Below, piece after piece: positions 1-64,000 of a stretch of 64,000 nucleotides of DNA (positions are counted from its first letter, which is position 1; each line of letters opens with the position of its first letter). The notes beneath the pieces were generated by a model, which saw only the letters and a list, made by a program, of their open reading frames with translations, made no database searches and had not been told where the DNA came from. Source of the stretch: Kluyveromyces lactis (taxonomy: Eukaryota; Ascomycota; Saccharomycetes; Saccharomycetales; Saccharomycetaceae); contig NC_006041.1 in assembly GCF_000002515.2 (NCBI RefSeq), positions 1,054,001-1,118,000 on the forward strand. Direction: 5' to 3'. Position numbers and translations under genes: made by a program.

Positions 1-429
1 CCTCCCAAACTGGCTCCAGCTTTTATATTCCTTATTTAATTATAATATTATGATGATTTTGATGATTATATAAATACACCATTGTTTTTTCCTATTTTAT
101 TCTGGTTTTACACGCCCCTTCTGATATTTTGGGGAAAAGCCGCTGAAGTTCTCTGCATTACCTTAATTTTTTTCTCGGCATTGATATTCTGTATCGTTAT
201 TTACGATGTGTCCCCTTTTCCTTGGGTCTTTTTTCTCTGAAACACTAAAAAGCCACTAATCACACAATCTTGAAACAGATAATATATATTACATACAAAT
301 ATAACATATATATATCGGTGCATCATCGATAGGAGAACTTATATCATTTAGCGTTATCGCAGAAACTAGTTGAATAAGTTCAATAAAGGTTCCCACCAAG
401 TGAACTAAAAAAAAAAAAGTTTGTGTTTA
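1..429. promoter_or_regulatory. RVS161 upstream region
   Basis: No coding sequence is seen. The stretch is AT-rich, with a run of TATATA near 307-314 and a short poly(A) tract just before the RVS161 start. It is probably the RVS161 promoter and 5' leader. Confidence 0.4.
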
Positions 430-1230
430 ATGTCCTGGGAAGGGTTTAAAAAAGCTATCAACCGTGCTGGTAACAGCGTGCTCATCAAAAATGTTGACAA
501 GACTCATGATAAAGATTATGGAATGGAAGAGCGTAGGTACAGGGTCCTTGAGAAAGCAGGTAAGGAATTACAGAAGGAGGCAAAGGGATATCTTGATTCT
601 CTAAGAGCAGTTACCGCGTCTCAGGTCACTATTGCAGAAGTTATCTCGGATTTGTACGATGATTCCAAGGCAACCAGCGCGTCAGCACACAATATAGGGA
701 ACTACTATCTACAATGTGTTAGAGATTTTGATACGGAAACGGTGAAACAGTTGGATGGGCCCTTTAGAGAAACTGTGCTTGAACCAATCACGAAATTCGC
801 CACTTATTTCGATGAAATTGAAACAGCTATCAAGAAAAGAGAACATAAAAAACAGGATTACGATGCAGCAAAGGCTAAGGTGCGTAGACTTATCGATAAG
901 CCGGCTAAAGACGCTACCAAGTTACCTCGTGCCGAAAAAGAGTTGGCCTTCGCTAAGGATATTTACGATAATTTGAATGACCAATTGAAATTAGAACTTC
1001 CACAACTAGTCTCCCTCAGAGTGCCCTATTACGATCCAAGTTTCGAAGCATTAGTGAAGATTCAGTTGAGATTCTGTACTGAGGGGTACACTAGACTAGC
1101 GCAAATTCAACAGTATTTGGACCAGCAGTCACGTGATGATTACGCAAACGGTCTTCTCGATCAAAGAATCGACGATTTATTGCAACAAATGTCAAATCTA
1201 AACATTTGCGCTCTAGGTTTCAACAAATAA
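430..1230 (+). CDS. RVS161: Rvs161 amphiphysin-like BAR-domain protein
   Basis: The protein has 266 residues, close to the 265 of S. cerevisiae Rvs161. It begins MSWEGFKKAINRAG, the conserved amphipathic N-terminal helix of N-BAR proteins, and the rest is charged helical sequence typical of a BAR domain (about residues 10-235). There is no SH3 domain, which separates it from its partner Rvs167. In yeast the Rvs161-Rvs167 heterodimer binds curved membrane and drives scission of endocytic vesicles; Rvs161 also acts in cell fusion. The ATG at 430 was chosen because the open frame before it starts only with a TTG. In S. cerevisiae RVS161 and SAT4 are convergent neighbours; here they keep that arrangement with one extra gene between them. 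Confidence 0.96.
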   Translation: MSWEGFKKAINRAGNSVLIKNVDKTHDKDYGMEERRYRVLEKAGKELQKEAKGYLDSLRAVTASQVTIAEVISDLYDDSKATSASAHNIGNYYLQCVRDFDTETVKQLDGPFRETVLEPITKFATYFDEIETAIKKREHKKQDYDAAKAKVRRLIDKPAKDATKLPRAEKELAFAKDIYDNLNDQLKLELPQLVSLRVPYYDPSFEALVKIQLRFCTEGYTRLAQIQQYLDQQSRDDYANGLLDQRIDDLLQQMSNLNICALGFNK

Positions 1231-1837
1231 TAAGCAGCAACAACACAGTATATATGTATATGTATGTCTTCATCTCACATTCACGTTTTAATCCTACTGC
1301 TGGCTGAGTCGTCTGCCCTCTCGCACTATCCCTTGTGTTCTCCCGGGTAACTTCATATTCAACATGAATTTTTCGAAGTTTTCGGAACAAAAACCAGATA
1401 TTTCAAAATTCAAGAAATATCAAACGCTACTAAATGATCTTTGACCTGACTATCATCGAAAGAGAAAGTTCGAACGAAAATAGTTACAGCTCTATTAAAC
1501 TGTAGAATAGCAAGGGAGGTTGGGTTTGTCTGAAGAGGCATACAAAACTTTGATATATTGACCCCCTACCTAATTGATCCTTCGATAATATTGAAGAAGG
1601 AAAAAGAAAGAAACAAACTACCTTATCGCTCCTTCTCCGAAATATTTTTTCTCGTGAAGATCATCGACATTTGGGACTAAGTCGATTGGAACAAGGCCTA
1701 TGGTTCTCTTATCCCTTTAGGTCTGCGCTTTTTTTCACCATATCATTTCTGTCTCTCTATTTCTCTGCTGCTCTTCGTTTCAATATTTTTGTCTTAGCAC
1801 ATTTCCATTGGTTTCCTCGTTTCTTTAAGTTACAGAC
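1231..1837. promoter_or_regulatory. RVS161-SCAP-like intergenic region
   Basis: No convincing gene is seen. A Reb1-like site CCGGGTAA lies at 1343-1350, about 490 bases before the next start codon. The last 150 bases are pyrimidine-rich, which fits a transcribed leader or core promoter of the downstream gene. Confidence 0.4.
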
Positions 1838-4800
1838 ATGTTCATTAAAGTCCGGTTTCCACCGTTTTTGTCTCAATGTGTATTATCCTACCCCCAAGTT
1901 TTCATTGTGATTCCACTTCTAATCACTTTCCTCATCTCGTATTCGCCATTAGTATCTAAATCTTCTGCATATGAGGCATCGAATACTTATCTTTCAAGAA
2001 CACTGTCCACATACGGAAATGTGACTGGTTCCTCAGATTATAATTACTCTCTCACAAAAGTGATTCTACAGCCAGATGATGGGTCTAACGCATTATCAAA
2101 GTCATTTCTTATAGACTCGCTTGCTGCACAAGCGAAAATCATGCATAACATTTCAGACGACGTCATTTTACATTCACCTTTCGACCTTTGGAATAACGAT
2201 ATTGATCTATTGCGTAACGACAGATCACCAATGGCGACTGTCAACGGCAATTTGCATAAGATTCCTATGTTCTTGTTCCAAGGACTGGTAAAGGTCAATG
2301 GACGTGTTTCCTTTGCAAATCGACTATCGTTTACTATTATGTCACAGTGGGATAAAAATGATGTCATTTCATCGCACCTAAGTCAAAACGTTGAGGAGAT
2401 GAATAAGATTAGAAATCAATCGAATTTTTATATCTTCACCAATGGATCTACGTTGCTACCACAAAGTCAGAGTTCAACTTCACTAGAGAATACTGAAATA
2501 TTCCAATTCCATATCTCTAAACTGAACGGTTTCGATTTTCTATTGATTCTTACTATCTATTCCCTTATCGTATCGTTCTTTATATATAATATGGAACATA
2601 TGAAATCTGTGAAGTCGCCTTTTGGAATCTCGGTCGCTATCATCGCACAATTGATTTTGACTTTATACACTGGAAAAGCTGTAACATGCTTTTTTTTCAA
2701 AACTTCGTCCGATAACATACCATGGTTTTTGATATACATCCCAATCATGTTTGCATCGTTATCGAACCTTTTCAAATTGACCATAGAGAAAAAGGGTACC
2801 ATTTTCATCGAAAGGGAACCCGTGTTCATTCAGACAAGTAACGATCAAACTAATACACCTCCTTTTCTCTCCTCCCAACAAGACTTTCTGAACTCAATGG
2901 TAAAATCAAATCGTGACACATTAAGAACAACGTTGGCTATGCTTATTCTATTGGTCATCATCACTCCGTTCAGTAGAAAAGTTTGTTGTTTTTTCATTAC
3001 TGCATTACTCACTAATTTATTTTTGCAGATCACTTATTTCTGTGCCGTGTTGAGTCTGGACCACAGAAGATTCACTTATAATGAGCTACTAGCATTGAAT
3101 AACGATGATTCCAGTAGCGATCTCAATGTCTCCTTGGATAGAGGGTTGGAAGAAACCAATTCTAGATGGACAGCTTGGATTGAATTGTTTACAGAATTGA
3201 ACGAATGGCTTCCGAAGTCGCCTCTTCTATCAAGATGTTCGACTTTAACTGCCTTTTATATGTTATATTTGAACACAAGATTCTCATCGATTCGTTCTTC
3301 TTCGTCAATTTTTTACAAAATTCTTAGAGGAAAGTTTTTCAATTTCATGACTTTTTCATCGCCGTTCACAAAAGTTGTCTTCGATAAACGATTTGTTTCA
3401 AATGAGTTGTATCGTCTCAGTGGTTCTAAGATATCTAGCAGTAACGTACTACTAAACGATCCTGTTATTGTCATTAAACATAATGCTAAATTCCAATCTT
3501 TGGACGGCAAAACCTACAAACAAATTGCTGACATGTACAATTCCTCTCCAATGAATACGTATAAGTTCGATGTCTATTATTTTATTGAGTTCTCGATATT
3601 TCTACTATTGATATTAGTATCAACCTTGTTGGTTCTTCAATTGATCATACGAAAATTGGATCACCATAATATTAAACTCTATGAAATTAATATGGAAGAA
3701 AATAAAAGGAAACCTTCTGCAAAGGGAACAGCATTTGATACATACACATCTTCTTCTTCCTCGTCAGGACCAGCTTATAAACAGGATTTAAACAAAAATG
3801 TGTTCCATATCAAAGAACTATCGATCAATGGACACGAACTTGATATAGTTGATATGGCTACATCTAAAGCACCGTTTGTCGTTTCCATAGGTCTTGATCA
3901 CAAAGTTCTTGTTTGGTCACCATTGAGTAACCCATTACCAGCTCCTACTGAGATTCCACTTCCAGTTAAATTTTGGCCAGTAGTGTATACTACGATATCG
4001 AATAACGGTACCTATATTGCTTTTTTCAACAATACAGGAAGAATCACATGTTGGTCTCGTAAGACAATGTCATTCATTTGGAATATTAAATTGGAATCCT
4101 TTGATTCTAAACCTCCACTAGAAGCGTTCTTTAGAAAAAAGACGGTACCAGGCTTCATGAAACGTAAAGATGCGCCAAAGACATCATATAACAACATTGG
4201 TATGGAAAGAAGGGGAAGCGCTATCTCCTTGAAGTCTTTGGTGTCGGTATCTTCTGCAACGTTTGGATCGAGCGGTCCAGGCGATGCGAGTTATGAAAAT
4301 TTCAATGCCCTCTCCTCTGATGATGAAAACATGGATGAATTCATTTTCATAAATGCATCCAACCTTATCAATGTTATAGATAATCAAGGCAATTTAAAAT
4401 CGCAGCAAATTACCTCCTCAGAAAACCGTCTCAAATCTTGTAAGAGATTGGTCACACCAAGAATGAATGAAAGATTAGTATTGTGTGACGAAGCCGGAGA
4501 GTTATATGTGTCAACAGTGGTAAACAATAAATGGAGAACAAGGAAACTATTGGTTGTTAGAGATCGATTTAACAAGGGTAAAGGATTGATGACCCCACGC
4601 TCATTGAGGATGAAAATGGGTATCCCTGCCACACCATCCGATGAAACATTGAATGATTCATGTTCCTCTGCGTCGACATTTGAATCTTCTGAAACTGATA
4701 ATACGTTGTTGTTGGTTCCTTTTGTCGGTATGGCTGTTAAGAAAAGCGGGCGTTTTGCCGAATTGATCGACGTTCAAAGTGGTACATCAATTAAAAGAAT

Positions 4801-5566
4801 TAAGGTAGGAGATTTCATACCAGGAACTTTAAGGGTTTTCCATGACCAACCCACCCATTGTAGGTTTTGTGGTAGTGCGTCTGTTGCAACTTTATCTATA
4901 GCATACACCTCTATGAAAAACTCACTTATTATGCATTCTTTCCAATTGGAAAGTAGAACTAAAACTAGTATATGTCTACGTGTTGAGCGTGATCCACGTG
5001 AAATCCGTTGCTTAGGTTTAGAGTCAGTGGTGGAGAAGAAGTATCATTTGTCCAATGTGGATCGTTGGGATGTAACCGAAAATAATACTTTGATCGGTAT
5101 CAGACGTAAACCTGAATTAATTGTTGCTAATCCTGAACAAAAAATATCTTCTTCTTCGATGTTGCGTTCCATCTCTGCTTGCGAGTCCGATGTTGATAAC
5201 AAAATCTATAAAAGAAACAACGCGAATTGCTCAGCTAAGAGATTAAGCAATTTCGAGATCCATAATGTTTGGGAAGGATGGACGATGGATGCCAACGGTA
5301 AAGTTATTTTCCATGAAATTCCAATCGGAATTAATGGACTCCTAGTCAATAGAATAGGACCTTTAAAGAAATTTGGAACTAAATCTATAGTAGTTGGGTT
5401 TGGAAACATTATGAAAATGTTTTACCTAGGTCATGAAGAGTTCATATTGGAAGCTGATGCTGCTGGAGTAAATGAAGAAAATAGCGGATTGCGGTTTGTC
5501 AATAAGAGACGGGAAAGGTTGGTTCACAAGATCAGTCCCAACTATGAAGTAATGTCTGAATCTTAG
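1838..5566 (+). CDS. SCAP-like sterol-sensing membrane protein with WD-type C-terminal region
   Basis: This 1242-residue protein has the layout of SREBP cleavage-activating protein (SCAP; fission yeast Scp1). It has one hydrophobic segment near residues 20-38 and a long loop to about 230 with several N-x-S/T sites. A cluster of membrane segments follows (about 231-251, 261-279, 294-313, 362-378, 384-404), placed like a sterol-sensing domain. After a further loop comes a last segment at about 569-592, then some 640 soluble residues with WD-like strands (for example IGLDHKVLVWSP and NNTGRITCWS). The end of the sensing region reads VLSLDHRRFTYNEL, resembling the LSIDIRRMELADL stretch of animal SCAP as I recall it. 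SCAP escorts SREBP from ER to Golgi when sterol is low. No such gene lies between RVS161 and SAT4 in S. cerevisiae. The family call rests on architecture and this local match. The cargo here is unknown. Confidence 0.78.
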   Translation: MFIKVRFPPFLSQCVLSYPQVFIVIPLLITFLISYSPLVSKSSAYEASNTYLSRTLSTYGNVTGSSDYNYSLTKVILQPDDGSNALSKSFLIDSLAAQAKIMHNISDDVILHSPFDLWNNDIDLLRNDRSPMATVNGNLHKIPMFLFQGLVKVNGRVSFANRLSFTIMSQWDKNDVISSHLSQNVEEMNKIRNQSNFYIFTNGSTLLPQSQSSTSLENTEIFQFHISKLNGFDFLLILTIYSLIVSFFIYNMEHMKSVKSPFGISVAIIAQLILTLYTGKAVTCFFFKTSSDNIPWFLIYIPIMFASLSNLFKLTIEKKGTIFIEREPVFIQTSNDQTNTPPFLSSQQDFLNSMVKSNRDTLRTTLAMLILLVIITPFSRKVCCFFITALLTNLFLQITYFCAVLSLDHRRFTYNELLALNNDDSSSDLNVSLDRGLEETNSRWTAWIELFTELNEWLPKSPLLSRCSTLTAFYMLYLNTRFSSIRSSSSIFYKILRGKFFNFMTFSSPFTKVVFDKRFVSNELYRLSGSKISSSNVLLNDPVIVIKHNAKFQSLDGKTYKQIADMYNSSPMNTYKFDVYYFIEFSIFLLLILVSTLLVLQLIIRKLDHHNIKLYEINMEENKRKPSAKGTAFDTYTSSSSSSGPAYKQDLNKNVFHIKELSINGHELDIVDMATSKAPFVVSIGLDHKVLVWSPLSNPLPAPTEIPLPVKFWPVVYTTISNNGTYIAFFNNTGRITCWSRKTMSFIWNIKLESFDSKPPLEAFFRKKTVPGFMKRKDAPKTSYNNIGMERRGSAISLKSLVSVSSATFGSSGPGDASYENFNALSSDDENMDEFIFINASNLINVIDNQGNLKSQQITSSENRLKSCKRLVTPRMNERLVLCDEAGELYVSTVVNNKWRTRKLLVVRDRFNKGKGLMTPRSLRMKMGIPATPSDETLNDSCSSASTFESSETDNTLLLVPFVGMAVKKSGRFAELIDVQSGTSIKRIKVGDFIPGTLRVFHDQPTHCRFCGSASVATLSIAYTSMKNSLIMHSFQLESRTKTSICLRVERDPREIRCLGLESVVEKKYHLSNVDRWDVTENNTLIGIRRKPELIVANPEQKISSSSMLRSISACESDVDNKIYKRNNANCSAKRLSNFEIHNVWEGWTMDANGKVIFHEIPIGINGLLVNRIGPLKKFGTKSIVVGFGNIMKMFYLGHEEFILEADAAGVNEENSGLRFVNKRRERLVHKISPNYEVMSES

Positions 5567-6047
5567 AATGGTAGACAAGATTAATGATAATATAATATTA
5601 AACACCTTATTTATTTATATTTGTCTATAGTTGTATCCTTCCTTTGGAAGGTAAGTTATATAGGCTATCACACACGTAAAGATTTATGATACTTTTTTTT
5701 TTTAGTTACCGATTGTTGAATTTGGGATCGAAAAGTAGAATTTGATATTATATCGTGATTTACTCATGGAAAAATTATTGCCAAAAGACAAAAACTTGTT
5801 CGGTTAGCAGTTGTTAAAAACATCCAATTGCATGTTGAGCATACGCCTTTGGAACATGAATTGAAAGAGAGGGAATAAATATATAGTTTAAAGTTACAAA
5901 AGAAAAAAGAAAATGTGCCAAAGTGTTTAACTTTTCTCATCTGACCTGGCGCATATAATATTACAAAGTATCTTGCTAAGTATCTTACATGTATGTTGAT
6001 AAAAACAAGTGTATTATTTTTTCTTTTTATTTTTTGGTCGAAGGATT
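5567..6047. other. Convergent 3' intergenic region (SCAP-like gene and SAT4)
   Basis: The region lies between two convergent genes and should hold both 3' ends. It is AT-rich and contains a small hairpin (arms CCTTCC and GGAAGG, loop TTT) at 5637-5651. No gene is seen. Confidence 0.4.
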
Positions 6048-7738
6048 CTATTTGATTGGGTGACCTTCATGACAGCAAACGATTTCTCTTCCCCATTCAC
6101 TATTCAATATTTGATCACCACTTAACCTTCTGCTAGGTACAGGATCCAAAATTGAATATATGACATTTCTGCATCTAGCACGTTTTAACTTTTCAATCGG
6201 ATCGTATCCGGCGGCATTTTTTCTTCCCTTCAAATATTTCAGATAAAATTCATCTTCCTTTTGAGCTGTGGCCCAAAGCTGGCGGCCGGTTCTCATCGCC
6301 ATGTAAATTACACCGCAAGCCCAGATATCCACTGCTCTTGGATCAAATTCTTCTTGAGTATATTCTTCTGGTGCAATATAGGGCCCAGAGCCACAAACTC
6401 CACCACTGAGATGAATCTCTTTTTCCCATGCCATTCTGAAACATTCGCTGTTACCGAAATCAGTGATCTTTAGAGTACCATCATGAGTGAGCAGTAGATT
6501 CTCCGGCTTTAAATCTCTGTGGCAAACGCCCATATTATGCATGTAAACAACACCTGTTATTAGTTGTTTTAAAAAGCAGTCAGCTTCTTGGTATTCTAGT
6601 TTCCCTGCTGCGATAATCAAAGTGAACAAATCACCACCTGAGCAATACTCCATCACCTCACAGTAATCACCCTTTGCGTCTTGGAAAAGATCTAGAGTTT
6701 CTATAATATTGGTATGCTTCAAAGATGAAGAGATGCAGAATTCAGACGTCAACCTCTTCGAATATTTCACCGGATTTTCAGTGGGTCTTCTTCTAAATTC
6801 TTTAACAGCATATAAAATTTCTCCACTAACGCTTTTTAAGTTCTTCTTGTGACAAATCCGTACCACACCGAAGGAACCTTTCCCGATAACTTCCTGGCAT
6901 CTCCCATATTTCTGCCCAAAGGTAACAGACCCATGATGCAATGGGTTGACAGCGTCTTCAAAATTAAGCATTTTTAAGTCTGGTTGGCTTTGCTCTTGTT
7001 TTGTCCCCAGCACTTGTGTAGCCCCACTATAAGGATAAGCAGTCCCATTTTGAAGTTGATAAGTCTCGGCAGAAGCGGCGTCCACTTGCTTTATGAGACC
7101 TGCAAATAATGATGGTGGATCACCGGATTTCATTGACTTTATGAGTATATCCGGTACAGCAGATTTGGCTTCACCACGTAATTTTTGTGCACCAAGCATA
7201 TTTTTAATCATAGATCCCAACTTCTCCTGTCTCTTTGCATTTTTCAAATGGTGTTCATGGGTCCCATCCTCGTGCAGGATGAACCTACGGTTTGGATTAG
7301 GACACGTATTTGCAGAGGATAGAGTCGATAAGTTTGCCGTTGATGATGCAGAATGGAGCTTTTCTGTACTGGAAGCGATGGATTTACCATCTGATGCTAG
7401 ATGTTGCTGTGAATTGAAATGCTTATTGTTGTAACTCGAACTATTGATCGTAGAAGTAGCTCCTGAAGCTAGTCTTGGGGACGAAGGTCTGGTGCCATCA
7501 TAGCGGTACCTTGATGAAAGGGAAGAAGATGACGAAGACGAAGGTGGTGAAGGCGGGGAAGCCGTGGTACCCGTTCCGGAACCTGCAGAAGTCGCCTGTG
7601 GGACCTGACTAGTACTAGTATTGACAGAAACATTGTGTCTCGGAAGATCTTCATCAGGAGAAACTTTGGACACACCAAAGAGTTTACCAATCTTAGAGCT
7701 AAACGTGCCCTTTCTTGATCTTGTTCTCAGCACAGAAG

Positions 7739-7770
<32 letters not shown>

Positions 7771-7892
7771 AAATGGCCTGCCTTTGGCAGGCCATCAACT
7801 GGATCTGATGGATTCCTGGGTATGGAAGCAGTAACTGCGGCGGCAGGTGCTGGCGCAGCTGCCAGCTGTGATGGCAGCGTATCAATGCTCAT
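6048..7892 (-). CDS. SAT4: Sat4/Hal4-type serine/threonine kinase
   Basis: The 614-residue protein (603 in S. cerevisiae) has a low-complexity N-terminal half and a kinase domain at about 329-605. Visible kinase motifs are the glycine loop GKGSFG, the VAIK-type lysine in AVKEF, the catalytic loop HRDLKPEN, DFG and an APE-type element reading IAPEE. Sat4 (Hal4) stabilises plasma-membrane nutrient and potassium transporters and so confers salt tolerance. A glutamine run near residue 42 is encoded by CTG/CAG repeats at about 7741-7770. The ATG at 7890-7892 is preferred because the codon before it is GTG. The neighbour RVS161 matches S. cerevisiae synteny (YCR008W next to YCR009C). Confidence 0.93.
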
Positions 7893-8390
7893 CACCCAAA
7901 AGCAATAAAAAAAAAAGATGCAATAATTTGTATTTGTTTCGGAGCGGCTGGAAAATAGCCAAAAAAGATTGGATAAAAAACCGGCGGTAGCTTTAGAAAC
8001 TGTAAGTTCTATTCAAATGCAATAAATTGATAATGTGTATGTATTTTGTTGTGCTGCTTGTGTTTTTTTTGAGCGAAGAGATGTGTAACGGTGTAAAATT
8101 TATTGCTCAAAATACAAAACTTGTATGAAGTAAAGCAAATTACAACTGAAATTTAACCAAATAAATAAGTAAATGAAATAAACAAAAAAATAAAGAAAAT
8201 ATGCAACTCTCAAGCGAATTAACAAGCGAGCGCTCTTTTCGAAGGGGAAAAACTTTAAACAAAAAAAACTTCTCAGAGACTTCTCAGAGGAAAAAAGAAT
8301 CTTTAAGCGGGAATTCCAGAAAAATTGCAACAGGTGAGAAATAGGAAAGGAAAAAAAAACAACAGATAGCAAAAGGGGAAAAAAATTAAA
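7893..8390. promoter_or_regulatory. SAT4 upstream region
   Basis: The SAT4 promoter probably lies here. The sequence is rich in A runs and contains no recognisable gene. Open frames on the minus strand lack an ATG start and run into the tRNA-Asn gene. Confidence 0.35.
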
Positions 8391-8464
8391 CGACCCCGGA
8401 GAGGATTGAACTCTCGATCTTGCGATTAACAGTCGCACGCCTTAACCAGCTTGGCCACGGAGTC
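8391..8464 (-). tRNA. tRNA-Asn (anticodon GUU)
   Basis: On the minus strand the 74-base sequence begins GACTCCGTGGCC and ends CCGGGGTCG, giving a paired acceptor stem. The anticodon loop reads CTGTTAA with anticodon GTT. The T loop GTTCAATCC and the D-arm GGCCAAGCTGGTTAAGG match the yeast tRNA-Asn sequence closely, so both internal promoter boxes are intact. There is no intron. Confidence 0.97.
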
Positions 8465-8833
8465 GTATTTGTGGAATATCGGGATTTTCTGAGTTTCATA
8501 TTCGGGCTACCTGTTGTGGTATATGACTGTACATGTCACGTGGCTTAGATCTTGTCAGATCTTTATTAGAAGAATTCATCTTGATTAGCTATCTATCTCC
8601 TAGTAGAATTAGATGCACCTGGTGTCTGTAGATCTGATCCCTACTAATTAGTAGATTAGATCTGAGTACTGGTTTATATACTTTGCTATGTGTCAGTGAC
8701 ACAAAACTATCATTAACCGCCTATTATATTGGTATCACCCGGTCATGCATTATGACTAGTTCCAACGAAATCAGTGTTCTGCAACCGTTGAGCGAACCTG
8801 TAGTGCAAAGTTTTTCTATTTCTCAAGTACAGA
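8465..8833. other. Spacer between two tRNA genes
   Basis: No gene is seen. The spacer has repeated AGATCT words and short palindromes (for example CTACTAATTAGTAG near 8641) and a CACGTG near 8538. Retroelement remnants often lie beside yeast tRNA genes, but no element with paired ends could be defined. Confidence 0.3.
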
Positions 8834-8905
8834 TCCGCGATAGTTTAATGGTTAGAATTCGCGCTTGTCGCGTGCGAGATCGGGGTTCAATTCCCCGTCG
8901 CGGAG
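8834..8905 (+). tRNA. tRNA-Asp (anticodon GUC)
   Basis: The 72-base sequence begins TCCGCGATAGTTTAATGG and ends CCCCGTCGCGGAG, so the acceptor stem pairs (TCCGCGA with TCGCGGA, plus the G discriminator). The anticodon loop CTTGTCGC carries GTC, and the T loop is GTTCAATTC. It closely matches yeast tRNA-Asp and has no intron. Confidence 0.97.
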
Positions 8906-9095
8906 TATATTTTTTGCCCTCTAACCCCCCCAGATAAAGAATGCCAGACCTAGAATAGATGTTTGAATCCCGACATACATACCCCATTGGTCAGCTCTAC
9001 AACTGATCTATAAATGCTTTACTACAATGCTAAATTACTATAATTAATTAATATCTAAGTCGATGTCACGTTTATAGAAAGCTTCCGCGAACAAT

Positions 9096-11534
9096 TTAAA
9101 CGTTGGCTAGCATGTCTGACACTGCCGATTTGACCTTGTAAAATACGTCCGATGGTGAACCATCAACTATGGTTTCGGCATCATTAATCTTCCGAACCAA
9201 AACTTTGCCATCAATCACTAGTGTACCTTCACCTTGGAACTCAGCTTTATGATTTTCCGCAGTTAGTCTTCTTTTCAATTCCGGTAGTCTAACATCTCCG
9301 ATTCTTAGAGAACTTCCAGAATGTAAAGCTAACGGGTTGCTTAACGGTTTCAATATAACCTTCTCCCGATGTGGGGCTTTTGGGTCAGTTTCTGTCAATA
9401 GTTTACCAACAACGTGTGCCACAGTGAAAGATTTACTGATTCTTTGCCAGTTTAGAAGTTGGTCGAGCGATGGATCGATAGAAATATCAATTGCCTTGAC
9501 AGATGTATCCATCTCAACCGAATTATTGAACTCAGTCACCAATATGTCAATATTTCTCTTTGTTAGATTAACCACGACTTGGTTATCAACAGGAGCAGCT
9601 GATGGCAGCACAATGACTTTTCTTGGTTTGATTGCAGGCCAGATGATTGCTATCGACCGCGCATTAACTATGCTTGTCAAGTCGATATATACCAAAGAAC
9701 AACGAATGTTAACTTTTGTTTCCACAATTGCTCGTTTATAAATGTCACTTTTCAATGGGTCCAAGTAAGAAATATCATCATTATTTTCTTGTTTCCTAGG
9801 ATTATGATCTGTTTTTCTTTTCTTTGATTTATTAATCCGCGAATCAAGTACCTCATATGTATCATCGTCATCGTCTTCATCATAATCGTTATTACTATAA
9901 GATTGCTTTAAAGATTGTGCTTGGTCATATGATTCTTCCTGTGGTAAGAATCTCTTTAAGTTGACCACATCACCGTAATCGTCAGATTTAAGCTTTGCTG
10001 GATGGAATGGGAACATAAGGTGCTTTTCATTTGTGGAAACACTATCATTGGAAGTAATATCTACGGGAATCTCCACTTTAACGTTTCCCGATCCATTCTT
10101 GCCTCTTGCATCCATTGAATCCACACCTTCTTCGTCGCTACTCTCATCATCAACATCAAAAAGTATTGTTTTTGTTTGAGCTTTGTCATTGGTCTTAGCC
10201 GTATATTCTTCGATAATTTTCTCTCTTACCTCATTTCTAGTTTTAATCATTTCTCTCACCTTCTCCGCATCCTTCTTGTTTAAAATTGTTCTCTTCATGA
10301 TTCGAAGTGACATCGAATCAGATATGCTAATGGGGTTGCCATCCAATGCACTTCTACTCCCATTCTTTATTGCTTGTTGCCATTTATCATTAAGTTTTCG
10401 TAAGGGATGTTGTGCTGGGGTATTTGGATGTCTCTCTGTCAATATGATCGTTACTTTATCTTTAGAGCAAAGTTTGTTTATCGTTTGTGACAAAATATCA
10501 TCAACTTCGGAAACAAGACAGATCTTTTGCCCAGTGTAACCTCCCAATTCCTCAGGAGTAATAATCCTCAATCTAGATACAACATCGAATGGAGACCGAT
10601 TGTCTCGAGATTCCCAGGTCTTGATTACTTGCGAGGACAACCATTCTAACATAGATTTAGCATATGTGAGAGAACGGCCCCTTGAATAAGATATTAGAAA
10701 CACCGGAATATCATACTTCAATCCACCCCTCATATTTTCATATAAGAAATTGTTAACTAGGACTAGTACTTCCAATAGTTTCCCTCCTACTTCAACTGGT
10801 ACCAGTAAAGAGTTATTCATTTGTATAGCTCTTTTCATGGTATCAGTGAAATGTTCTACTCTTTTCCTCTGAGGTTCAGCTGAGCCTATAATAGAAAGGT
10901 TGGTTATTACAGAAGTCGGATGCATCATGGAACTGGTTGGATTTCCAGTATTGTCTAATAGGTCCGCACTATTCAAGATAGTATCTCTTGTATGGTTCCA
11001 ACGAGGCGCATACAATATTTTTTCTGATGAAGTGATTATCGTCCAAATGGTACCACCGGGAGCATACCCTGAGTTATGTGCTTCTAATGAGAGCCCATCG
11101 AATTTATTCTTTAAATCCACCGTTTGAGAGTATTTCACCGTTTCAATCAAGTCAAAGGAGCTTTCAATATCTTCTAGGTCCATGACGGCATTAGAAAACG
11201 GTCCTAATATCCCAACTGAAGTTAAAAGGTCAACACTGTTGACTCTGCCTAGATTTGATACAGGTAACGTCCCATAAACTTGAATTCTCGACCTAAAATG
11301 AGGCAAAAACTGTTTAAACATCATGGCATAGGACCCAAGGCATTCAATTGTGGGCTGGGAAATCAGAACAATGTCAACTTCAGATATGTACTGCGTCCAA
11401 AACTCTTCACATTCTTCATAACTGCCTTCACCGTTCCATCCTGGGTCCAATAATACTATTACATTGTTGAATCGTACAATGGTTCCCTCAAACCGCTTCT
11501 TCTCATCCCTACATGTTTCGATGGTGTATGTCAT
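9096..11534 (-). CDS. CFT2: Cft2, cleavage and polyadenylation factor subunit (CPSF100 homologue)
   Basis: The 812-residue protein (859 in S. cerevisiae) starts MTYTIETCRDEKKRFEGTIV and continues VLLDPGWNG, the usual opening of this metallo-beta-lactamase/beta-CASP family. Where active nucleases such as Ysh1 have HxHxDH, this protein reads SQPTIECLGS, so the metal ligands are lost, as is normal for Cft2. A beta-CASP region follows, then an acidic linker (about 500-570, with a DEDDDDDT run) and a C-terminal domain. Cft2 is a core subunit of the nuclear complex that cleaves and polyadenylates pre-mRNA. The ATG at 11532-11534 was chosen since the frame upstream opens with TTG. A Reb1-like CCGGGTAA at 11727-11734 lies in its promoter. 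Confidence 0.93.
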   Translation of the reverse strand: MTYTIETCRDEKKRFEGTIVRFNNVIVLLDPGWNGEGSYEECEEFWTQYISEVDIVLISQPTIECLGSYAMMFKQFLPHFRSRIQVYGTLPVSNLGRVNSVDLLTSVGILGPFSNAVMDLEDIESSFDLIETVKYSQTVDLKNKFDGLSLEAHNSGYAPGGTIWTIITSSEKILYAPRWNHTRDTILNSADLLDNTGNPTSSMMHPTSVITNLSIIGSAEPQRKRVEHFTDTMKRAIQMNNSLLVPVEVGGKLLEVLVLVNNFLYENMRGGLKYDIPVFLISYSRGRSLTYAKSMLEWLSSQVIKTWESRDNRSPFDVVSRLRIITPEELGGYTGQKICLVSEVDDILSQTINKLCSKDKVTIILTERHPNTPAQHPLRKLNDKWQQAIKNGSRSALDGNPISISDSMSLRIMKRTILNKKDAEKVREMIKTRNEVREKIIEEYTAKTNDKAQTKTILFDVDDESSDEEGVDSMDARGKNGSGNVKVEIPVDITSNDSVSTNEKHLMFPFHPAKLKSDDYGDVVNLKRFLPQEESYDQAQSLKQSYSNNDYDEDDDDDTYEVLDSRINKSKKRKTDHNPRKQENNDDISYLDPLKSDIYKRAIVETKVNIRCSLVYIDLTSIVNARSIAIIWPAIKPRKVIVLPSAAPVDNQVVVNLTKRNIDILVTEFNNSVEMDTSVKAIDISIDPSLDQLLNWQRISKSFTVAHVVGKLLTETDPKAPHREKVILKPLSNPLALHSGSSLRIGDVRLPELKRRLTAENHKAEFQGEGTLVIDGKVLVRKINDAETIVDGSPSDVFYKVKSAVSDMLANV

Positions 11535-12128
11535 CTTGAGAGCACAGTTACTTCTATATTTGAAAAACAATGAGAATCCACTGGTTGGAATGGGAAAGGA
11601 AAAGGTGTCCTCAGTGCCGGCAATCTCTTCTTCTTCTTCCTTTATCCTTCATTCTTCAATTATTTGCATGTACTGTTTAAATGAACTTAATGTTGATGCC
11701 TTGAGTATCATTTTGACATGTTATGTCCGGGTAATGAGATATAATGTCAGTAAGAAGGATTAAGAGGCCAAACTGAGACAGGGAAGTTGTTATTGGACGA
11801 GATACTGCTGCAATCTGTAGGTTGGTACGGTCCAGTAGGTGGAATATCAAACATATTTCATTGCTTACAATTATAGGCAACAAAATCCACAATTTTATCG
11901 GTACTTTAAGTGTCAAAATGTATTCCGAACGTTCTTTGAGGTTGAGTCAGCATATTAAAGAATAAAGCGACAGATTACGGAACAGATTGCTCAACTGACC
12001 CAAACACTGGAAGAAGTCTAAAGGCATCTTGGATATACCAGCGTACTTGAAATCAGTTGAATTATAAGGACCTAGTTTACAACGTGCAAGATAAGCTGCA
12101 TTAGTTGACACTTTTGACAGATTTGCTA
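11535..12128. promoter_or_regulatory. Divergent promoter region of CFT2 and the F-box-like gene
   Basis: The region lies between divergent genes. It contains a Reb1-like CCGGGTAA at 11727-11734. Short open frames on both strands show no family signature and are taken as chance. Confidence 0.4.
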
Positions 12129-13778
12129 ATGATAAGAAGGAGGAGAAGAAGATTTAAGGGTACAAAAGTAATGAGTCTTCCGATCGAAATTATTGATCGT
12201 GTAGTAACTAGCGGACTAGACAGTCTAGAGAGTCTGTTAGCATGGAGTAAGGTTGGTTCACATTTTAGAACAATTATAAAGCGCAAGCTTGGTGTATTGA
12301 AGATTTGGGATTTGGATAGGGAATCATCAAAAACCTTAGCAGATCCTTGCAATTATGAGTTGTTATCTGATGAGAGAAACACCGCTTGCGTAAATACAGA
12401 TACGTTCAAGTTTCCTGTGTTGAGCGAATTTCTACGGAAGTTTGACAACGTTCTCATTGTCATCGTATCCGATCGCTGCTACAGTGACCCATTGGCGACG
12501 GCATTATGTGAATTAAGTAGAGGGCTAAGTGGGATGGGTACTCTAAAGAATCTATGCTTCATGTATAAGACGACTACCAATTTCCTTTCCAAGTTCTATT
12601 TCAGAGAGCTAAGCCATTGTCAAAGCCAACTACGATTATGTGAATTACATATATTCGCCAACCGAGATATTAATCACCAGGAAGTTGACATGTTTGATAT
12701 CGACACGATATTTGAGACTACTTATTTACATGACGTGGAAACGCTGTTCACTTTGAACATAAGAAGGGGTAAGAAAGTGATTGCACCTAGGATTATGACA
12801 GTGAATCAATTGCAATGTGAGGATAACACTACAATAGTCGATGATCTACAATACTGTCCCCTGCTTAAAACGATTGAAAAATTCCAAGTGCCACCAGGAA
12901 AGAGAGTTGTATTACCACCATGCGACCATTTAACTCTCGTCAGTTACAATAGTAACACTGAAAGGGATCTTGTTGATGGATCCTTCGTGAGAGAATCTTT
13001 GACAATCAGGGCATCCCCAATGTGTTCAGAAGCCAATTTCAAGAACATCAAATGCCGCAACATTCGATCCCTATGTGTCGAATTTAGTAACAGTGTCTGG
13101 GGTAACGTCAAGTTCATCGATTGTGCTTTTGGGAACCTAAGGTCTTACAGGTGTCCAGTGAATACAGAATGGGAAGATTTGGTTTATTCAAACTCAATTT
13201 ACGTTGATACAATCATATTCAAAATCTCAAACATGCTGTCACTACAGAACCTCGCACAGATCCCATTCACGTTGGACAACCTCGTCTTGAATTCAGACGA
13301 CAAGGAATTGAAACCACCAGAATGTAAGCCGGATCAAATGAGAAGCATATACGGTTGTAAACAGGTAATCCAAGAATTGAAAAGGTTGGAATTCGAACTT
13401 TCAAGCATCTGGGACTGCGCCGTATTTCAACATGTGATCATTCCAAATCTCACAAATGATTCTGAATTGTGCCTTACGATAAACGAAAGTCACATAGCAA
13501 GAGAGCTAGAGAAGGCTCGTGAATGGGACAGATCTTTGTATCTGCTCGAAAGTTTACAACTAGATTGGAATCGTAATAAGATACGGTTCTGTATCCCTAA
13601 ATTGAAAGCATTCCAATTATCTATTATAAGAGAAAGAATGGACGAAACAAGAGAACGAGTATTTCAATTGCCCGTTGGTACAATGTCGCTACTGCATCCA
13701 TTACTTTCTACAAATGGTGCCAACTACGTTAACCTGTCCGAGCATGATGTTATCGAATTCATAGATACTAATGCATAA
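12129..13778 (+). CDS. F-box-like protein of unknown role
   Basis: The protein has 549 residues from this ATG, or 535 if the ATG at 12171 is used. The second start places the sequence MSLPIEIIDRVV at the very N-terminus, which is usual for F-box proteins; the first adds an arginine-rich leader. The segment LPIEIIDRVV...LLAWSKVGSHFRTIIKRKL fits an F-box (helix, conserved LP, then W and R). The rest has irregular leucine-rich stretches and cysteines but no repeat I can define. F-box proteins link substrates to the Skp1-Cul1 ubiquitin ligase. I do not recognise an S. cerevisiae counterpart, and neither flanking gene (CFT2, BLM10) has such a neighbour there. It may be lineage-specific or fast evolving. 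Confidence 0.7.
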   Translation: MIRRRRRRFKGTKVMSLPIEIIDRVVTSGLDSLESLLAWSKVGSHFRTIIKRKLGVLKIWDLDRESSKTLADPCNYELLSDERNTACVNTDTFKFPVLSEFLRKFDNVLIVIVSDRCYSDPLATALCELSRGLSGMGTLKNLCFMYKTTTNFLSKFYFRELSHCQSQLRLCELHIFANRDINHQEVDMFDIDTIFETTYLHDVETLFTLNIRRGKKVIAPRIMTVNQLQCEDNTTIVDDLQYCPLLKTIEKFQVPPGKRVVLPPCDHLTLVSYNSNTERDLVDGSFVRESLTIRASPMCSEANFKNIKCRNIRSLCVEFSNSVWGNVKFIDCAFGNLRSYRCPVNTEWEDLVYSNSIYVDTIIFKISNMLSLQNLAQIPFTLDNLVLNSDDKELKPPECKPDQMRSIYGCKQVIQELKRLEFELSSIWDCAVFQHVIIPNLTNDSELCLTINESHIARELEKAREWDRSLYLLESLQLDWNRNKIRFCIPKLKAFQLSIIRERMDETRERVFQLPVGTMSLLHPLLSTNGANYVNLSEHDVIEFIDTNA

Positions 13779-14486
13779 AAATCAGAGCCTACGTAGTATT
13801 TTCTAATGAATTTGTATATATCTGTATATGATTGAATGATTTAGCCGAGTATCCCTATAATGAAACCTCGCATACTATTTCTGGAAGCACCTTAGGAGAT
13901 CGGCTCACGATCGGTAACGGTCACTGCAGACTATTTTCTAAAAACCCTAATTGCAATCTCGTTGCATGGCCCAGCCATGCCAAAAGGGCAGGAGATTATG
14001 TAAGCTTACAAAGGCTAATCTCTCATCATTAAAGGGAACATATAGGCATTGGAAAAAGCACATACTCCTCAATCCTAAACCACTATCTTACATTATCGAG
14101 CTAGGTTCAACATATATAAGCTCAGATCTACTATATGGTTCCGATTTATCTCTCAAATAACTTTTACTCAGAGAGGACCCTTCCGTCATTTTCCAGTACA
14201 GCCCTCTCTCAGTTAAACGACTGAGAAGTAATATTATCAATACTGATTGTAAGAGTTATCCAATTACAAACAGCCCCTGATTCAATATTCCTTAAACCTG
14301 AAGATTTAAGAGACTGTCATTCATCCTATACTTGTCAGGTACTTGTATCCATCGAACGGCTGCACCCTGTGTTTCATTCCAAAGCTGACTGAATAAATTC
14401 CGCTAGTTTTCAACGTAACTAAAAACATTTGCCACACAGGAATTTAACAGAATTACAAACTACTTTTACAAGAATTATGAATCAAA
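13779..14486. promoter_or_regulatory. Intergenic region before BLM10
   Basis: No gene is seen. A short hairpin (arms GCATGGC and GCCATGC, loop CCA) lies at 13964-13980. The region must hold the 3' end of the F-box-like gene and the BLM10 promoter. Confidence 0.35.
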
Positions 14487-17400
14487 ATGAACCGCAATCA
14501 AGCCAATTCTAATATCAAGAGTCCATTGCCCACAAGAAGTGTTAGATCAAGGCTATTCAAGGGCTTGAGGATGTATGAAGATAAACGTTCCGCAAGTACT
14601 GCTGAATTTGACGTCAAGAAAACCAAATTGACGAATGGCTTGAACATTCCACATATACAGTCGCCTGGCAGAGCCAGGTCTGCGACTCCTACACTCGTTC
14701 ATGGTTTCATGAATGAGGATACCATGAAAGAGAGGCTTGCGCATTACAATTTAGACTTTGTGGAAGATACCGAGGAACATCGGGCCAATATACATGATCC
14801 TACATCTAAATGGTTCGGTAGAAGAGTGAAGCCTGGAGTGGAATTAGAGGATCTTTTACCGTACGAAATCGAGTCCCATTTAGACCAGGCCAAATATTTA
14901 TATCACATTGTGACTAACTTGTACGTTGCTATCAAATCAATGGACGTTCAAGGCCTCATCAGTATCACTAGTCAAGATTTGTTGGCATTGAAGAATGAGG
15001 TTTATGATTTGGCATTGAATTCTGATATGTTCCGGTTGGTTCAAGACGTTACAGATGATCCACATGATGTGGCTAAATTTGACGAGGATGACGAAGATGA
15101 CTCTATGGAGCTGTTGGAAGAGAATGAGTTTTTGGATGCTGCGAATCCCGATTTTGGTGTCTCCGGTAAACTCACAGCAAGATCGACAGCTGTAATTAAT
15201 GTCAATCATTGGACTAATGAGTTAAAAAATTGTATGCATTTTGAGTTTCCTTTAACGCTACGTAAGGCGCTAGCGGTAGTCTATTACAACTTATGTCTAG
15301 TGAGGGGCCAAAAGGTGTACAGGCAACTTCATTTAGAGATGTTTGAAAAATTAGTGGCTTGCGATGATGAAGGTACAGACTTTACGAGAGAATTGAAAAA
15401 GATTGGACTTGCGTTAGACTATAAACCAATGAAGGATCTCTTGAACGAATTTTTGCCTACAGTGGAACCTGATTATAAAATGTACAATGTAGAATCAAGA
15501 AGTGATTTGAGTTTATTTAGGCTTCTAGTCATGCTCTCTACTATCGCTAGACCATTTTTCGACGAGAACGATGAAACAATTCTCACAGATACAATGGACT
15601 ACTTCCTAGAGTCTTTAGCACCAACCACTATGTCGGTTGCATTACCATCACTTACTTGTTTGGTTCCTTATCATTATCACAAGAATAGAAATGTCCTTGA
15701 CTACTTTTCCGTAATGTTTTCGCTTTGGTCAAATGCAACGGCAGACAATAGCTTTGATACTCATTTATACGCCTTTGTTGGACATGCTGCGATGGATGCA
15801 TACTACCAAAATATTCTGGAAGAGAATCCACCAATAATAAGCAATTCAAACATTGAGTTTGGCGAACATGGTATCTTCACAGAATCTCAGCTTAACTTCA
15901 TTTTGAATCGAATCAAAAACCATATCAAAGAAGATTACCAAATCTGTTCATTCACTAGAGTAGTGAGGCCTTTGGTTTACTCTATCAATGGTAGAAGCCC
16001 GCAAGCTTTCTTCAAGAAACTTAATGAACTTTTATCATCTATTGAAACCTATGTTCACCCTTCTAATTCTGGCTATTGGAGTGATATTATTGCAAGGTTC
16101 ATTCATGGTTTCATCAGAATGTACCACGAAAGATATATGCGAGAGAAAAAGCCTGAAGCTAAATATAGAGAAGAACTAAAATTAGACGAGGATTGTCACG
16201 AAATGTTGGTGAACTCATTTATTGAGCTACTGTTAGTGGGGTCACAAAGTAAGCATTCAGATCTTGCTAACTACTACATTTCTTGTTTCGGTTACCTATT
16301 AGACATGAAGCCAAAGAACGGTTACAAAATATGCGATAGGATAATAGTCGATCTTTATGATGCTTTGACGGATCAATATGTCAATTCAGAGCATAGGTTG
16401 TTAACATCTTTGAAGCAGTTCACCAGAATCGTCAGAGTTTTGATTCAACATGAATTGTACCGTGTCCACATAACGAACATCTTATCAATTCTAATTGACA
16501 AAATCGATTTCAACGACATTTCTTTGACCAGCAATTTAATGAATAGTATAGTATCCATTTCATGCTTTATTCCAATAGAAGTATTTGTGAAACCGGAAGA
16601 ATATCTTACTTTTGAATCTAATACTATACCGTTCATCGAGGAACATCTATTTTTCATCAAACAAGGCGGTTCTTCTCCAGATTTCGAATACGAATCTTCC
16701 ATTCTTTCCGATGCTTTCAGAGCTTCAACAACCACATTTGAAAACTGCCTGAAAGTATATGTCGATAAACTATATCAGTTGGTTGATGTTGATATAGATG
16801 CAGGGCTAATTTCAAAAATCAACCAAACATCAATGATTATGATACAGTCCATGGATGATAAGATGTTCTATTATTTCTTTGGCTTATTAGAAAAATCATT
16901 CTGGGATAATGATTCATTTAAGGTGAAAAACCCTTTAATCGAATTAGTTTCGATTCCATTGAGTGCTGCCGTCAAGAGAGACATAAGATTGAGTGCTAGA
17001 CTATTCAGGGATTTGGATTTCAATATTAGAGAGCAGATTAAAGGCGGAGCCGGTTCGGTGAGAAGTACAACAGAGATTCAACCGAGAGATGTCAAGTTGG
17101 CCACTTTATTATCGACTTTGAACGATGTTTTAAGACAATCACACGAATCCATCCTAATGTTCGGTGATGAGCTCATTGCTTTACTAGAATTCATTTTTGA
17201 CAATGTTACAAACTCACCATTAGACGTCATTAATGCAACGCTTCTACACAATGCACTCGAGAGTTTGACCACTACTGAAGTCACTGACTACAGGCTCTTT
17301 TTACAGGATGCCGATGTAGAGAACTCCGAGAAATGGGGTGGATTCCAGTTTGATAGAAGAAAATATTTGCCTGAATTTCAACAAATTGAGTGGCACCAAC

Positions 17401-20400
17401 CGTCATCGGATGAAGTTGATTTTGCCATCAAGTTGATTGATCACTTCTATTGCTATGCTGTAGGAATGACAGAGAAACTTATGGACAAACCTCAAAACGA
17501 CTTTAGTTATGTTGACAATATGAAAAAGAATATTTTGATCCTAACCAATATTCTATCGGGTAGTAGCATCCTATATGATGCTGATTATAATCAGAATAAC
17601 AAATCCGTCAGTAATATGGATCCATATAAGAAGAAATTGTTGCTATTACAAAAAATCAGAGATGAATCATGTGACAACAATGAGCTTCTTGTAGATATCG
17701 AGAAAGTTAGAAATGATACCTTTGACGCAGATATAGAAATGGATGACAGCTATGTTGATTCTGACTCGCAAGGAAATCTTGATATCAATGCTGATCCAGG
17801 CGCTGCAGAACACGATCAATTGGTTGACTACGAAACTGAACCATCGGAGGCACCTTCAGGCATTGCCACCCCAGTGCCAAGAGGTGAAGAGGATTCAAAC
17901 TGTTCCATGATGAATTCTCATACCGCTTTCAGGGATATTGATGTGTTTTCGTACAATTATTTCTTTGGAAGAACAGCAGCTGAACGTGCGCTTGATCCCA
18001 GATACTCAAAAATACATCATTTGAGACACGAGATTGGTTTATTCTTACACAAGCTCTTCAAATTTTTAAATCAAAATTATGAGAATTCAACATCCGTATT
18101 CCAGACTTTATTACATGGTTTGAAGGTCTGGTTTACTGATGTTGGGCAAGAAACTATATTCATTGATGATCCAAAGGCGTCGATATCTGTGGAATTCCTA
18201 GAAAACATACAAGACATAGCACACTGGGAGGAACCGTTCCTTCCATTTACAAGAACGTATCTCGCAGCTGACTGTCAGGAACTTCACCAGTCTAGACTTA
18301 CCTTATATTCAACTAATAGGAAACCATCGAAACTGGAATTGAAACTTTTGAATGATGTCATTTCTTTATCTCTATCGGTGTATCCAAACATTCACAGACC
18401 CGCACAGCAATGCATGATTCATGTTATGAAACAGTTAATTGGTTCATATTCGATAATCGTAAGAAAGGTTTTCAAAGCATTCGAAGCTGCACTTGACAGT
18501 ACTGATGCCGAAGCTTCTAAGAAATTGGAGGTTTTGATCCAGGTGTTATCCATGAAGAAAATACAGAGAAAGATGATGTCAGATTATAAAAATCTTGAGA
18601 AAATGCTCACTCTTTTATTGCGTGCATCTCGTCTCGACTCTTACTTCTTAGTCTCACTTTGTGATCAAGTCATGGAGAGTGTGTCGGGCCTAATCAAAAT
18701 TCCATCTGCTGTATGCCTATTTGACGAATCTGCGATTGATTGCCTAAAACCAAATGATGAAACAATAGATAAACAAGTTGCCGTTGTTAAAACAGCTAAG
18801 GATAGGAAACGAAAGGAGTATTTCTCGCAACTCGAAACCTTGCATATCAATCTTGTTGATTTCCAAAGGAAAGACCCACAGTTGCGTTGGATGTCTATTT
18901 GTCACATATTGCGTATAGTGCAGGTCATTCAAATGAATTTAGAGATTAAACCTAACCAGGAGGTGTTAATTCAAAGTTTCGAGTTAACGAAGACAAAACA
19001 TCCATCTCTCATATCGAATTGTATGGTAACAATGTTAAATGTTTGTAACAAAATGATTTCCCTTGGGAACTATAACTACGATATCGATTCCACCTATCGC
19101 ACAGACTATGTGAGACAATATGTGGAATACTTGGACACATCAAAACCAAACTTTGAGGAAGAATACTTTAAAGAAATTAATAACGTTGAAAATCCTAACT
19201 TTTTTGTGGACTCCAAAGCGTTTGTTGGTTGGTTATGCCGAGGAAGGCCTATGGGCGTTGTCAAAGCTGAAAATCAGATTCCATTCAACCTTAAGCCCGA
19301 AGATATGGAAATAATGAATAACTTTGGTAAGCTAATAACAAAGGAGTGGTTGTTAGATATGTGCAACATTTTCATACGGTCCAATGAGGAGCAAAGCAGC
19401 TTTAGCACGAATAGATTGAGTCTATTTGGAATCTTTGTTCACTTGATTTCTAATAACTGTTGTTCTATGAAGTACGAAGATATCCTTGACATTTGCGAAG
19501 AGATATATGAAAAAGACGATAAATCTTCAATGATTGCTTGTAGTGAGATCATTTCGGGGCTATTGTTCAGTTTGAAGTATACGGATGAGAAAAACTTACA
19601 GAAGTTTGAAAAGTTCTTAGAAAGGTTTTTGGGTAAATGGTTAGACAACAACTATAATGCCACAACAACGGATATCTGGAGCATTGTAGCTTGGTGGGTA
19701 CCATCTTTCATTGATTTGAGAAGATCTGCTCAAATATACAAAAGGTTCTTGACCGTGGATGGATTGTTTGATGTTAAAAGTGAATCTTCATTAGAACTTT
19801 CTGGTAAATTGATAATAGTCACACAGGCAATTTCAGATGTAGGTTTCAAGATGGGTTCTGTTGAAAATTTACTCGATCAATTAGTCTTTGACCATCCTTC
19901 CGACGTGGTTCGTCGTGAAGTTGGTAAACTTTTCTCAGTTATCTTCTACATAAAGGCAAATGCTCATCGTCCAAACGTGAAGTCTCTTCTCGAAACGGGG
20001 GCATCTGGTCCAATTGAGATCAGAGAAATCCCAAGCTGGTTGAGAGAGAGGGCTATTAAAATCTTCAACGAAATTGAAAAAGAAAGATTGTTGATCAAGG
20101 ACCTACCCGCTCAGGACATCTTGAAGACTAGGTATTTCTACTTGGCATCAACTATGTTCTATTGGGCTGCTCATTTAATCAATACTGGTGCTAGAGTGTG
20201 TCTGGGTCCATTTGCTAAATGTTATTTGGCACCCTTCTTGATGAAGTTAGACAGAATGAGAGATGTTTGTAAAATGGTCAACATTAAGGTTTACAGTATT
20301 TACGTGGAACTTGCATACATTCCAATAAGCCGCACGTTGTTACCTGACATAATTTCGATCTTGGATGACACAGATTTGACTAGCTCTCATGAATTACGTG

Positions 20401-20933
20401 TGAATTTGACTTTAGCAGAGAAACTTTTCTCCACACAATCGTTGGTTATGGACCATGCTGGTAAAGTGAAGATCTTAGAGTTCGTTTTGGACAAATTGTT
20501 CTGTAAGAGTTTTGTAGAGGTTCGTCTCAAGGCTTCCTATGTCCTTGCCGGTATCGTGCATAACATATCTTATGATACCGATACTTTGCACACTCTCTTG
20601 GAAAACTTCAAGCGTCAACTTGGTTCATATACTTTCGAGGAGAAAGCTGCACTCTCCAAATCCAACACAGATATTCACGGTGCGATCTTGGGTCTCGGTG
20701 CCATCATCGAAGCATTCCCGTACGTTTCACCGTTACCAAATTGGATTCCAGAGAATATGGCACTACTAGCGTCCTGGGCAAGAACAAGCGGTATGTGCGG
20801 TGCTGATGCAAAGAACATCATCTCTAGATACAAGAAAGTTAGAGCAGATACCTGGCATTTGGACAGATACCAGTTCACCTCGGAGCAATTAGAAGATATG
20901 GAAGGTGTTCTTTGGAGGAGTTACTACGCCTGA
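14487..20933 (+). CDS. BLM10: Blm10 proteasome activator (PA200 homologue)
   Basis: This 2148-residue protein is nearly the same length as S. cerevisiae Blm10 (2143). It is built of long helical HEAT-like repeats, with an acidic low-complexity insert near residues 1085-1135. It ends SYYA, giving the hydrophobic-Tyr-X tail by which Blm10 docks into the 20S core particle and opens its gate. Blm10 caps the proteasome in nucleus and cytosol and acts in assembly and degradation of unfolded proteins. Downstream SEC4 and VTC2 follow in the same direction as in S. cerevisiae YFL007W, YFL005W and YFL004W, which supports orthology. Confidence 0.95.
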   Translation: MNRNQANSNIKSPLPTRSVRSRLFKGLRMYEDKRSASTAEFDVKKTKLTNGLNIPHIQSPGRARSATPTLVHGFMNEDTMKERLAHYNLDFVEDTEEHRANIHDPTSKWFGRRVKPGVELEDLLPYEIESHLDQAKYLYHIVTNLYVAIKSMDVQGLISITSQDLLALKNEVYDLALNSDMFRLVQDVTDDPHDVAKFDEDDEDDSMELLEENEFLDAANPDFGVSGKLTARSTAVINVNHWTNELKNCMHFEFPLTLRKALAVVYYNLCLVRGQKVYRQLHLEMFEKLVACDDEGTDFTRELKKIGLALDYKPMKDLLNEFLPTVEPDYKMYNVESRSDLSLFRLLVMLSTIARPFFDENDETILTDTMDYFLESLAPTTMSVALPSLTCLVPYHYHKNRNVLDYFSVMFSLWSNATADNSFDTHLYAFVGHAAMDAYYQNILEENPPIISNSNIEFGEHGIFTESQLNFILNRIKNHIKEDYQICSFTRVVRPLVYSINGRSPQAFFKKLNELLSSIETYVHPSNSGYWSDIIARFIHGFIRMYHERYMREKKPEAKYREELKLDEDCHEMLVNSFIELLLVGSQSKHSDLANYYISCFGYLLDMKPKNGYKICDRIIVDLYDALTDQYVNSEHRLLTSLKQFTRIVRVLIQHELYRVHITNILSILIDKIDFNDISLTSNLMNSIVSISCFIPIEVFVKPEEYLTFESNTIPFIEEHLFFIKQGGSSPDFEYESSILSDAFRASTTTFENCLKVYVDKLYQLVDVDIDAGLISKINQTSMIMIQSMDDKMFYYFFGLLEKSFWDNDSFKVKNPLIELVSIPLSAAVKRDIRLSARLFRDLDFNIREQIKGGAGSVRSTTEIQPRDVKLATLLSTLNDVLRQSHESILMFGDELIALLEFIFDNVTNSPLDVINATLLHNALESLTTTEVTDYRLFLQDADVENSEKWGGFQFDRRKYLPEFQQIEWHQPSSDEVDFAIKLIDHFYCYAVGMTEKLMDKPQNDFSYVDNMKKNILILTNILSGSSILYDADYNQNNKSVSNMDPYKKKLLLLQKIRDESCDNNELLVDIEKVRNDTFDADIEMDDSYVDSDSQGNLDINADPGAAEHDQLVDYETEPSEAPSGIATPVPRGEEDSNCSMMNSHTAFRDIDVFSYNYFFGRTAAERALDPRYSKIHHLRHEIGLFLHKLFKFLNQNYENSTSVFQTLLHGLKVWFTDVGQETIFIDDPKASISVEFLENIQDIAHWEEPFLPFTRTYLAADCQELHQSRLTLYSTNRKPSKLELKLLNDVISLSLSVYPNIHRPAQQCMIHVMKQLIGSYSIIVRKVFKAFEAALDSTDAEASKKLEVLIQVLSMKKIQRKMMSDYKNLEKMLTLLLRASRLDSYFLVSLCDQVMESVSGLIKIPSAVCLFDESAIDCLKPNDETIDKQVAVVKTAKDRKRKEYFSQLETLHINLVDFQRKDPQLRWMSICHILRIVQVIQMNLEIKPNQEVLIQSFELTKTKHPSLISNCMVTMLNVCNKMISLGNYNYDIDSTYRTDYVRQYVEYLDTSKPNFEEEYFKEINNVENPNFFVDSKAFVGWLCRGRPMGVVKAENQIPFNLKPEDMEIMNNFGKLITKEWLLDMCNIFIRSNEEQSSFSTNRLSLFGIFVHLISNNCCSMKYEDILDICEEIYEKDDKSSMIACSEIISGLLFSLKYTDEKNLQKFEKFLERFLGKWLDNNYNATTTDIWSIVAWWVPSFIDLRRSAQIYKRFLTVDGLFDVKSESSLELSGKLIIVTQAISDVGFKMGSVENLLDQLVFDHPSDVVRREVGKLFSVIFYIKANAHRPNVKSLLETGASGPIEIREIPSWLRERAIKIFNEIEKERLLIKDLPAQDILKTRYFYLASTMFYWAAHLINTGARVCLGPFAKCYLAPFLMKLDRMRDVCKMVNIKVYSIYVELAYIPISRTLLPDIISILDDTDLTSSHELRVNLTLAEKLFSTQSLVMDHAGKVKILEFVLDKLFCKSFVEVRLKASYVLAGIVHNISYDTDTLHTLLENFKRQLGSYTFEEKAALSKSNTDIHGAILGLGAIIEAFPYVSPLPNWIPENMALLASWARTSGMCGADAKNIISRYKKVRADTWHLDRYQFTSEQLEDMEGVLWRSYYA

Positions 20934-21298
20934 GAAGTTGCACAATCGACACAGATGACCCACAAGCTGCGTATGCACATGAATATATATGTACATCTAC
21001 AAGTATAAATCGTATAATTTAACTTGACATTGGGTATGCCTATCACCATATACGAATTCGATCAGTATCTAGATTTTGGACAAATATTGTTTGAAAGGGT
21101 GAAAGCAGGATAGCCATCACGAAAGGCACTAACCCAAACACTTTACGGCCGAGCTATTAAAACCCAGATTCTGTTGACCAGATATAACCAGCTCGCCACT
21201 CCTCCAATATATCGAGATAAAATAACAGTGTTGAACTGTGATATCAATTTTTTTCACTTAATTGAAGCGTGAAGGAAACAAGGGAGATTGAAACTATA
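20934..21298. promoter_or_regulatory. BLM10-SEC4 intergenic region
   Basis: The region holds the 3' end of BLM10 and the SEC4 promoter. No further gene or distinctive motif is seen. Confidence 0.35.
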
Positions 21299-21943
21299 AT
21301 GTCTGGATTAAGAACGGTTTCTGCTAACGGCAGCACGAATAAAAACTATGATTCTGTCATGAAGATTTTACTTCTAGGTGATTCCGGTGTAGGTAAATCA
21401 TGTCTTTTGGTTCGTTTTGTTGAAGATAAGTTCACACCAACTTTCATCACCACAATCGGTATCGATTTCAAGATTAAAACCGTAGACATCAATGGGAAAC
21501 GTGTGAAGTTACAACTTTGGGATACTGCTGGCCAGGAACGGTTCAGAACCATCACAACCGCATACTACAGAGGTGCCATGGGTATTGTATTGATTTACGA
21601 TGTTACTGACGAAAGAACTTTTGAAAACATCAGACAATGGTTCTCCACTGTTAACCAACATGCTAGCGAGGATGTAGTAATGCTGCTAGTCGGAAATAAA
21701 AAGGACATGGATACAAGAACCGTGTCTTACGAACAAGGTGAAGCTCTTGCTAAGGAGCTAGGGATCCCATTCATTGAAGCCAGTGCCAAAGACGACACCA
21801 ACGTCAGCGAAATCTTCTTCACATTGGCCAAGTTGATCCAAGAAAAGATCGATGATGGTAAGATGGAAGGAAAGGCTGAAAAGGAGGGAAATGTAAGCAT
21901 TCGTGGCTCAGGCTCTTCAGGCTCCAAGTCCAATTGCTGCTAA
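21299..21943 (+). CDS. SEC4: Sec4 Rab GTPase of post-Golgi secretion
   Basis: The 214-residue protein shows all Rab motifs: P-loop GDSGVGKS (about 27-34), switch I TTIGIDF, switch II WDTAGQE, the guanine-binding NKKD and the EASAK loop. It ends in the double cysteine CC, the geranylgeranylation site. The start MSGLRTVS matches S. cerevisiae Sec4 (215 residues). Sec4 on secretory vesicles recruits the exocyst through Sec15 and drives fusion at the bud membrane. The ATG at 21299 was chosen because the open frame upstream lacks an ATG and the family starts here. Confidence 0.96.
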
Positions 21944-22423
21944 ACCACAGATCAGAGCGTACAATAAGAAATAACAACCTATGCATTGGCTTTGTGTGTG
22001 TACATATATATATATATTCAAATGGTATGTATTAGAAAGTTCAAAGGTAACTTTACACGACCATTCCAAATCAGGTGATTTACACGTGACGTAAATAATC
22101 ACATGACCATCTCCACGTGCCACTCAAGATCAATATAAAATTGCCCAACTTTCCCAATATAAGGGCATCGATGATTATATAAAGAGTGCATTAGAAGGAA
22201 ATGCAAATAAAGAAACAGATATAAGGATGGACTTAAAGATTTTATTTAGCCAATAAACAGTTGGGTAGATTTCTATTTTCTTGTTCAGCTTCCTTGTATC
22301 TTGAATTGAGAAGTGTAATCCTGATCACCATCTTCAGCTTTATAACCAGGAAGGGTTGCTGTTTATTATAACCCTTATAATATTGTCAAAAGAGGGATTT
22401 GGTCTTTTTAAATTCAAGGCACA
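21944..22423. promoter_or_regulatory. VTC2 promoter region with two CACGTG elements
   Basis: Two CACGTG E-boxes lie at 22083-22088 and 22114-22119, with a related CACATG between them. CACGTG is the binding core of the phosphate regulator Pho4 and also of Cbf1. VTC genes are known phosphate-starvation targets in S. cerevisiae, so Pho4 control is a reasonable inference. A TA run lies near 22005-22017. Confidence 0.55.
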
Positions 22424-24949
22424 ATGCTATTTGGTGTGAAGCTAGCTAATGATACTTATCCCCCATGGAGGGATTCTTATATCGATTATGAGAAATTGAA
22501 AAAGTTGTTAAAAGAGTCCGTTATCAGAGACTCTGAAATGTTCAATGGTTCTTCTTCTGGCCGTGGGAAGAAGGGGAAGAAGGGGAAGAGTAATGTAGAT
22601 GAATATTGGAGTGAGAAGGATGAATCCAAATTTGTTTCCGCGTTGGATGAGGAGTTGGAGAAAGTTTATGGATTTCAAACTTCTGCTTACAATAAGATTA
22701 TGAATACCTTGAATAGGCTTGAAGAAGAAACTGAAAGTGAAGAGAATCTACATACGATTGATTTTCAGGCGTTCCATCAACAATTGGAAGAATGTTTGAG
22801 TCAGGCCCAGGAATTGGACAATTTCCAACGTTTAAATTTCACTGGTTTCACCAAGATTGTGAAGAAACACGACAAATTGCATCCAGGTTACCCATCTGTC
22901 AAGTCATTGTTACAAGTGAGATTAAAATCGTTACCGTTCCATTCGGAAGAATACTCTCCATTGTTGTACAAGATCTCTTATCTATACAACATCTTGCGTA
23001 ACAACTTCTCATCTGTATCGAAATCTTTGGCTAACTCATCAAAACTTTCCTCTATGCCAAAGAACGAACAGATGTCTACACAATCCTTCAAATTCTGGAT
23101 TCATCAAGATAATTTAATGGAAGTGAAAACTAATATCTTGAGACGTTTGCCAGTGTTAGTCTATGCTCAAGCACCCTCTGAGAACGAAGACTTGATCGAT
23201 AGATTGGAGTCTAATCTTTTGAATGACGACGGTGGTCCAGCAATGTCCAGTTCCAGTAACGAAACCGATGTGGGTCATTTGAACAAAAGTTTTGAACCTG
23301 TCATCTCCACGCTATATTTCGATAACGAGTTCTTCGAATTGTACAACAACAAGTTATTGAAAACCAACTCTGCTCCAACTTTGAGATTGAGATGGATTGG
23401 TAAATTGAACGACAAGCCGGACATTTTCCTTGAAAAGAGAATGTTTGTAGACAACGAGGATTCTTCTTCGACCGATTTCGATGAAACAAGGATTAAGTTG
23501 AAACCAAAATTCATCAATGGATTTATTTTCAACGGTGATACCGAATATAAGGAAATGATGCTCAAGAAATTGAAGGAATCCGGCTCAAGCAACGATACTA
23601 CCAAGAAATTGGAAAACAATTTCGATTCCATCCAACAATTCATTCTTGAAAACGAATTACAACCAGTTCTAAGAACTTTATACCAAAGAACTGCATTCCA
23701 AATTCCAGGTGATGACCGTGTAAGAATCACTATCGATTCAGATATCCTTTACATCCGTGAAGATTCCTTTGACAAGGACCGTCCAATCAGAGACCCTCAT
23801 CACTGGCACAGATCTGACATTGATTCTAACGTGGCCCATCCATTGAAATTGGTTAGACCTGGCGAATACGCTAAGTTCCCATACTCTGTTATGGAAATCA
23901 AAGTGAAGACATCTGCGTCTTCTATTGCCTCATCCGAGAATGCACTAAGCGTTCTAGCCCATGGTGGTAACCAAGTGAAATGGATCGCTGATTTAGCCAA
24001 TTCCCATTTGGTGAAAGAAGTGCCAAAGTTCTCCAAATACGTACAAGGTGTGGCCTCATTGTTCGGTGACGATGAAAAATTGGATATGTTACCATTCTGG
24101 TTACCAGACTTGGAATTCGATATCAGAAAGGATCCAAACCAGGCCTACGAGGAAGAGAAGAAGAAATTAGAAAGACAACAGGAGCATGTCGCCAAGATGG
24201 ACAAGATGAAGAGATTGTCAGTGGTAGCCGGTGGCGGAGACCAGTCTTCACCAGCTGCACCATCGACAAGTGCCTTGAACGAAGAAGACGAACCTGAGGA
24301 AGACGAAGAGTCTTCCGAGGATGAAGATTCTGCTACCTTGGCCAGAAACAAAGGGAAATCAGATGCAAGAAAACAGAAACATCGTCATCGTCATGAACCT
24401 AACATTTTCAATCTTTTGACAGGTAGAGACACCACTGACAGCAAACTCACCGGTGTCGATTCTGAAGACGAAGAAATTGAATTACCACCGGGTGTCAAGA
24501 AACCAACAAGTTACATCAAGAACGCTGGTCCTGTGAAAGTCGAAGCAAAGGTATGGCTAGCCAACGAACGTACGTTCAACAAATGGCTCTCAGTGACCAC
24601 TTTACTCAGTGTGTTAACCTTTTCCATCTCGAGTTCTGTGAAGAAGGCAAACATGCCATTCTTGGCCGAGTGGTTAACTTACATCTACTTTGCATTGACT
24701 GTATTTACTGGCCTATGGGCGTACCAAACCTACATCAACAGAATAAACGTCATCAGAGCCCGTAGTGGGAAACACCTTGACGCACCATTCGGACCTTTGG
24801 CCGTCTCCGTCATCGTGTCTACTACGCTAATAATCAACTTTGTCGTTGCATTCAGAGAATTAATCAGAAATGGCCACACTGATGATCCAGCTACTCCTGC
24901 GTTCATCGCTAGCGCCGTAGAAACCATCGGTAGAATCGCGGGCCCATAG
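22424..24949 (+). CDS. VTC2: Vtc2/Vtc3-type subunit of the vacuolar polyphosphate polymerase complex
   Basis: The 841-residue protein begins MLFGVKLANDTYPPWRDSYI, the start of an SPX domain (about 1-190), which senses inositol pyrophosphates. A polymerase-like central domain spans about 225-570. An acidic linker follows, then a membrane domain with about three segments in the last 110 residues, beginning near FNKWLSVTTLLSVLTFS. The VTC complex makes polyphosphate at the vacuole; Vtc4 is catalytic, while Vtc2 and Vtc3 are accessory subunits. S. cerevisiae has the duplicate pair VTC2 (828) and VTC3 (835), and this gene probably represents their single ancestor. Its position after SEC4 matches VTC2 (YFL004W). 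Confidence 0.94.
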   Translation: MLFGVKLANDTYPPWRDSYIDYEKLKKLLKESVIRDSEMFNGSSSGRGKKGKKGKSNVDEYWSEKDESKFVSALDEELEKVYGFQTSAYNKIMNTLNRLEEETESEENLHTIDFQAFHQQLEECLSQAQELDNFQRLNFTGFTKIVKKHDKLHPGYPSVKSLLQVRLKSLPFHSEEYSPLLYKISYLYNILRNNFSSVSKSLANSSKLSSMPKNEQMSTQSFKFWIHQDNLMEVKTNILRRLPVLVYAQAPSENEDLIDRLESNLLNDDGGPAMSSSSNETDVGHLNKSFEPVISTLYFDNEFFELYNNKLLKTNSAPTLRLRWIGKLNDKPDIFLEKRMFVDNEDSSSTDFDETRIKLKPKFINGFIFNGDTEYKEMMLKKLKESGSSNDTTKKLENNFDSIQQFILENELQPVLRTLYQRTAFQIPGDDRVRITIDSDILYIREDSFDKDRPIRDPHHWHRSDIDSNVAHPLKLVRPGEYAKFPYSVMEIKVKTSASSIASSENALSVLAHGGNQVKWIADLANSHLVKEVPKFSKYVQGVASLFGDDEKLDMLPFWLPDLEFDIRKDPNQAYEEEKKKLERQQEHVAKMDKMKRLSVVAGGGDQSSPAAPSTSALNEEDEPEEDEESSEDEDSATLARNKGKSDARKQKHRHRHEPNIFNLLTGRDTTDSKLTGVDSEDEEIELPPGVKKPTSYIKNAGPVKVEAKVWLANERTFNKWLSVTTLLSVLTFSISSSVKKANMPFLAEWLTYIYFALTVFTGLWAYQTYINRINVIRARSGKHLDAPFGPLAVSVIVSTTLIINFVVAFRELIRNGHTDDPATPAFIASAVETIGRIAGP

Positions 24950-25450
24950 TTCCCAAATTGAAAATAGACAATAGACAATAGACGAGAGAGTGTTTTTATT
25001 AATTTATACACCTATGTAAACTATCATTCCACATCATTCCATCTAATAAAAGTTAATGTAGTTAATGCCTTGATAATAGACCAATGGTATGTCCACTTGT
25101 CTAATACCTAGTATTCATAGCTGCCAAAATCAGCACGTGACCAACTTTTAGTTTTTTGATCGACGATATTTCTCAAATTAAAGGCACGTGACTAGCGGTT
25201 CCCGACTCGTTCCGAAATCATCCGAAAGGACCGAATGACCGAAACTGGGAAACCGGAAACTTTAGTTTCAACCATTAGAAAAGTATATAAGGGAATTAGT
25301 TAAAGAATATACTCATCAAGACAATAAAGTCTGTTTACTTTCTTGCCTGCTTCATAGACAGGTCTTAAAAGTCCGACTGGCAAATATTTCTGGTATTTTG
25401 TTAGGAAAGCAGGAGTTAAAAGGCATACATACAGTTGTTATTATCAAACC
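24950..25450. promoter_or_regulatory. SDH3 promoter region with E-boxes and a phased CCGAA cluster
   Basis: Two CACGTGAC elements lie at 25134-25141 and 25185-25192. Four CCGAA words begin at 25212, 25222, 25231 and 25239, with a CCGGAAA at 25253. They are spaced 8-10 bases apart, 195-240 bases before the SDH3 start. A TATA-like TATATAAG occurs near 25284. Respiratory genes in yeasts are controlled by carbon source, but which factor reads this cluster is unknown. Confidence 0.5.
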
Positions 25451-25996
25451 ATGTTCAAAAACGTTTTGAAACCAGGAATTGTTAGTGGTCTAAGACCCCA
25501 AGTTATGACCTCAAACACAAGAGGTTTGATGGCTTCTTTTATTCGTCGTCAGTCTAATGTCGTCACCAAGAAGACTACGGCTCAAGAAGAGTACGAGTTG
25601 CTAGTTTCTCAGAGAAAAGTTAGACCAGTGTCTCCTCATTTGACCATTTATCAACCACAATTGACATGGTATTTATCGTCCGTGCATCGTGTTTCCGGTG
25701 TTTTCTTGGGTCTAGCGTTCTATGCAGTAACTATTGCGTTCGGTGTTTCCACTGTGTTCGGTCTAGGAATGTCCACAGAGAATTTGGTTCAATTTTATAA
25801 CGAAAAGATCCCATCCTGGATTGATTTGACCGCAAAGGCTGGGTTCGCATACTTGTTTGCATTCCATTTCGGTAACGGTATCAGACATCTGATCTGGGAT
25901 ACCGGTAAAGAGTTGACCTTGAAAGGTGTCTACAGAACAGGTTACGCTGTGCTAGGATTGACTGCTATCATGGGTTCTTACCTATTAACATGGTAA
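25451..25996 (+). CDS. SDH3: Sdh3, cytochrome b subunit of succinate dehydrogenase
   Basis: The 181-residue protein starts with a basic, acid-poor leader typical of mitochondrial import. It continues with [23 protein letters not shown], the conserved quinone-site and haem region of the SDHC family. Three membrane segments follow, and the histidine in [12 protein letters not shown] is the expected haem-side residue. Sdh3 with Sdh4 anchors complex II in the inner membrane. S. cerevisiae Sdh3 has 198 residues and a duplicate, Shh3 (YMR118C); both sister regions are merged here. Confidence 0.95.
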
Positions 25997-26244
25997 GAAA
26001 ATTTTCTCTGTTCCCTCACAGACGCTTTACTCACACATTCCTTTCTCAGTATGTACACTTCTCTATATCAATGATCCAGTTATTTATTTATTCTAAACTT
26101 TGAACCGCTTCAAGCGGCTGTAGTTTCATATTCTTACTTCCCTTTCTTCTTCTTCTCTTCTCAATATACTAGGTATTCCATCTTTTCAACATTAAAAACT
26201 CTTTATACTTAAATACATTGAAAACTTATCAGTTATAGTTTGGA
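25997..26244. promoter_or_regulatory. SDH3-CTK1 spacer
   Basis: A short spacer between two same-strand genes, with pyrimidine-rich stretches and a small hairpin (GAACCGCTTCAAGCGGCTGT) near 26101. No gene is seen. Confidence 0.3.
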
Positions 26245-27612
26245 ATGATGATGAAATGGACACACCACAGGCCAAACACAGGGGTATCCATGAGTCAGCC
26301 CAAGATTTTCAGGAAGAAGAGACAGGAGTCTCGTTACCACGGTGGGTCGCAGTCGCGGTACCAGCCAAATAGGCCTAATAATCATCATAATACAGCTGGA
26401 AATGTTAACGTCAATCGTTCTTTGGGGAAAAGAAATCCAAGAGGTAAGTTCAACAGGCCCAGTAATGGACCTGAAACGAGTGGATCGAGGTTCGAAGGTC
26501 ATGGCAGTATACCTAGGGGCCCCAGGGCTATGGGGTCAAGTGCAGAAAGCGCTGGAGATTCTCATTCAAGAAATATTTTTGGCAAGAAACCTTTGGCATT
26601 GATATCGTTTCAAGATGTGAAATCCAGCTTCCAACCGTTGGCACAAGTCGGAGAAGGTACCTATGGGAAAGTTTATAAGGCGGAGAACGTACATACTGGG
26701 AAACTTATCGCTTTGAAGAGGCTTAGGTTGGAGCAAGAGCGTGATGGGTTTCCAATAACTTCTATTCGTGAAATTAAACTATTACAACAGTTGAACCATC
26801 CAAACATTAGTTTGATCCATGAGATTATCGTATCGGATAAAAATACAATTTCTATGGGATTCCAGTACATGGAGAACGATTTGTCAGGGATGTTAATGGA
26901 TAAATCGATCCAGTTTTCCGATTCCAACATTAAGCACTTGATGAAGCAATTGTTCGTTGGGTTACAGTATTTGCACCAACAGCAAATAGTACACAGAGAC
27001 ATCAAGGGATCGAATTTATTGATAGATAACAGAGGTAACTTGAAGATAACAGATTTCGGTCTTGCCAAGAAACTAACGGACGTTTCTTCTCCAGCCTCCA
27101 ATACCAACAGAGTCATTACGCTTTGGTACAGGCCTCCCGAACTACTTCTAGGGGCAACAGACTATAAATACGAGGTGGATTGTTGGGGATGTGGGTGTCT
27201 CTTAGTGGAATTGTTTGCAGGGGCTGCCATATTCCCAGGTTCTAACGAAGTAGATCAATTCCAGCGAATATTGAGCATCATGGGAAGTCCGACTTTGGAA
27301 CAATGGCCCAAGATGTTAGATATGCCGTGGTGGTTCATGCTTGTACCACAAATATCTAAGACTTACAAGAACGTATTCTTCGATGAGTTCAGCAAAGTAC
27401 CGCAGGATGCCCTAGATTTGGCATCCAAATTGTTACGATACGATCAGGATACAAGATTCACGACAACTGAAGCATTACAGCATCATTACTTCACAAATGA
27501 ACCCAAACCACAACCTCTACTCTTGGGACCCGAGTTCAAAGGTTCGCACGAGTACGAAGTGAAAAAGATCAGAAGGAAGGAGCGCGAACGCCAGAAGGAG
27601 ACCACCGTTTAG
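26245..27612 (+). CDS. CTK1: Ctk1, catalytic kinase of CTDK-I
   Basis: The 455-residue protein has a basic, asparagine-rich N-terminal 110 residues and then a CDK domain: GEGTYG loop, PITSIRE (the PSTAIRE-like cyclin helix), HRDIKGSN catalytic loop, DFGLA, and a T-loop ending TLWYRPPE. Ctk1 with Ctk2 and Ctk3 phosphorylates serine 2 of the RNA polymerase II tail during elongation. PITSIRE with KGSN points to the Cdk12/Ctk1 group rather than Bur1. The S. cerevisiae protein has 528 residues, the difference lying in the N-terminal region. Three ATG codons in a row (26245, 26248, 26251) make the exact start uncertain. Order SDH3-CTK1-HSK3 matches YKL141W-YKL138C-A. Confidence 0.93.
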   Translation: MMMKWTHHRPNTGVSMSQPKIFRKKRQESRYHGGSQSRYQPNRPNNHHNTAGNVNVNRSLGKRNPRGKFNRPSNGPETSGSRFEGHGSIPRGPRAMGSSAESAGDSHSRNIFGKKPLALISFQDVKSSFQPLAQVGEGTYGKVYKAENVHTGKLIALKRLRLEQERDGFPITSIREIKLLQQLNHPNISLIHEIIVSDKNTISMGFQYMENDLSGMLMDKSIQFSDSNIKHLMKQLFVGLQYLHQQQIVHRDIKGSNLLIDNRGNLKITDFGLAKKLTDVSSPASNTNRVITLWYRPPELLLGATDYKYEVDCWGCGCLLVELFAGAAIFPGSNEVDQFQRILSIMGSPTLEQWPKMLDMPWWFMLVPQISKTYKNVFFDEFSKVPQDALDLASKLLRYDQDTRFTTTEALQHHYFTNEPKPQPLLLGPEFKGSHEYEVKKIRRKERERQKETTV

Positions 27613-27740
27613 AGAAGAAGCGGGGGTTTTCCTTTGATCTCATTTTCTCATTTTCTCATGATCCATAGATATTAGGTATACGTTCATATATACATATAGT
27701 GTTACAAACCGATATTTATCGTAGGCATGTATCTCATACC

Positions 27741-27935
27741 TCATTTCTTTAACATTTCATCTTCGAATACACGGTTACTGCCGATGAAAGTGCTGGCTTG
27801 GACGGCTCCCAGTTTCGTTATCATATTGCTTTGGTTTGCCATGATTTCCACTTGAGCCGTTGTCTCATCGAGATTCTCACGAAGTTGTTTCAAATGTGCT
27901 GCTAGTCTCGCATATTGGCGCTGTTTGTTGTCCAT
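27741..27935 (-). CDS. HSK3: Hsk3, small subunit of the DASH/Dam1 complex
   Basis: The 64-residue protein starts MDNKQRQYARLAAHLKQLREN, a short helical coiled-coil protein matching Hsk3 (69 residues in S. cerevisiae). Hsk3 is needed to assemble the DASH complex, which couples kinetochores to microtubules. Its place between CTK1 and MRPL31 is as in S. cerevisiae (YKL138C-A). It is divergent from SPC24, another kinetochore gene. Confidence 0.9.
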   Translation of the reverse strand: MDNKQRQYARLAAHLKQLRENLDETTAQVEIMANQSNMITKLGAVQASTFIGSNRVFEDEMLKK

Positions 27936-28162
27936 GGTAAATATCAGTAACGTGGATGACCTTCCGAGTAAAGATCTTGAGCAATATCCTTTGGTACTTC
28001 TGTTTTAAAGGTTCTCTGCTATTAGTGGATGCAATTTTAAAGATTCAATGTTTTGATTTAAGTGAACACAATTGACAATCTCATCGAATTGAATCATAAA
28101 TAGATGTGATATATGAAACAGTACTGCACAGTACTGAGCAACAGTGGATATTGCAGCACCCA

Positions 28163-28732
28163 ATGTCACGGCTCAATGATCCAGTAGAGCTTTTACAGCA
28201 AACCCGGTCCAATTTCATCATTGAAAGCGATGTCTCTAATATTAAAGAGATCAAGAGTAATATGAGACAGCTCACGAAATTGATGGCTGAGAAACAAACA
28301 CACCACAATGAGCTCATGAAACAATTGCAATCACAGCTGCAAAGACAGCAAACTAAAGTGCAGGCACTTAAAAAGAATTTTCAGGAGCAAACAAGCCAAG
28401 TGAAACGCGTAGAGGACGAATTAAACATACCGAAATTGCAACAAGACATAGATAAACTGGTACAGGAAATTAACCAGCTTCGAGATACGATACAAGAGGG
28501 TATTCAAAAGGTCGTAGAAACACAGAAACAATTACTCAATGACGATACTGATGCTGCCCACACGATTGATGAGGAACCGATCGGTAAAGATGACAAGATA
28601 CGTGTGCTAAAGTTGAAGTTGTTCCATTCCCTTGACGTAGCACTATATAATGACCAATTGCTCGATCTAAGGAATGAAGCCCGTCCATTATCATCATCAT
28701 CATCATCTCACAACATCTGGGATGAACTATGA
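28163..28732 (+). CDS. SPC24: Spc24, Ndc80 kinetochore complex subunit
   Basis: The 189-residue protein has the N-terminal pattern NDPVELLQQTRSNF, close to NPVEFLKEVRESF recalled from S. cerevisiae Spc24. A coiled coil spans about residues 30-130, and a small globular end contains VLKLKLFHSLDVAL. Spc24 with Spc25 forms the inner end of the Ndc80 complex. Each main part matches the family, and ASC1 lies downstream as SPC24's neighbour does in S. cerevisiae (YMR117C, YMR116C). The ATG at 28163 was chosen because the frame upstream opens with GTG and adds 19 non-conserved residues. Confidence 0.88.
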   Translation: MSRLNDPVELLQQTRSNFIIESDVSNIKEIKSNMRQLTKLMAEKQTHHNELMKQLQSQLQRQQTKVQALKKNFQEQTSQVKRVEDELNIPKLQQDIDKLVQEINQLRDTIQEGIQKVVETQKQLLNDDTDAAHTIDEEPIGKDDKIRVLKLKLFHSLDVALYNDQLLDLRNEARPLSSSSSSHNIWDEL

Positions 28733-28809
28733 TACCTTGATTTTATTCACTATGTACAGGGGCTACTTACTATGTAATAATAGAAGTTTTTAATGATGAT
28801 TCATCCAAA

Positions 28810-29199
28810 TCAGAAATGACGTGGGTTTCTTCTGATGGAAAGCTTGGTCCATTTGGGAACTTTATGTATACCCTTTCTATATCCCTTCGAGTACCTGTTG
28901 AATACACTGTACTTATCAGTAGCAGACATCTCCGGTTCCTTTGGGAAATACTGAGCCTTGTCTAAAATACGTAAGCTCTTCACACGAGGTTTAATCTTAC
29001 GTAGATTCAGCTGAGATCCCTCAGAAACCGCCATATGGTTTCTTTCAAGATGAAGACCTAACTTAAGAGTTGAAAGAACATCATCAACGCTTCTCAAACG
29101 GTCTCTTTGTCTTGCTTTTTGAGGACCAGACATACGCCATGGGACTTTCCATAATAATCCACCTAATGCAGGTTGTGTAGCTCTGAATGCACCGAACAT
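28810..29199 (-). CDS. MRPL31: Mrpl31, mitochondrial large ribosomal subunit protein
   Basis: The 129-residue protein starts MFGAFRATQPALGGLLWKVP and ends GYRKGIHKVPKWTKLSIRRN, both nearly identical to S. cerevisiae Mrpl31 (131 residues). It is a basic protein of the mitochondrial large subunit. The ATG at 29197-29199 is chosen as the conserved start; the frame upstream opens with a non-ATG codon. It is divergent from CMC1, as in S. cerevisiae. Confidence 0.95.
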   Translation of the reverse strand: MFGAFRATQPALGGLLWKVPWRMSGPQKARQRDRLRSVDDVLSTLKLGLHLERNHMAVSEGSQLNLRKIKPRVKSLRILDKAQYFPKEPEMSATDKYSVFNRYSKGYRKGIHKVPKWTKLSIRRNPRHF

Positions 29200-29536
29200 T
29201 TCTCTATGAAACAAAGATATTCAATTGACCCGGGTATGACAGAACCTAACGAGCTGCTTAAACAGTTTGTATAACGGTGCTACTGGCTGGCTTTTACCAA
29301 TTTCCCACCGTAATTCATGGTATTAAATCTTTTAAACCTTCGAAATTTTTCAAAGTATCCATGAAAAAGCTTTAAATCTCAACATTATGCAAATGAACAA
29401 TGTCAACTGATTTAAACGATTTTGGGGAACAGCCAGCGTATTGTCATTTGTAGCTGCTGCTGTGTCCATAACCATAGGTCAGAAGTTCTTATAGTACTGG
29501 AATACTGCACCACAAAGATAGATTATTCATTTAGAA
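29200..29536. promoter_or_regulatory. MRPL31-CMC1 divergent promoter
   Basis: A shared upstream region for two mitochondrial genes. An ACCCGGGT palindrome lies near 29228. Nothing else distinctive is seen. Confidence 0.35.
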
Positions 29537-29848
29537 ATGTCAGAGGGCGTTGGAAAGCATAATCAAAGATTACCAATTTGGGTATTGAACCCTACCGAGG
29601 AGAAAGAAGCTCGTCAGAATTTGAAGAAATTTGCATATGCACAATGTGTAGAATACGTGGAGGCCATGGTCGAATGTTCAAAGATTCATGGATTGAAGCT
29701 TTTCCCAGCGTGTAACGAACCTCGTGACGCTATGCGCAAATGTATATTATCATACCAGAAGGATTCTAATCTGGATCGTCAACGTGACTTGATAGTGGAA
29801 CGTAAGATTGAGAGACTTGAGGATCTTCTCAAGAAACAAAAGGAATAA
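29537..29848 (+). CDS. CMC1: Cmc1, twin CX9C mitochondrial copper-handling protein
   Basis: The 103-residue protein has two CX9C motifs, CVEYVEAMVEC and CNEPRDAMRKC, the helix-turn-helix fold oxidised by Mia40 in the intermembrane space. Cmc1 helps supply copper for cytochrome c oxidase assembly. S. cerevisiae Cmc1 has 111 residues and occupies the same place (YKL137W) between MRPL31 and APL2. Downstream, at about 29855-29878, is a short tandem TGACA repeat. Confidence 0.93.
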   Translation: MSEGVGKHNQRLPIWVLNPTEEKEARQNLKKFAYAQCVEYVEAMVECSKIHGLKLFPACNEPRDAMRKCILSYQKDSNLDRQRDLIVERKIERLEDLLKKQKE

Positions 29849-30025
29849 AGTTGACATGATATGACATGACATGACATGCCACTGGGGTTACTTGTATATA
29901 GTAGTAGATACTGCACCATAATAAATTAACATTTTAGAAAGGCACATCCATGATTGAAGTTTATCTGCTTCATTGTTTCCCATTATAATTATAGTTTGTA
30001 CAGGTGTTCAAAAGAGTAAACTAGT

Positions 30026-32128
30026 TTACATTAAGTCTAGAAGATCGGTTGCATGGGAATTCGAGGTGTTGTTGTTGTTATTATTGGTTTTCTGTGAAAT
30101 GTTTACTTTCCCCATATCACCAGTGATATCGAAAAGATCATTTAGTTCGTCCAGGACGCCTGTACTTCTCGTGGCAGAGCTATCACCCATGTCAAGTAGT
30201 ACATCATCGTTCATGTTTTTCAGGATCTCGTTCGTGGCCATTCCCTTTAATTCATCAATATCCTTATCCTTAATGATGTGAACTTCGTTGGGACGGCGTT
30301 GCATCTGCGAGATTGGTTTGAAATACACAGAGGATAGAGTGGAGAGCTCTTGAAGTAGACTTTGTAATGTTTCCTTGGAGAAGTGGTCCAAGGTAGAATG
30401 CAATTTAGGAATTTCATGCTTGTCAAATAATTGGTTGATGATTTGATCACCGTTGTCGATCGATAGACACCGCCAGTACATCATGGCCATGTCTCTAACG
30501 TCCAAATCGTGGACGTCTGTCGTACAAAGTTCCAAGATCTTCTGTAAGAAAGCACTTGAGACTGCATTATGGCATTTCACTACACCCATTAGAAGGGACA
30601 TTTGAGTTAGGGATCCTAATTCATCGAAAACTTCTACCAGTGGTTCAAGCTTAGTTTCCAAATTTTCGTTTGTATAGTTGGTGATAAACCAGATGTAGTT
30701 ACAACTGCCTAGATCAGATGTAAATATGGTATCGATATCTTGCCATGAGGAAATTATGGCACCCAACTCATTCTTACTTGTTTCCTTGATAAGATTGTTG
30801 TCACTGTCATAACGTAACATGTCGCATACGCATCTCATCAATATATCCCTAAACTCTTCTCTCTCCTGGACAATCGAAACGAATTCTTCCATGACCATAT
30901 TCAAAAACTTGTTATTCGTATCTTCACCTCCGTTCGAGACTTTAATGGCCAATTGTGAGATGGATTGGATAGCTTTGGTCACGAATTCATGATCAAAGTC
31001 CTTTGCATATTCTTTTAATTCGTTGAAAAGCATCTGGCAATGTTTCAAATTATCCACGGGCACTAATCTGAGCAAGATGTCTAATTTCTCTATCTTCACG
31101 TACAATGGATCATTAAATTTGACATAGAATATTCTTAACTCTTTCCTTAACAAGTTTGGGAAGGCATCCAAAATAATTCTTATATTTCTCAAAGCAACAT
31201 ATTGGATCTCCACTGGGGTCGACATTAGTGAGACCAATGCAGTTGATAACTTGTTGTATATAGAGTCATGGACTGTGTTCAAATTTGGTAGATGTATGAG
31301 TATACATTTAACACTGATCAAGACCACTGATGGATTTACGTGTTGCAAATGTGGAACAACTCTATCGATAATTTCTTGAGACTCCATAGGGTCAATTGGT
31401 TTGTGTTCGCTCAATGACTCCAAAATAGTGATTCTTGCCCATTCTGTACATTCGTTCAACACGTTCAAAAACCTCTTAACGTTTTGAGATACTAATTTCT
31501 TGATATCTATTGAACCAGGGTCCAATTCGTTAATTTCGTGCAGTGCGGCAAGCGCGTTGGCAACAACCATTGGATTATCGTCAGACAAAGCGTCTTGCAA
31601 ATCGTTCAATACGCCCAATTCACGGCATAGGTCCGGGTTCAATTGGAACAATTTTGCAACGCATAGTACCGCGGTTCTTCTCACGTACGGATTATCATCG
31701 ACTAGAGTCTTTCTTAGCGGAATCTCAATGTATTCCAAGATCTTATCAACTCTGATCATCGACATGGTACGGATTGCCATAGACCTAATCAATGGGTTCG
31801 GATCAGCTGCATCGCTGACGAATGTGTTCACGACAAGGATGCATAACTCCGGATGAGTTTCTGCATAATTAGCCACGTAAAGGTATACCAATTTCTTCTG
31901 TTCAATGTCTTGAGTGGCTATATTCTTCAAAACGTCGGGAAACAAAGATGAAACATCTTTGCCGGAAGTCATCTGTTGAATAATCTTACGGATCGCGTCC
32001 TTTCGGGTCTGTGGGTACTGAGATACTAATCCATTTCGTAGTTCAAACAATTCACCTTTATTGGAAATCTTAGGAGCCACTCGTATGGCGTCTCTTAAGA
32101 ACTTCTTGATCTTCTTATCAACACCCAT
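30026..32128 (-). CDS. APL2: Apl2, large beta-adaptin subunit of AP-1
   Basis: The 700-residue protein (726 in S. cerevisiae) begins MGVDKKIKKFLRDAIRVAPK and has the adaptin trunk of HEAT-like repeats (about 20-560). Family signatures include NPLIRSMAIRTMSMIRV and DDNPYVRRTAVLCVAKLF. The C-terminal hinge is short and ends LLDLM after an asparagine run; LLDLM resembles a clathrin box. There is no appendage domain, as in fungal beta-1 adaptins. AP-1 sorts cargo between trans-Golgi and endosomes with clathrin. The neighbours MRPL31 and CMC1 agree with YKL135C. Confidence 0.95.
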   Translation of the reverse strand: MGVDKKIKKFLRDAIRVAPKISNKGELFELRNGLVSQYPQTRKDAIRKIIQQMTSGKDVSSLFPDVLKNIATQDIEQKKLVYLYVANYAETHPELCILVVNTFVSDAADPNPLIRSMAIRTMSMIRVDKILEYIEIPLRKTLVDDNPYVRRTAVLCVAKLFQLNPDLCRELGVLNDLQDALSDDNPMVVANALAALHEINELDPGSIDIKKLVSQNVKRFLNVLNECTEWARITILESLSEHKPIDPMESQEIIDRVVPHLQHVNPSVVLISVKCILIHLPNLNTVHDSIYNKLSTALVSLMSTPVEIQYVALRNIRIILDAFPNLLRKELRIFYVKFNDPLYVKIEKLDILLRLVPVDNLKHCQMLFNELKEYAKDFDHEFVTKAIQSISQLAIKVSNGGEDTNNKFLNMVMEEFVSIVQEREEFRDILMRCVCDMLRYDSDNNLIKETSKNELGAIISSWQDIDTIFTSDLGSCNYIWFITNYTNENLETKLEPLVEVFDELGSLTQMSLLMGVVKCHNAVSSAFLQKILELCTTDVHDLDVRDMAMMYWRCLSIDNGDQIINQLFDKHEIPKLHSTLDHFSKETLQSLLQELSTLSSVYFKPISQMQRRPNEVHIIKDKDIDELKGMATNEILKNMNDDVLLDMGDSSATRSTGVLDELNDLFDITGDMGKVNISQKTNNNNNNTSNSHATDLLDLM

Positions 32129-32777
32129 TGTTTCCCTTGGTATTTATGAGAAAGCAGAGCAAGCAATTGGCTGGAGGAAGGAAGACTAATCGCTTGGGGA
32201 CAGAGTCTTGAATATAAACAGGTTCATCTATTTATATACAGATTCCAGTTAATTTGATTGATGTTTTCTATGAATACTGGAAAGTGAAAGCTTGCTGGCG
32301 AGGTCACGTGTGTGCTCACGTGTATCGGAAGATTCCGTAACCCGGACATCATATGATGTCCGGGTTACGGTATTGAGAGATCTCACTTCCTAATAAGAAT
32401 GGTTACTACCTGATTAGGGAAATTGCTAAGGGAGATTCACACTTCTGCGTAAATTCTTACGCACCGCAGTGTGGTGTACTGATATACCCGACTTTTTATA
32501 AAAACACAGTCCTCAGAGTTGCCAGACCAAAAGATACGCGCGACACCCTTACACCATTCAGCGTACCACTCAGCACGCACCACGCACATTGAAAAAAAAT
32601 TCTTTTCTAGCCAAAGCTCATCACTTGAATATTGAGAAAGTATTAAGAACTTGATATAACTTGCAAGAGTTTACTGCATTAGTATTAAGCTATCAGTTCT
32701 TGTTGATTGAAATTGTTATCTATTCTCTTCTTTTGATTCATCAGAACAACACATCTCAAGGAATTAACTGAAAAGAA
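32129..32777. promoter_or_regulatory. APL2-ASC1 divergent promoter
   Basis: Two CACGTG elements (32305-32310, 32317-32322) lie next to a perfect 36-base palindrome (32335-32370). ASC1 has a long leader region of about 250 bases after a TATA-like TTTTTATAAAA near 32492. The palindrome is listed separately. Confidence 0.5.
32335..32370. repeat. Perfect 36-base palindrome with two Reb1-like half-sites
   Basis: The sequence reads CCGTAACCCGGACATCAT followed directly by its exact reverse complement, with no loop. Each arm contains TAACCCGG, close to the Reb1 core TTACCCGG. It sits between two divergent genes, about 205 bases from APL2 and 410 from ASC1. Confidence 0.9.
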
Positions 32778-34158
32778 ATGTCTTCCAGCAATATTATGCT
32801 TGTTTTGAGAGGTACCCTAGAAGGTCACAACGGCTGGGTCACCTCTTTGTCTACCTCTGCTGCTCAACCAAACTTGTTGGTTTCTGGTTCCAGAGATAAG
32901 ACTTTGATCTCCTGGAGATTGACCGAAAACGAACAACAATTCGGTGTCCCAGTTAGATCTTACAAGGGTCACTCTCACATCGTTCAAGATGTTGTTGTCT
33001 CTGCTGACGGTAACTACGCCGTTTCTGCTTCTTGGGATAAGACCTTGAGATTGTGGAACTTGGCTACTGGTAACTCTGAAGCTAGATTTGTTGGTCACAC
33101 CGGTGATGTTTTGTCCGTTGCCATTGATGCTAACTCTTCTAAGATTATCTCTGCTTCCAGAGATAAGACCATCAGAGTTTGGAACACTGTCGGTGACTGT
33201 GCCTACGTCTTGTTGGGTCACACCGACTGGGTTACCAAGGTCAGAGTTGCTCCAAAGAACTTGGAAGACGGTGAAGTCGATGACGGTAGAATCACTTTCG
33301 TTTCTGCTGGTATGGACAAGATCGTTAGAGTATGTGCCAGACTTTTTTCTTTTATTGCATTGCATTGCATTGCCTATCTCCCGATTAGATTGATTTACCT
33401 TGGAATTCAGGTCCTCAGTTGTTTCCCCGTAATATATTCTCAAAATACATGGCTCAATTCACTATACTATGACAAATGATGTTTCTTATATTTGCTACTT
33501 CAGACGTAACCTTACATGGTTTCGAATGAGACATACTAATTATCACCAAGATCTCTGATGTCTTTTTAATTAGTGAATTAAAATTTTGAATTGAGTTTTG
33601 TGCATTTGAATATCATGGAGCGAGCAATTTGGGCCTGTATTCCCAGATATATCTCATGGCTTTGAACCAAATATCATTTTTACTAACAATATTTTGGGAA
33701 TTATCTTCCATTCCCCTTATTAACTACAGTCCTGGTCTTTGAACGAAGACTCTTACAGAATCGAAGCTGATTTCATCGGTCACAACAACTACATCAACGT
33801 TGTTCAACCATCCCCAGATGGATCTCTAGCTGCTTCTGCTGGTAAGGACGGTCAAATCTACGTCTGGAACTTGAAGCACAAGAGCGCCTTCATGAACTTC
33901 GACGCTAAGGACGAAGTCTTTGCTTTGGCCTTCTCTCCATCCAGATTCTGGTTGACCGCTGCTACTGCTTCTGGTATCAAGATCTACGACTTGGAAAACG
34001 AAGTCTTGATCGACGAATTGAAGCCAGAATTTGCTGGTTACACCAAGGCTCAAGACCCACACGCCGTTTCTTTGGCTTGGTCTGCTGATGGTCAAACTTT
34101 GTTCGCCGGTTACACCGACAACGTCATCAGAGTTTGGCAAGTCATGACCGCCAACTAA
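32778..34158 (+). CDS. ASC1: Asc1/RACK1 ribosome-bound WD40 protein (one intron)
   Basis: Exon 1 is 32778-33329 and exon 2 is 33730-34158, giving 326 residues (319 in S. cerevisiae). The join falls between codons, so that ...MDKIVR continues with SWSLNED. Seven WD repeats are visible, with GH and W-N/W-R ends (LRLWNL, IRVWNT, IYVWNL, IRVWQV). The C-terminus [12 protein letters not shown] matches S. cerevisiae. Asc1 binds the 40S head and takes part in translational quality control and signalling. Codon use is strongly biased to the highly expressed set. The intron holds snR24, as in S. cerevisiae. SPC24 is nearby, as in YMR116C-YMR117C. Confidence 0.97.
33330..33729 (+). other. ASC1 intron
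   Basis: The donor is GTATGT at 33330, the branch point TACTAAC at 33681-33687, and the acceptor CTACAG ends at 33729. Removing these 400 bases restores the WD40 frame. The intron carries the snoRNA snR24. Confidence 0.95.
33470..33562 (+). ncRNA. SNR24: snR24 (U24) box C/D snoRNA within the ASC1 intron
   Basis: A C box ATGATGT lies at 33476-33482 and a D box CTGA at 33555-33558. Upstream of the D box, TATCACCAAGATCT is complementary to AGATCTTGGTGGTA of 25S rRNA. Upstream of an internal CAGA (D'-like) box, ATATTTGCTAC is complementary to the nearby GTAGCAAATAT. U24 is known to guide 2'-O-methylation at these adjoining 25S positions, and S. cerevisiae also hosts it in the ASC1 intron. The ends are approximate. 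Confidence 0.92.
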
Positions 34159-34809
34159 GTTGTAGCAATTTAAAATCTCTTAATTTTGCTTTTATTCCCT
34201 ACAATTTATTCTTGGTCGTCGTCATTACCAATAAATCATAACATAAATCCCTTATGTATATATTAGTTATACAAAAACTTACATTATAATATTAGATCTC
34301 CCCTCGGTTAATCTGTCTTATAAGAGTTCCGATATTGTTATCTTAGCTTATTATTATGTTTTCAATGGTTTCTACCTATACATGCATAATATGCATTTCG
34401 GTTAGGCAAAACCGTGGCACAGGGCTATTCCAAGGGCAACCCGGTACCTTAGCTTCCCTTTCTTCATATCACCCTTTCTTTCTCTCTCTTCCTGGCGAAA
34501 ACGCAGAAACTCGTACTCTATCTATAATGGCAATTCTATTTACTTTTTGAACTTTTACCGTTCACTTTAAACCTCTTTGCAAAATATTCCGTTTCAATTA
34601 AAATTTTTCATATTAACAAACTTAAACTTACATTAGCTTAGGTTGGACTGGACTTGGTTCTTCTACTGCTCATATTGTTTTTGTGTATTCAGATTATATT
34701 TGCTACTGTAAATTGTAAATTGTAAATTAAACCATTTGTTTCTTTGTTCGTTTTAAAAGGTACAAGAATATCACTCTAATATTTACAGGACAGATCATAT
34801 CCAAAAATT
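34159..34809. promoter_or_regulatory. ASC1-HEK2 intergenic region
   Basis: The 3' end of ASC1 and the promoter of HEK2 lie here. The last 200 bases are AT-rich, with repeated TGTAAATTG words near 34707-34725. No gene is seen. Confidence 0.35.
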
Positions 34810-35961
34810 ATGTCATCTTCTGCTGATAATTCCAACAACAGTAGCAGCAGGTTCCCTGCTGCTGTTGACTCTATCAATAACAACAGTAATAGTATTAACG
34901 ATGCTAGTCAATTCCACAACAGTTATAATGAAGTAAATGAAATTAATAATGATACTAATAGCCAAGTGAACAACGGTAACAATATTACATTCCACGTCCT
35001 TGTTTCTTTGAAAGAAGCAGCAAAGATCATTGGCCCTCAGGGGAATACCATTGAGACGATAAGGAGGGAAAACGATATCAAAATCGGTATATCACCTCGT
35101 GAAAAATCATGTTCTGATAGGTTATTGAATGTTAGTGGTCCCCCAAGACAAGTGGCCAATTCGTTGGGTCAAGTATTACGTGTGCTAACTACGGATTACG
35201 AGCCTGAGGAACACGTTTTCAAGCATCTAAGATTCATGTTACCTCCAGCATCGAAGGAAGAGATTGAGGATCCAGAGAAATGGAAACAAATTGGTAATTT
35301 GAGATTAATCTGTACCAACCCACAGATTTCGTCAGTCATTGGCCAACAAGGTGCCAAGATTAAGAAATTGATTGAAACGCATACTGTTAAACTCGTTGCC
35401 TCGAAACATTTCTTGCCCGATTCTAAGGATAGAGTATTGGAGATTCAAGGGTTCCCTACCTCGGTTGCCAACTGTATCAACGAAATCGCAGAACTGTTCA
35501 TTCAAGACGACGTCCATGTACCTCCAAGAACTTTGCCCCGTTACTATCCTCATTCTAAACATACAAAAGAGATCCAAGTGTCTCAAACGTTGGCTATTCC
35601 AAAAGAATTTGTAGGTGCACTTTTGGGAGTTGGTGGTAACCGTATTGCCAACTTGAGAAAATTCACAAAGACTAAGATCGTCATCGGTCAAGATCCAACT
35701 GAAAATGGTGACAGAATCTTTACGGTTTGGGGTAACGACCAAAAATCCGTCAAATTGGCTCAGACAATGTTGTTAAAGAACTTGGAAGTTGAAAAGAAGA
35801 GACGTGAAGAACACGAAGCCTCTTTGAAGGATGGTTCATCTGTTCCTGCTGCTGCTGCTGCTTCCGCCGCCACTTCTATTTCTGCTTCAGGGGCTAACCA
35901 AAATGACTCTATTCATACTCCAGTCTCCGATAATGAATCTCCTGTCGTATTTACAGAATAA
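34810..35961 (+). CDS. HEK2: Hek2/Khd1, three-KH-domain RNA-binding protein
   Basis: The 383-residue protein (381 in S. cerevisiae) has an asparagine- and serine-rich start and three KH domains at about 60-125, 161-230 and 256-325. Each has a GxxG loop: GPQG, GQQG and GVGG. The first domain contains [10 protein letters not shown], shared with Hek2. Hek2 binds and represses bud-localised mRNAs such as ASH1 and affects telomeres. Pbp2 is the alternative family member, but the sequence and the following SHE1 and PET9 match HEK2 (YBL032W). A short alanine run lies near residue 350. Confidence 0.92.
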
Positions 35962-36765
35962 TTAGTTTACGCTTTTCCACCTTTTGAAAGAAGTTAAAAC
36001 TACATTATAATAGTATTTTTTTTTATTTCGGGCGGGTTGTTTCTTTACCTGTATCTCATCCACCCAACTCACTACACTCCAAAAGACTAGACTGGCTTAC
36101 TACGATATCTTCTTTCCCAACCACCTCTTTCGCACAGAGAAGCAGAGATGTTATTTGCCGCGTGTCTAACGAGAAAGCGATTGCTCAAAGACGAAGCGTT
36201 TATTGGAAATACGACACCAGTTCACTCTTGATTTCGAAATCAAGGTTCCTGTATATTCCAATTTGCTTCCAATATACTTGCTTCGTCCTATAGTCACCTT
36301 TCTTCCCTATCAGACACTCATTATTTTCGACCTTTGTCTTTCTCCAGTAGAGAGAATTCAAATCCTAATAAAAGCATCATCCATTTCTGTTGGCTGTTTA
36401 TGCTCTCGTTTGTGTGTCGATTTATGTAAATCAGACTTTTTATGTAACAGTATATCCACAATCTATTTTTTTCAAAACGAAACCTTCTTCTCGTTTCCTT
36501 TAAACCGTTCCTTTACTTCGTTTAACACCATCTCATCTCCTCTGCCTCTTCTGATTCATTTGGGAAACCAAAACATCAAAACAATAACATTAAAAATGGA
36601 AAAATTGTAAAGATCGACTTTAAGATTTAATAAACAGGGCAAAGTGGTTGAGACAAAGAGCATTCTGAACGTTACTGCAACCCATTGGGCACTCACATCA
36701 CAGCGTTTGTCTGTATAGAAACGAATACTGCATATTAGTACCATTATTTTCTCATTGTATACACC
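35962..36765. promoter_or_regulatory. HEK2-SHE1 intergenic region
   Basis: Eight hundred bases without a supported gene. The central part is pyrimidine-rich (TTTCTTCCC-type runs). An open frame at 36203-36610 lacks an ATG start and looks like a consequence of this composition. Confidence 0.35.
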
Positions 36766-37761
36766 ATGGACAAGGAAAATATGCCACCTTTATTGGATGG
36801 CCATCAAATGATTGAATACATCGGTGTGTCAAAAAGATTAGGGAACAATGTCTTACAGGAGCTGGAACAACGTGCCAGTAACCTTCTACCGAACGTGTCA
36901 CCAGAAAAGACCCGTTTGATGCATCTGGGCCATGATTCAGAGATGAAGAATTCGATTTCAATGAAGTTTCAGGATAAACATGAAAAACGGTTCCAGGTGA
37001 TGGACTCTATCGATACCCATTACTCGCTGGCTAAGTACTCTGGTATGCCTCAGACACCAGGGAAGAGGAAAAATGGGTCAGACGCGGATGAGACAAGTGT
37101 TGCTGTGAATTTAGGTTCACCAGGATCTGTAAAGAAGAAACAGAAATCCGTAGGAAATGTGTTCAGTCCGGTTACTGATATAACGCATAGGATCAGGAGG
37201 TTAAGGGTACGCATTACGACGCCCAATGAAAGGGAAAGAACTGAGCGTGATCGTAGAAGAAATATAATAAGCAACACGCCGTTATCGAGACAGCGACAGC
37301 TCCATGAAAGTATCCCTACTTTCGCACAACCTACAGCTACGTCACTGAAACGGAAACAGATGAACAATCCTTTACACAAGCTGGTGGCTAGTGACAACAA
37401 CAATGTGGAATCGCAACCCAAACCGAAACCAGCAAAACCAAGACACGGTGATATATTCAGGAATTTGAACCAATCGGAGAAGCAGGCCTCACATCCGAGA
37501 AGTGCGCCGGTACCCAAACAACAACGTATTCCTCAATCTAAATCCGTATTTGAAAGGCTATATGAACAATCCACGATATCCAGATCCAATTCGTCTAAAA
37601 ATTTACTGAAACAGGAGAAAACTACTAGTAGCGATGGTAACACATCGCAAATACCAAGATCCAAGACACAACATGATTTACATGGAGGTATGAAAAATGC
37701 AAGACTAACGAAATCGACAACGCTGCAAAACGTTGCACTAGATAGACCTCAGTGGAGGTAA
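36766..37761 (+). CDS. SHE1: She1-like microtubule-associated protein
   Basis: The 331-residue protein is close in length to S. cerevisiae She1 (338) and lies in the same place between HEK2 and PET9 (YBL031W). It is strongly basic and mostly disordered, rich in K, R, S, P and Q, with several S/T-P sites (for example QTPGKRK and NVSPEKT) that could be cell-cycle kinase targets. She1 binds microtubules and regulates dynein and the spindle. The assignment rests mainly on gene order and composition, since the family is poorly conserved. Confidence 0.75.
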
Positions 37762-38302
37762 GTAAGGAATAAATAGACTCTTTATAAAGATAATCATGAA
37801 TGTTAATTTGTTATGTTACGTGAAAGTAGAAATCTATATAATAATGATCAAGCGTCATGATCAAACAATGAAAACAACAGAATGAAAGAGCAAAAAAAAA
37901 AAACACAACCAAGGCAAAGTAAACGTGAAACGGGGGAATAAATTTACAGAATATTTATTGAGATAGCAAAGAATATTAATCCTCACAGTCTGGAATCTTT
38001 TTGCTCCTTCTTTGACAACGATTTTCAGTTTTGTTTTTCTTTTAGTTTGCCATTTTGATTCATTAGCGTTCCATGAGTATGTTAACTTTTTTGTTTTTAT
38101 GACGATGACATTTTAGAAAAAGATTGTTAATTCATTATTGAGAATATCTGAAGGAATTTAAACCCCCCAGAAATAGCCAACATTAGAGTTCGTATCCTTT
38201 GAGAATGTGGGGGATAGATTCAATTTTTTTTTTCTGAACGGAAAGGTGAGTTAAAATAAGCAATAAAAAAATTAAAAGGAAAGAAGTTTACTTCTAATTT
38301 GC
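37762..38302. other. Convergent 3' region of SHE1 and PET9
   Basis: AT-rich sequence between convergent genes, with several A and T runs. Nothing gene-like is seen. Confidence 0.35.
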
Positions 38303-39220
38303 TTATTTGAAAGTCTTACCGAACAAGATAACTTGCAATTGATCGTACATGGAGATAACACCGGCACCGGCGACACCTCTCAAGATGTTAGCACCACAAC
38401 CCTTGAACAAGGACTTGATACCTTCAGCAGCGACAATCTTTCTGAAAGCATCGAAGGCACCATCATACTTGACAGCTTGACCGGAAGTCATCATCATTCT
38501 TCTTCTAACGGTATCCAATGGGTAAGAAGCGGTAGAAGCACCAGTGGTGACGGCCCAACCCAACAAGAAGGAAGCCAAGAAGGAGTTTTCCAAAGAACCA
38601 GTCAACAACAATGGTTTCAAAGAATCGTACAAACCGAAGTACAAACCTCTGTAGACAACAATACCAACAACAGATGGCAAGAAACCTCTGTACAAACCAG
38701 CAACACCATCAGAAGCCAAAGTCTTCTTGTAGACATCGACTAGACCGTTGAATTGACGTTCACCACCCTTCTTAGCGCTCTTGGAGTCAGCAGCCAATCT
38801 GGTTCTGGCGTAATCCAAAGAGTAAACGAACAATAGAGACAAACCACCAGCTAGACCACCAGAAGCCAAGTTACCAGCGAACCATTTAGCGTAACCTTCT
38901 TCCTTCTTGAAACCGAACATAGCCTTGATCTTGTCCTTGAAGGCAAAGTTCAAGGCTTGAGTTGGGAAGTATCTGATAACGTTAGCAGTGTTACCTCTCC
39001 AGAAAGAAGCAACACCTTCGTCAGCAGCAGTTCTCTTGAAACATTCAACGATACCGGTGTATCTTCTGTCCAAAGAACCTTGCTTGATCATTTCATCTTG
39101 GTTTTGAATCAACAACTTGACTCTCTCAATTGGAGCAGCAGCGGTCTTGGAAACGGCGGCGGAAACACCACCCATCAAGAAATCGATAGCAAAGTTGGAT
39201 TGTTTCTTGTCAGTAGACAT
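38303..39220 (-). CDS. PET9: Mitochondrial ADP/ATP carrier (Pet9/Aac2)
   Basis: The 305-residue protein has three repeats of the mitochondrial carrier fold, with [14 protein letters not shown] and PLDTVRRR motifs. It has the adenine-nucleotide carrier signature RRRMMM. It exchanges cytosolic ADP for matrix ATP across the inner membrane. Strongly biased codon use indicates high expression. S. cerevisiae has the duplicates PET9 (318) and AAC3 (307); this gene probably stands for both. The 305-residue length and the N-terminus [14 protein letters not shown] agree with what I recall of the Kluyveromyces carrier. Confidence 0.96.
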
Positions 39221-39775
39221 CTTTGGTACGTTGTTAGTTATCGGTTAGGGACGGTAAAATAAACAACTAAAATGAAAAGTTAAATACAATAGATAAAACT
39301 CTACTAATGAATAAACTGAATCAAAAACAACAAATATATATATACTCCAGTCTTAATACAGAACAAGGAAAACCTGGAAGAACATTGATTCTTAAAATTT
39401 TTCATTCGCTTTAAATATTTTTTTTTCCCTAACGTTTTCCCGTTAAAAAGAAAATTTGAAAAATTTGGAAATTAAACTCAGTCAAATCAAATTGAATGGA
39501 ATTGGATATGGTCAAGATATACATACATAACACAGGATAAAAAGGTATATAGCATAGATATTTGGCATTTTAACGGTATTAAAAAGAGGAAAACGTCAAG
39601 ATTCGATATGGCAGAGAGTCTGTGCCATAAAGAAACAAGAGGAATGGGAAAAAAAAAAAGAATTTTTTTTTTTTTTTCCAGTGTGTTTCTACAGTAGGAA
39701 AAACCAAGGAAAGGAAAATGAGGAAAAAAAGAAAAATTTCATGGCCATGCCCTATGAAACGTTAATTTTGGTAAA

Positions 39776-39812
39776 TTTACCATACAAAATTGACGATTTT
39801 TTGTATGGTAAA
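39776..39812. repeat. Inverted repeat, 14-base arms
   Basis: Arm TTTACCATACAAAA (39776-39789) and its exact reverse complement (39799-39812) are separated by nine bases. Confidence 0.85.
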
Positions 39813-40029
39813 ACTTATTTTTTCAGTTTTTCAAGTTTCGCGGGTTTTTTTTTTGTTTCTTGAAGATTGTTAAGTAGGAAGGAAGGAAGGAAAATGGATT
39901 AACGTGGGATTTGTTCGATCTGGATTATTTCGCTCATTCGGTGGACCCTCGCCTGGGTGACTTGGGACTTAGGACTTGGGACTAAGCCAGGCATTGGGCT
40001 GGCCTGGAAAGGCCAGCCTAGTGTAATAT

Positions 40030-40083
40030 CCCCAAAACTGAGGCAGAGGCAGAGGCAATTCTGCCTCTGCCTCAGTTTTGGGG
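40030..40083. repeat. Long perfect hairpin, 24-base arms
   Basis: The arm at 40030-40053 begins CCCCAAAACTGAGGCAG. Its exact reverse complement occupies 40060-40083, with a six-base loop GGCAAT. The internal AGGCAG words repeat. The flanks show no target duplication. Confidence 0.9.
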
Positions 40084-40310
40084 GGATGCCACTTGTTACC
40101 CCGCGCGCAGATGATCCCGTCCCCGGGTTTCTAACCCATACACCACACGGTATCTCACCCTGGAGGTATTTCCGAAAGGAAAATGTTAGCCTCCACGAAA
40201 ACGGACGTTCTGTGATGTGCTATTTGATTGGTTCGTGTTTCGTGATATGAAACAAAACCGGGTAACCATGGCGCACGTCCTCAACGAAAGCCTTTTATTA
40301 TGTATAATAT

Positions 40311-40334
40311 ACACACACACACACACACACACAC
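40311..40334. repeat. (AC)12 microsatellite
   Basis: Twelve uninterrupted AC units lie just downstream of YBL029C-A. Confidence 0.95.
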
Positions 40335-40371
40335 ATACAAACTACCTAGTTGGCCTGCCTAGCCGTCTTGC

Positions 40372-40647
40372 CTACGCCTGTCGCAACTTGTTCTGTTCGT
40401 TCATCACTTTTTGCAACTGTTCCTCTGTCTTGAAGTCTTGGCGCCAATTACAGATCGGACAATGCAATTGGTTGCCCCAGAAAATTGGGCACACCGGCAC
40501 GAACCAAAGTGAGATAAACTCTCTTCTCTTGACCGGCTTCACTTGAAAATTATGACAATTTGGGCAATATATCCCACTGTACTGAGACTCCAATGGATGT
40601 CTGGAATCCCAATCTTTTTTACCAAAGATGATCGGTACAAATGACAT
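40372..40647 (-). CDS. Conserved small zinc-ribbon-like protein (YBL029C-A homologue)
   Basis: The 91-residue protein has two CxxC pairs, CPNC near residue 28 and CPIC near residue 63, separated by a hydrophobic stretch WFVPVCPIFWG. This suggests a small zinc ribbon that may touch a membrane. S. cerevisiae YBL029C-A (94 residues) occupies the same place, beside YBL029W and PET9. Its function is not known to me. Confidence 0.82.
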   Translation of the reverse strand: MSFVPIIFGKKDWDSRHPLESQYSGIYCPNCHNFQVKPVKRREFISLWFVPVCPIFWGNQLHCPICNWRQDFKTEEQLQKVMNEQNKLRQA

Positions 40648-40742
40648 TGCGGGTTACTTAGTGTGTTTCGATTTTAAGGGTCCTGGTCGTGGGGCCTGAG
40701 TCCTGCCTGAGTTCAAAGTCCGAGCTTGCCAGGATGCAGCTC

Positions 40743-40765
40743 ATATATATATATATATATATATA
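40743..40765. repeat. AT microsatellite
   Basis: About eleven AT units lie close to the start of the YBL029C-A homologue. They may serve as part of its TATA region. Confidence 0.9.
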
Positions 40766-40866
40766 CCAATTAGTGGGCTTTGCCATTTGCTAGAGGCTCT
40801 ATTTCCTGCACGGTAGTTTCTTTTTCGTACCCTTTTTTTTTTTGCTAATTACGTAGGGATGTGCAA

Positions 40867-40894
40867 GTGTTACCCGGCGCACGCCGGGTAACAC
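40867..40894. repeat. Hairpin made of two inverted Reb1-like sites
   Basis: Arm GTGTTACCCGGC (40867-40878) and its exact reverse complement (40883-40894) are separated by GCAC. Each arm contains TTACCCGG, the Reb1 consensus. Confidence 0.9.
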
Positions 40895-41580
40895 GACTCG
40901 GTTGTCTTGTGCGATCTCCTCCCTCCCTCTGAACACGTGCCGTGTTCAGCGGGTCCTATGTCTCAAAAAACTGACTCGGGATTTCCTTTCCCAAAACGGA
41001 AACTCCAAAATCGCCGTCCGCCCGTTATCCCTATCTCGTATCAGTAAACAGGTAAAATACCTTCGCAAAAACCTAAACAGAAAGTGCGGCCGATAAGATG
41101 GAAAAAGGAAAACAACCCAGTCTACGTGCTTTGTCTCCTGGTCTGTCTGACTTCCGATTGACTTCGAGATACTTTTTTGTTTTCACTCCATTTGCCTTGT
41201 TCATTGGTTCTGCACCGCGACAGCTGGGATCTAGTACTATAGTATTTGGGAACGGCGAACGACCTCCACTTTTTCCCAGACCAGTTTCCCACTGGAATAA
41301 ATGGCAATAGCTCTCCATCTCTGTTTCTCCGTCTGATATCTCACTCCAAAATCTCGATATCAATTCGCTTTCGTAGTCATACATGTACGGATTTATTCCC
41401 CTTTTCATGCATTTTTCTCGAATCCTAATCTTTATTATACTATAATAGATATCGTTTTTCTTTATAACCTTAAATTCTATACTGTGGGAATAAGAGAAAA
41501 ATGGTGTAGTCATATACAGTGTGGGTAAAGAGAGGAATTCAGCAGATTACTGATCTTTTACCCATAGCTTGCTGTGCTAA

Positions 41581-41605
41581 TATATATATATATATATATA
41601 TATAT
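41581..41605. repeat. TA microsatellite
   Basis: About twelve TA units lie some 220-250 bases upstream of the YBL029W homologue. Confidence 0.9.
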
Positions 41606-41827
41606 GTGGTAGCATTGGCTCTTGTACAATTCAATTGTGTTCTTTCTCTATTTCTTTTCTCTATATAGTTTGACACATTTCCAATGTGTCTTAAATTTTC
41701 TACTGTATCTATTATAACCTTTTTTTTTTTGGTTTGACATTTGGCTGGATTCACTATAGGATTGCGCAGAGTCATGGACACCTGAACCATATATACTTAT
41801 ACTGTTCTATCTATCATTGTGTGCGTA

Positions 41828-42724
41828 ATGTCGTGGTCTCAGGGAAATGTATCAGATGTGTTCAGTTTAGGATACGACTTCAGTAGTAACGTTGCGTACC
41901 CGAATTTGCTTTTAGATACGGAGCTCGAATCAAATTTGGAGTCAGATGTTACGGATGAGTTACAATTACAACCACAGGTGTCGGACTTTTCTATGTCTTT
42001 AGCTGATGCCTACACTTTCAATTATACCGATAATACTACTGCCAGTGCCAGCAGTGGCAGGATTAGCAATGCTAGTTCTACCGCTGGCACTGGTGACGAC
42101 ACTGCCGAGACAGCGACGACGACGGCGACAACGCCGCTACCCCGTCAAAGACGGTACTCGAAGAATAACCGTCAAACACCACCATCTTCATCTTCTGCAT
42201 CTCCTTGCGGGAACCCAAACTCGCAGTCTGGCTCGATCTCTAGCAATTCGTCGAAAAAAGTGTCTGATTCAAGGCTCTCGGCAAGAGGATTGGCTGAAGT
42301 GTTGAATTTGAGTTCCCCCGCAGAAGCGTTATACAGGGAAAAATTTATCTTGGACATCTTCGAAAAGGAATTGCACTATCCATTGGGTTATAAGACTTGG
42401 GTCCGGGGTACTACAAAGGAGTATAGAACCAGGATTTTATACCAACTGCATCAGCGCGTTAAGACCAGGTATCCCGAGTACGATGAAAAAGTGTTAGAGA
42501 TCATCATCAGAAGAGCCACTTACTATATGATGCAATCAAGGTTAAGACGAGAACGTAGAGCCAGAGCCAAGGCAAACAAATCGAAATCTACACAACGGAT
42601 ATCGAAAAACGATTATTCTTCTTCACGGAACGCAGGAAACGAAAATGGAGACATGGACGTTACTAGTTTCGATTTCGGTGTCAATTCAAATTCGTTTGTC
42701 ACAGGAAACGCTTTCTTAATGTAA
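41828..42724 (+). CDS. YBL029W-like protein of unknown function
   Basis: The 298-residue protein has an acidic N-terminal part, a low-complexity middle (S, T, N, with repeated TT and SSS) and a distinct basic C-terminal domain. That domain (about residues 158-250) contains KFILDIFEKELHYPLGYKTW, TTKEYRTRILYQLHQRV and RRATYYMMQSRLRRERRARA, and could bind nucleic acid. An acidic tail-like start plus a basic domain suggests a transcription regulator, but this is inference. The position between YBL029C-A and YBL028C makes it the counterpart of S. cerevisiae YBL029W (376 residues). The ATG at 41828 is used because the upstream frame opens with GTG. Confidence 0.75.
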   Translation: MSWSQGNVSDVFSLGYDFSSNVAYPNLLLDTELESNLESDVTDELQLQPQVSDFSMSLADAYTFNYTDNTTASASSGRISNASSTAGTGDDTAETATTTATTPLPRQRRYSKNNRQTPPSSSSASPCGNPNSQSGSISSNSSKKVSDSRLSARGLAEVLNLSSPAEALYREKFILDIFEKELHYPLGYKTWVRGTTKEYRTRILYQLHQRVKTRYPEYDEKVLEIIIRRATYYMMQSRLRRERRARAKANKSKSTQRISKNDYSSSRNAGNENGDMDVTSFDFGVNSNSFVTGNAFLM

Positions 42725-43008
42725 AGAAAAGAAAGAAAAATAAAACAAAAAGCCTGGTGCTTGCTTCTACATCCTTTTTTCCTTCATTTCGTCCCCCCGC
42801 CCTTCTCGTCCTTTCTCTTTCATCCAACCTTTTCTTTATAACAGGTTTATAACGTCGTAAATAATATCATCAAATATCAATTCAATTTCTAATATACAAT
42901 TTAAAAACCGGCCTATTATATTAACCCTGGATAATAAAATGAGAAAGAAGATAGGAAGAGAGTTAACAGTAAACACTCAAAGGGTATACCGGCACCCCAC
43001 CCTGTCAT

Positions 43009-43359
43009 TTAAAACTTGGTGAATGAACCCTTCTTATTCTTATTTTTTTGTAACCTTGCCTTCTTGTAATTATGGTGTCTAGCGTCTCTCCAGCCAGAGG
43101 TACTGACTTTCTTTTCTGAGTCCTCGCCAGATTCTAGTTTTTCTTCCTTCTGCAGTCTCTCCTGTTGCAGCAGGGTCTCCTCGTCCACTTCCATACCGTT
43201 GTTCTTGGCTTTCAAGTCATCGAGCTTCTGCTTCAACAAATCGTTCTTCAACTTCTCGGCCACTCTAGCAGCTCTGGCATCGACAGTTTTTTGGAAAACA
43301 CCTTTACGTTTGATAGCCTTGGCATTTAGATGGGAAGATGCACGTATAGATTTAGCCAT
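43009..43359 (-). CDS. YBL028C homologue, small basic nucleolar protein (LLP/UPF0642 type)
   Basis: The 116-residue protein starts MAKSIRASSHLNAKAIKRKG and ends with the lysine-rich NKNKKGSFTKF, the family's two conserved ends. S. cerevisiae YBL028C (106 residues) is associated with 60S subunit formation in the nucleolus. GATGAG words in its promoter fit membership of the ribosome-biogenesis regulon. It lies divergently from RPL19, as in S. cerevisiae. Confidence 0.9.
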   Translation of the reverse strand: MAKSIRASSHLNAKAIKRKGVFQKTVDARAARVAEKLKNDLLKQKLDDLKAKNNGMEVDEETLLQQERLQKEEKLESGEDSEKKVSTSGWRDARHHNYKKARLQKNKNKKGSFTKF

Positions 43360-44093
43360 GGTGAATTATGTACTAGTTGGTTCTCGAGCTTCCTAAGGGG
43401 TCTATAAATGGAGCAGTTCACCTCATCTCAACTTATCTCATCCCATCTCATAGAGCAAGTACATCTTAGTCGACAATTAAATTTTCCTAGAGTCCATATC
43501 TCTAAACACGTTTCTTTTTCTGCATGGACTGTTCTTGTGACTGTTTACATCCGTACATTATTTGTATATTTATTTCAAGATGTGTAGTATTTTCTCATTT
43601 CCTAATAAGGGAATGCATAATCTGGAAAGAACATGAAAAACAGCAAAGTCTGGGAAGGAAGAGCTCTGATGGCCAGAGCTGTGATGGGGGAATCACTGTC
43701 TGGAGCCAGACTCCATCTCCCCGCCTAGCGTGGAAACCGAGACCTGCGTTCTCTGCCTAACGTAGTTCCCTCCTGTCCCTCCACCCAGCGTAGCCTAGTA
43801 CTCCTTACTGTTGACCGGTGTGCCCAGGATGGTTCCTTTCCACCTAGCTCGTCCCTGCCCGACCCTGTAGTTGCCTCGGCTCACTGCGATGCGTTCTCTT
43901 TCCATTGGCGAGTTTCGTATCCTTTCTATACTGAGTAACTAAGGAAAGTTTGGAAAACTCTTTGTTGAAGTTAACGATTGATATTATATCAATATAGCAT
44001 ACGTTATTAAGATATAGGCTTGATTTAGTGATTTATAGGTTACTTGCTTATTCCATTTGAATCGATTCCAACGATAACGAAACCCAAGCAAAA
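43360..44093. promoter_or_regulatory. Divergent promoter of YBL028C and RPL19
   Basis: Near YBL028C, CTCATC (GATGAG on its strand) lies at 43422-43427 and 43437-43442; GATGAG is the PAC element of ribosome-biogenesis genes. On the RPL19 side, a GC-rich block carries three similar ten-base words: CCTAGCGTGG (43724-43733), CCTAACGTAG (43756-43765) and CCCAGCGTAG (43784-43793). These lie 300-370 bases before the RPL19 start. No canonical Rap1 site was found. Confidence 0.5.
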
Positions 44094-45109
44094 ATGTATG
44101 TTCAAAGACTGTGGTAACGAGGAGATACTAGAGCACCAGCAGAAAGACGGATAATCTAGAGCATAGATAATGAAGATACGCAACTTAATGGATAGAGAAT
44201 CTTATAACATTCGGTGATGAAAGCAATGCCGATGTGAGAACTATAATACAAACACCATACTGGGGAATTACGGCTATTAAAGACCTTTAATTTTGGAAGA
44301 ATTGAATTGATGTTGGAAGACTTATGTGTTTTCATACTTTGAGATGCAGGATCCCATGTAGAACTGCAGTGATTATAAGAGAAATATTTCTACCTTCAAT
44401 GATTAGGAAATAATTGGTGATACGTCTTTATGTTATTTTCTTCTTTGTGTCGTCTTCATCTTGAAATATCGATATCAAATATACTAACAGAAACTAAAAC
44501 ACTGATAATGAAACATTATCATTGGTCATTATTACTTGCAGGGCTAACTTGAGAACTCAAAAGAGACTTGCCGCTTCTGTTGCCGGTGTTGGTAAGAGAA
44601 AGATCTGGATGGATCCTTCTGAAACCGCCGAAATCGCTCAAGCCAACTCCAGAAATGCCATCAGAAAGTTGGTCAAGAACGGTACCATCGTTAAGAAGCC
44701 AACTAGAATCCACTCTAGATCCAGAACTAGAGCTATGGCTGAATCCAAGAGAAACGGTCGTCACACTGGTTACGGTAAGAGAAAGGGTACCAAGGAAGCT
44801 AGATTGCCATCCCAAGTTGTCTGGATCAGAAGATTACGTGTCTTGAGAAGATTGTTGGCCAAGTACAGAGACGCTGGTAAGATCGACAGACACTTGTACC
44901 ACTCTTTGTACAAGTCTGCTAAGGGTAACACCTTCAAGCACAAGAGAGCTTTGGTTGAACACATCATCCAAGCTAAGGCTGATGCTCAACGTGAAAAGGC
45001 TTTGAAGGAAGAAGCTGAAGCTAGAAGATCTAAGAACAGAGCTGCTAGAGAAAGAAGAGCTCAAAGAGTTGCTGAAAAGAGAGAAGCTTTGTTGAAGGAA
45101 GACGCTTAA
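44094..45109 (+). CDS. RPL19: Ribosomal protein eL19 (Rpl19), one intron
   Basis: Exon 1 is only the two bases AT (44094-44095); exon 2 is 44542-45109, beginning G GCT AAC. The product has 189 residues, exactly the family length, and reads [20 protein letters not shown] with a basic C-terminal helix. S. cerevisiae RPL19A and RPL19B have the same two-base first exon. The protein is part of the 60S subunit and bridges to the 40S. Codon use is of the highly expressed type. YBL028C upstream and MIS1 downstream combine the neighbours of RPL19B and RPL19A, so this is the unduplicated gene. Confidence 0.96.
44096..44541 (+). other. RPL19 intron
   Basis: The donor is GTATGT at 44096, the branch point TACTAAC at 44482-44488, and the acceptor TTGCAG ends at 44541. 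The intron is 446 bases and AT-rich. A C-box-like GTGATGA near 44214 has no suitably placed D box, so no intronic snoRNA is called. Confidence 0.94.
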
Positions 45110-45582
45110 ACCTATCCACCAGGTTGTTAATTTTTCTGAAAAGTAAATATCTCATTTATCAATATCTCTTTGTGTCTTAAGTTGTTAATTCGCACATCGT
45201 GCACATAAGCACACCCATGACTATCACTTTATTTAGTACTCTTTTTTACCAATATTATTACATCTAGTTTTAGTTTTCCAAACCGATTAATATTAATTTG
45301 GGTCTTAATTGAAAGATGAAAGAGGGAGTCAAGCAACATATGTGATTGATTGATTTGTATGGTTCTTCATGATGCTGTTGTACTGAATTGCAACATATAA
45401 ACTCAACTATCTTTATATCTTCATGTACTTTAATATTTCACTGAACTAAATTGAAATAATTCATAATTAACCGGTATATTTTCTTGCTTACTTGAATTAT
45501 TTACACGATTCATACTGTTCGTTTAAATAAGCCACTCCATCCAGCGGAGTGGGTTTTAATTATGTAGTTTCCTTGCTTTGTG
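45110..45582. other. 3' region of RPL19 and of the small minus-strand gene
   Basis: No gene is seen. A hairpin with arms CCACTCC and GGAGTGG (45532-45552), followed by TTTTAATT, lies just past the stop of the 78-codon gene and could mark its 3' end. Confidence 0.35.
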
Positions 45583-45819
45583 TTATAACCCAGCTATCGA
45601 ATATACGCCTGTCTGTTGATATTTTATCACCGCATCGTGATACAATGGCAAATAATGAGGTGAAGTGATATCAAAGTGACTTTTCGCTATTGGAGGAAAC
45701 AAAACATGTCTTACATTTGTGTATGCATAACTTGCGTAATCTGTGTCTTTATACTTGTTATCACGAACGATTATATCCTTCTCCGAAACATCAACCCATT
45801 CTGTTTGTACTGAATTCAT
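45583..45819 (-). CDS. Small protein of unknown function, 78 residues
   Basis: The protein starts at an ATG and reads MNSVQTEWVDVSEKDIIVRD, then a tyrosine-rich middle with NVRHVLFPPIAKSHFDITSP and LPLYHDAVIKYQQTGVYSI. The balanced composition, lack of low complexity and aromatic residues look like a real folded or peptide-binding protein rather than chance sequence. There is no signal peptide or membrane segment. S. cerevisiae has a small gene, YBR085C-A (85 residues), near RPL19A and AAC3; this could be its counterpart, but I infer that only from position and size. Confidence 0.6.
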   Translation of the reverse strand: MNSVQTEWVDVSEKDIIVRDNKYKDTDYASYAYTNVRHVLFPPIAKSHFDITSPHYLPLYHDAVIKYQQTGVYSIAGL

Positions 45820-46280
45820 AACTGTGAATCTCTAGAAATTTAGGTTGGGCGTCGCACCAGTAAATATCATAGCCCAGCTAAATATAAATCCTGTGTGTTG
45901 AGCTTGAGATAGGAGATGAAGAGCTTTTCTTCTTCTATCCTGAGGCATTCTTGAATCATCATCGACTTTTCATAAGTCAATAAGATTTTCAGATAAGAGA
46001 TATTGCAGTAAATCTTGACAAAATGTTATTGACGACACATTTTGAATATAATGAAAGAATTAAGATACTGAATAGCAACGTTTGCTATTATTGGCAGTTT
46101 GAATAGGAAATGTATCTAATATAGTTTTCTTTTTCTATCTAAGTATTGTACTAAATCTAAAAACATGTTACACACACGGATTTATAGTTTGAAGTCTTTT
46201 TGTCCCTGGTTGGAGAAATTCCTGTCAGCATTTTTGGTCTCCTCCCGCCAGAGTTGTAGAGTAGTCAGTCGCTTGGTTAT
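45820..46280. promoter_or_regulatory. Region between the 78-residue gene and MIS1
   Basis: The region is AT-rich. It contains the upstream side of the small gene and the 3' end of MIS1. A short inverted repeat AATAGCAA/TTGCTATT lies near 46072-46091. No gene is seen. Confidence 0.3.
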
Positions 46281-49196
46281 TCAGAATAAACCTTCAATTT
46301 CACCATCTTCATCAATTTCAACGTTCATATATCCAGCGTGTGTTGAAAGGCCAGGAATAGTTTGGATTTCAGCTGCTAGAGCATATAGATAACCGGCTCC
46401 GATGGATGCTCTCACGTCTCTAATTGGGAAGGTGAACCCGGTTGGAACATTCTTCAACTTGGCATCATGAGACAAGGAATATTGGGTCTTGGCAATACAG
46501 ATAGGTAGGTCTCCGAATCCTTGTTGACGGTACATGTCAATTTTCTTCTGAGCTTCTTCAGAAATTTCGATGTTAGCACCACCATACATCTTTTGTACGA
46601 TGGTGGAAAGTTTGTTTTCGACTGTATCGTTGACATCATATAAGAACTTGAATTCGGAAGGTTGCTTGGAGGCCTCGATGACAGCTTCTGCCAATTTAAT
46701 GGCACCTTTACCACCTTCTGCCCAGTGATTTGTTGAAACGACATCAAAGGCACCAACTCTTTGAGCAGCTTCCTTTATAGCATCGATTTCTGCTTCAGTA
46801 TCTGATTCGAACTTATTGATAGCAACCACAACAGGGACACCGAATTGTTTAATGTTTTCAATTTGTTTGCACATGTTAGCAGTACCATTTCTCACTAAGT
46901 CCACATTCTCCTTTAGATATTCTTCAGGCAGAGATTGACCAGGTTTAACATCTGGGGCACCACCATGCAATTTCAATGCTCTGACTGTGGCAACAAGCAC
47001 AACTGCATTTGGAGTTAGACCAGAAGCTCTGCACTTGATGTTGAAAAATCTTTCTCCTCCCATAGTGAAGTCGAAACCAGCTTCAGTGACAACATATCCA
47101 GATTCTGCACTCTCGTCAGCTTCTTTTGGCTTACCTACAAGTTTCAAAGCAACTCTGTCAGCAATAACTGATGAAGCGCCAATAGAGATGTTTGCAAATG
47201 GACCAGCATGAACCAAAACTGGTGTCCCTTCAAGCGTTTGCATCAGGTTAGGCTTTACGGCATCCTTTAGAAGTGCAGCAATGGCACCTGCACATCCAAT
47301 GTCGTTAACAGTTATAGGTTCTTTTTCGTAGTTAGAGCCAATTACGATACGTCCGACACGCTCTCTCAAATCTTTCAAGTCCTTAGACAACGCTAAAATT
47401 GCCATCAACTCTGATGCGACAGTGATGTCAAATCCTGTTTGCCTTGTGAAACCCTTTTCAGTTGGCGCTTGACCAATTGTGATTTGACGTAACATTCTAT
47501 CGTTGACGTCAACCACCCTCTTGATAGTAATAGTGTCTGGGTCAATGTTTAGACGTGCGAATTTGATAATTTCCTCGGTATTTAAATCATCAGGATTAGT
47601 TTTGTTAATTCCTAATTTGTTCAACCTTGTCAACATAGATGGTGTAAATGATCTGACACCCTTCTTAACAGGGACCAATCTCTTGTAAAACGTTTCGTGC
47701 TTCTTTTGAGTAGCCTCATGGAACATCCTTGTATCTATGGCTGCTGCTAGTAAGTTATTAGCAGCACCGATTGCATGAATATCACCAGTTAAATGCATGT
47801 TGAACTCATCCATTGGGATAACCTGAGCATACCCACCACCTGCAGCACCACCTTTCACACCGAAAGTAGGACCCATTGATGGCTGTCTGACGTTGGCGAT
47901 GGAAGGTTTGTGTAAATGAGCACTTAAAGCTTGTACCAAACCTATTGTGGTTGTCGATTTACCTTCACCCAAAGGAGTTGGAGTAATACCGGCAACAAGA
48001 ACGTACTTACCGTTCTCGTTATCTGCCAATCTATTCGCAATTTTGGGAGAAACTTTCGCCTTATAATGACCATATAGTTCTAGTTCACTTGGATGTACAC
48101 CAAGTTCATTGGCAACTGCTTCAATGTATTTCGGCTTTTGCTTTCTTGAGATTTCAATGTCAGATGGCACTTTTGCTTCAATCTTGAGAGGCAATGGTTT
48201 AATATGTGGCATTCTAGTGGATTCCTCTCTTTGCCTCTTGGCAGCCAAAAGAACGTTTTGAACCAACATCGCAACTGTCATTGGACCAACTCCACCTGGT
48301 ACAGGTGTAATGTAAGAAGCCTTGTCTTTACACAACTCAAAGTCGACGTCACCGACCAACTTCCTACCGGATTTTTTGGATGCGTCTGGGACATAGTTAA
48401 TACCGACATCAATGACGATAGCATCTTGCTTTAACCAGTTTGGTTTGACCATGTTTGGCACACCACAAGCAGCTATGACTACATCGGCATTTTTTACAAC
48501 ATCGGCAATGTTCTCAGTGTATCTATGGCAAATTGTGACTGTTGCATTTAAATCCTTTAACAATGATGCAACGGGAGTTCCCACAATGTCAGATCTTCCA
48601 ATAACAACAGCGCGCTTCCCTCTCAAATCAATACCAGATTCTTTCAACAATCGGATACAACCGTTAGGGGTACATGGAATGAAGTATGGCTTACCACCTC
48701 TCTTTGATAATTCACCAACATTGAAACGATGGAATCCGTCGACATCCTTTTGGTACGAAACAGCGTTTGTCACTTCAGCCTCATTTAAATGACGAGGCAA
48801 AGGTAATTGGATCAATAACCCATGAATAGAATCATCGTCATTAACCTGCTGGATCTTCTGTAACAATGCAAGCTCATCGATGTCCTCTGGCAGCTTTTCA
48901 ACAATACATTTCACACCAGATTCTTCAGATGCCTTTAACTTCATACGCACGTATGCGGTAGAGTCAGGACGTGTACCAACTTGGATAATTTTTAAACATG
49001 GTTCAAAACTTGGAGACTTGATTTGAATCTGTTTGATCTCTTTGAACGCTTCCTCTCTTATGGATTTCGCGATTTTGGTTCCTGATAGTAAATGATAATG
49101 ACAAGTTGGAATACGCACTGGATTGTACTTGCTACAGGTTTTTAAAACCCGTAGAGAACTGTGCCTCAAACTATTCCTGACTGAAACACTTAGCAT
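46281..49196 (-). CDS. MIS1: Mis1, mitochondrial C1-tetrahydrofolate synthase
   Basis: The 971-residue protein (975 in S. cerevisiae) has a basic, serine-rich mitochondrial leader (about 1-35). The methylenetetrahydrofolate dehydrogenase/cyclohydrolase domain (about 38-330) has the catalytic YVRMKLKA lysine, the NAD(P) site GRSDIVGTPVA and the family signature PGGVGPMTVAML. The formate-tetrahydrofolate ligase domain (about 350-971) has the ATP loop TPLGEGKSTT. It interconverts one-carbon folates, feeding formylmethionyl-tRNA and purine synthesis. The leader separates it from cytosolic Ade3. TEC1 upstream agrees with YBR084W-YBR083W. Confidence 0.95.
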   Translation of the reverse strand: MLSVSVRNSLRHSSLRVLKTCSKYNPVRIPTCHYHLLSGTKIAKSIREEAFKEIKQIQIKSPSFEPCLKIIQVGTRPDSTAYVRMKLKASEESGVKCIVEKLPEDIDELALLQKIQQVNDDDSIHGLLIQLPLPRHLNEAEVTNAVSYQKDVDGFHRFNVGELSKRGGKPYFIPCTPNGCIRLLKESGIDLRGKRAVVIGRSDIVGTPVASLLKDLNATVTICHRYTENIADVVKNADVVIAACGVPNMVKPNWLKQDAIVIDVGINYVPDASKKSGRKLVGDVDFELCKDKASYITPVPGGVGPMTVAMLVQNVLLAAKRQREESTRMPHIKPLPLKIEAKVPSDIEISRKQKPKYIEAVANELGVHPSELELYGHYKAKVSPKIANRLADNENGKYVLVAGITPTPLGEGKSTTTIGLVQALSAHLHKPSIANVRQPSMGPTFGVKGGAAGGGYAQVIPMDEFNMHLTGDIHAIGAANNLLAAAIDTRMFHEATQKKHETFYKRLVPVKKGVRSFTPSMLTRLNKLGINKTNPDDLNTEEIIKFARLNIDPDTITIKRVVDVNDRMLRQITIGQAPTEKGFTRQTGFDITVASELMAILALSKDLKDLRERVGRIVIGSNYEKEPITVNDIGCAGAIAALLKDAVKPNLMQTLEGTPVLVHAGPFANISIGASSVIADRVALKLVGKPKEADESAESGYVVTEAGFDFTMGGERFFNIKCRASGLTPNAVVLVATVRALKLHGGAPDVKPGQSLPEEYLKENVDLVRNGTANMCKQIENIKQFGVPVVVAINKFESDTEAEIDAIKEAAQRVGAFDVVSTNHWAEGGKGAIKLAEAVIEASKQPSEFKFLYDVNDTVENKLSTIVQKMYGGANIEISEEAQKKIDMYRQQGFGDLPICIAKTQYSLSHDAKLKNVPTGFTFPIRDVRASIGAGYLYALAAEIQTIPGLSTHAGYMNVEIDEDGEIEGLF

Positions 49197-49582
49197 TACT
49201 GCTGTTTGACACCGCCAAGTATCGATAGTGCTGAATCCACTGTTTTTAGCTTCAGATCTACTACTGTAACATGAGTCTTTCCATGCGATGAGATGGTTCG
49301 AATTCCTGGCTCAATTTCCACTTCGATTTCGTCAATTTTTTTTTTTTTCAAGCTCGAGACAGATCGAAAGAAATGTAAATCTGACGTGTGACAGAACAGC
49401 ATGAGCAATGGGATCAGGGTGCTTGAGGGTGCTTGAAGGTGGTGCTTCATTTTATTAGTTAGGTTTAATAGATATATATATAGGAGTATATATCACTAAA
49501 GTATTAGAAAGATCAAATAACTGGAGAAAATTTGTGGGTATGTGTGGTGATAGATAAGGTAAAATGTCGGCTCATTACTTCA
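49197..49582. promoter_or_regulatory. MIS1 promoter and TEC1 3' region
   Basis: No gene is seen. The sequence GGTTCGAATTCC near 49285 resembles a tRNA B box, but no tRNA fold surrounds it. Confidence 0.35.
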
Positions 49583-51457
49583 TTACGATCTGGCGGGATT
49601 GATATTACTGATTACAGGAGATGGAGTTGCGTTTAGTTGTGAAGCTGGTGGTAAAATTGGGTGTCTTCTTGGCAGATCCTTGGGTTGATACTGGTGGCTT
49701 TGGTTTGGGGATTGATTGATACTAAAATGAGGTAAGTGATGTGATTGCTGAAGATTCTGTCTCTGGTACCTCTCATCGATCAGCTTCTTCTGTTGATTTT
49801 CTACCTCTTTTGCCACTTGGTATAGAGATTGGATTGAAGGTGATGAGACTGAAAGCGGCGGTTGGGTTTGTATGATTGGAATTTGGGAAGCGGAGGTGAC
49901 CGCAGTGTTCATGGTTGCAGTTCCTGCAGCAGTACCATTGCTGTACACCTGTGGTACACCTGGTCGAGTCTGTGGTTGATGAGAATTTACTCCCGAAGAT
50001 AGTGGCGTTTGAATGGCACCTTGTTGAAGTTGTGATGTGTACTGGTAAGGTTTGTAAGGTTCATAAGGATTTACAGGAACACATTTGAATGACTTCAGAC
50101 TACCATACAATTCCTGTGCAAACTCAATTGGTGTAGCAGGCTCTTTCTTCATTGGGATATGGTATGGTAATATAGGAACGCTAGCACCCTGTGGCACGAA
50201 AACTGTGTGTGGTATTGGCATGGTAGAATATGCTTGTTGCTGATGGTAGTGTTGTTGCTGTTGTTGCTGTTGTTGCTGGAGATTTTGTTGCGGTAGCATG
50301 TACCCATTTTGGCCCATATATCCGAGCTGAGTTGGCATCATATTTTGATGATGTCTGGAATATTCAATGCTGTTTTGTTCCTGTTCCAGAATTTCATTGA
50401 AAGTGTTTTCAAACAATTCCCAGTTCTCTGCAGTTTGCTCAGCACCGTTTTCGATGAGATGTAGTAGTTGTGTCTCAAACTTTGTGGTCTGGATATCATT
50501 GTGAATCTTGTTCGCAATAGATTTCTTCCAAACTTGAATATGAGAAGAGATTTGTTTTTTGGATCTTTCCTCACCGGTTTTATTCTTGATGTATATCGAG
50601 ATTAGTTCGTTTCTACCGTAATTGTTATCCTTTAATTTTATCTTGGCAGTACCATTCTTCATAACTAATTGCAGTGCGTTGATAAACGCTGTCTCCACAT
50701 TAGGAGCCCATTTGTCATTGTTGTTTAAGTTCTCCGGAACACTTATGGTGCTAGAATTGAAAGACATCGCAGACATTGGGGTTGGTAAATCTTGCGATGA
50801 TTGAGAATGGCGAGTATGTAACAAGTGTTGTTGTTGTGGTTGTTGTGGTTGTGCTGGCCCACTCGATGGAGCTGAGGGCATAGTAGAACCATTTGCGTTG
50901 ATGCTAATATCGGATAAATGATGTGGATTGGAAACTAATGGACTAATCTGTTTCTCTGAGATTCGCTGTTCTAATGCAAGAGATAAACTCTGCGCTCTGT
51001 TGGCTGTCAAAGACTGTGGTGTCTTTTTATGAACCATACTGTTGGTCGCAGGGAGAGACACTTTCCTTCCTTGACCAGTATTGATTAGAAGGTGGGATCT
51101 ATCGGAATAGGACTCCGTTTCCGTTGGTGGAGGTTTGTAATCCAATATATCAGGCAAATGTTTCTGCTTCTGAGACCCATCGTTAATGTAAACGTCAAAT
51201 ACTCTTGTATTTAAAGATTTCCAGGATGGTGGATCTACGTTTGTGGAACCTGTTGCAGGCGCCGAGTCTTCGCCAGAATGTTGGGTAGCGCCTCCGACTG
51301 ATGAATGGGACGAGGGCGATGCCGATACGACAGGTGACGAACGGTCAGGCTGTTTCTGATTTGAATTATCACTACTGATGTTGTTTTCCTGAGAACCTTC
51401 CACATGAGAGTCGATACTGTTCAAGAGACCCGCCCTTTTAATTGCAGTATCCGACAT
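49583..51457 (-). CDS. TEC1: Tec1, TEA/ATTS-domain transcription factor
   Basis: The 624-residue protein (486 in S. cerevisiae) has a TEA domain at about 247-317. It reads DKWAPNVETAFINALQLVMK and later GRNELISIYIKNKTGEERSKKQISSHIQVWKK; the QISSHIQV helix is the DNA-contact signature. The remainder is rich in Q, S and P, with a glutamine run at about 390-408. With Ste12, Tec1 drives filamentous growth genes through CATTCY sites. The ATG at 51455-51457 (MSDTAIKRAG) is preferred; the frame upstream opens with GTG. MIS1 lies next to it, as in S. cerevisiae. Confidence 0.93.
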   Translation of the reverse strand: MSDTAIKRAGLLNSIDSHVEGSQENNISSDNSNQKQPDRSSPVVSASPSSHSSVGGATQHSGEDSAPATGSTNVDPPSWKSLNTRVFDVYINDGSQKQKHLPDILDYKPPPTETESYSDRSHLLINTGQGRKVSLPATNSMVHKKTPQSLTANRAQSLSLALEQRISEKQISPLVSNPHHLSDISINANGSTMPSAPSSGPAQPQQPQQQHLLHTRHSQSSQDLPTPMSAMSFNSSTISVPENLNNNDKWAPNVETAFINALQLVMKNGTAKIKLKDNNYGRNELISIYIKNKTGEERSKKQISSHIQVWKKSIANKIHNDIQTTKFETQLLHLIENGAEQTAENWELFENTFNEILEQEQNSIEYSRHHQNMMPTQLGYMGQNGYMLPQQNLQQQQQQQQQHYHQQQAYSTMPIPHTVFVPQGASVPILPYHIPMKKEPATPIEFAQELYGSLKSFKCVPVNPYEPYKPYQYTSQLQQGAIQTPLSSGVNSHQPQTRPGVPQVYSNGTAAGTATMNTAVTSASQIPIIQTQPPLSVSSPSIQSLYQVAKEVENQQKKLIDERYQRQNLQQSHHLPHFSINQSPNQSHQYQPKDLPRRHPILPPASQLNATPSPVISNINPARS

Positions 51458-53847
51458 CTTGCAGAATTGACGATTCCTGTCTGTCTGTCTCGCTTTTTTT
51501 TCTTGTCGAAAGGTGAATATTGAACACAGCGGAATAGAAATAGCCCCACTATGCACTCAAAGAAAATACTCTTCTCTAAAGTCTTTAAGTTAAAGAGGAA
51601 CCTTAATATAACAGGAGGAAAGGTATCGATTGATTGCTATTTAAACACTCAAACGCCGATAACAATTTTTAAGCCTCTTAATCGGTAAGCTTAAGTATAG
51701 GTAAGCAAAAAAAGAAAATAGTCACACAACCTTAAAATGACCTACTAAAAGATTTCAAATAATCGTCGAATGACAGAAGCAATTCAACTAAAGGGTGTGA
51801 TGTAATCTAAAACCTATGTGGACCTTTTGATTACACAGTTCTTATTTTCCCTGTTTCTATTTTTTTCTATCCTCTTGATAGATCTCAAAGCCCTAGAATG
51901 TCGAGAATCTTTACTGGAACGGGGAATGGCTGACAAGTTTATGGTATTGTTTCCGTCACCTATCCAGAATTAAACCTCGAGGTAGGTGAAAATATAAGTT
52001 GCTTTTATATTCTGTTACTCCTGTCCCCACCTTGTTCCTGAGTTATCTTTAGATTATACCGGTCCAATGCGACACAATAGATCGAAGGGAAACGGTTATG
52101 CCGAGTAATAAATGCACACTTTGCAGGCAATACGGATAATATTAACGATGGCAAGCAAACAAACAAACAAACAATACAATATAATACAATGTAGTTGCAC
52201 GGTAACGCTGACGTATTATGTACCTTCCCTCAGATCTTGCGGCAAGCAATATCAATAAATAGTGAAAGAATGAAAAAAAAAATCTAGCAGCTGGCAAGAA
52301 TGACAAGCACGAAAAGAGGACGAAACGAGAGTATGTTGTTCTGGACCTAACTTTGCTGTATCTCTCTAGCGTAGTTTCAATTCGTTTTTACTTTCTTTTC
52401 TTTCCCTCACGAAATGCTTATAGGATATTTGGTAATCACCTTAGCTTATCCTTTGCCTCTCCGTTTTCGAACGAAAAGCAGCAGCAGATAGAACCAGAAA
52501 CGGAGGGGTCGAGACGAGGATGTGGGTGTGACGAGCAAAGATCAAAAGGATCTGAAACTAGCTCTCTGCCTTAAAAATACTCGCGGGAAGACCGTTTTCG
52601 AGACTTGATGTGTCTGGAATTTTTCACCGAAATTTGCCATAAAATATGAAACACATGCAACAAAAGCGCACAAGAATCCAGAGTTATGTGAATGAATTTA
52701 TACGTCACAGATTCCGGAACGACGCTCGATGAGAGGGGTCGAATCTGTCTATGTACGTATTATTGCAGCGTGTGTATGTGTGGATAGCCCAGGAAGAATG
52801 GGAGTATAACAATAGTACTACTCTTTCAATGCACAAGCGATAAAAAGATTAGTTAATCAAAGCTCCCCATCCAAACCTTTCGCGCACCTTCTCAGACACC
52901 TTTAAGATAAGAAAGTGAAAGTATTGCAGCGGAAGACTTCGACGAATTCAAACTTAGTGACCATGTAGATATTGCTAATTACTATAATTATTTTCTTACT
53001 GGCAACCGTCATGTAAATTTCCGGAGAGAATGTAGCGGATCCAGAAAAAATCTCTTTGGATGTCAACAAAAGGCTGGGATGGATAGCAACCGACCATTTG
53101 TCATTTGTCATAATCCTTCGGATCTGAAGAGCTCTCGAACGACAGATGGGTGAAAAGAAGCGGAAGCCGCAACGTTGCTTAGACGGAAAACGAGGCACGT
53201 GAGATTATGTAAGAGTTGCTGCAAAGACCTAGACTCATCCTTTTTCATCCGCTATGTTTTCTGTTCTCTTATCAAGACAGAGTAATGAATGTCCACACGC
53301 GTTACATTTGCGCCGGTGAATGCGCTGTGTGCGGCATACTAGCATCTTGCCCATTCATAGAGAATGTGAGCTGAAGTGTTGCATGCTAGAACAACTTTCA
53401 CTTCTGGGAATTACGATTACATACATTAACACTTTTTTTTTTCTCATTCACTTCCGTCATCCGCTGAATGATGATTATAATAATCTGCTTTCGACACACC
53501 CTTCATAAACACACCAAGAGTGTTGAACTGGTGCGGACTTCCCGTTTGGAACTATTATTAGATATTCGTTCCGTCTATTGCCTAAAAGGGAATTACAAAA
53601 ACAAACGGCGTCCGTCCACAAAAAAGCGGCTTCTCATTCGAGACACAGGAAAAACGGGCTAGATTATTTCCGGTTTAGGAAACGGATTTTTTTGATGCGT
53701 TTTTTGACATAGGGCAGGCTAGAGTGGACGAGATCTTGGTTTGATCGGGTTTAATGTACAAAAGCTGTGGTGTTGTATGGGCTATGGAATTATTTAATTC
53801 AACTGGTCTTGGTTTTTACATGCAATGCAACAGTACTTCTTCACTCT
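51458..53847. promoter_or_regulatory. Very long TEC1 upstream region
   Basis: These 2.39 kb have no supported gene. MAK21 ends at 53848 on the same strand, so nearly all of it is TEC1 upstream sequence. A pheromone-response-type TGAAACA (Ste12 core) lies at 52647-52653. A (CAAA)-type tandem run lies near 52154-52178 and a CACGTG at 53196-53201. Many short A/T runs suggest nucleosome-poor DNA. Confidence 0.45.
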
Positions 53848-56800
53848 TTATTCTTCATCTGAGTTCAAGTATTGGGCGTAGTCTTCTGCCGACGCAAAAG
53901 TTGGTAGTTCGCGTAGTTTTTGTTTCTTTGATTTCTTTCTTGGAGGTTGTTGCTCTGTGTCTTCCACATCAGATTCTTGCGAGGAGTCGTCTGCAGCACT
54001 GTAGAATACATCTTCATCAGATTTTACTTCGTCTTCGAGGTTATCTTCAAACAATTTGGCCTCTTCTGGATCGAAGTCACTGATGTCTTCTGGTTCACCT
54101 TCTTCAGCTTCAAGATCAGCTTCTGATGCCTCATCTTCGTCTCCCGAAGATGCAAGGTCTTTGAGATCAATATCGACATCTTCGGATGACGATCCGAAAT
54201 CATCCTGTGAGAAATCGTCCTCACTGAACTCAACATCGCTGTCCTCTTCGTCACCTTCGACGTCAGGTCTTGACTTCACTAAAGCATCCCAAATTTCATC
54301 TTCGTCCAAATCGCTTTCCTCGTCGAATTCAGCTGTACCGTTTTCATCCTCTGCACCTGACTTGGTAGATTTGATGGCATTAGTCTTTGTAGAGAAATAT
54401 TGATAGAAGAACTTTTCATCTGGCTTGATATCTTGCACCTTCTTACTTAACCAGTTCTCCGTGTTAGCAGGTACTTCGTGCAATGTGGTATCGCTGGCCT
54501 TCACTAATAACGAACCAGTGTGTACACCTCCCAAAGGTTGCATGATAGATGAACCTCTAGTGGTTGGCTTTTGCTTGGCGTTACGGTACACGAATCTATC
54601 CAAGAAATGGGCTAACGTGAATAGGCCAAGATCGGGTTTGACTAACTCTCTTGTTTCTTGAGTGTCACCGTCGAAGAACCCTTGTGCGTACGACTGCACA
54701 GTAGGATGGAAATGGGACAAGAATTGATTTATCTCCCAAAGCGATGAATTTTCAGCGTTGGCATATTTTGGATCACGTTTACGGCTATCGTAACCAGGTT
54801 TTTCCTTAGTTTTATCCCTGGAATCTTCGTCATCAGATTCGTAAACAGAGTCTAGTGGTGAGTTGATTAGAACATTTCTGATCTGCGGTAAACTCTTTGA
54901 AAGTTGTATCAACAAAAAGAACATACCACTAATGGCACCGATGTTCAACCAATGGGCACAGACTTGCAATATACGTTTTACGAAAGCATCCACTCTTCCA
55001 ATGTCTTTATCATCTTTCAAAGATTTGTAAAGCAAGTTTAAGTAAATACCTTGCTTCGATGACGACACCAATCTTGGGTCGAGTAGGGATTCGTATAATG
55101 TCTTGTAATATCTATCACTTGTGATGTTTGTCTTCACGACAACCTGGTGAATCAATACTAATGCTTGAATTGAAGTGTTGAAATTAGACGCATGTGTTAT
55201 CTTGAACAATGTATCAAGATGTATCTCGTACACGGATCCCGGCATATCAGAGAATGGGAAAGCACGATTCAAACCAGTTAGAATAGCACCGAATAATTTG
55301 GTATTTTTTTCCTCGATAACTTCTTGAGCACTTTTTTCTTCAATGACAGACTTACCACCCTTTTTACCCTTCTTGAAGTTCTTCTTTCTCTTCTTTTCAT
55401 ATGACTTATCGGATTCCTTGATTTCACTCTTTGATTCCTCGTTATCAGCATCAGTTTGGATTAAGAATTTCTCGAATAAAGTGAAATAGGTCTTGATTAG
55501 CTGATTTGCTAGATTCTTCTCGGAGCGTTTCAAAATTGTTTGATTAAGTGTCAATGCGGAATAGTATGTAGTATGATAGTCAGCTTGAGGCCTTATGGCA
55601 ATATCGACAACAGCGTCTACCACAATTGATTTCATATTTGGATGTTGAGTTTCAAGTTTCAAAAGTTTGAAGGAAGCCTTTGACGCTACTTTGTTATCAA
55701 TGTCACCTAATTTGTTAACACCAAGTTTCAACAAGTTGAATTCCTGTTCTGGTTTGGCTGTTAGCAGGTCAAAGATATGTGTTAGCACTTGCATTCTGAC
55801 ATAGATGATAGGATCATGGGATAATTTCTCAAAGATTTCCAAAATCTTGAAATATAGACCCTTCAAGTAATCCTCAAAATATAAAATAGCTAAAGTTCTC
55901 TTATTCAGTAGCATGGAAAGGTTTTGGTTCTTGAAGTATTTTAACTTGCGGTCAGGTAACAGACCATTTAAGAACAAATCCTTCAGAGCATTCAAAGCTT
56001 GTAATGCGGAATTTCTTGACTTCTTCCCGCAAAAGGATATCAAAGAATCAAGAGATTTGATATTATGCAATGGAGATTCCTGTAGCAATAAAGTCAAAGC
56101 ACTAATTTTATCGTTCAACGTACCATCGCTTAAGATCTGGGACATAAACTTACGTTGAGATGAGTTCTTGGTAAATTCTTCGTAGTAATTAGTGTTATCT
56201 AATTCTAAGGCCTCTTTACCACGCTGGTATAACTTATCTATCTGTTCTTTCGTTAGCGGATCCTGTTCTCTTGTTAATTCAGGGTCCAAAGGAACTTCGT
56301 ACCACAACAAATCTGATGGAACAAGTAATTTATCACTTTGAACAATATGAGTTTGAGTGATCATGTCGGATTGATCTTCCTTTTTTTTTTCTGCTGGTTT
56401 AGGACTAAGTGGTTCCTCCTCTTTCTCTACCGTCTCTTCTTCTTCTTCTTCTTCAACTTCTACCTCCTCCTCTTCAATATCTTTCTCTTCTTTGCCTGCA
56501 TCCTCAGTAACTGTTGGTTCTTCTACAACTTCAGGTTCAGGTAGTTTATCGAATCCCATATTCTTCAATAAAGCACTGAAATCGCTCTTAAACTCGTCAT
56601 CAACTTCTTCATCGGCTTCATTGAATTCAATCTCACTGGCATCGTCGTCAACACCATCAACAAGCTGGACATCTTTTTCAGAGGCTCCAAGAGACAGAGC
56701 TTCACGGATCAATTCTTCATTGGTGACAGCAGTTTCCTCTTTAGCTGGAGTAACGTCTGTCTCTTTTTCGCCCTGCTTCTTACTCTTCTTAGGCTTAGTG

Positions 56801-56868
56801 TCTTTGGCCTTTGAAGCTCCCAATTTGGAGGACACTTTCTCCTTCAATTTGGATAAATCAAGACTCAT
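53848..56868 (-). CDS. MAK21: Mak21/Noc1, ribosome-biogenesis factor of the CBF/Noc family
   Basis: The 1006-residue protein (1025 in S. cerevisiae) begins [20 protein letters not shown]. Highly acidic stretches flank it: about 90-160, and again 830-980 with repeated SDE and EDE words. The core is helical, and the CBF/Noc domain lies near 600-770, with [21 protein letters not shown] as the conserved end. Mak21 with Noc2 escorts pre-60S particles from nucleolus to nucleoplasm. UBC4/5 and MAK21 are close here, as YDR059C and YDR060W are in S. cerevisiae. GATGAG repeats and an AAAATTTTT element lie upstream. Confidence 0.94.
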
Positions 56869-57240
56869 TCCAGATTTGCACTTGTTATCGAGTGTTGCTT
56901 CTTTCCAAGCAATAGATCAATCAAACGACAAACAGAGAAGTGGCCTCTGTGTATATCAACAAACACAGTCTGAGCGCATAATAAGAGTTGAGATGAGATG
57001 AGATGAGATGAGATGAGATGAGCTTGATTTTGGTGTAAAGGTAGAAAATTTTTGTCGTTTCTTTTCATCACGTGATTAACGATTATCCGGGTAATGAGTT
57101 TGTCTCTCTCGTTTAGTATTTACAAAAGCATTCTATGTAGTAGTGAGACCAAGAAGCGGGGAATCTGCTTGTCACATGGTTTGCCGAGAGCGTTACGAGC
57201 CAATGGACATGCTCAGGAGTAGGTAAAGCGTGAAAGTAAG
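56869..57240 (-). promoter_or_regulatory. MAK21 promoter: PAC-like repeats, RRPE-like, Cbf1 and Reb1 motifs
   Basis: Six tandem AGATG units (56991-57020) create repeated GATGAG words, the PAC core. GAAAATTTTT (57044-57053) fits the RRPE core. TCACGTGA lies around 57069-57074 and CCGGGTAA at 57087-57094. PAC plus RRPE is the known signature of yeast ribosome-biogenesis genes. Confidence 0.6.
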
Positions 57241-58439
57241 TTGAATCAAAAGTTGCACAATGTATGTACTTCCCTCAAGTATCCGCCTCTCTGCATTGGA
57301 ATTTCTTTACTGGAATCAATCCCAATTAAAGAATGTTTTTTGGGACCTCGCCATTACCCGCACAAACGACGTGCATGGTGGAAGCCAATGGTGCCATTAG
57401 TTGCCAATGGTGCATGCATCAATAAGCATTGACACACATACATATACATTCTTGGGGCAGAAATAGACGTGCATTTGCATGAATTGATTGGAAACTCATG
57501 GTTTCAGATGCACCAGCTCGAGGTGAACAAGGTAAGTTACGTATTGAGAACAACTCTTGGTAAAGGAATACTTCTACTATACTTCTTCTTCTTTTCATTG
57601 TGCATACAAGAGAAGAGGTTCAAGTCGAGTTGATTACCTCGAAATACAAGGTGTAGTTTTAGAGGGACATTAGGGTCATAGATACGAACCCATTGACCTG
57701 CCTAAAAATAACTCAAACTTGTACATTTCAAAAGTTGAATAAGACAAACGAGATTTTCTTTCTAAGTAGCGATAGCGAAGAATATCTATATATTCGTAAG
57801 ACAATGACAATTGGTATCCTAATGAATGGACAAAGGAAACGTATAAAAAAATAACTGCAATGGCATTTGTCTTTGTGTTTTTTCTGATTTTCATCATCAT
57901 TTCACTGAAATGAAAATAAAAATAGAGTGCTAATGGTAATAATGGCGTGATAAAAGTAATAAGATGATAAAGCTGATCCTTATGATATGGGAACAATGAT
58001 GGCAATTGACGGGGAAGATAAAGCTTCTTAAGCTGTCCGTTCAAGCTAATTCTGGATTTTCCATCGAATGCTGTAGCGATGCTATGATGTTTTGTGACGT
58101 TTCTTTGCCTTTTTCTATTACAGAGTCATAAATCCAATATAGGTAGATGACGACAAACACACACCGGGGAAAGGAGTGAAAGGATGGATGGTGTGTGAAC
58201 GAGAGACCGAGCATACGATGCCATGAAAAATTGAAGAGTTACTTCGAATCTCATGCTGCTTTTTTCTATCATTAGAACAAAAAAAAATTAGTAGTAAAAA
58301 TTATAACAATAATAGTACTATTAATCCCATTCAACATTATTATCAATTAGTGGTGGATAATAGTAGTATAAGCTTCAGGTTGGGACCATTAACGAACAAT
58401 AAAAAAAAAGTTTACGTTCCGATAGATAAACTTAAGATT
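57241..58439. other. Intergenic region downstream of the bHLH gene
   Basis: No supported gene. The word GCCAATGGTGC occurs twice (57384-57394, 57403-57413), and another CCAATGG lies near 57200; CCAAT is the Hap complex core. The right half is AT-rich and probably 3' sequence of the bHLH gene. A minus-strand frame at 57676-58044 lacks an early ATG and was not called. Confidence 0.35.
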
Positions 58440-59630
58440 TTATTCATCCAGGTTTTGGTGGGGTGGTTGTTGATAGTAACTTTGATATTTCATGAATTGA
58501 TAATTCTGTTGTGAAGGATGGTTATGCATTGGTGCGGGAGGAATTGCGTACATTGAATGCTGTTGAGATGGACCTTGCCCATGACTCTGAATTAATCCCT
58601 GGCCTTGTGATGGGTGTGCTCCTTGAACCTGCCCCGGTTGGCGGTAGAAAGGACCCGACGAAATTGAAGGCTTAGTGGATGAAGGAGGAGTCACCGAATG
58701 ACTTTGTGAGCCTTGTAAATTCCCCTGGTACTGGGGTTGGATATTACTTTGTTGTGGTTGCTGCTGCTGTTGCTGCCGTTGCTGTTGCTGCCGTTGCTGT
58801 TGCTGTTTCTGTTGCGACTGTTGTTGCGGCTGCTGATGCTGTTTAGGGACCATTATGGAATTGTGGTTCATGTTTGGAGATCCAGGACTGTTGTGATGGC
58901 CCGGCATGAACTGAGCCAACTGCATCCGCAACTGTTCATTTTCCTGTTGCAGCAGACTGTTCTTGCGTTCCAAATGTTTGATGTACTCATGAGATTTTGA
59001 CAAAATTTGAACCTTGTTGACTTTCGAAGGTGGAGCCAACCCTTCTAGCGATTCCACAGGAATAGAGTTATCGTCACACCATCGAAGTGTCGGTACCGAG
59101 TTTCTCAAAAACTGGAAATGAGTGTTAATGTTGTTCCGATACTTTTTCTCACTATCGTTATGACCCGAGGAGGTGTTCCCCGAATGGTTCACAGCAGCAC
59201 CACCACCACCAGAAACCGTGGGAGCCAATGGAGTCATTAACGCACCGTGGTTCGTAAATCCTGGGATCGCAGGGAGCACGGGAAGCCCAGTCACTGCAGC
59301 GTTAAACACAGCGTTCGGGTTGTTTCCAACGCCAGTATTGGCGTTGGGCCCTGAGGCTTTTGTCACCTTATATGTATTCTGCGGCAGATTGGAAAAGGGA
59401 ACACCAGCAGCGGTGTTGTTGTTCTGGTTGCTGTAGGTATTTGGATGCTGCTGCTGCTGCTGCTGCTGCTGCTGAACAGAAGCCAATTGATCGCTGTTCA
59501 TCAATGCATTAGAAGAGGACACCAAAGGACTCAATTGGCTTCCTGGTCCTGGAACAGATCCTGATACATGTCCGGGTACTTGATCGTCCGTCCTTTTATC
59601 GTTTGCGTATGCATAATCAGACAAAGGCAT
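58440..59630 (-). CDS. SREBP-type bHLH transcription factor without membrane segments
   Basis: The 396-residue protein has a bHLH at about 156-224, reading HNDSEKKYRNNIN then VPTLR, and after a loop SKVNKVQILSKSHEYIKHLE. A short leucine zipper follows. The tyrosine in EKKYR is the hallmark of the SREBP group (Hms1, Tye7, Cph2), which binds both E-box and SRE sequences. The rest is low complexity, with glutamine runs near 55 and 265-295. Nothing hydrophobic follows the bHLH, so unlike true SREBPs it is not membrane-anchored. Whether it is the Hms1 or Tye7 counterpart I cannot decide. The ATG at 59628-59630 is preferred; the frame upstream opens with TTG. Confidence 0.82.
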   Translation of the reverse strand: MPLSDYAYANDKRTDDQVPGHVSGSVPGPGSQLSPLVSSSNALMNSDQLASVQQQQQQQQQHPNTYSNQNNNTAAGVPFSNLPQNTYKVTKASGPNANTGVGNNPNAVFNAAVTGLPVLPAIPGFTNHGALMTPLAPTVSGGGGAAVNHSGNTSSGHNDSEKKYRNNINTHFQFLRNSVPTLRWCDDNSIPVESLEGLAPPSKVNKVQILSKSHEYIKHLERKNSLLQQENEQLRMQLAQFMPGHHNSPGSPNMNHNSIMVPKQHQQPQQQSQQKQQQQRQQQQRQQQQQQPQQSNIQPQYQGNLQGSQSHSVTPPSSTKPSISSGPFYRQPGQVQGAHPSQGQGLIQSHGQGPSQQHSMYAIPPAPMHNHPSQQNYQFMKYQSYYQQPPHQNLDE

Positions 59631-62600
59631 GGCGCAAAAAAAAAACAAAAAGAAACAAAAATAAGAAAATGCGACTCGTGCAGATTAGTGCAGGACACGC
59701 GTAGAAAAAAAAACGTAAAATGAATAAAACAGATCGATGCTAATTCTCACTCAGAAAATGAGAAAATTTCGCAGAAAAAAGTCCAAAATAGAGAGAAGTC
59801 CAAGTAAAACCTAAGATGATCGTTTATCCGGCCGTTTTGCTCGTGCGTTATTCAAAATAGGTCTGGTCTGGCCAAATCAGATCAGATCAATATTTCCTAA
59901 AAATTGTGCCTGTACTTGTGTCGTTTTAGCTTTTCCGTTGCAATGCAAAGGCTGATTCTAATATAAATCTTGTCAGTACACCCTGTAAAAAGACAGAGAG
60001 CTGGGATTTTTCCGAATAAAGCAAAAAAATGTGAAAAAAAAGGAAGGAAAGGCTCTAATTAAAAGCAACAGAAGAGCAAAAGAAAGATGCAGAATTTTTT
60101 GTTTGTTTAGTGCAGTAATGAGGACTTGCCCGTCTGATATTTTCAGATTTTCCTTCACCAAGATTTTCCTTCTGAATCGGATCTTGTTGCACGGTAAAAT
60201 CAAACACCAAAAAAAAAAAAAATAGCAGGTAAAAACAGATGTAAGGTTTGATTTCCAAATAGCAGTTCAGATACCTTTTTCCTTTTTTTGCGGAGGTAGG
60301 TTGCTATATCTTTTGCCTATTTTCTGTCAAATAAGGAAAAACCTAAACCGAAGAAATAAAATCAAAAAAAAAAGATAGTAAAGTAAGAAAAGGGTTTTTG
60401 TTTTTCGGTGTGAGCAGTTTGAAAAGCGTAAACTCTATGGGTGTGGCTAATATTTTGTTTAACTTTTATCAACTAGTAAAACTCTGTCTTGTGAGTGTTT
60501 CGCCAGTAGTAATCGTCAGCTAGGTTATATCTTGTATCCGTGACTTTTGATTTGAACCTTTTTTTTTGCTATCAATAGAAGCTAAGAAAGACAGAAAATG
60601 TCCGAAAGCGTAGTAGGACAAAAAAAAAAGTGTACAAAATCTAAAAAAAGCTTCTTTTCCTTAGAAACAAGAGCTGAGAAGGTACCAATAAGACACGCTT
60701 GACCAAGAAAATAACTTTGAGTGTCGAACTAAAAATCAGTTTTGATTTTATATGGCTGGTCGAGTGGACAATGAAACGTAATTTCCAATGCACTTTTTAT
60801 TCGGTTTTTTCTTTATTATCTGATGTAATGTTTATTCGTAAAAGTTAAGAATGAATGAATGGATGCTAATGCGCGTTTGAAAAAAAAAAAGGCACTGGTT
60901 GCAATTGGGTTTCTATGTGGGTTACGTTCTTCGCCTTTTTGTATGAATAATGGGCTGATCCAAATTACGCAAATTGACGTGTTATGTTTGTTTGCACGAG
61001 TTTGCTTTTTTTCTTATTTTGCTCGTTTTGTTTCTCACACGTCGTTGTACGTAGATTTCTGAGATGTTCCAGTGGTTTCTCTCGAACAAAAAAAAAGCTA
61101 CCCAAAAAAGCTGGAAAGGAGAATCTCTCTCAGTTCTCTTTGTAGGGAAATTTTCTGATCAACGATAGAGATGTTCACACCGACAGATCCCCGCAGAAAG
61201 GGAGGTGGAGTATGCAGACAAACAAAGCACAAAAAAAAGATCTGGAAGGAATTTTATTTTCGATTTTCCTAGTGCGGTTGTATTTCTTATCGGTGCGTCA
61301 TGCACGTTTTCTTCTGTGCAAGAACCCTTGTTACACGAAGGGAGGCTAGTTCCGCTCTACCTCGCAGTAAACAAAAAACGTCAATCCAGTTCAAATCGAA
61401 CACAGTTAGCCAAGCCAAGAAGCCAAACCAAGACTGAGAAAAAGTGTGGTTCACAAAGAAAGGGATGTGATTCGGTAGGGTTTACGTCACCCGCAAAAGA
61501 TGGCTTAGTCTGTTTTTTTTTTTTTTTTGTTTTTCACGCAGACCAACTTTCCTCAAAACCTATCTCTAAGCCTGAAACGGAGCAGAAAAAGTTGTATTTC
61601 TAATTGACTAGCTAGCGGTAGAACACTGAATGTTTGCGTTGTGCTCCTTCCTTTTGCTTGAATTGACAGGACAAAAGGGAAGACAAGAAGAGGTACGCTT
61701 TGACACTGTGAGGGTTCTCTCAGATAAATGATTGACTTCAAATAAGCGCGCAATTTTGGTCATTCACCAGCGATACAAGAAACCAAGCTCAAAAATGACC
61801 TGCGTCTTTGTTACACTTCATCTTTTTTATATGTGAGGTAATATTACGGGAATCACCGATCATTGTGATCGTAATCTGCTGCAGACGCACGCACGGGCAA
61901 ATCGTTACATACTGATGAACCAATGTGATGTCAGCATTCAGTGAAATTTTTCTTGAAAATTTTGAATTTCCCTTCTGAACTCCGGGCTTTAAGTGCAGCA
62001 AAGAGCGAATGCGAATGCCGACAGGTTGCTTGATAGTGGCGTCATATATGGCTAAGTCACTGTTCTCTGCGGATGATTTGATTAACGTCTGACTGACTTT
62101 CAAGTAAGAATGATGGCGGTGCACCCCTTCTGACATGCCGTATGTGCTTGGGAAGCTTGAGAAAGCTGAGCGAAGGAGCAAGGCACTGGTCTGTTCCTTG
62201 TTTTTGGGAGATGTGTTAAATAGCGGTTTATGATTATATATACGGTCCACGTGACTCACTCGAGCGGTGTTTTTTTTACGCAGGGATTTCCGCAGGAATT
62301 TCCATTTGGCATTCTGAACTGGTCTTGCATGAAACTTGTAAGACAGAATGAGGAAGTAATTAGTTGCATAACAAGAGTTGTGCTTGGTCTTCTCTTATCT
62401 TGCCATTTCCTAAACGGTTTTGCCCGAATGTACAGTCTTTTTTCTTATCCATGAGACTCGTCATGAGAGTGGGATCTTCAAGTTGGAACCTGCAATAGTC
62501 TTGTATTATCTGTCATGATGACTCAAGCCTGGCGATTACCAGGCAACCGCGGTGTGCCTTCTCAGGTTACCAGCGTCACGTCATAAACTGGTGCTAATCT

Positions 62601-63021
62601 CCGAACATGTATAACCCGGACTTTATATACTTTCTCCGGGTAACTTTATCTAAAATTAAAAACCCTTCATTGTAACTGGGATTACCCTCCCTTCTCGGAA
62701 CAATTTTTTTTTTTTTTCTTTCTTATTCCTTCCCACCTTTTCGTTTTCCACATCCTTTTCCCAATCAAAGTTGTTTGAAAGTTTTGAAAATTACCATTCA
62801 GTAACAATTATAATTAATACTCACAATTGCCACTGTTTTTTTTTTGGTTTTGGTTTTGCTTGAACTGGGAACCATAGGTCTTTCAAGATCGGTATCTTTT
62901 CCACAACTATAACTTCGGAAGTGTTTAAAAAGGTTCTGGGTACTGGTTACACATTTGTTCACTCACACAAAAGTTTAAGAAACCGAAACAGCATAATACC
63001 CATAATAATAACAATATCAAA
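59631..63021. promoter_or_regulatory. 3.4-kb divergent region of the bHLH gene and UBC4/5
   Basis: This is the longest gene-free stretch here. It holds many A and T runs of 7-15 bases (for example near 60209, 61508 and 62706). A CACGTG lies at 62248-62253 and a small hairpin GCCTGG/CCAGGC near 62528-62545. An inverted pair of Reb1-like sites, TAACCCGG (62612-62619) and CCGGGTAA (62636-62643), lies about 390 bases before UBC4. Open frames at 61205-61603 and 61789-62259 carry no recognised features. Confidence 0.45.
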
Positions 63022-63741
<720 letters not shown>

Positions 63742-64000
63742 AAGAAATATAACAAAAAAAAAAGAAGAATGAACCGAAGAAAAGAATACTACAAAAGGAC
63801 AGGGTTCGGCGGAAAGTAATATCATCTTAATCCGACTAAAAAAATACTCAAACCTTCCACCATTGTATATCCTACCCCTTTTTGTTATCGGTACTTTCAA
63901 CTCACATCGTTTTGGACTTCTTCTGACACAATTCTCAACTTCAAGCTTTCAAGGTTTAAAGTATTAGAAAGAATAGTATATATATTAACGCACCAATTTT
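63742..64000. other. UBC4/5 3' flank to window end
   Basis: The region is AT-rich, with A runs and a TATATAT near 63978. It probably contains the UBC4/5 3' end. No gene is seen before the window ends. Confidence 0.35.

What the first reader, a model, noticed from the sequence alone, without database searches (positions are those of the whole stretch)
1838..5566. A SCAP-like sterol-sensing protein in a Saccharomycetaceae yeast
The membrane layout (segment, long loop, clustered segments, loop, last segment, WD-like tail) and the VLSLDHRRF stretch point to SCAP. Budding yeasts are known to have moved sterol control to Upc2, and S. cerevisiae has no gene at this place. A retained SCAP-like gene raises the question of what it now carries or senses. 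That it is a functional SCAP is inference.
Basis: partly seen in the sequence, partly recalled or inferred. Interest (0 to 1): 0.78.

Follow-up and report, generated by a model that had tools for sequence, protein, structure and literature searches.

The report
Yeast SCAP sterol-sensor escort, with client
A budding yeast, most likely Kluyveromyces lactis, keeps a true relative of the animal cholesterol sensor SCAP (already reported in 2014), and the same genome also holds what looks like its matching membrane-tethered transcription factor, so the old sterol-sensing circuit may still work beside the newer one.

Summary

The core observation is in print: Maguire et al. [quoted passage not shown] lactis named, and lost in the WGD clade.

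Against: the COPII-type motif is absent in the 36 closest rows, this protein included. I have no expression, sterol-binding or cleavage data. True SCAP 0.97; working Hms1 escort about 0.7.

The parts
1838..5566 (+). SCAP orthologue, 1242 aa ORF
1892..1954 (+). TM1 (aa 19-39)
   Evidence: model helix 7-27 = aa 19-39; hydropathy peak aa 21-39
1955..2527 (+). predicted luminal loop 1 (aa 40-230), mixed alpha/beta domain
   Evidence: model
2528..3073 (+). sterol-sensing domain, TM2-TM6 (aa 231-412; Pfam match aa 258-415)
3047..3073 (+). VLSLDHRRF (aa 404-412), D408 at the SCAP D443 position
   Evidence: alignment; D in 75 of 79; letters checked
3071..3088 (+). FTYNEL (aa 412-417) at the place of the vertebrate COPII hexapeptide; motif not conserved
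   Evidence: the name and role of the hexapeptide (MELADL) are recalled
3233..3280 (+). candidate TM7 (aa 466-481)
   Evidence: model helix only; below the hydropathy cut-off
3593..3649 (+). TM8 (aa 586-604), within a long helix aa 579-623
3794..5443 (+). C-terminal WD40-type propeller (aa 653-1202), the predicted SREBP-binding domain
4838..5017 (+). most conserved block (aa 1001-1060), many invariant H, C, R residues
   Evidence: invariant columns; the surrounding region aa 961-1075 has mean conservation 0.67 against 0.36 for the SSD
   Evidence: PF03114, E 3.1e-52
   Evidence: PF00069, E 2e-49

Best explanation
The gene encodes the yeast's SCAP (Scp1-type) escort protein. [quoted passage not shown] The most likely client is the 941-aa Hms1 of the same genome. 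When ergosterol falls (low oxygen, azole, terbinafine), the SCAP-Hms1 pair would leave the ER. Hms1 would then be cut near its single hydrophobic segment by a Dsc-ligase route, and its bHLH half would go to the nucleus. Upc2 is also present, so this would be a second, probably narrower, sterol or hypoxia branch. Shown by computation: SCAP membership, the WD40 fold, the client's anatomy and the co-occurrence of parts. Inferred: sterol binding, physical SCAP-Hms1 binding, escort, cleavage and targets. Confidence: SCAP 0.97, Hms1 as client 0.8, a working sterol-regulated escort about 0.7.
Confidence: 0.75

Rival explanations
1. A SCAP that has left sterol sensing: the WD40 domain keeps binding Hms1 or another partner as an ER anchor or assembly platform, while sterol-regulated ER export has been lost.
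For: Parts of the C-terminal domain are far more conserved than the SSD (0.67 in aa 961-1075, 0.56 in aa 651-760, against 0.36; but aa 761-960 only 0.38). COPII-type motif gone in the 36 closest rows. F at the Y298 position. CTG-clade Scap proteins have lost the SSD yet persist (PMC3894159).
Against: D443-equivalent kept in 75 of 79; SSD still recognised in 36 of 37 members at E 0.01; TM2-TM6 modelled mostly at pLDDT above 85, with a low-confidence loop between.
Confidence: 0.22
2. It is another SSD protein: NPC1/NCR1, HMG-CoA reductase or a Patched-type transporter.
For: Weaker profile matches to these families in the SSD region; Pfam 'Patched' matches 14 of 37 members.
Against: SCAP sequences score far higher; a Scp1-like WD40 domain follows; the genome has two other genes with stronger SSD matches, in open frames of 1197 and 1077 aa on other contigs (that these are NCR1 and HMG1 is my reading, not tested).
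Confidence: 0.02
3. A decaying relic kept by chance.
For: Fast divergence: identity falls from 76% (K. dobzhanskii) to 40% (E. cymbalariae).
Against: Open frame of 1242 codons; full-length relatives named as Kluyveromyces, Lachancea, Eremothecium, Zygosaccharomyces and Torulaspora; 45 invariant columns in 37 sequences.
Confidence: 0.03

Closest known systems
Schizosaccharomyces pombe Scp1 (SCAP) with Sre1
   Different: Client has one hydrophobic segment where S. pombe Sre1 has two; DUF2014 only partly recognised; Upc2 also present.
Komagataella phaffii Scp with Hms1-1/Hms1-2 (PMC12926077; passages and Discussion read)
   Same: SSD plus WD40 escort, single-TM Hms1 with bHLH-Tyr, Upc2 alongside.
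   Different: Functionally tested there, not here; one DUF2014-bearing HLH gene found here against two Hms1 there; K. phaffii Scp is reported to have a putative COPII motif, this one does not match my motif pattern.
Non-WGD Saccharomycetaceae Scap genes of Maguire et al. 2014 (PMC3894159; passages and section 6 read)
   Same: If the genome is K. lactis, this is one of those genes; K. lactis is named in the Fig. S5 legend.
   Different: That paper reports an intact DUF2014 only in Y. lipolytica and very little evidence for membrane-localised SREBPs in Saccharomycotina; the Hms1 seen here has a conserved hydrophobic segment and a Sre1-like C-terminal domain.
Vertebrate SCAP-Insig
   Same: SSD match with the LSxD element; an INSIG gene is in the genome.
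   Different: COPII hexapeptide not conserved; whether INSIG acts on this SCAP is unknown (in S. pombe it appears to play no role in ER retention, PMC3894159).

Membership tests
SCAP/Scp1 escort proteins | Sterol-sensing domain of five TM helices most similar to SCAP | tested here: met
   SCAP ranks first; model helices at aa 231-253, 261-286, 296-321, 342-375, 380-422
SCAP/Scp1 escort proteins | TM1, large luminal loop, SSD, TM7, luminal loop, TM8 | tested here: met
   prediction only; TM7 rests on the model helix alone
SCAP/Scp1 escort proteins | C-terminal cytosolic WD40 propeller of Scp1 fold | tested here: met
SCAP/Scp1 escort proteins | Asp at the D443 position (role recalled) | tested here: met
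   D408; D in 75 of 79
SCAP/Scp1 escort proteins | SREBP client with membrane segment and SCAP-binding C-terminal domain in the same genome | tested here: met
   Hms1 L011:1365-4190 by anatomy only; binding itself not tested
SCAP/Scp1 escort proteins | Sterol binding and sterol-dependent escort of SREBP | not testable with these tools
   needs experiment
Vertebrate-type SCAP-Insig-COPII switch | MELADL-type COPII hexapeptide after TM6 | tested here: not met
   0 of the 36 closest rows, this protein included; so I do not claim the vertebrate export mechanism
Vertebrate-type SCAP-Insig-COPII switch | INSIG partner gene present | tested here: met
   PF07281 63.4 bits against cut-off 28; action on SCAP untested
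NPC1/Patched/HMGR | Best match to these SSD families | tested here: not met
Fungal SREBP (for Hms1) | bHLH with Tyr in the basic region | tested here: met
   SHNVIEKKYR in the L011 ORF; HLH 57 bits
Fungal SREBP (for Hms1) | Full-length DUF2014 | tested here: inconclusive
   29.4 bits over cut-off 27, but only profile positions 318-445 of 454

The most novel reading that the evidence does not exclude
Non-WGD Saccharomycetaceae did not merely keep a leftover SCAP gene: they kept a complete SREBP-SCAP module (SCAP, membrane-anchored Hms1 with a Sre1-type SCAP-binding domain, INSIG, Dsc ligase) beside Upc2, using an ER-export signal different from MELADL. The module was dismantled around the whole-genome duplication, when SCAP was lost and Hms1 was cut back to a soluble bHLH protein.
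Probability: 0.55. Interest if true: 0.62.

Novelty: already known. Interest (0 to 1): 0.45.

Why it matters
Budding yeasts are the textbook case of swapping SREBP control of sterols for Upc2. If K. lactis, a genetically tractable relative of S. cerevisiae, still runs SCAP-Hms1, the swap becomes an experiment: one can ask what the old circuit still senses and controls when Upc2 does the main job, and why its loss accompanied the genome duplication. It would also revise the printed view that DUF2014 is intact only in Yarrowia among Saccharomycotina and that their SREBPs are hardly membrane-bound (PMC3894159), beyond the Komagataella exception.

Tried and rejected
Rejected: NPC1, HMGR or Patched identity; relic or pseudogene. 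Led nowhere: SRE-like ATCANNCCAY sites. There is one upstream of HMS1 (L011:1063-1072), but 90 of 200 shuffles have at least one; the window has 7 against 5.25 expected. The sequence of the C-terminal half alone gave no SCAP hit in the PDB by phmmer (2 unrelated rows up to E 10); only the family profile and the model did. The profile of Hms1 homologues did not hit the Sre1 chain of 5grs by sequence; that match is structural only. Homologue searches scored only the 7987 to 7989 candidates that share most words, so absence of a species is weak evidence. The list covers the WD40 half only; the membrane half was not aligned apart (Foldseek lists hamster Scap 9pxb_A at rank 11 and 7etw_B at rank 20, with poor whole-chain rmsd). 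The bHLH tree is weakly supported; the short Hms1 rows P0111, P0113 and P0114 fall on a long branch in the weakly supported group that holds the Zygosaccharomyces rows, and S. arboricola P0110 is another long branch there. Of the eight HLH matches I read only the Hms1 gene and a 281-aa ORF in L002, and one in the window by Pfam.

Rows dropped: A1 used 37 rows (the window protein plus 36 of the other 79 homologues); A3 used 79 (P0001 replaced by the window piece aa 13-1212; P0073 left out); A2 used 23 of the 24 rows (P0098, 1228 aa, left out because my bHLH pattern was not found) and none of the later rows P0105-P0114. P0105 (340 aa, contig of 1725 bases) may be cut short.

Species: contig lengths (C1 1062590, C2 1320834, C4 1715506, C5 2234072, C6 2602197) match the K. 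lactis NRRL Y-1140 chromosomes as I recall them, and the Upc2 gene on C1 fits KLLA0A04169g.

Statements that something was not seen in print rest (open-licence PMC only). PMC6329520 (passages only) marks TM domains of fungal SREBPs in a figure I could not see, so a TM in K. lactis Hms1 may already be drawn there; 'lactis' and 'SCAP' do not occur in its text. PMC4223079 and others were seen only as search listings.

Full report
What is there. The frame 1838-5566 (+) is an intact 1242-codon ORF between a BAR-domain gene and a protein-kinase gene. Its closest named relative is a protein of Kluyveromyces dobzhanskii (76%); further named rows are Eremothecium, Lachancea, Zygosaccharomyces, Zygotorulaspora, Torulaspora, Saccharomycodes and, further off, Saccharomycopsis, Wickerhamomyces and Cyberlindnera. 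80 proteins pass E 0.001, several named SCAP by their sources. The window lies in a 10.73-Mb, 7-contig genome that I take to be K. lactis from contig lengths recalled and from the place of Upc2.

Functional residues. D443 of SCAP corresponds to D408 (alignment), kept in 75 of 79 sequences; Y298 corresponds to F247 (Y in 44 of 79); L315 to I264 (L or I in 66 of 79). The roles of these residues are recalled. A pattern I wrote for the vertebrate COPII hexapeptide MELADL (recalled) matches in 26 of 79 sequences, none of them among the 36 closest rows, this protein included. Conservation is highest in parts of the C-terminal domain: mean 0.67 for aa 961-1075, 0.56 for aa 651-760, 0.47 for aa 1076-1212, but 0.38 for aa 761-960, against 0.36 for the SSD.

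Co-occurrence. This genome and four named species show both a SCAP and a membrane-segment Hms1: Lachancea nothofagi, L. lanzarotensis, Zygosaccharomyces rouxii and Eremothecium cymbalariae. Of the ten new Hms1 rows, five have the segment and five do not; those five are 407-632 aa long, have no DUF2014 in the precomputed column, and include Saccharomyces arboricola and Hanseniaspora osmophila.

Other parts. INSIG (63.4 bits), Dsc3_C (106.7 bits), a DUF2921 ORF (65.5 and 63.4 bits in one 773-aa frame; that DUF2921 marks Dsc1/Tul1 is recalled), two rhomboids (rhomboids also ring in 14 of 14 controls) and Upc2 (541 bits to 7vpu). Dsc, INSIG and rhomboid genes also exist in yeasts without SCAP (recalled), so they permit the pathway but do not prove it.

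Literature. [quoted passage not shown] lactis and Z. [quoted passage not shown] DUF2014 intact only in Y. lipolytica; very little evidence for membrane SREBPs in Saccharomycotina. PMC12926077 (passages and Discussion): K. phaffii Scp and Dsc1 act in the cleavage of single-TM Hms1-1 and Hms1-2, the former less Scp-dependent; Y. lipolytica called the only previously known dual system. PMC2926788 (passages): ergosterol-gene clusters of S. cerevisiae, C. glabrata and K. lactis are enriched for the Ecm22/Upc2 motif. PMC2763219 (passages): lists KLLA0A04169g as the Upc2/Ecm22 counterpart; no SCAP or Hms1 in the text. PMC6329520 (passages): three SREBP branches, ATCANNCCA motif.

Verdict. Observation confirmed; interpretation supported; the presence of the gene already known. 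What I did not see in print, within the searches named under Tried and rejected, is the anatomy of the client and the absent COPII-type motif. Mechanism, best guess: sterol-gated escort of Hms1 with Dsc-type cleavage, as in S. pombe and K. phaffii, beside Upc2. Main doubts: export signal, Hms1 topology with one segment, and lack of any expression or processing data.

Noticed in passing
L011:1365-4190 (G000:C5:1489864-1492689): 941-aa Hms1/SREBP with bHLH, one conserved hydrophobic segment and a Sre1-like C-terminal domain; PMC3894159 reports an intact DUF2014 only in Yarrowia.
   Followed up: yes
window 3071-3088 (SCAP aa 412-417): The COPII-type hexapeptide of SCAP is absent in the 36 closest rows though my pattern matches 26 of the other 43.
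   Followed up: partly
window 4838-5017 (SCAP aa 1001-1060): Invariant H, C and R residues (H1002, H1007, C1008, C1011, C1046, C1058, R1048, R1051, R1054, R1057); could be a metal site or the client-binding patch. Unexplained.
   Followed up: no
window 58440-59630 (-): A second bHLH gene lies in the window (46.2 bits), perhaps the CBF1-like factor (name recalled).
   Followed up: no
window 49583-51457 (-): TEA/ATTS-domain transcription factor gene.
   Followed up: no
window 12129-13778 (+), 28163-28732 (+), 41828-42724 (+): ORFs of 549, 189 and 298 aa without any Pfam match at the cut-offs used.
   Followed up: no
P0108 (Hanseniaspora osmophila Hms1, 632 aa): Hms1 without the hydrophobic segment in a lineage that, as I recall, branched before the duplication: possibly an independent loss of the SCAP-Hms1 link.
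   Followed up: no
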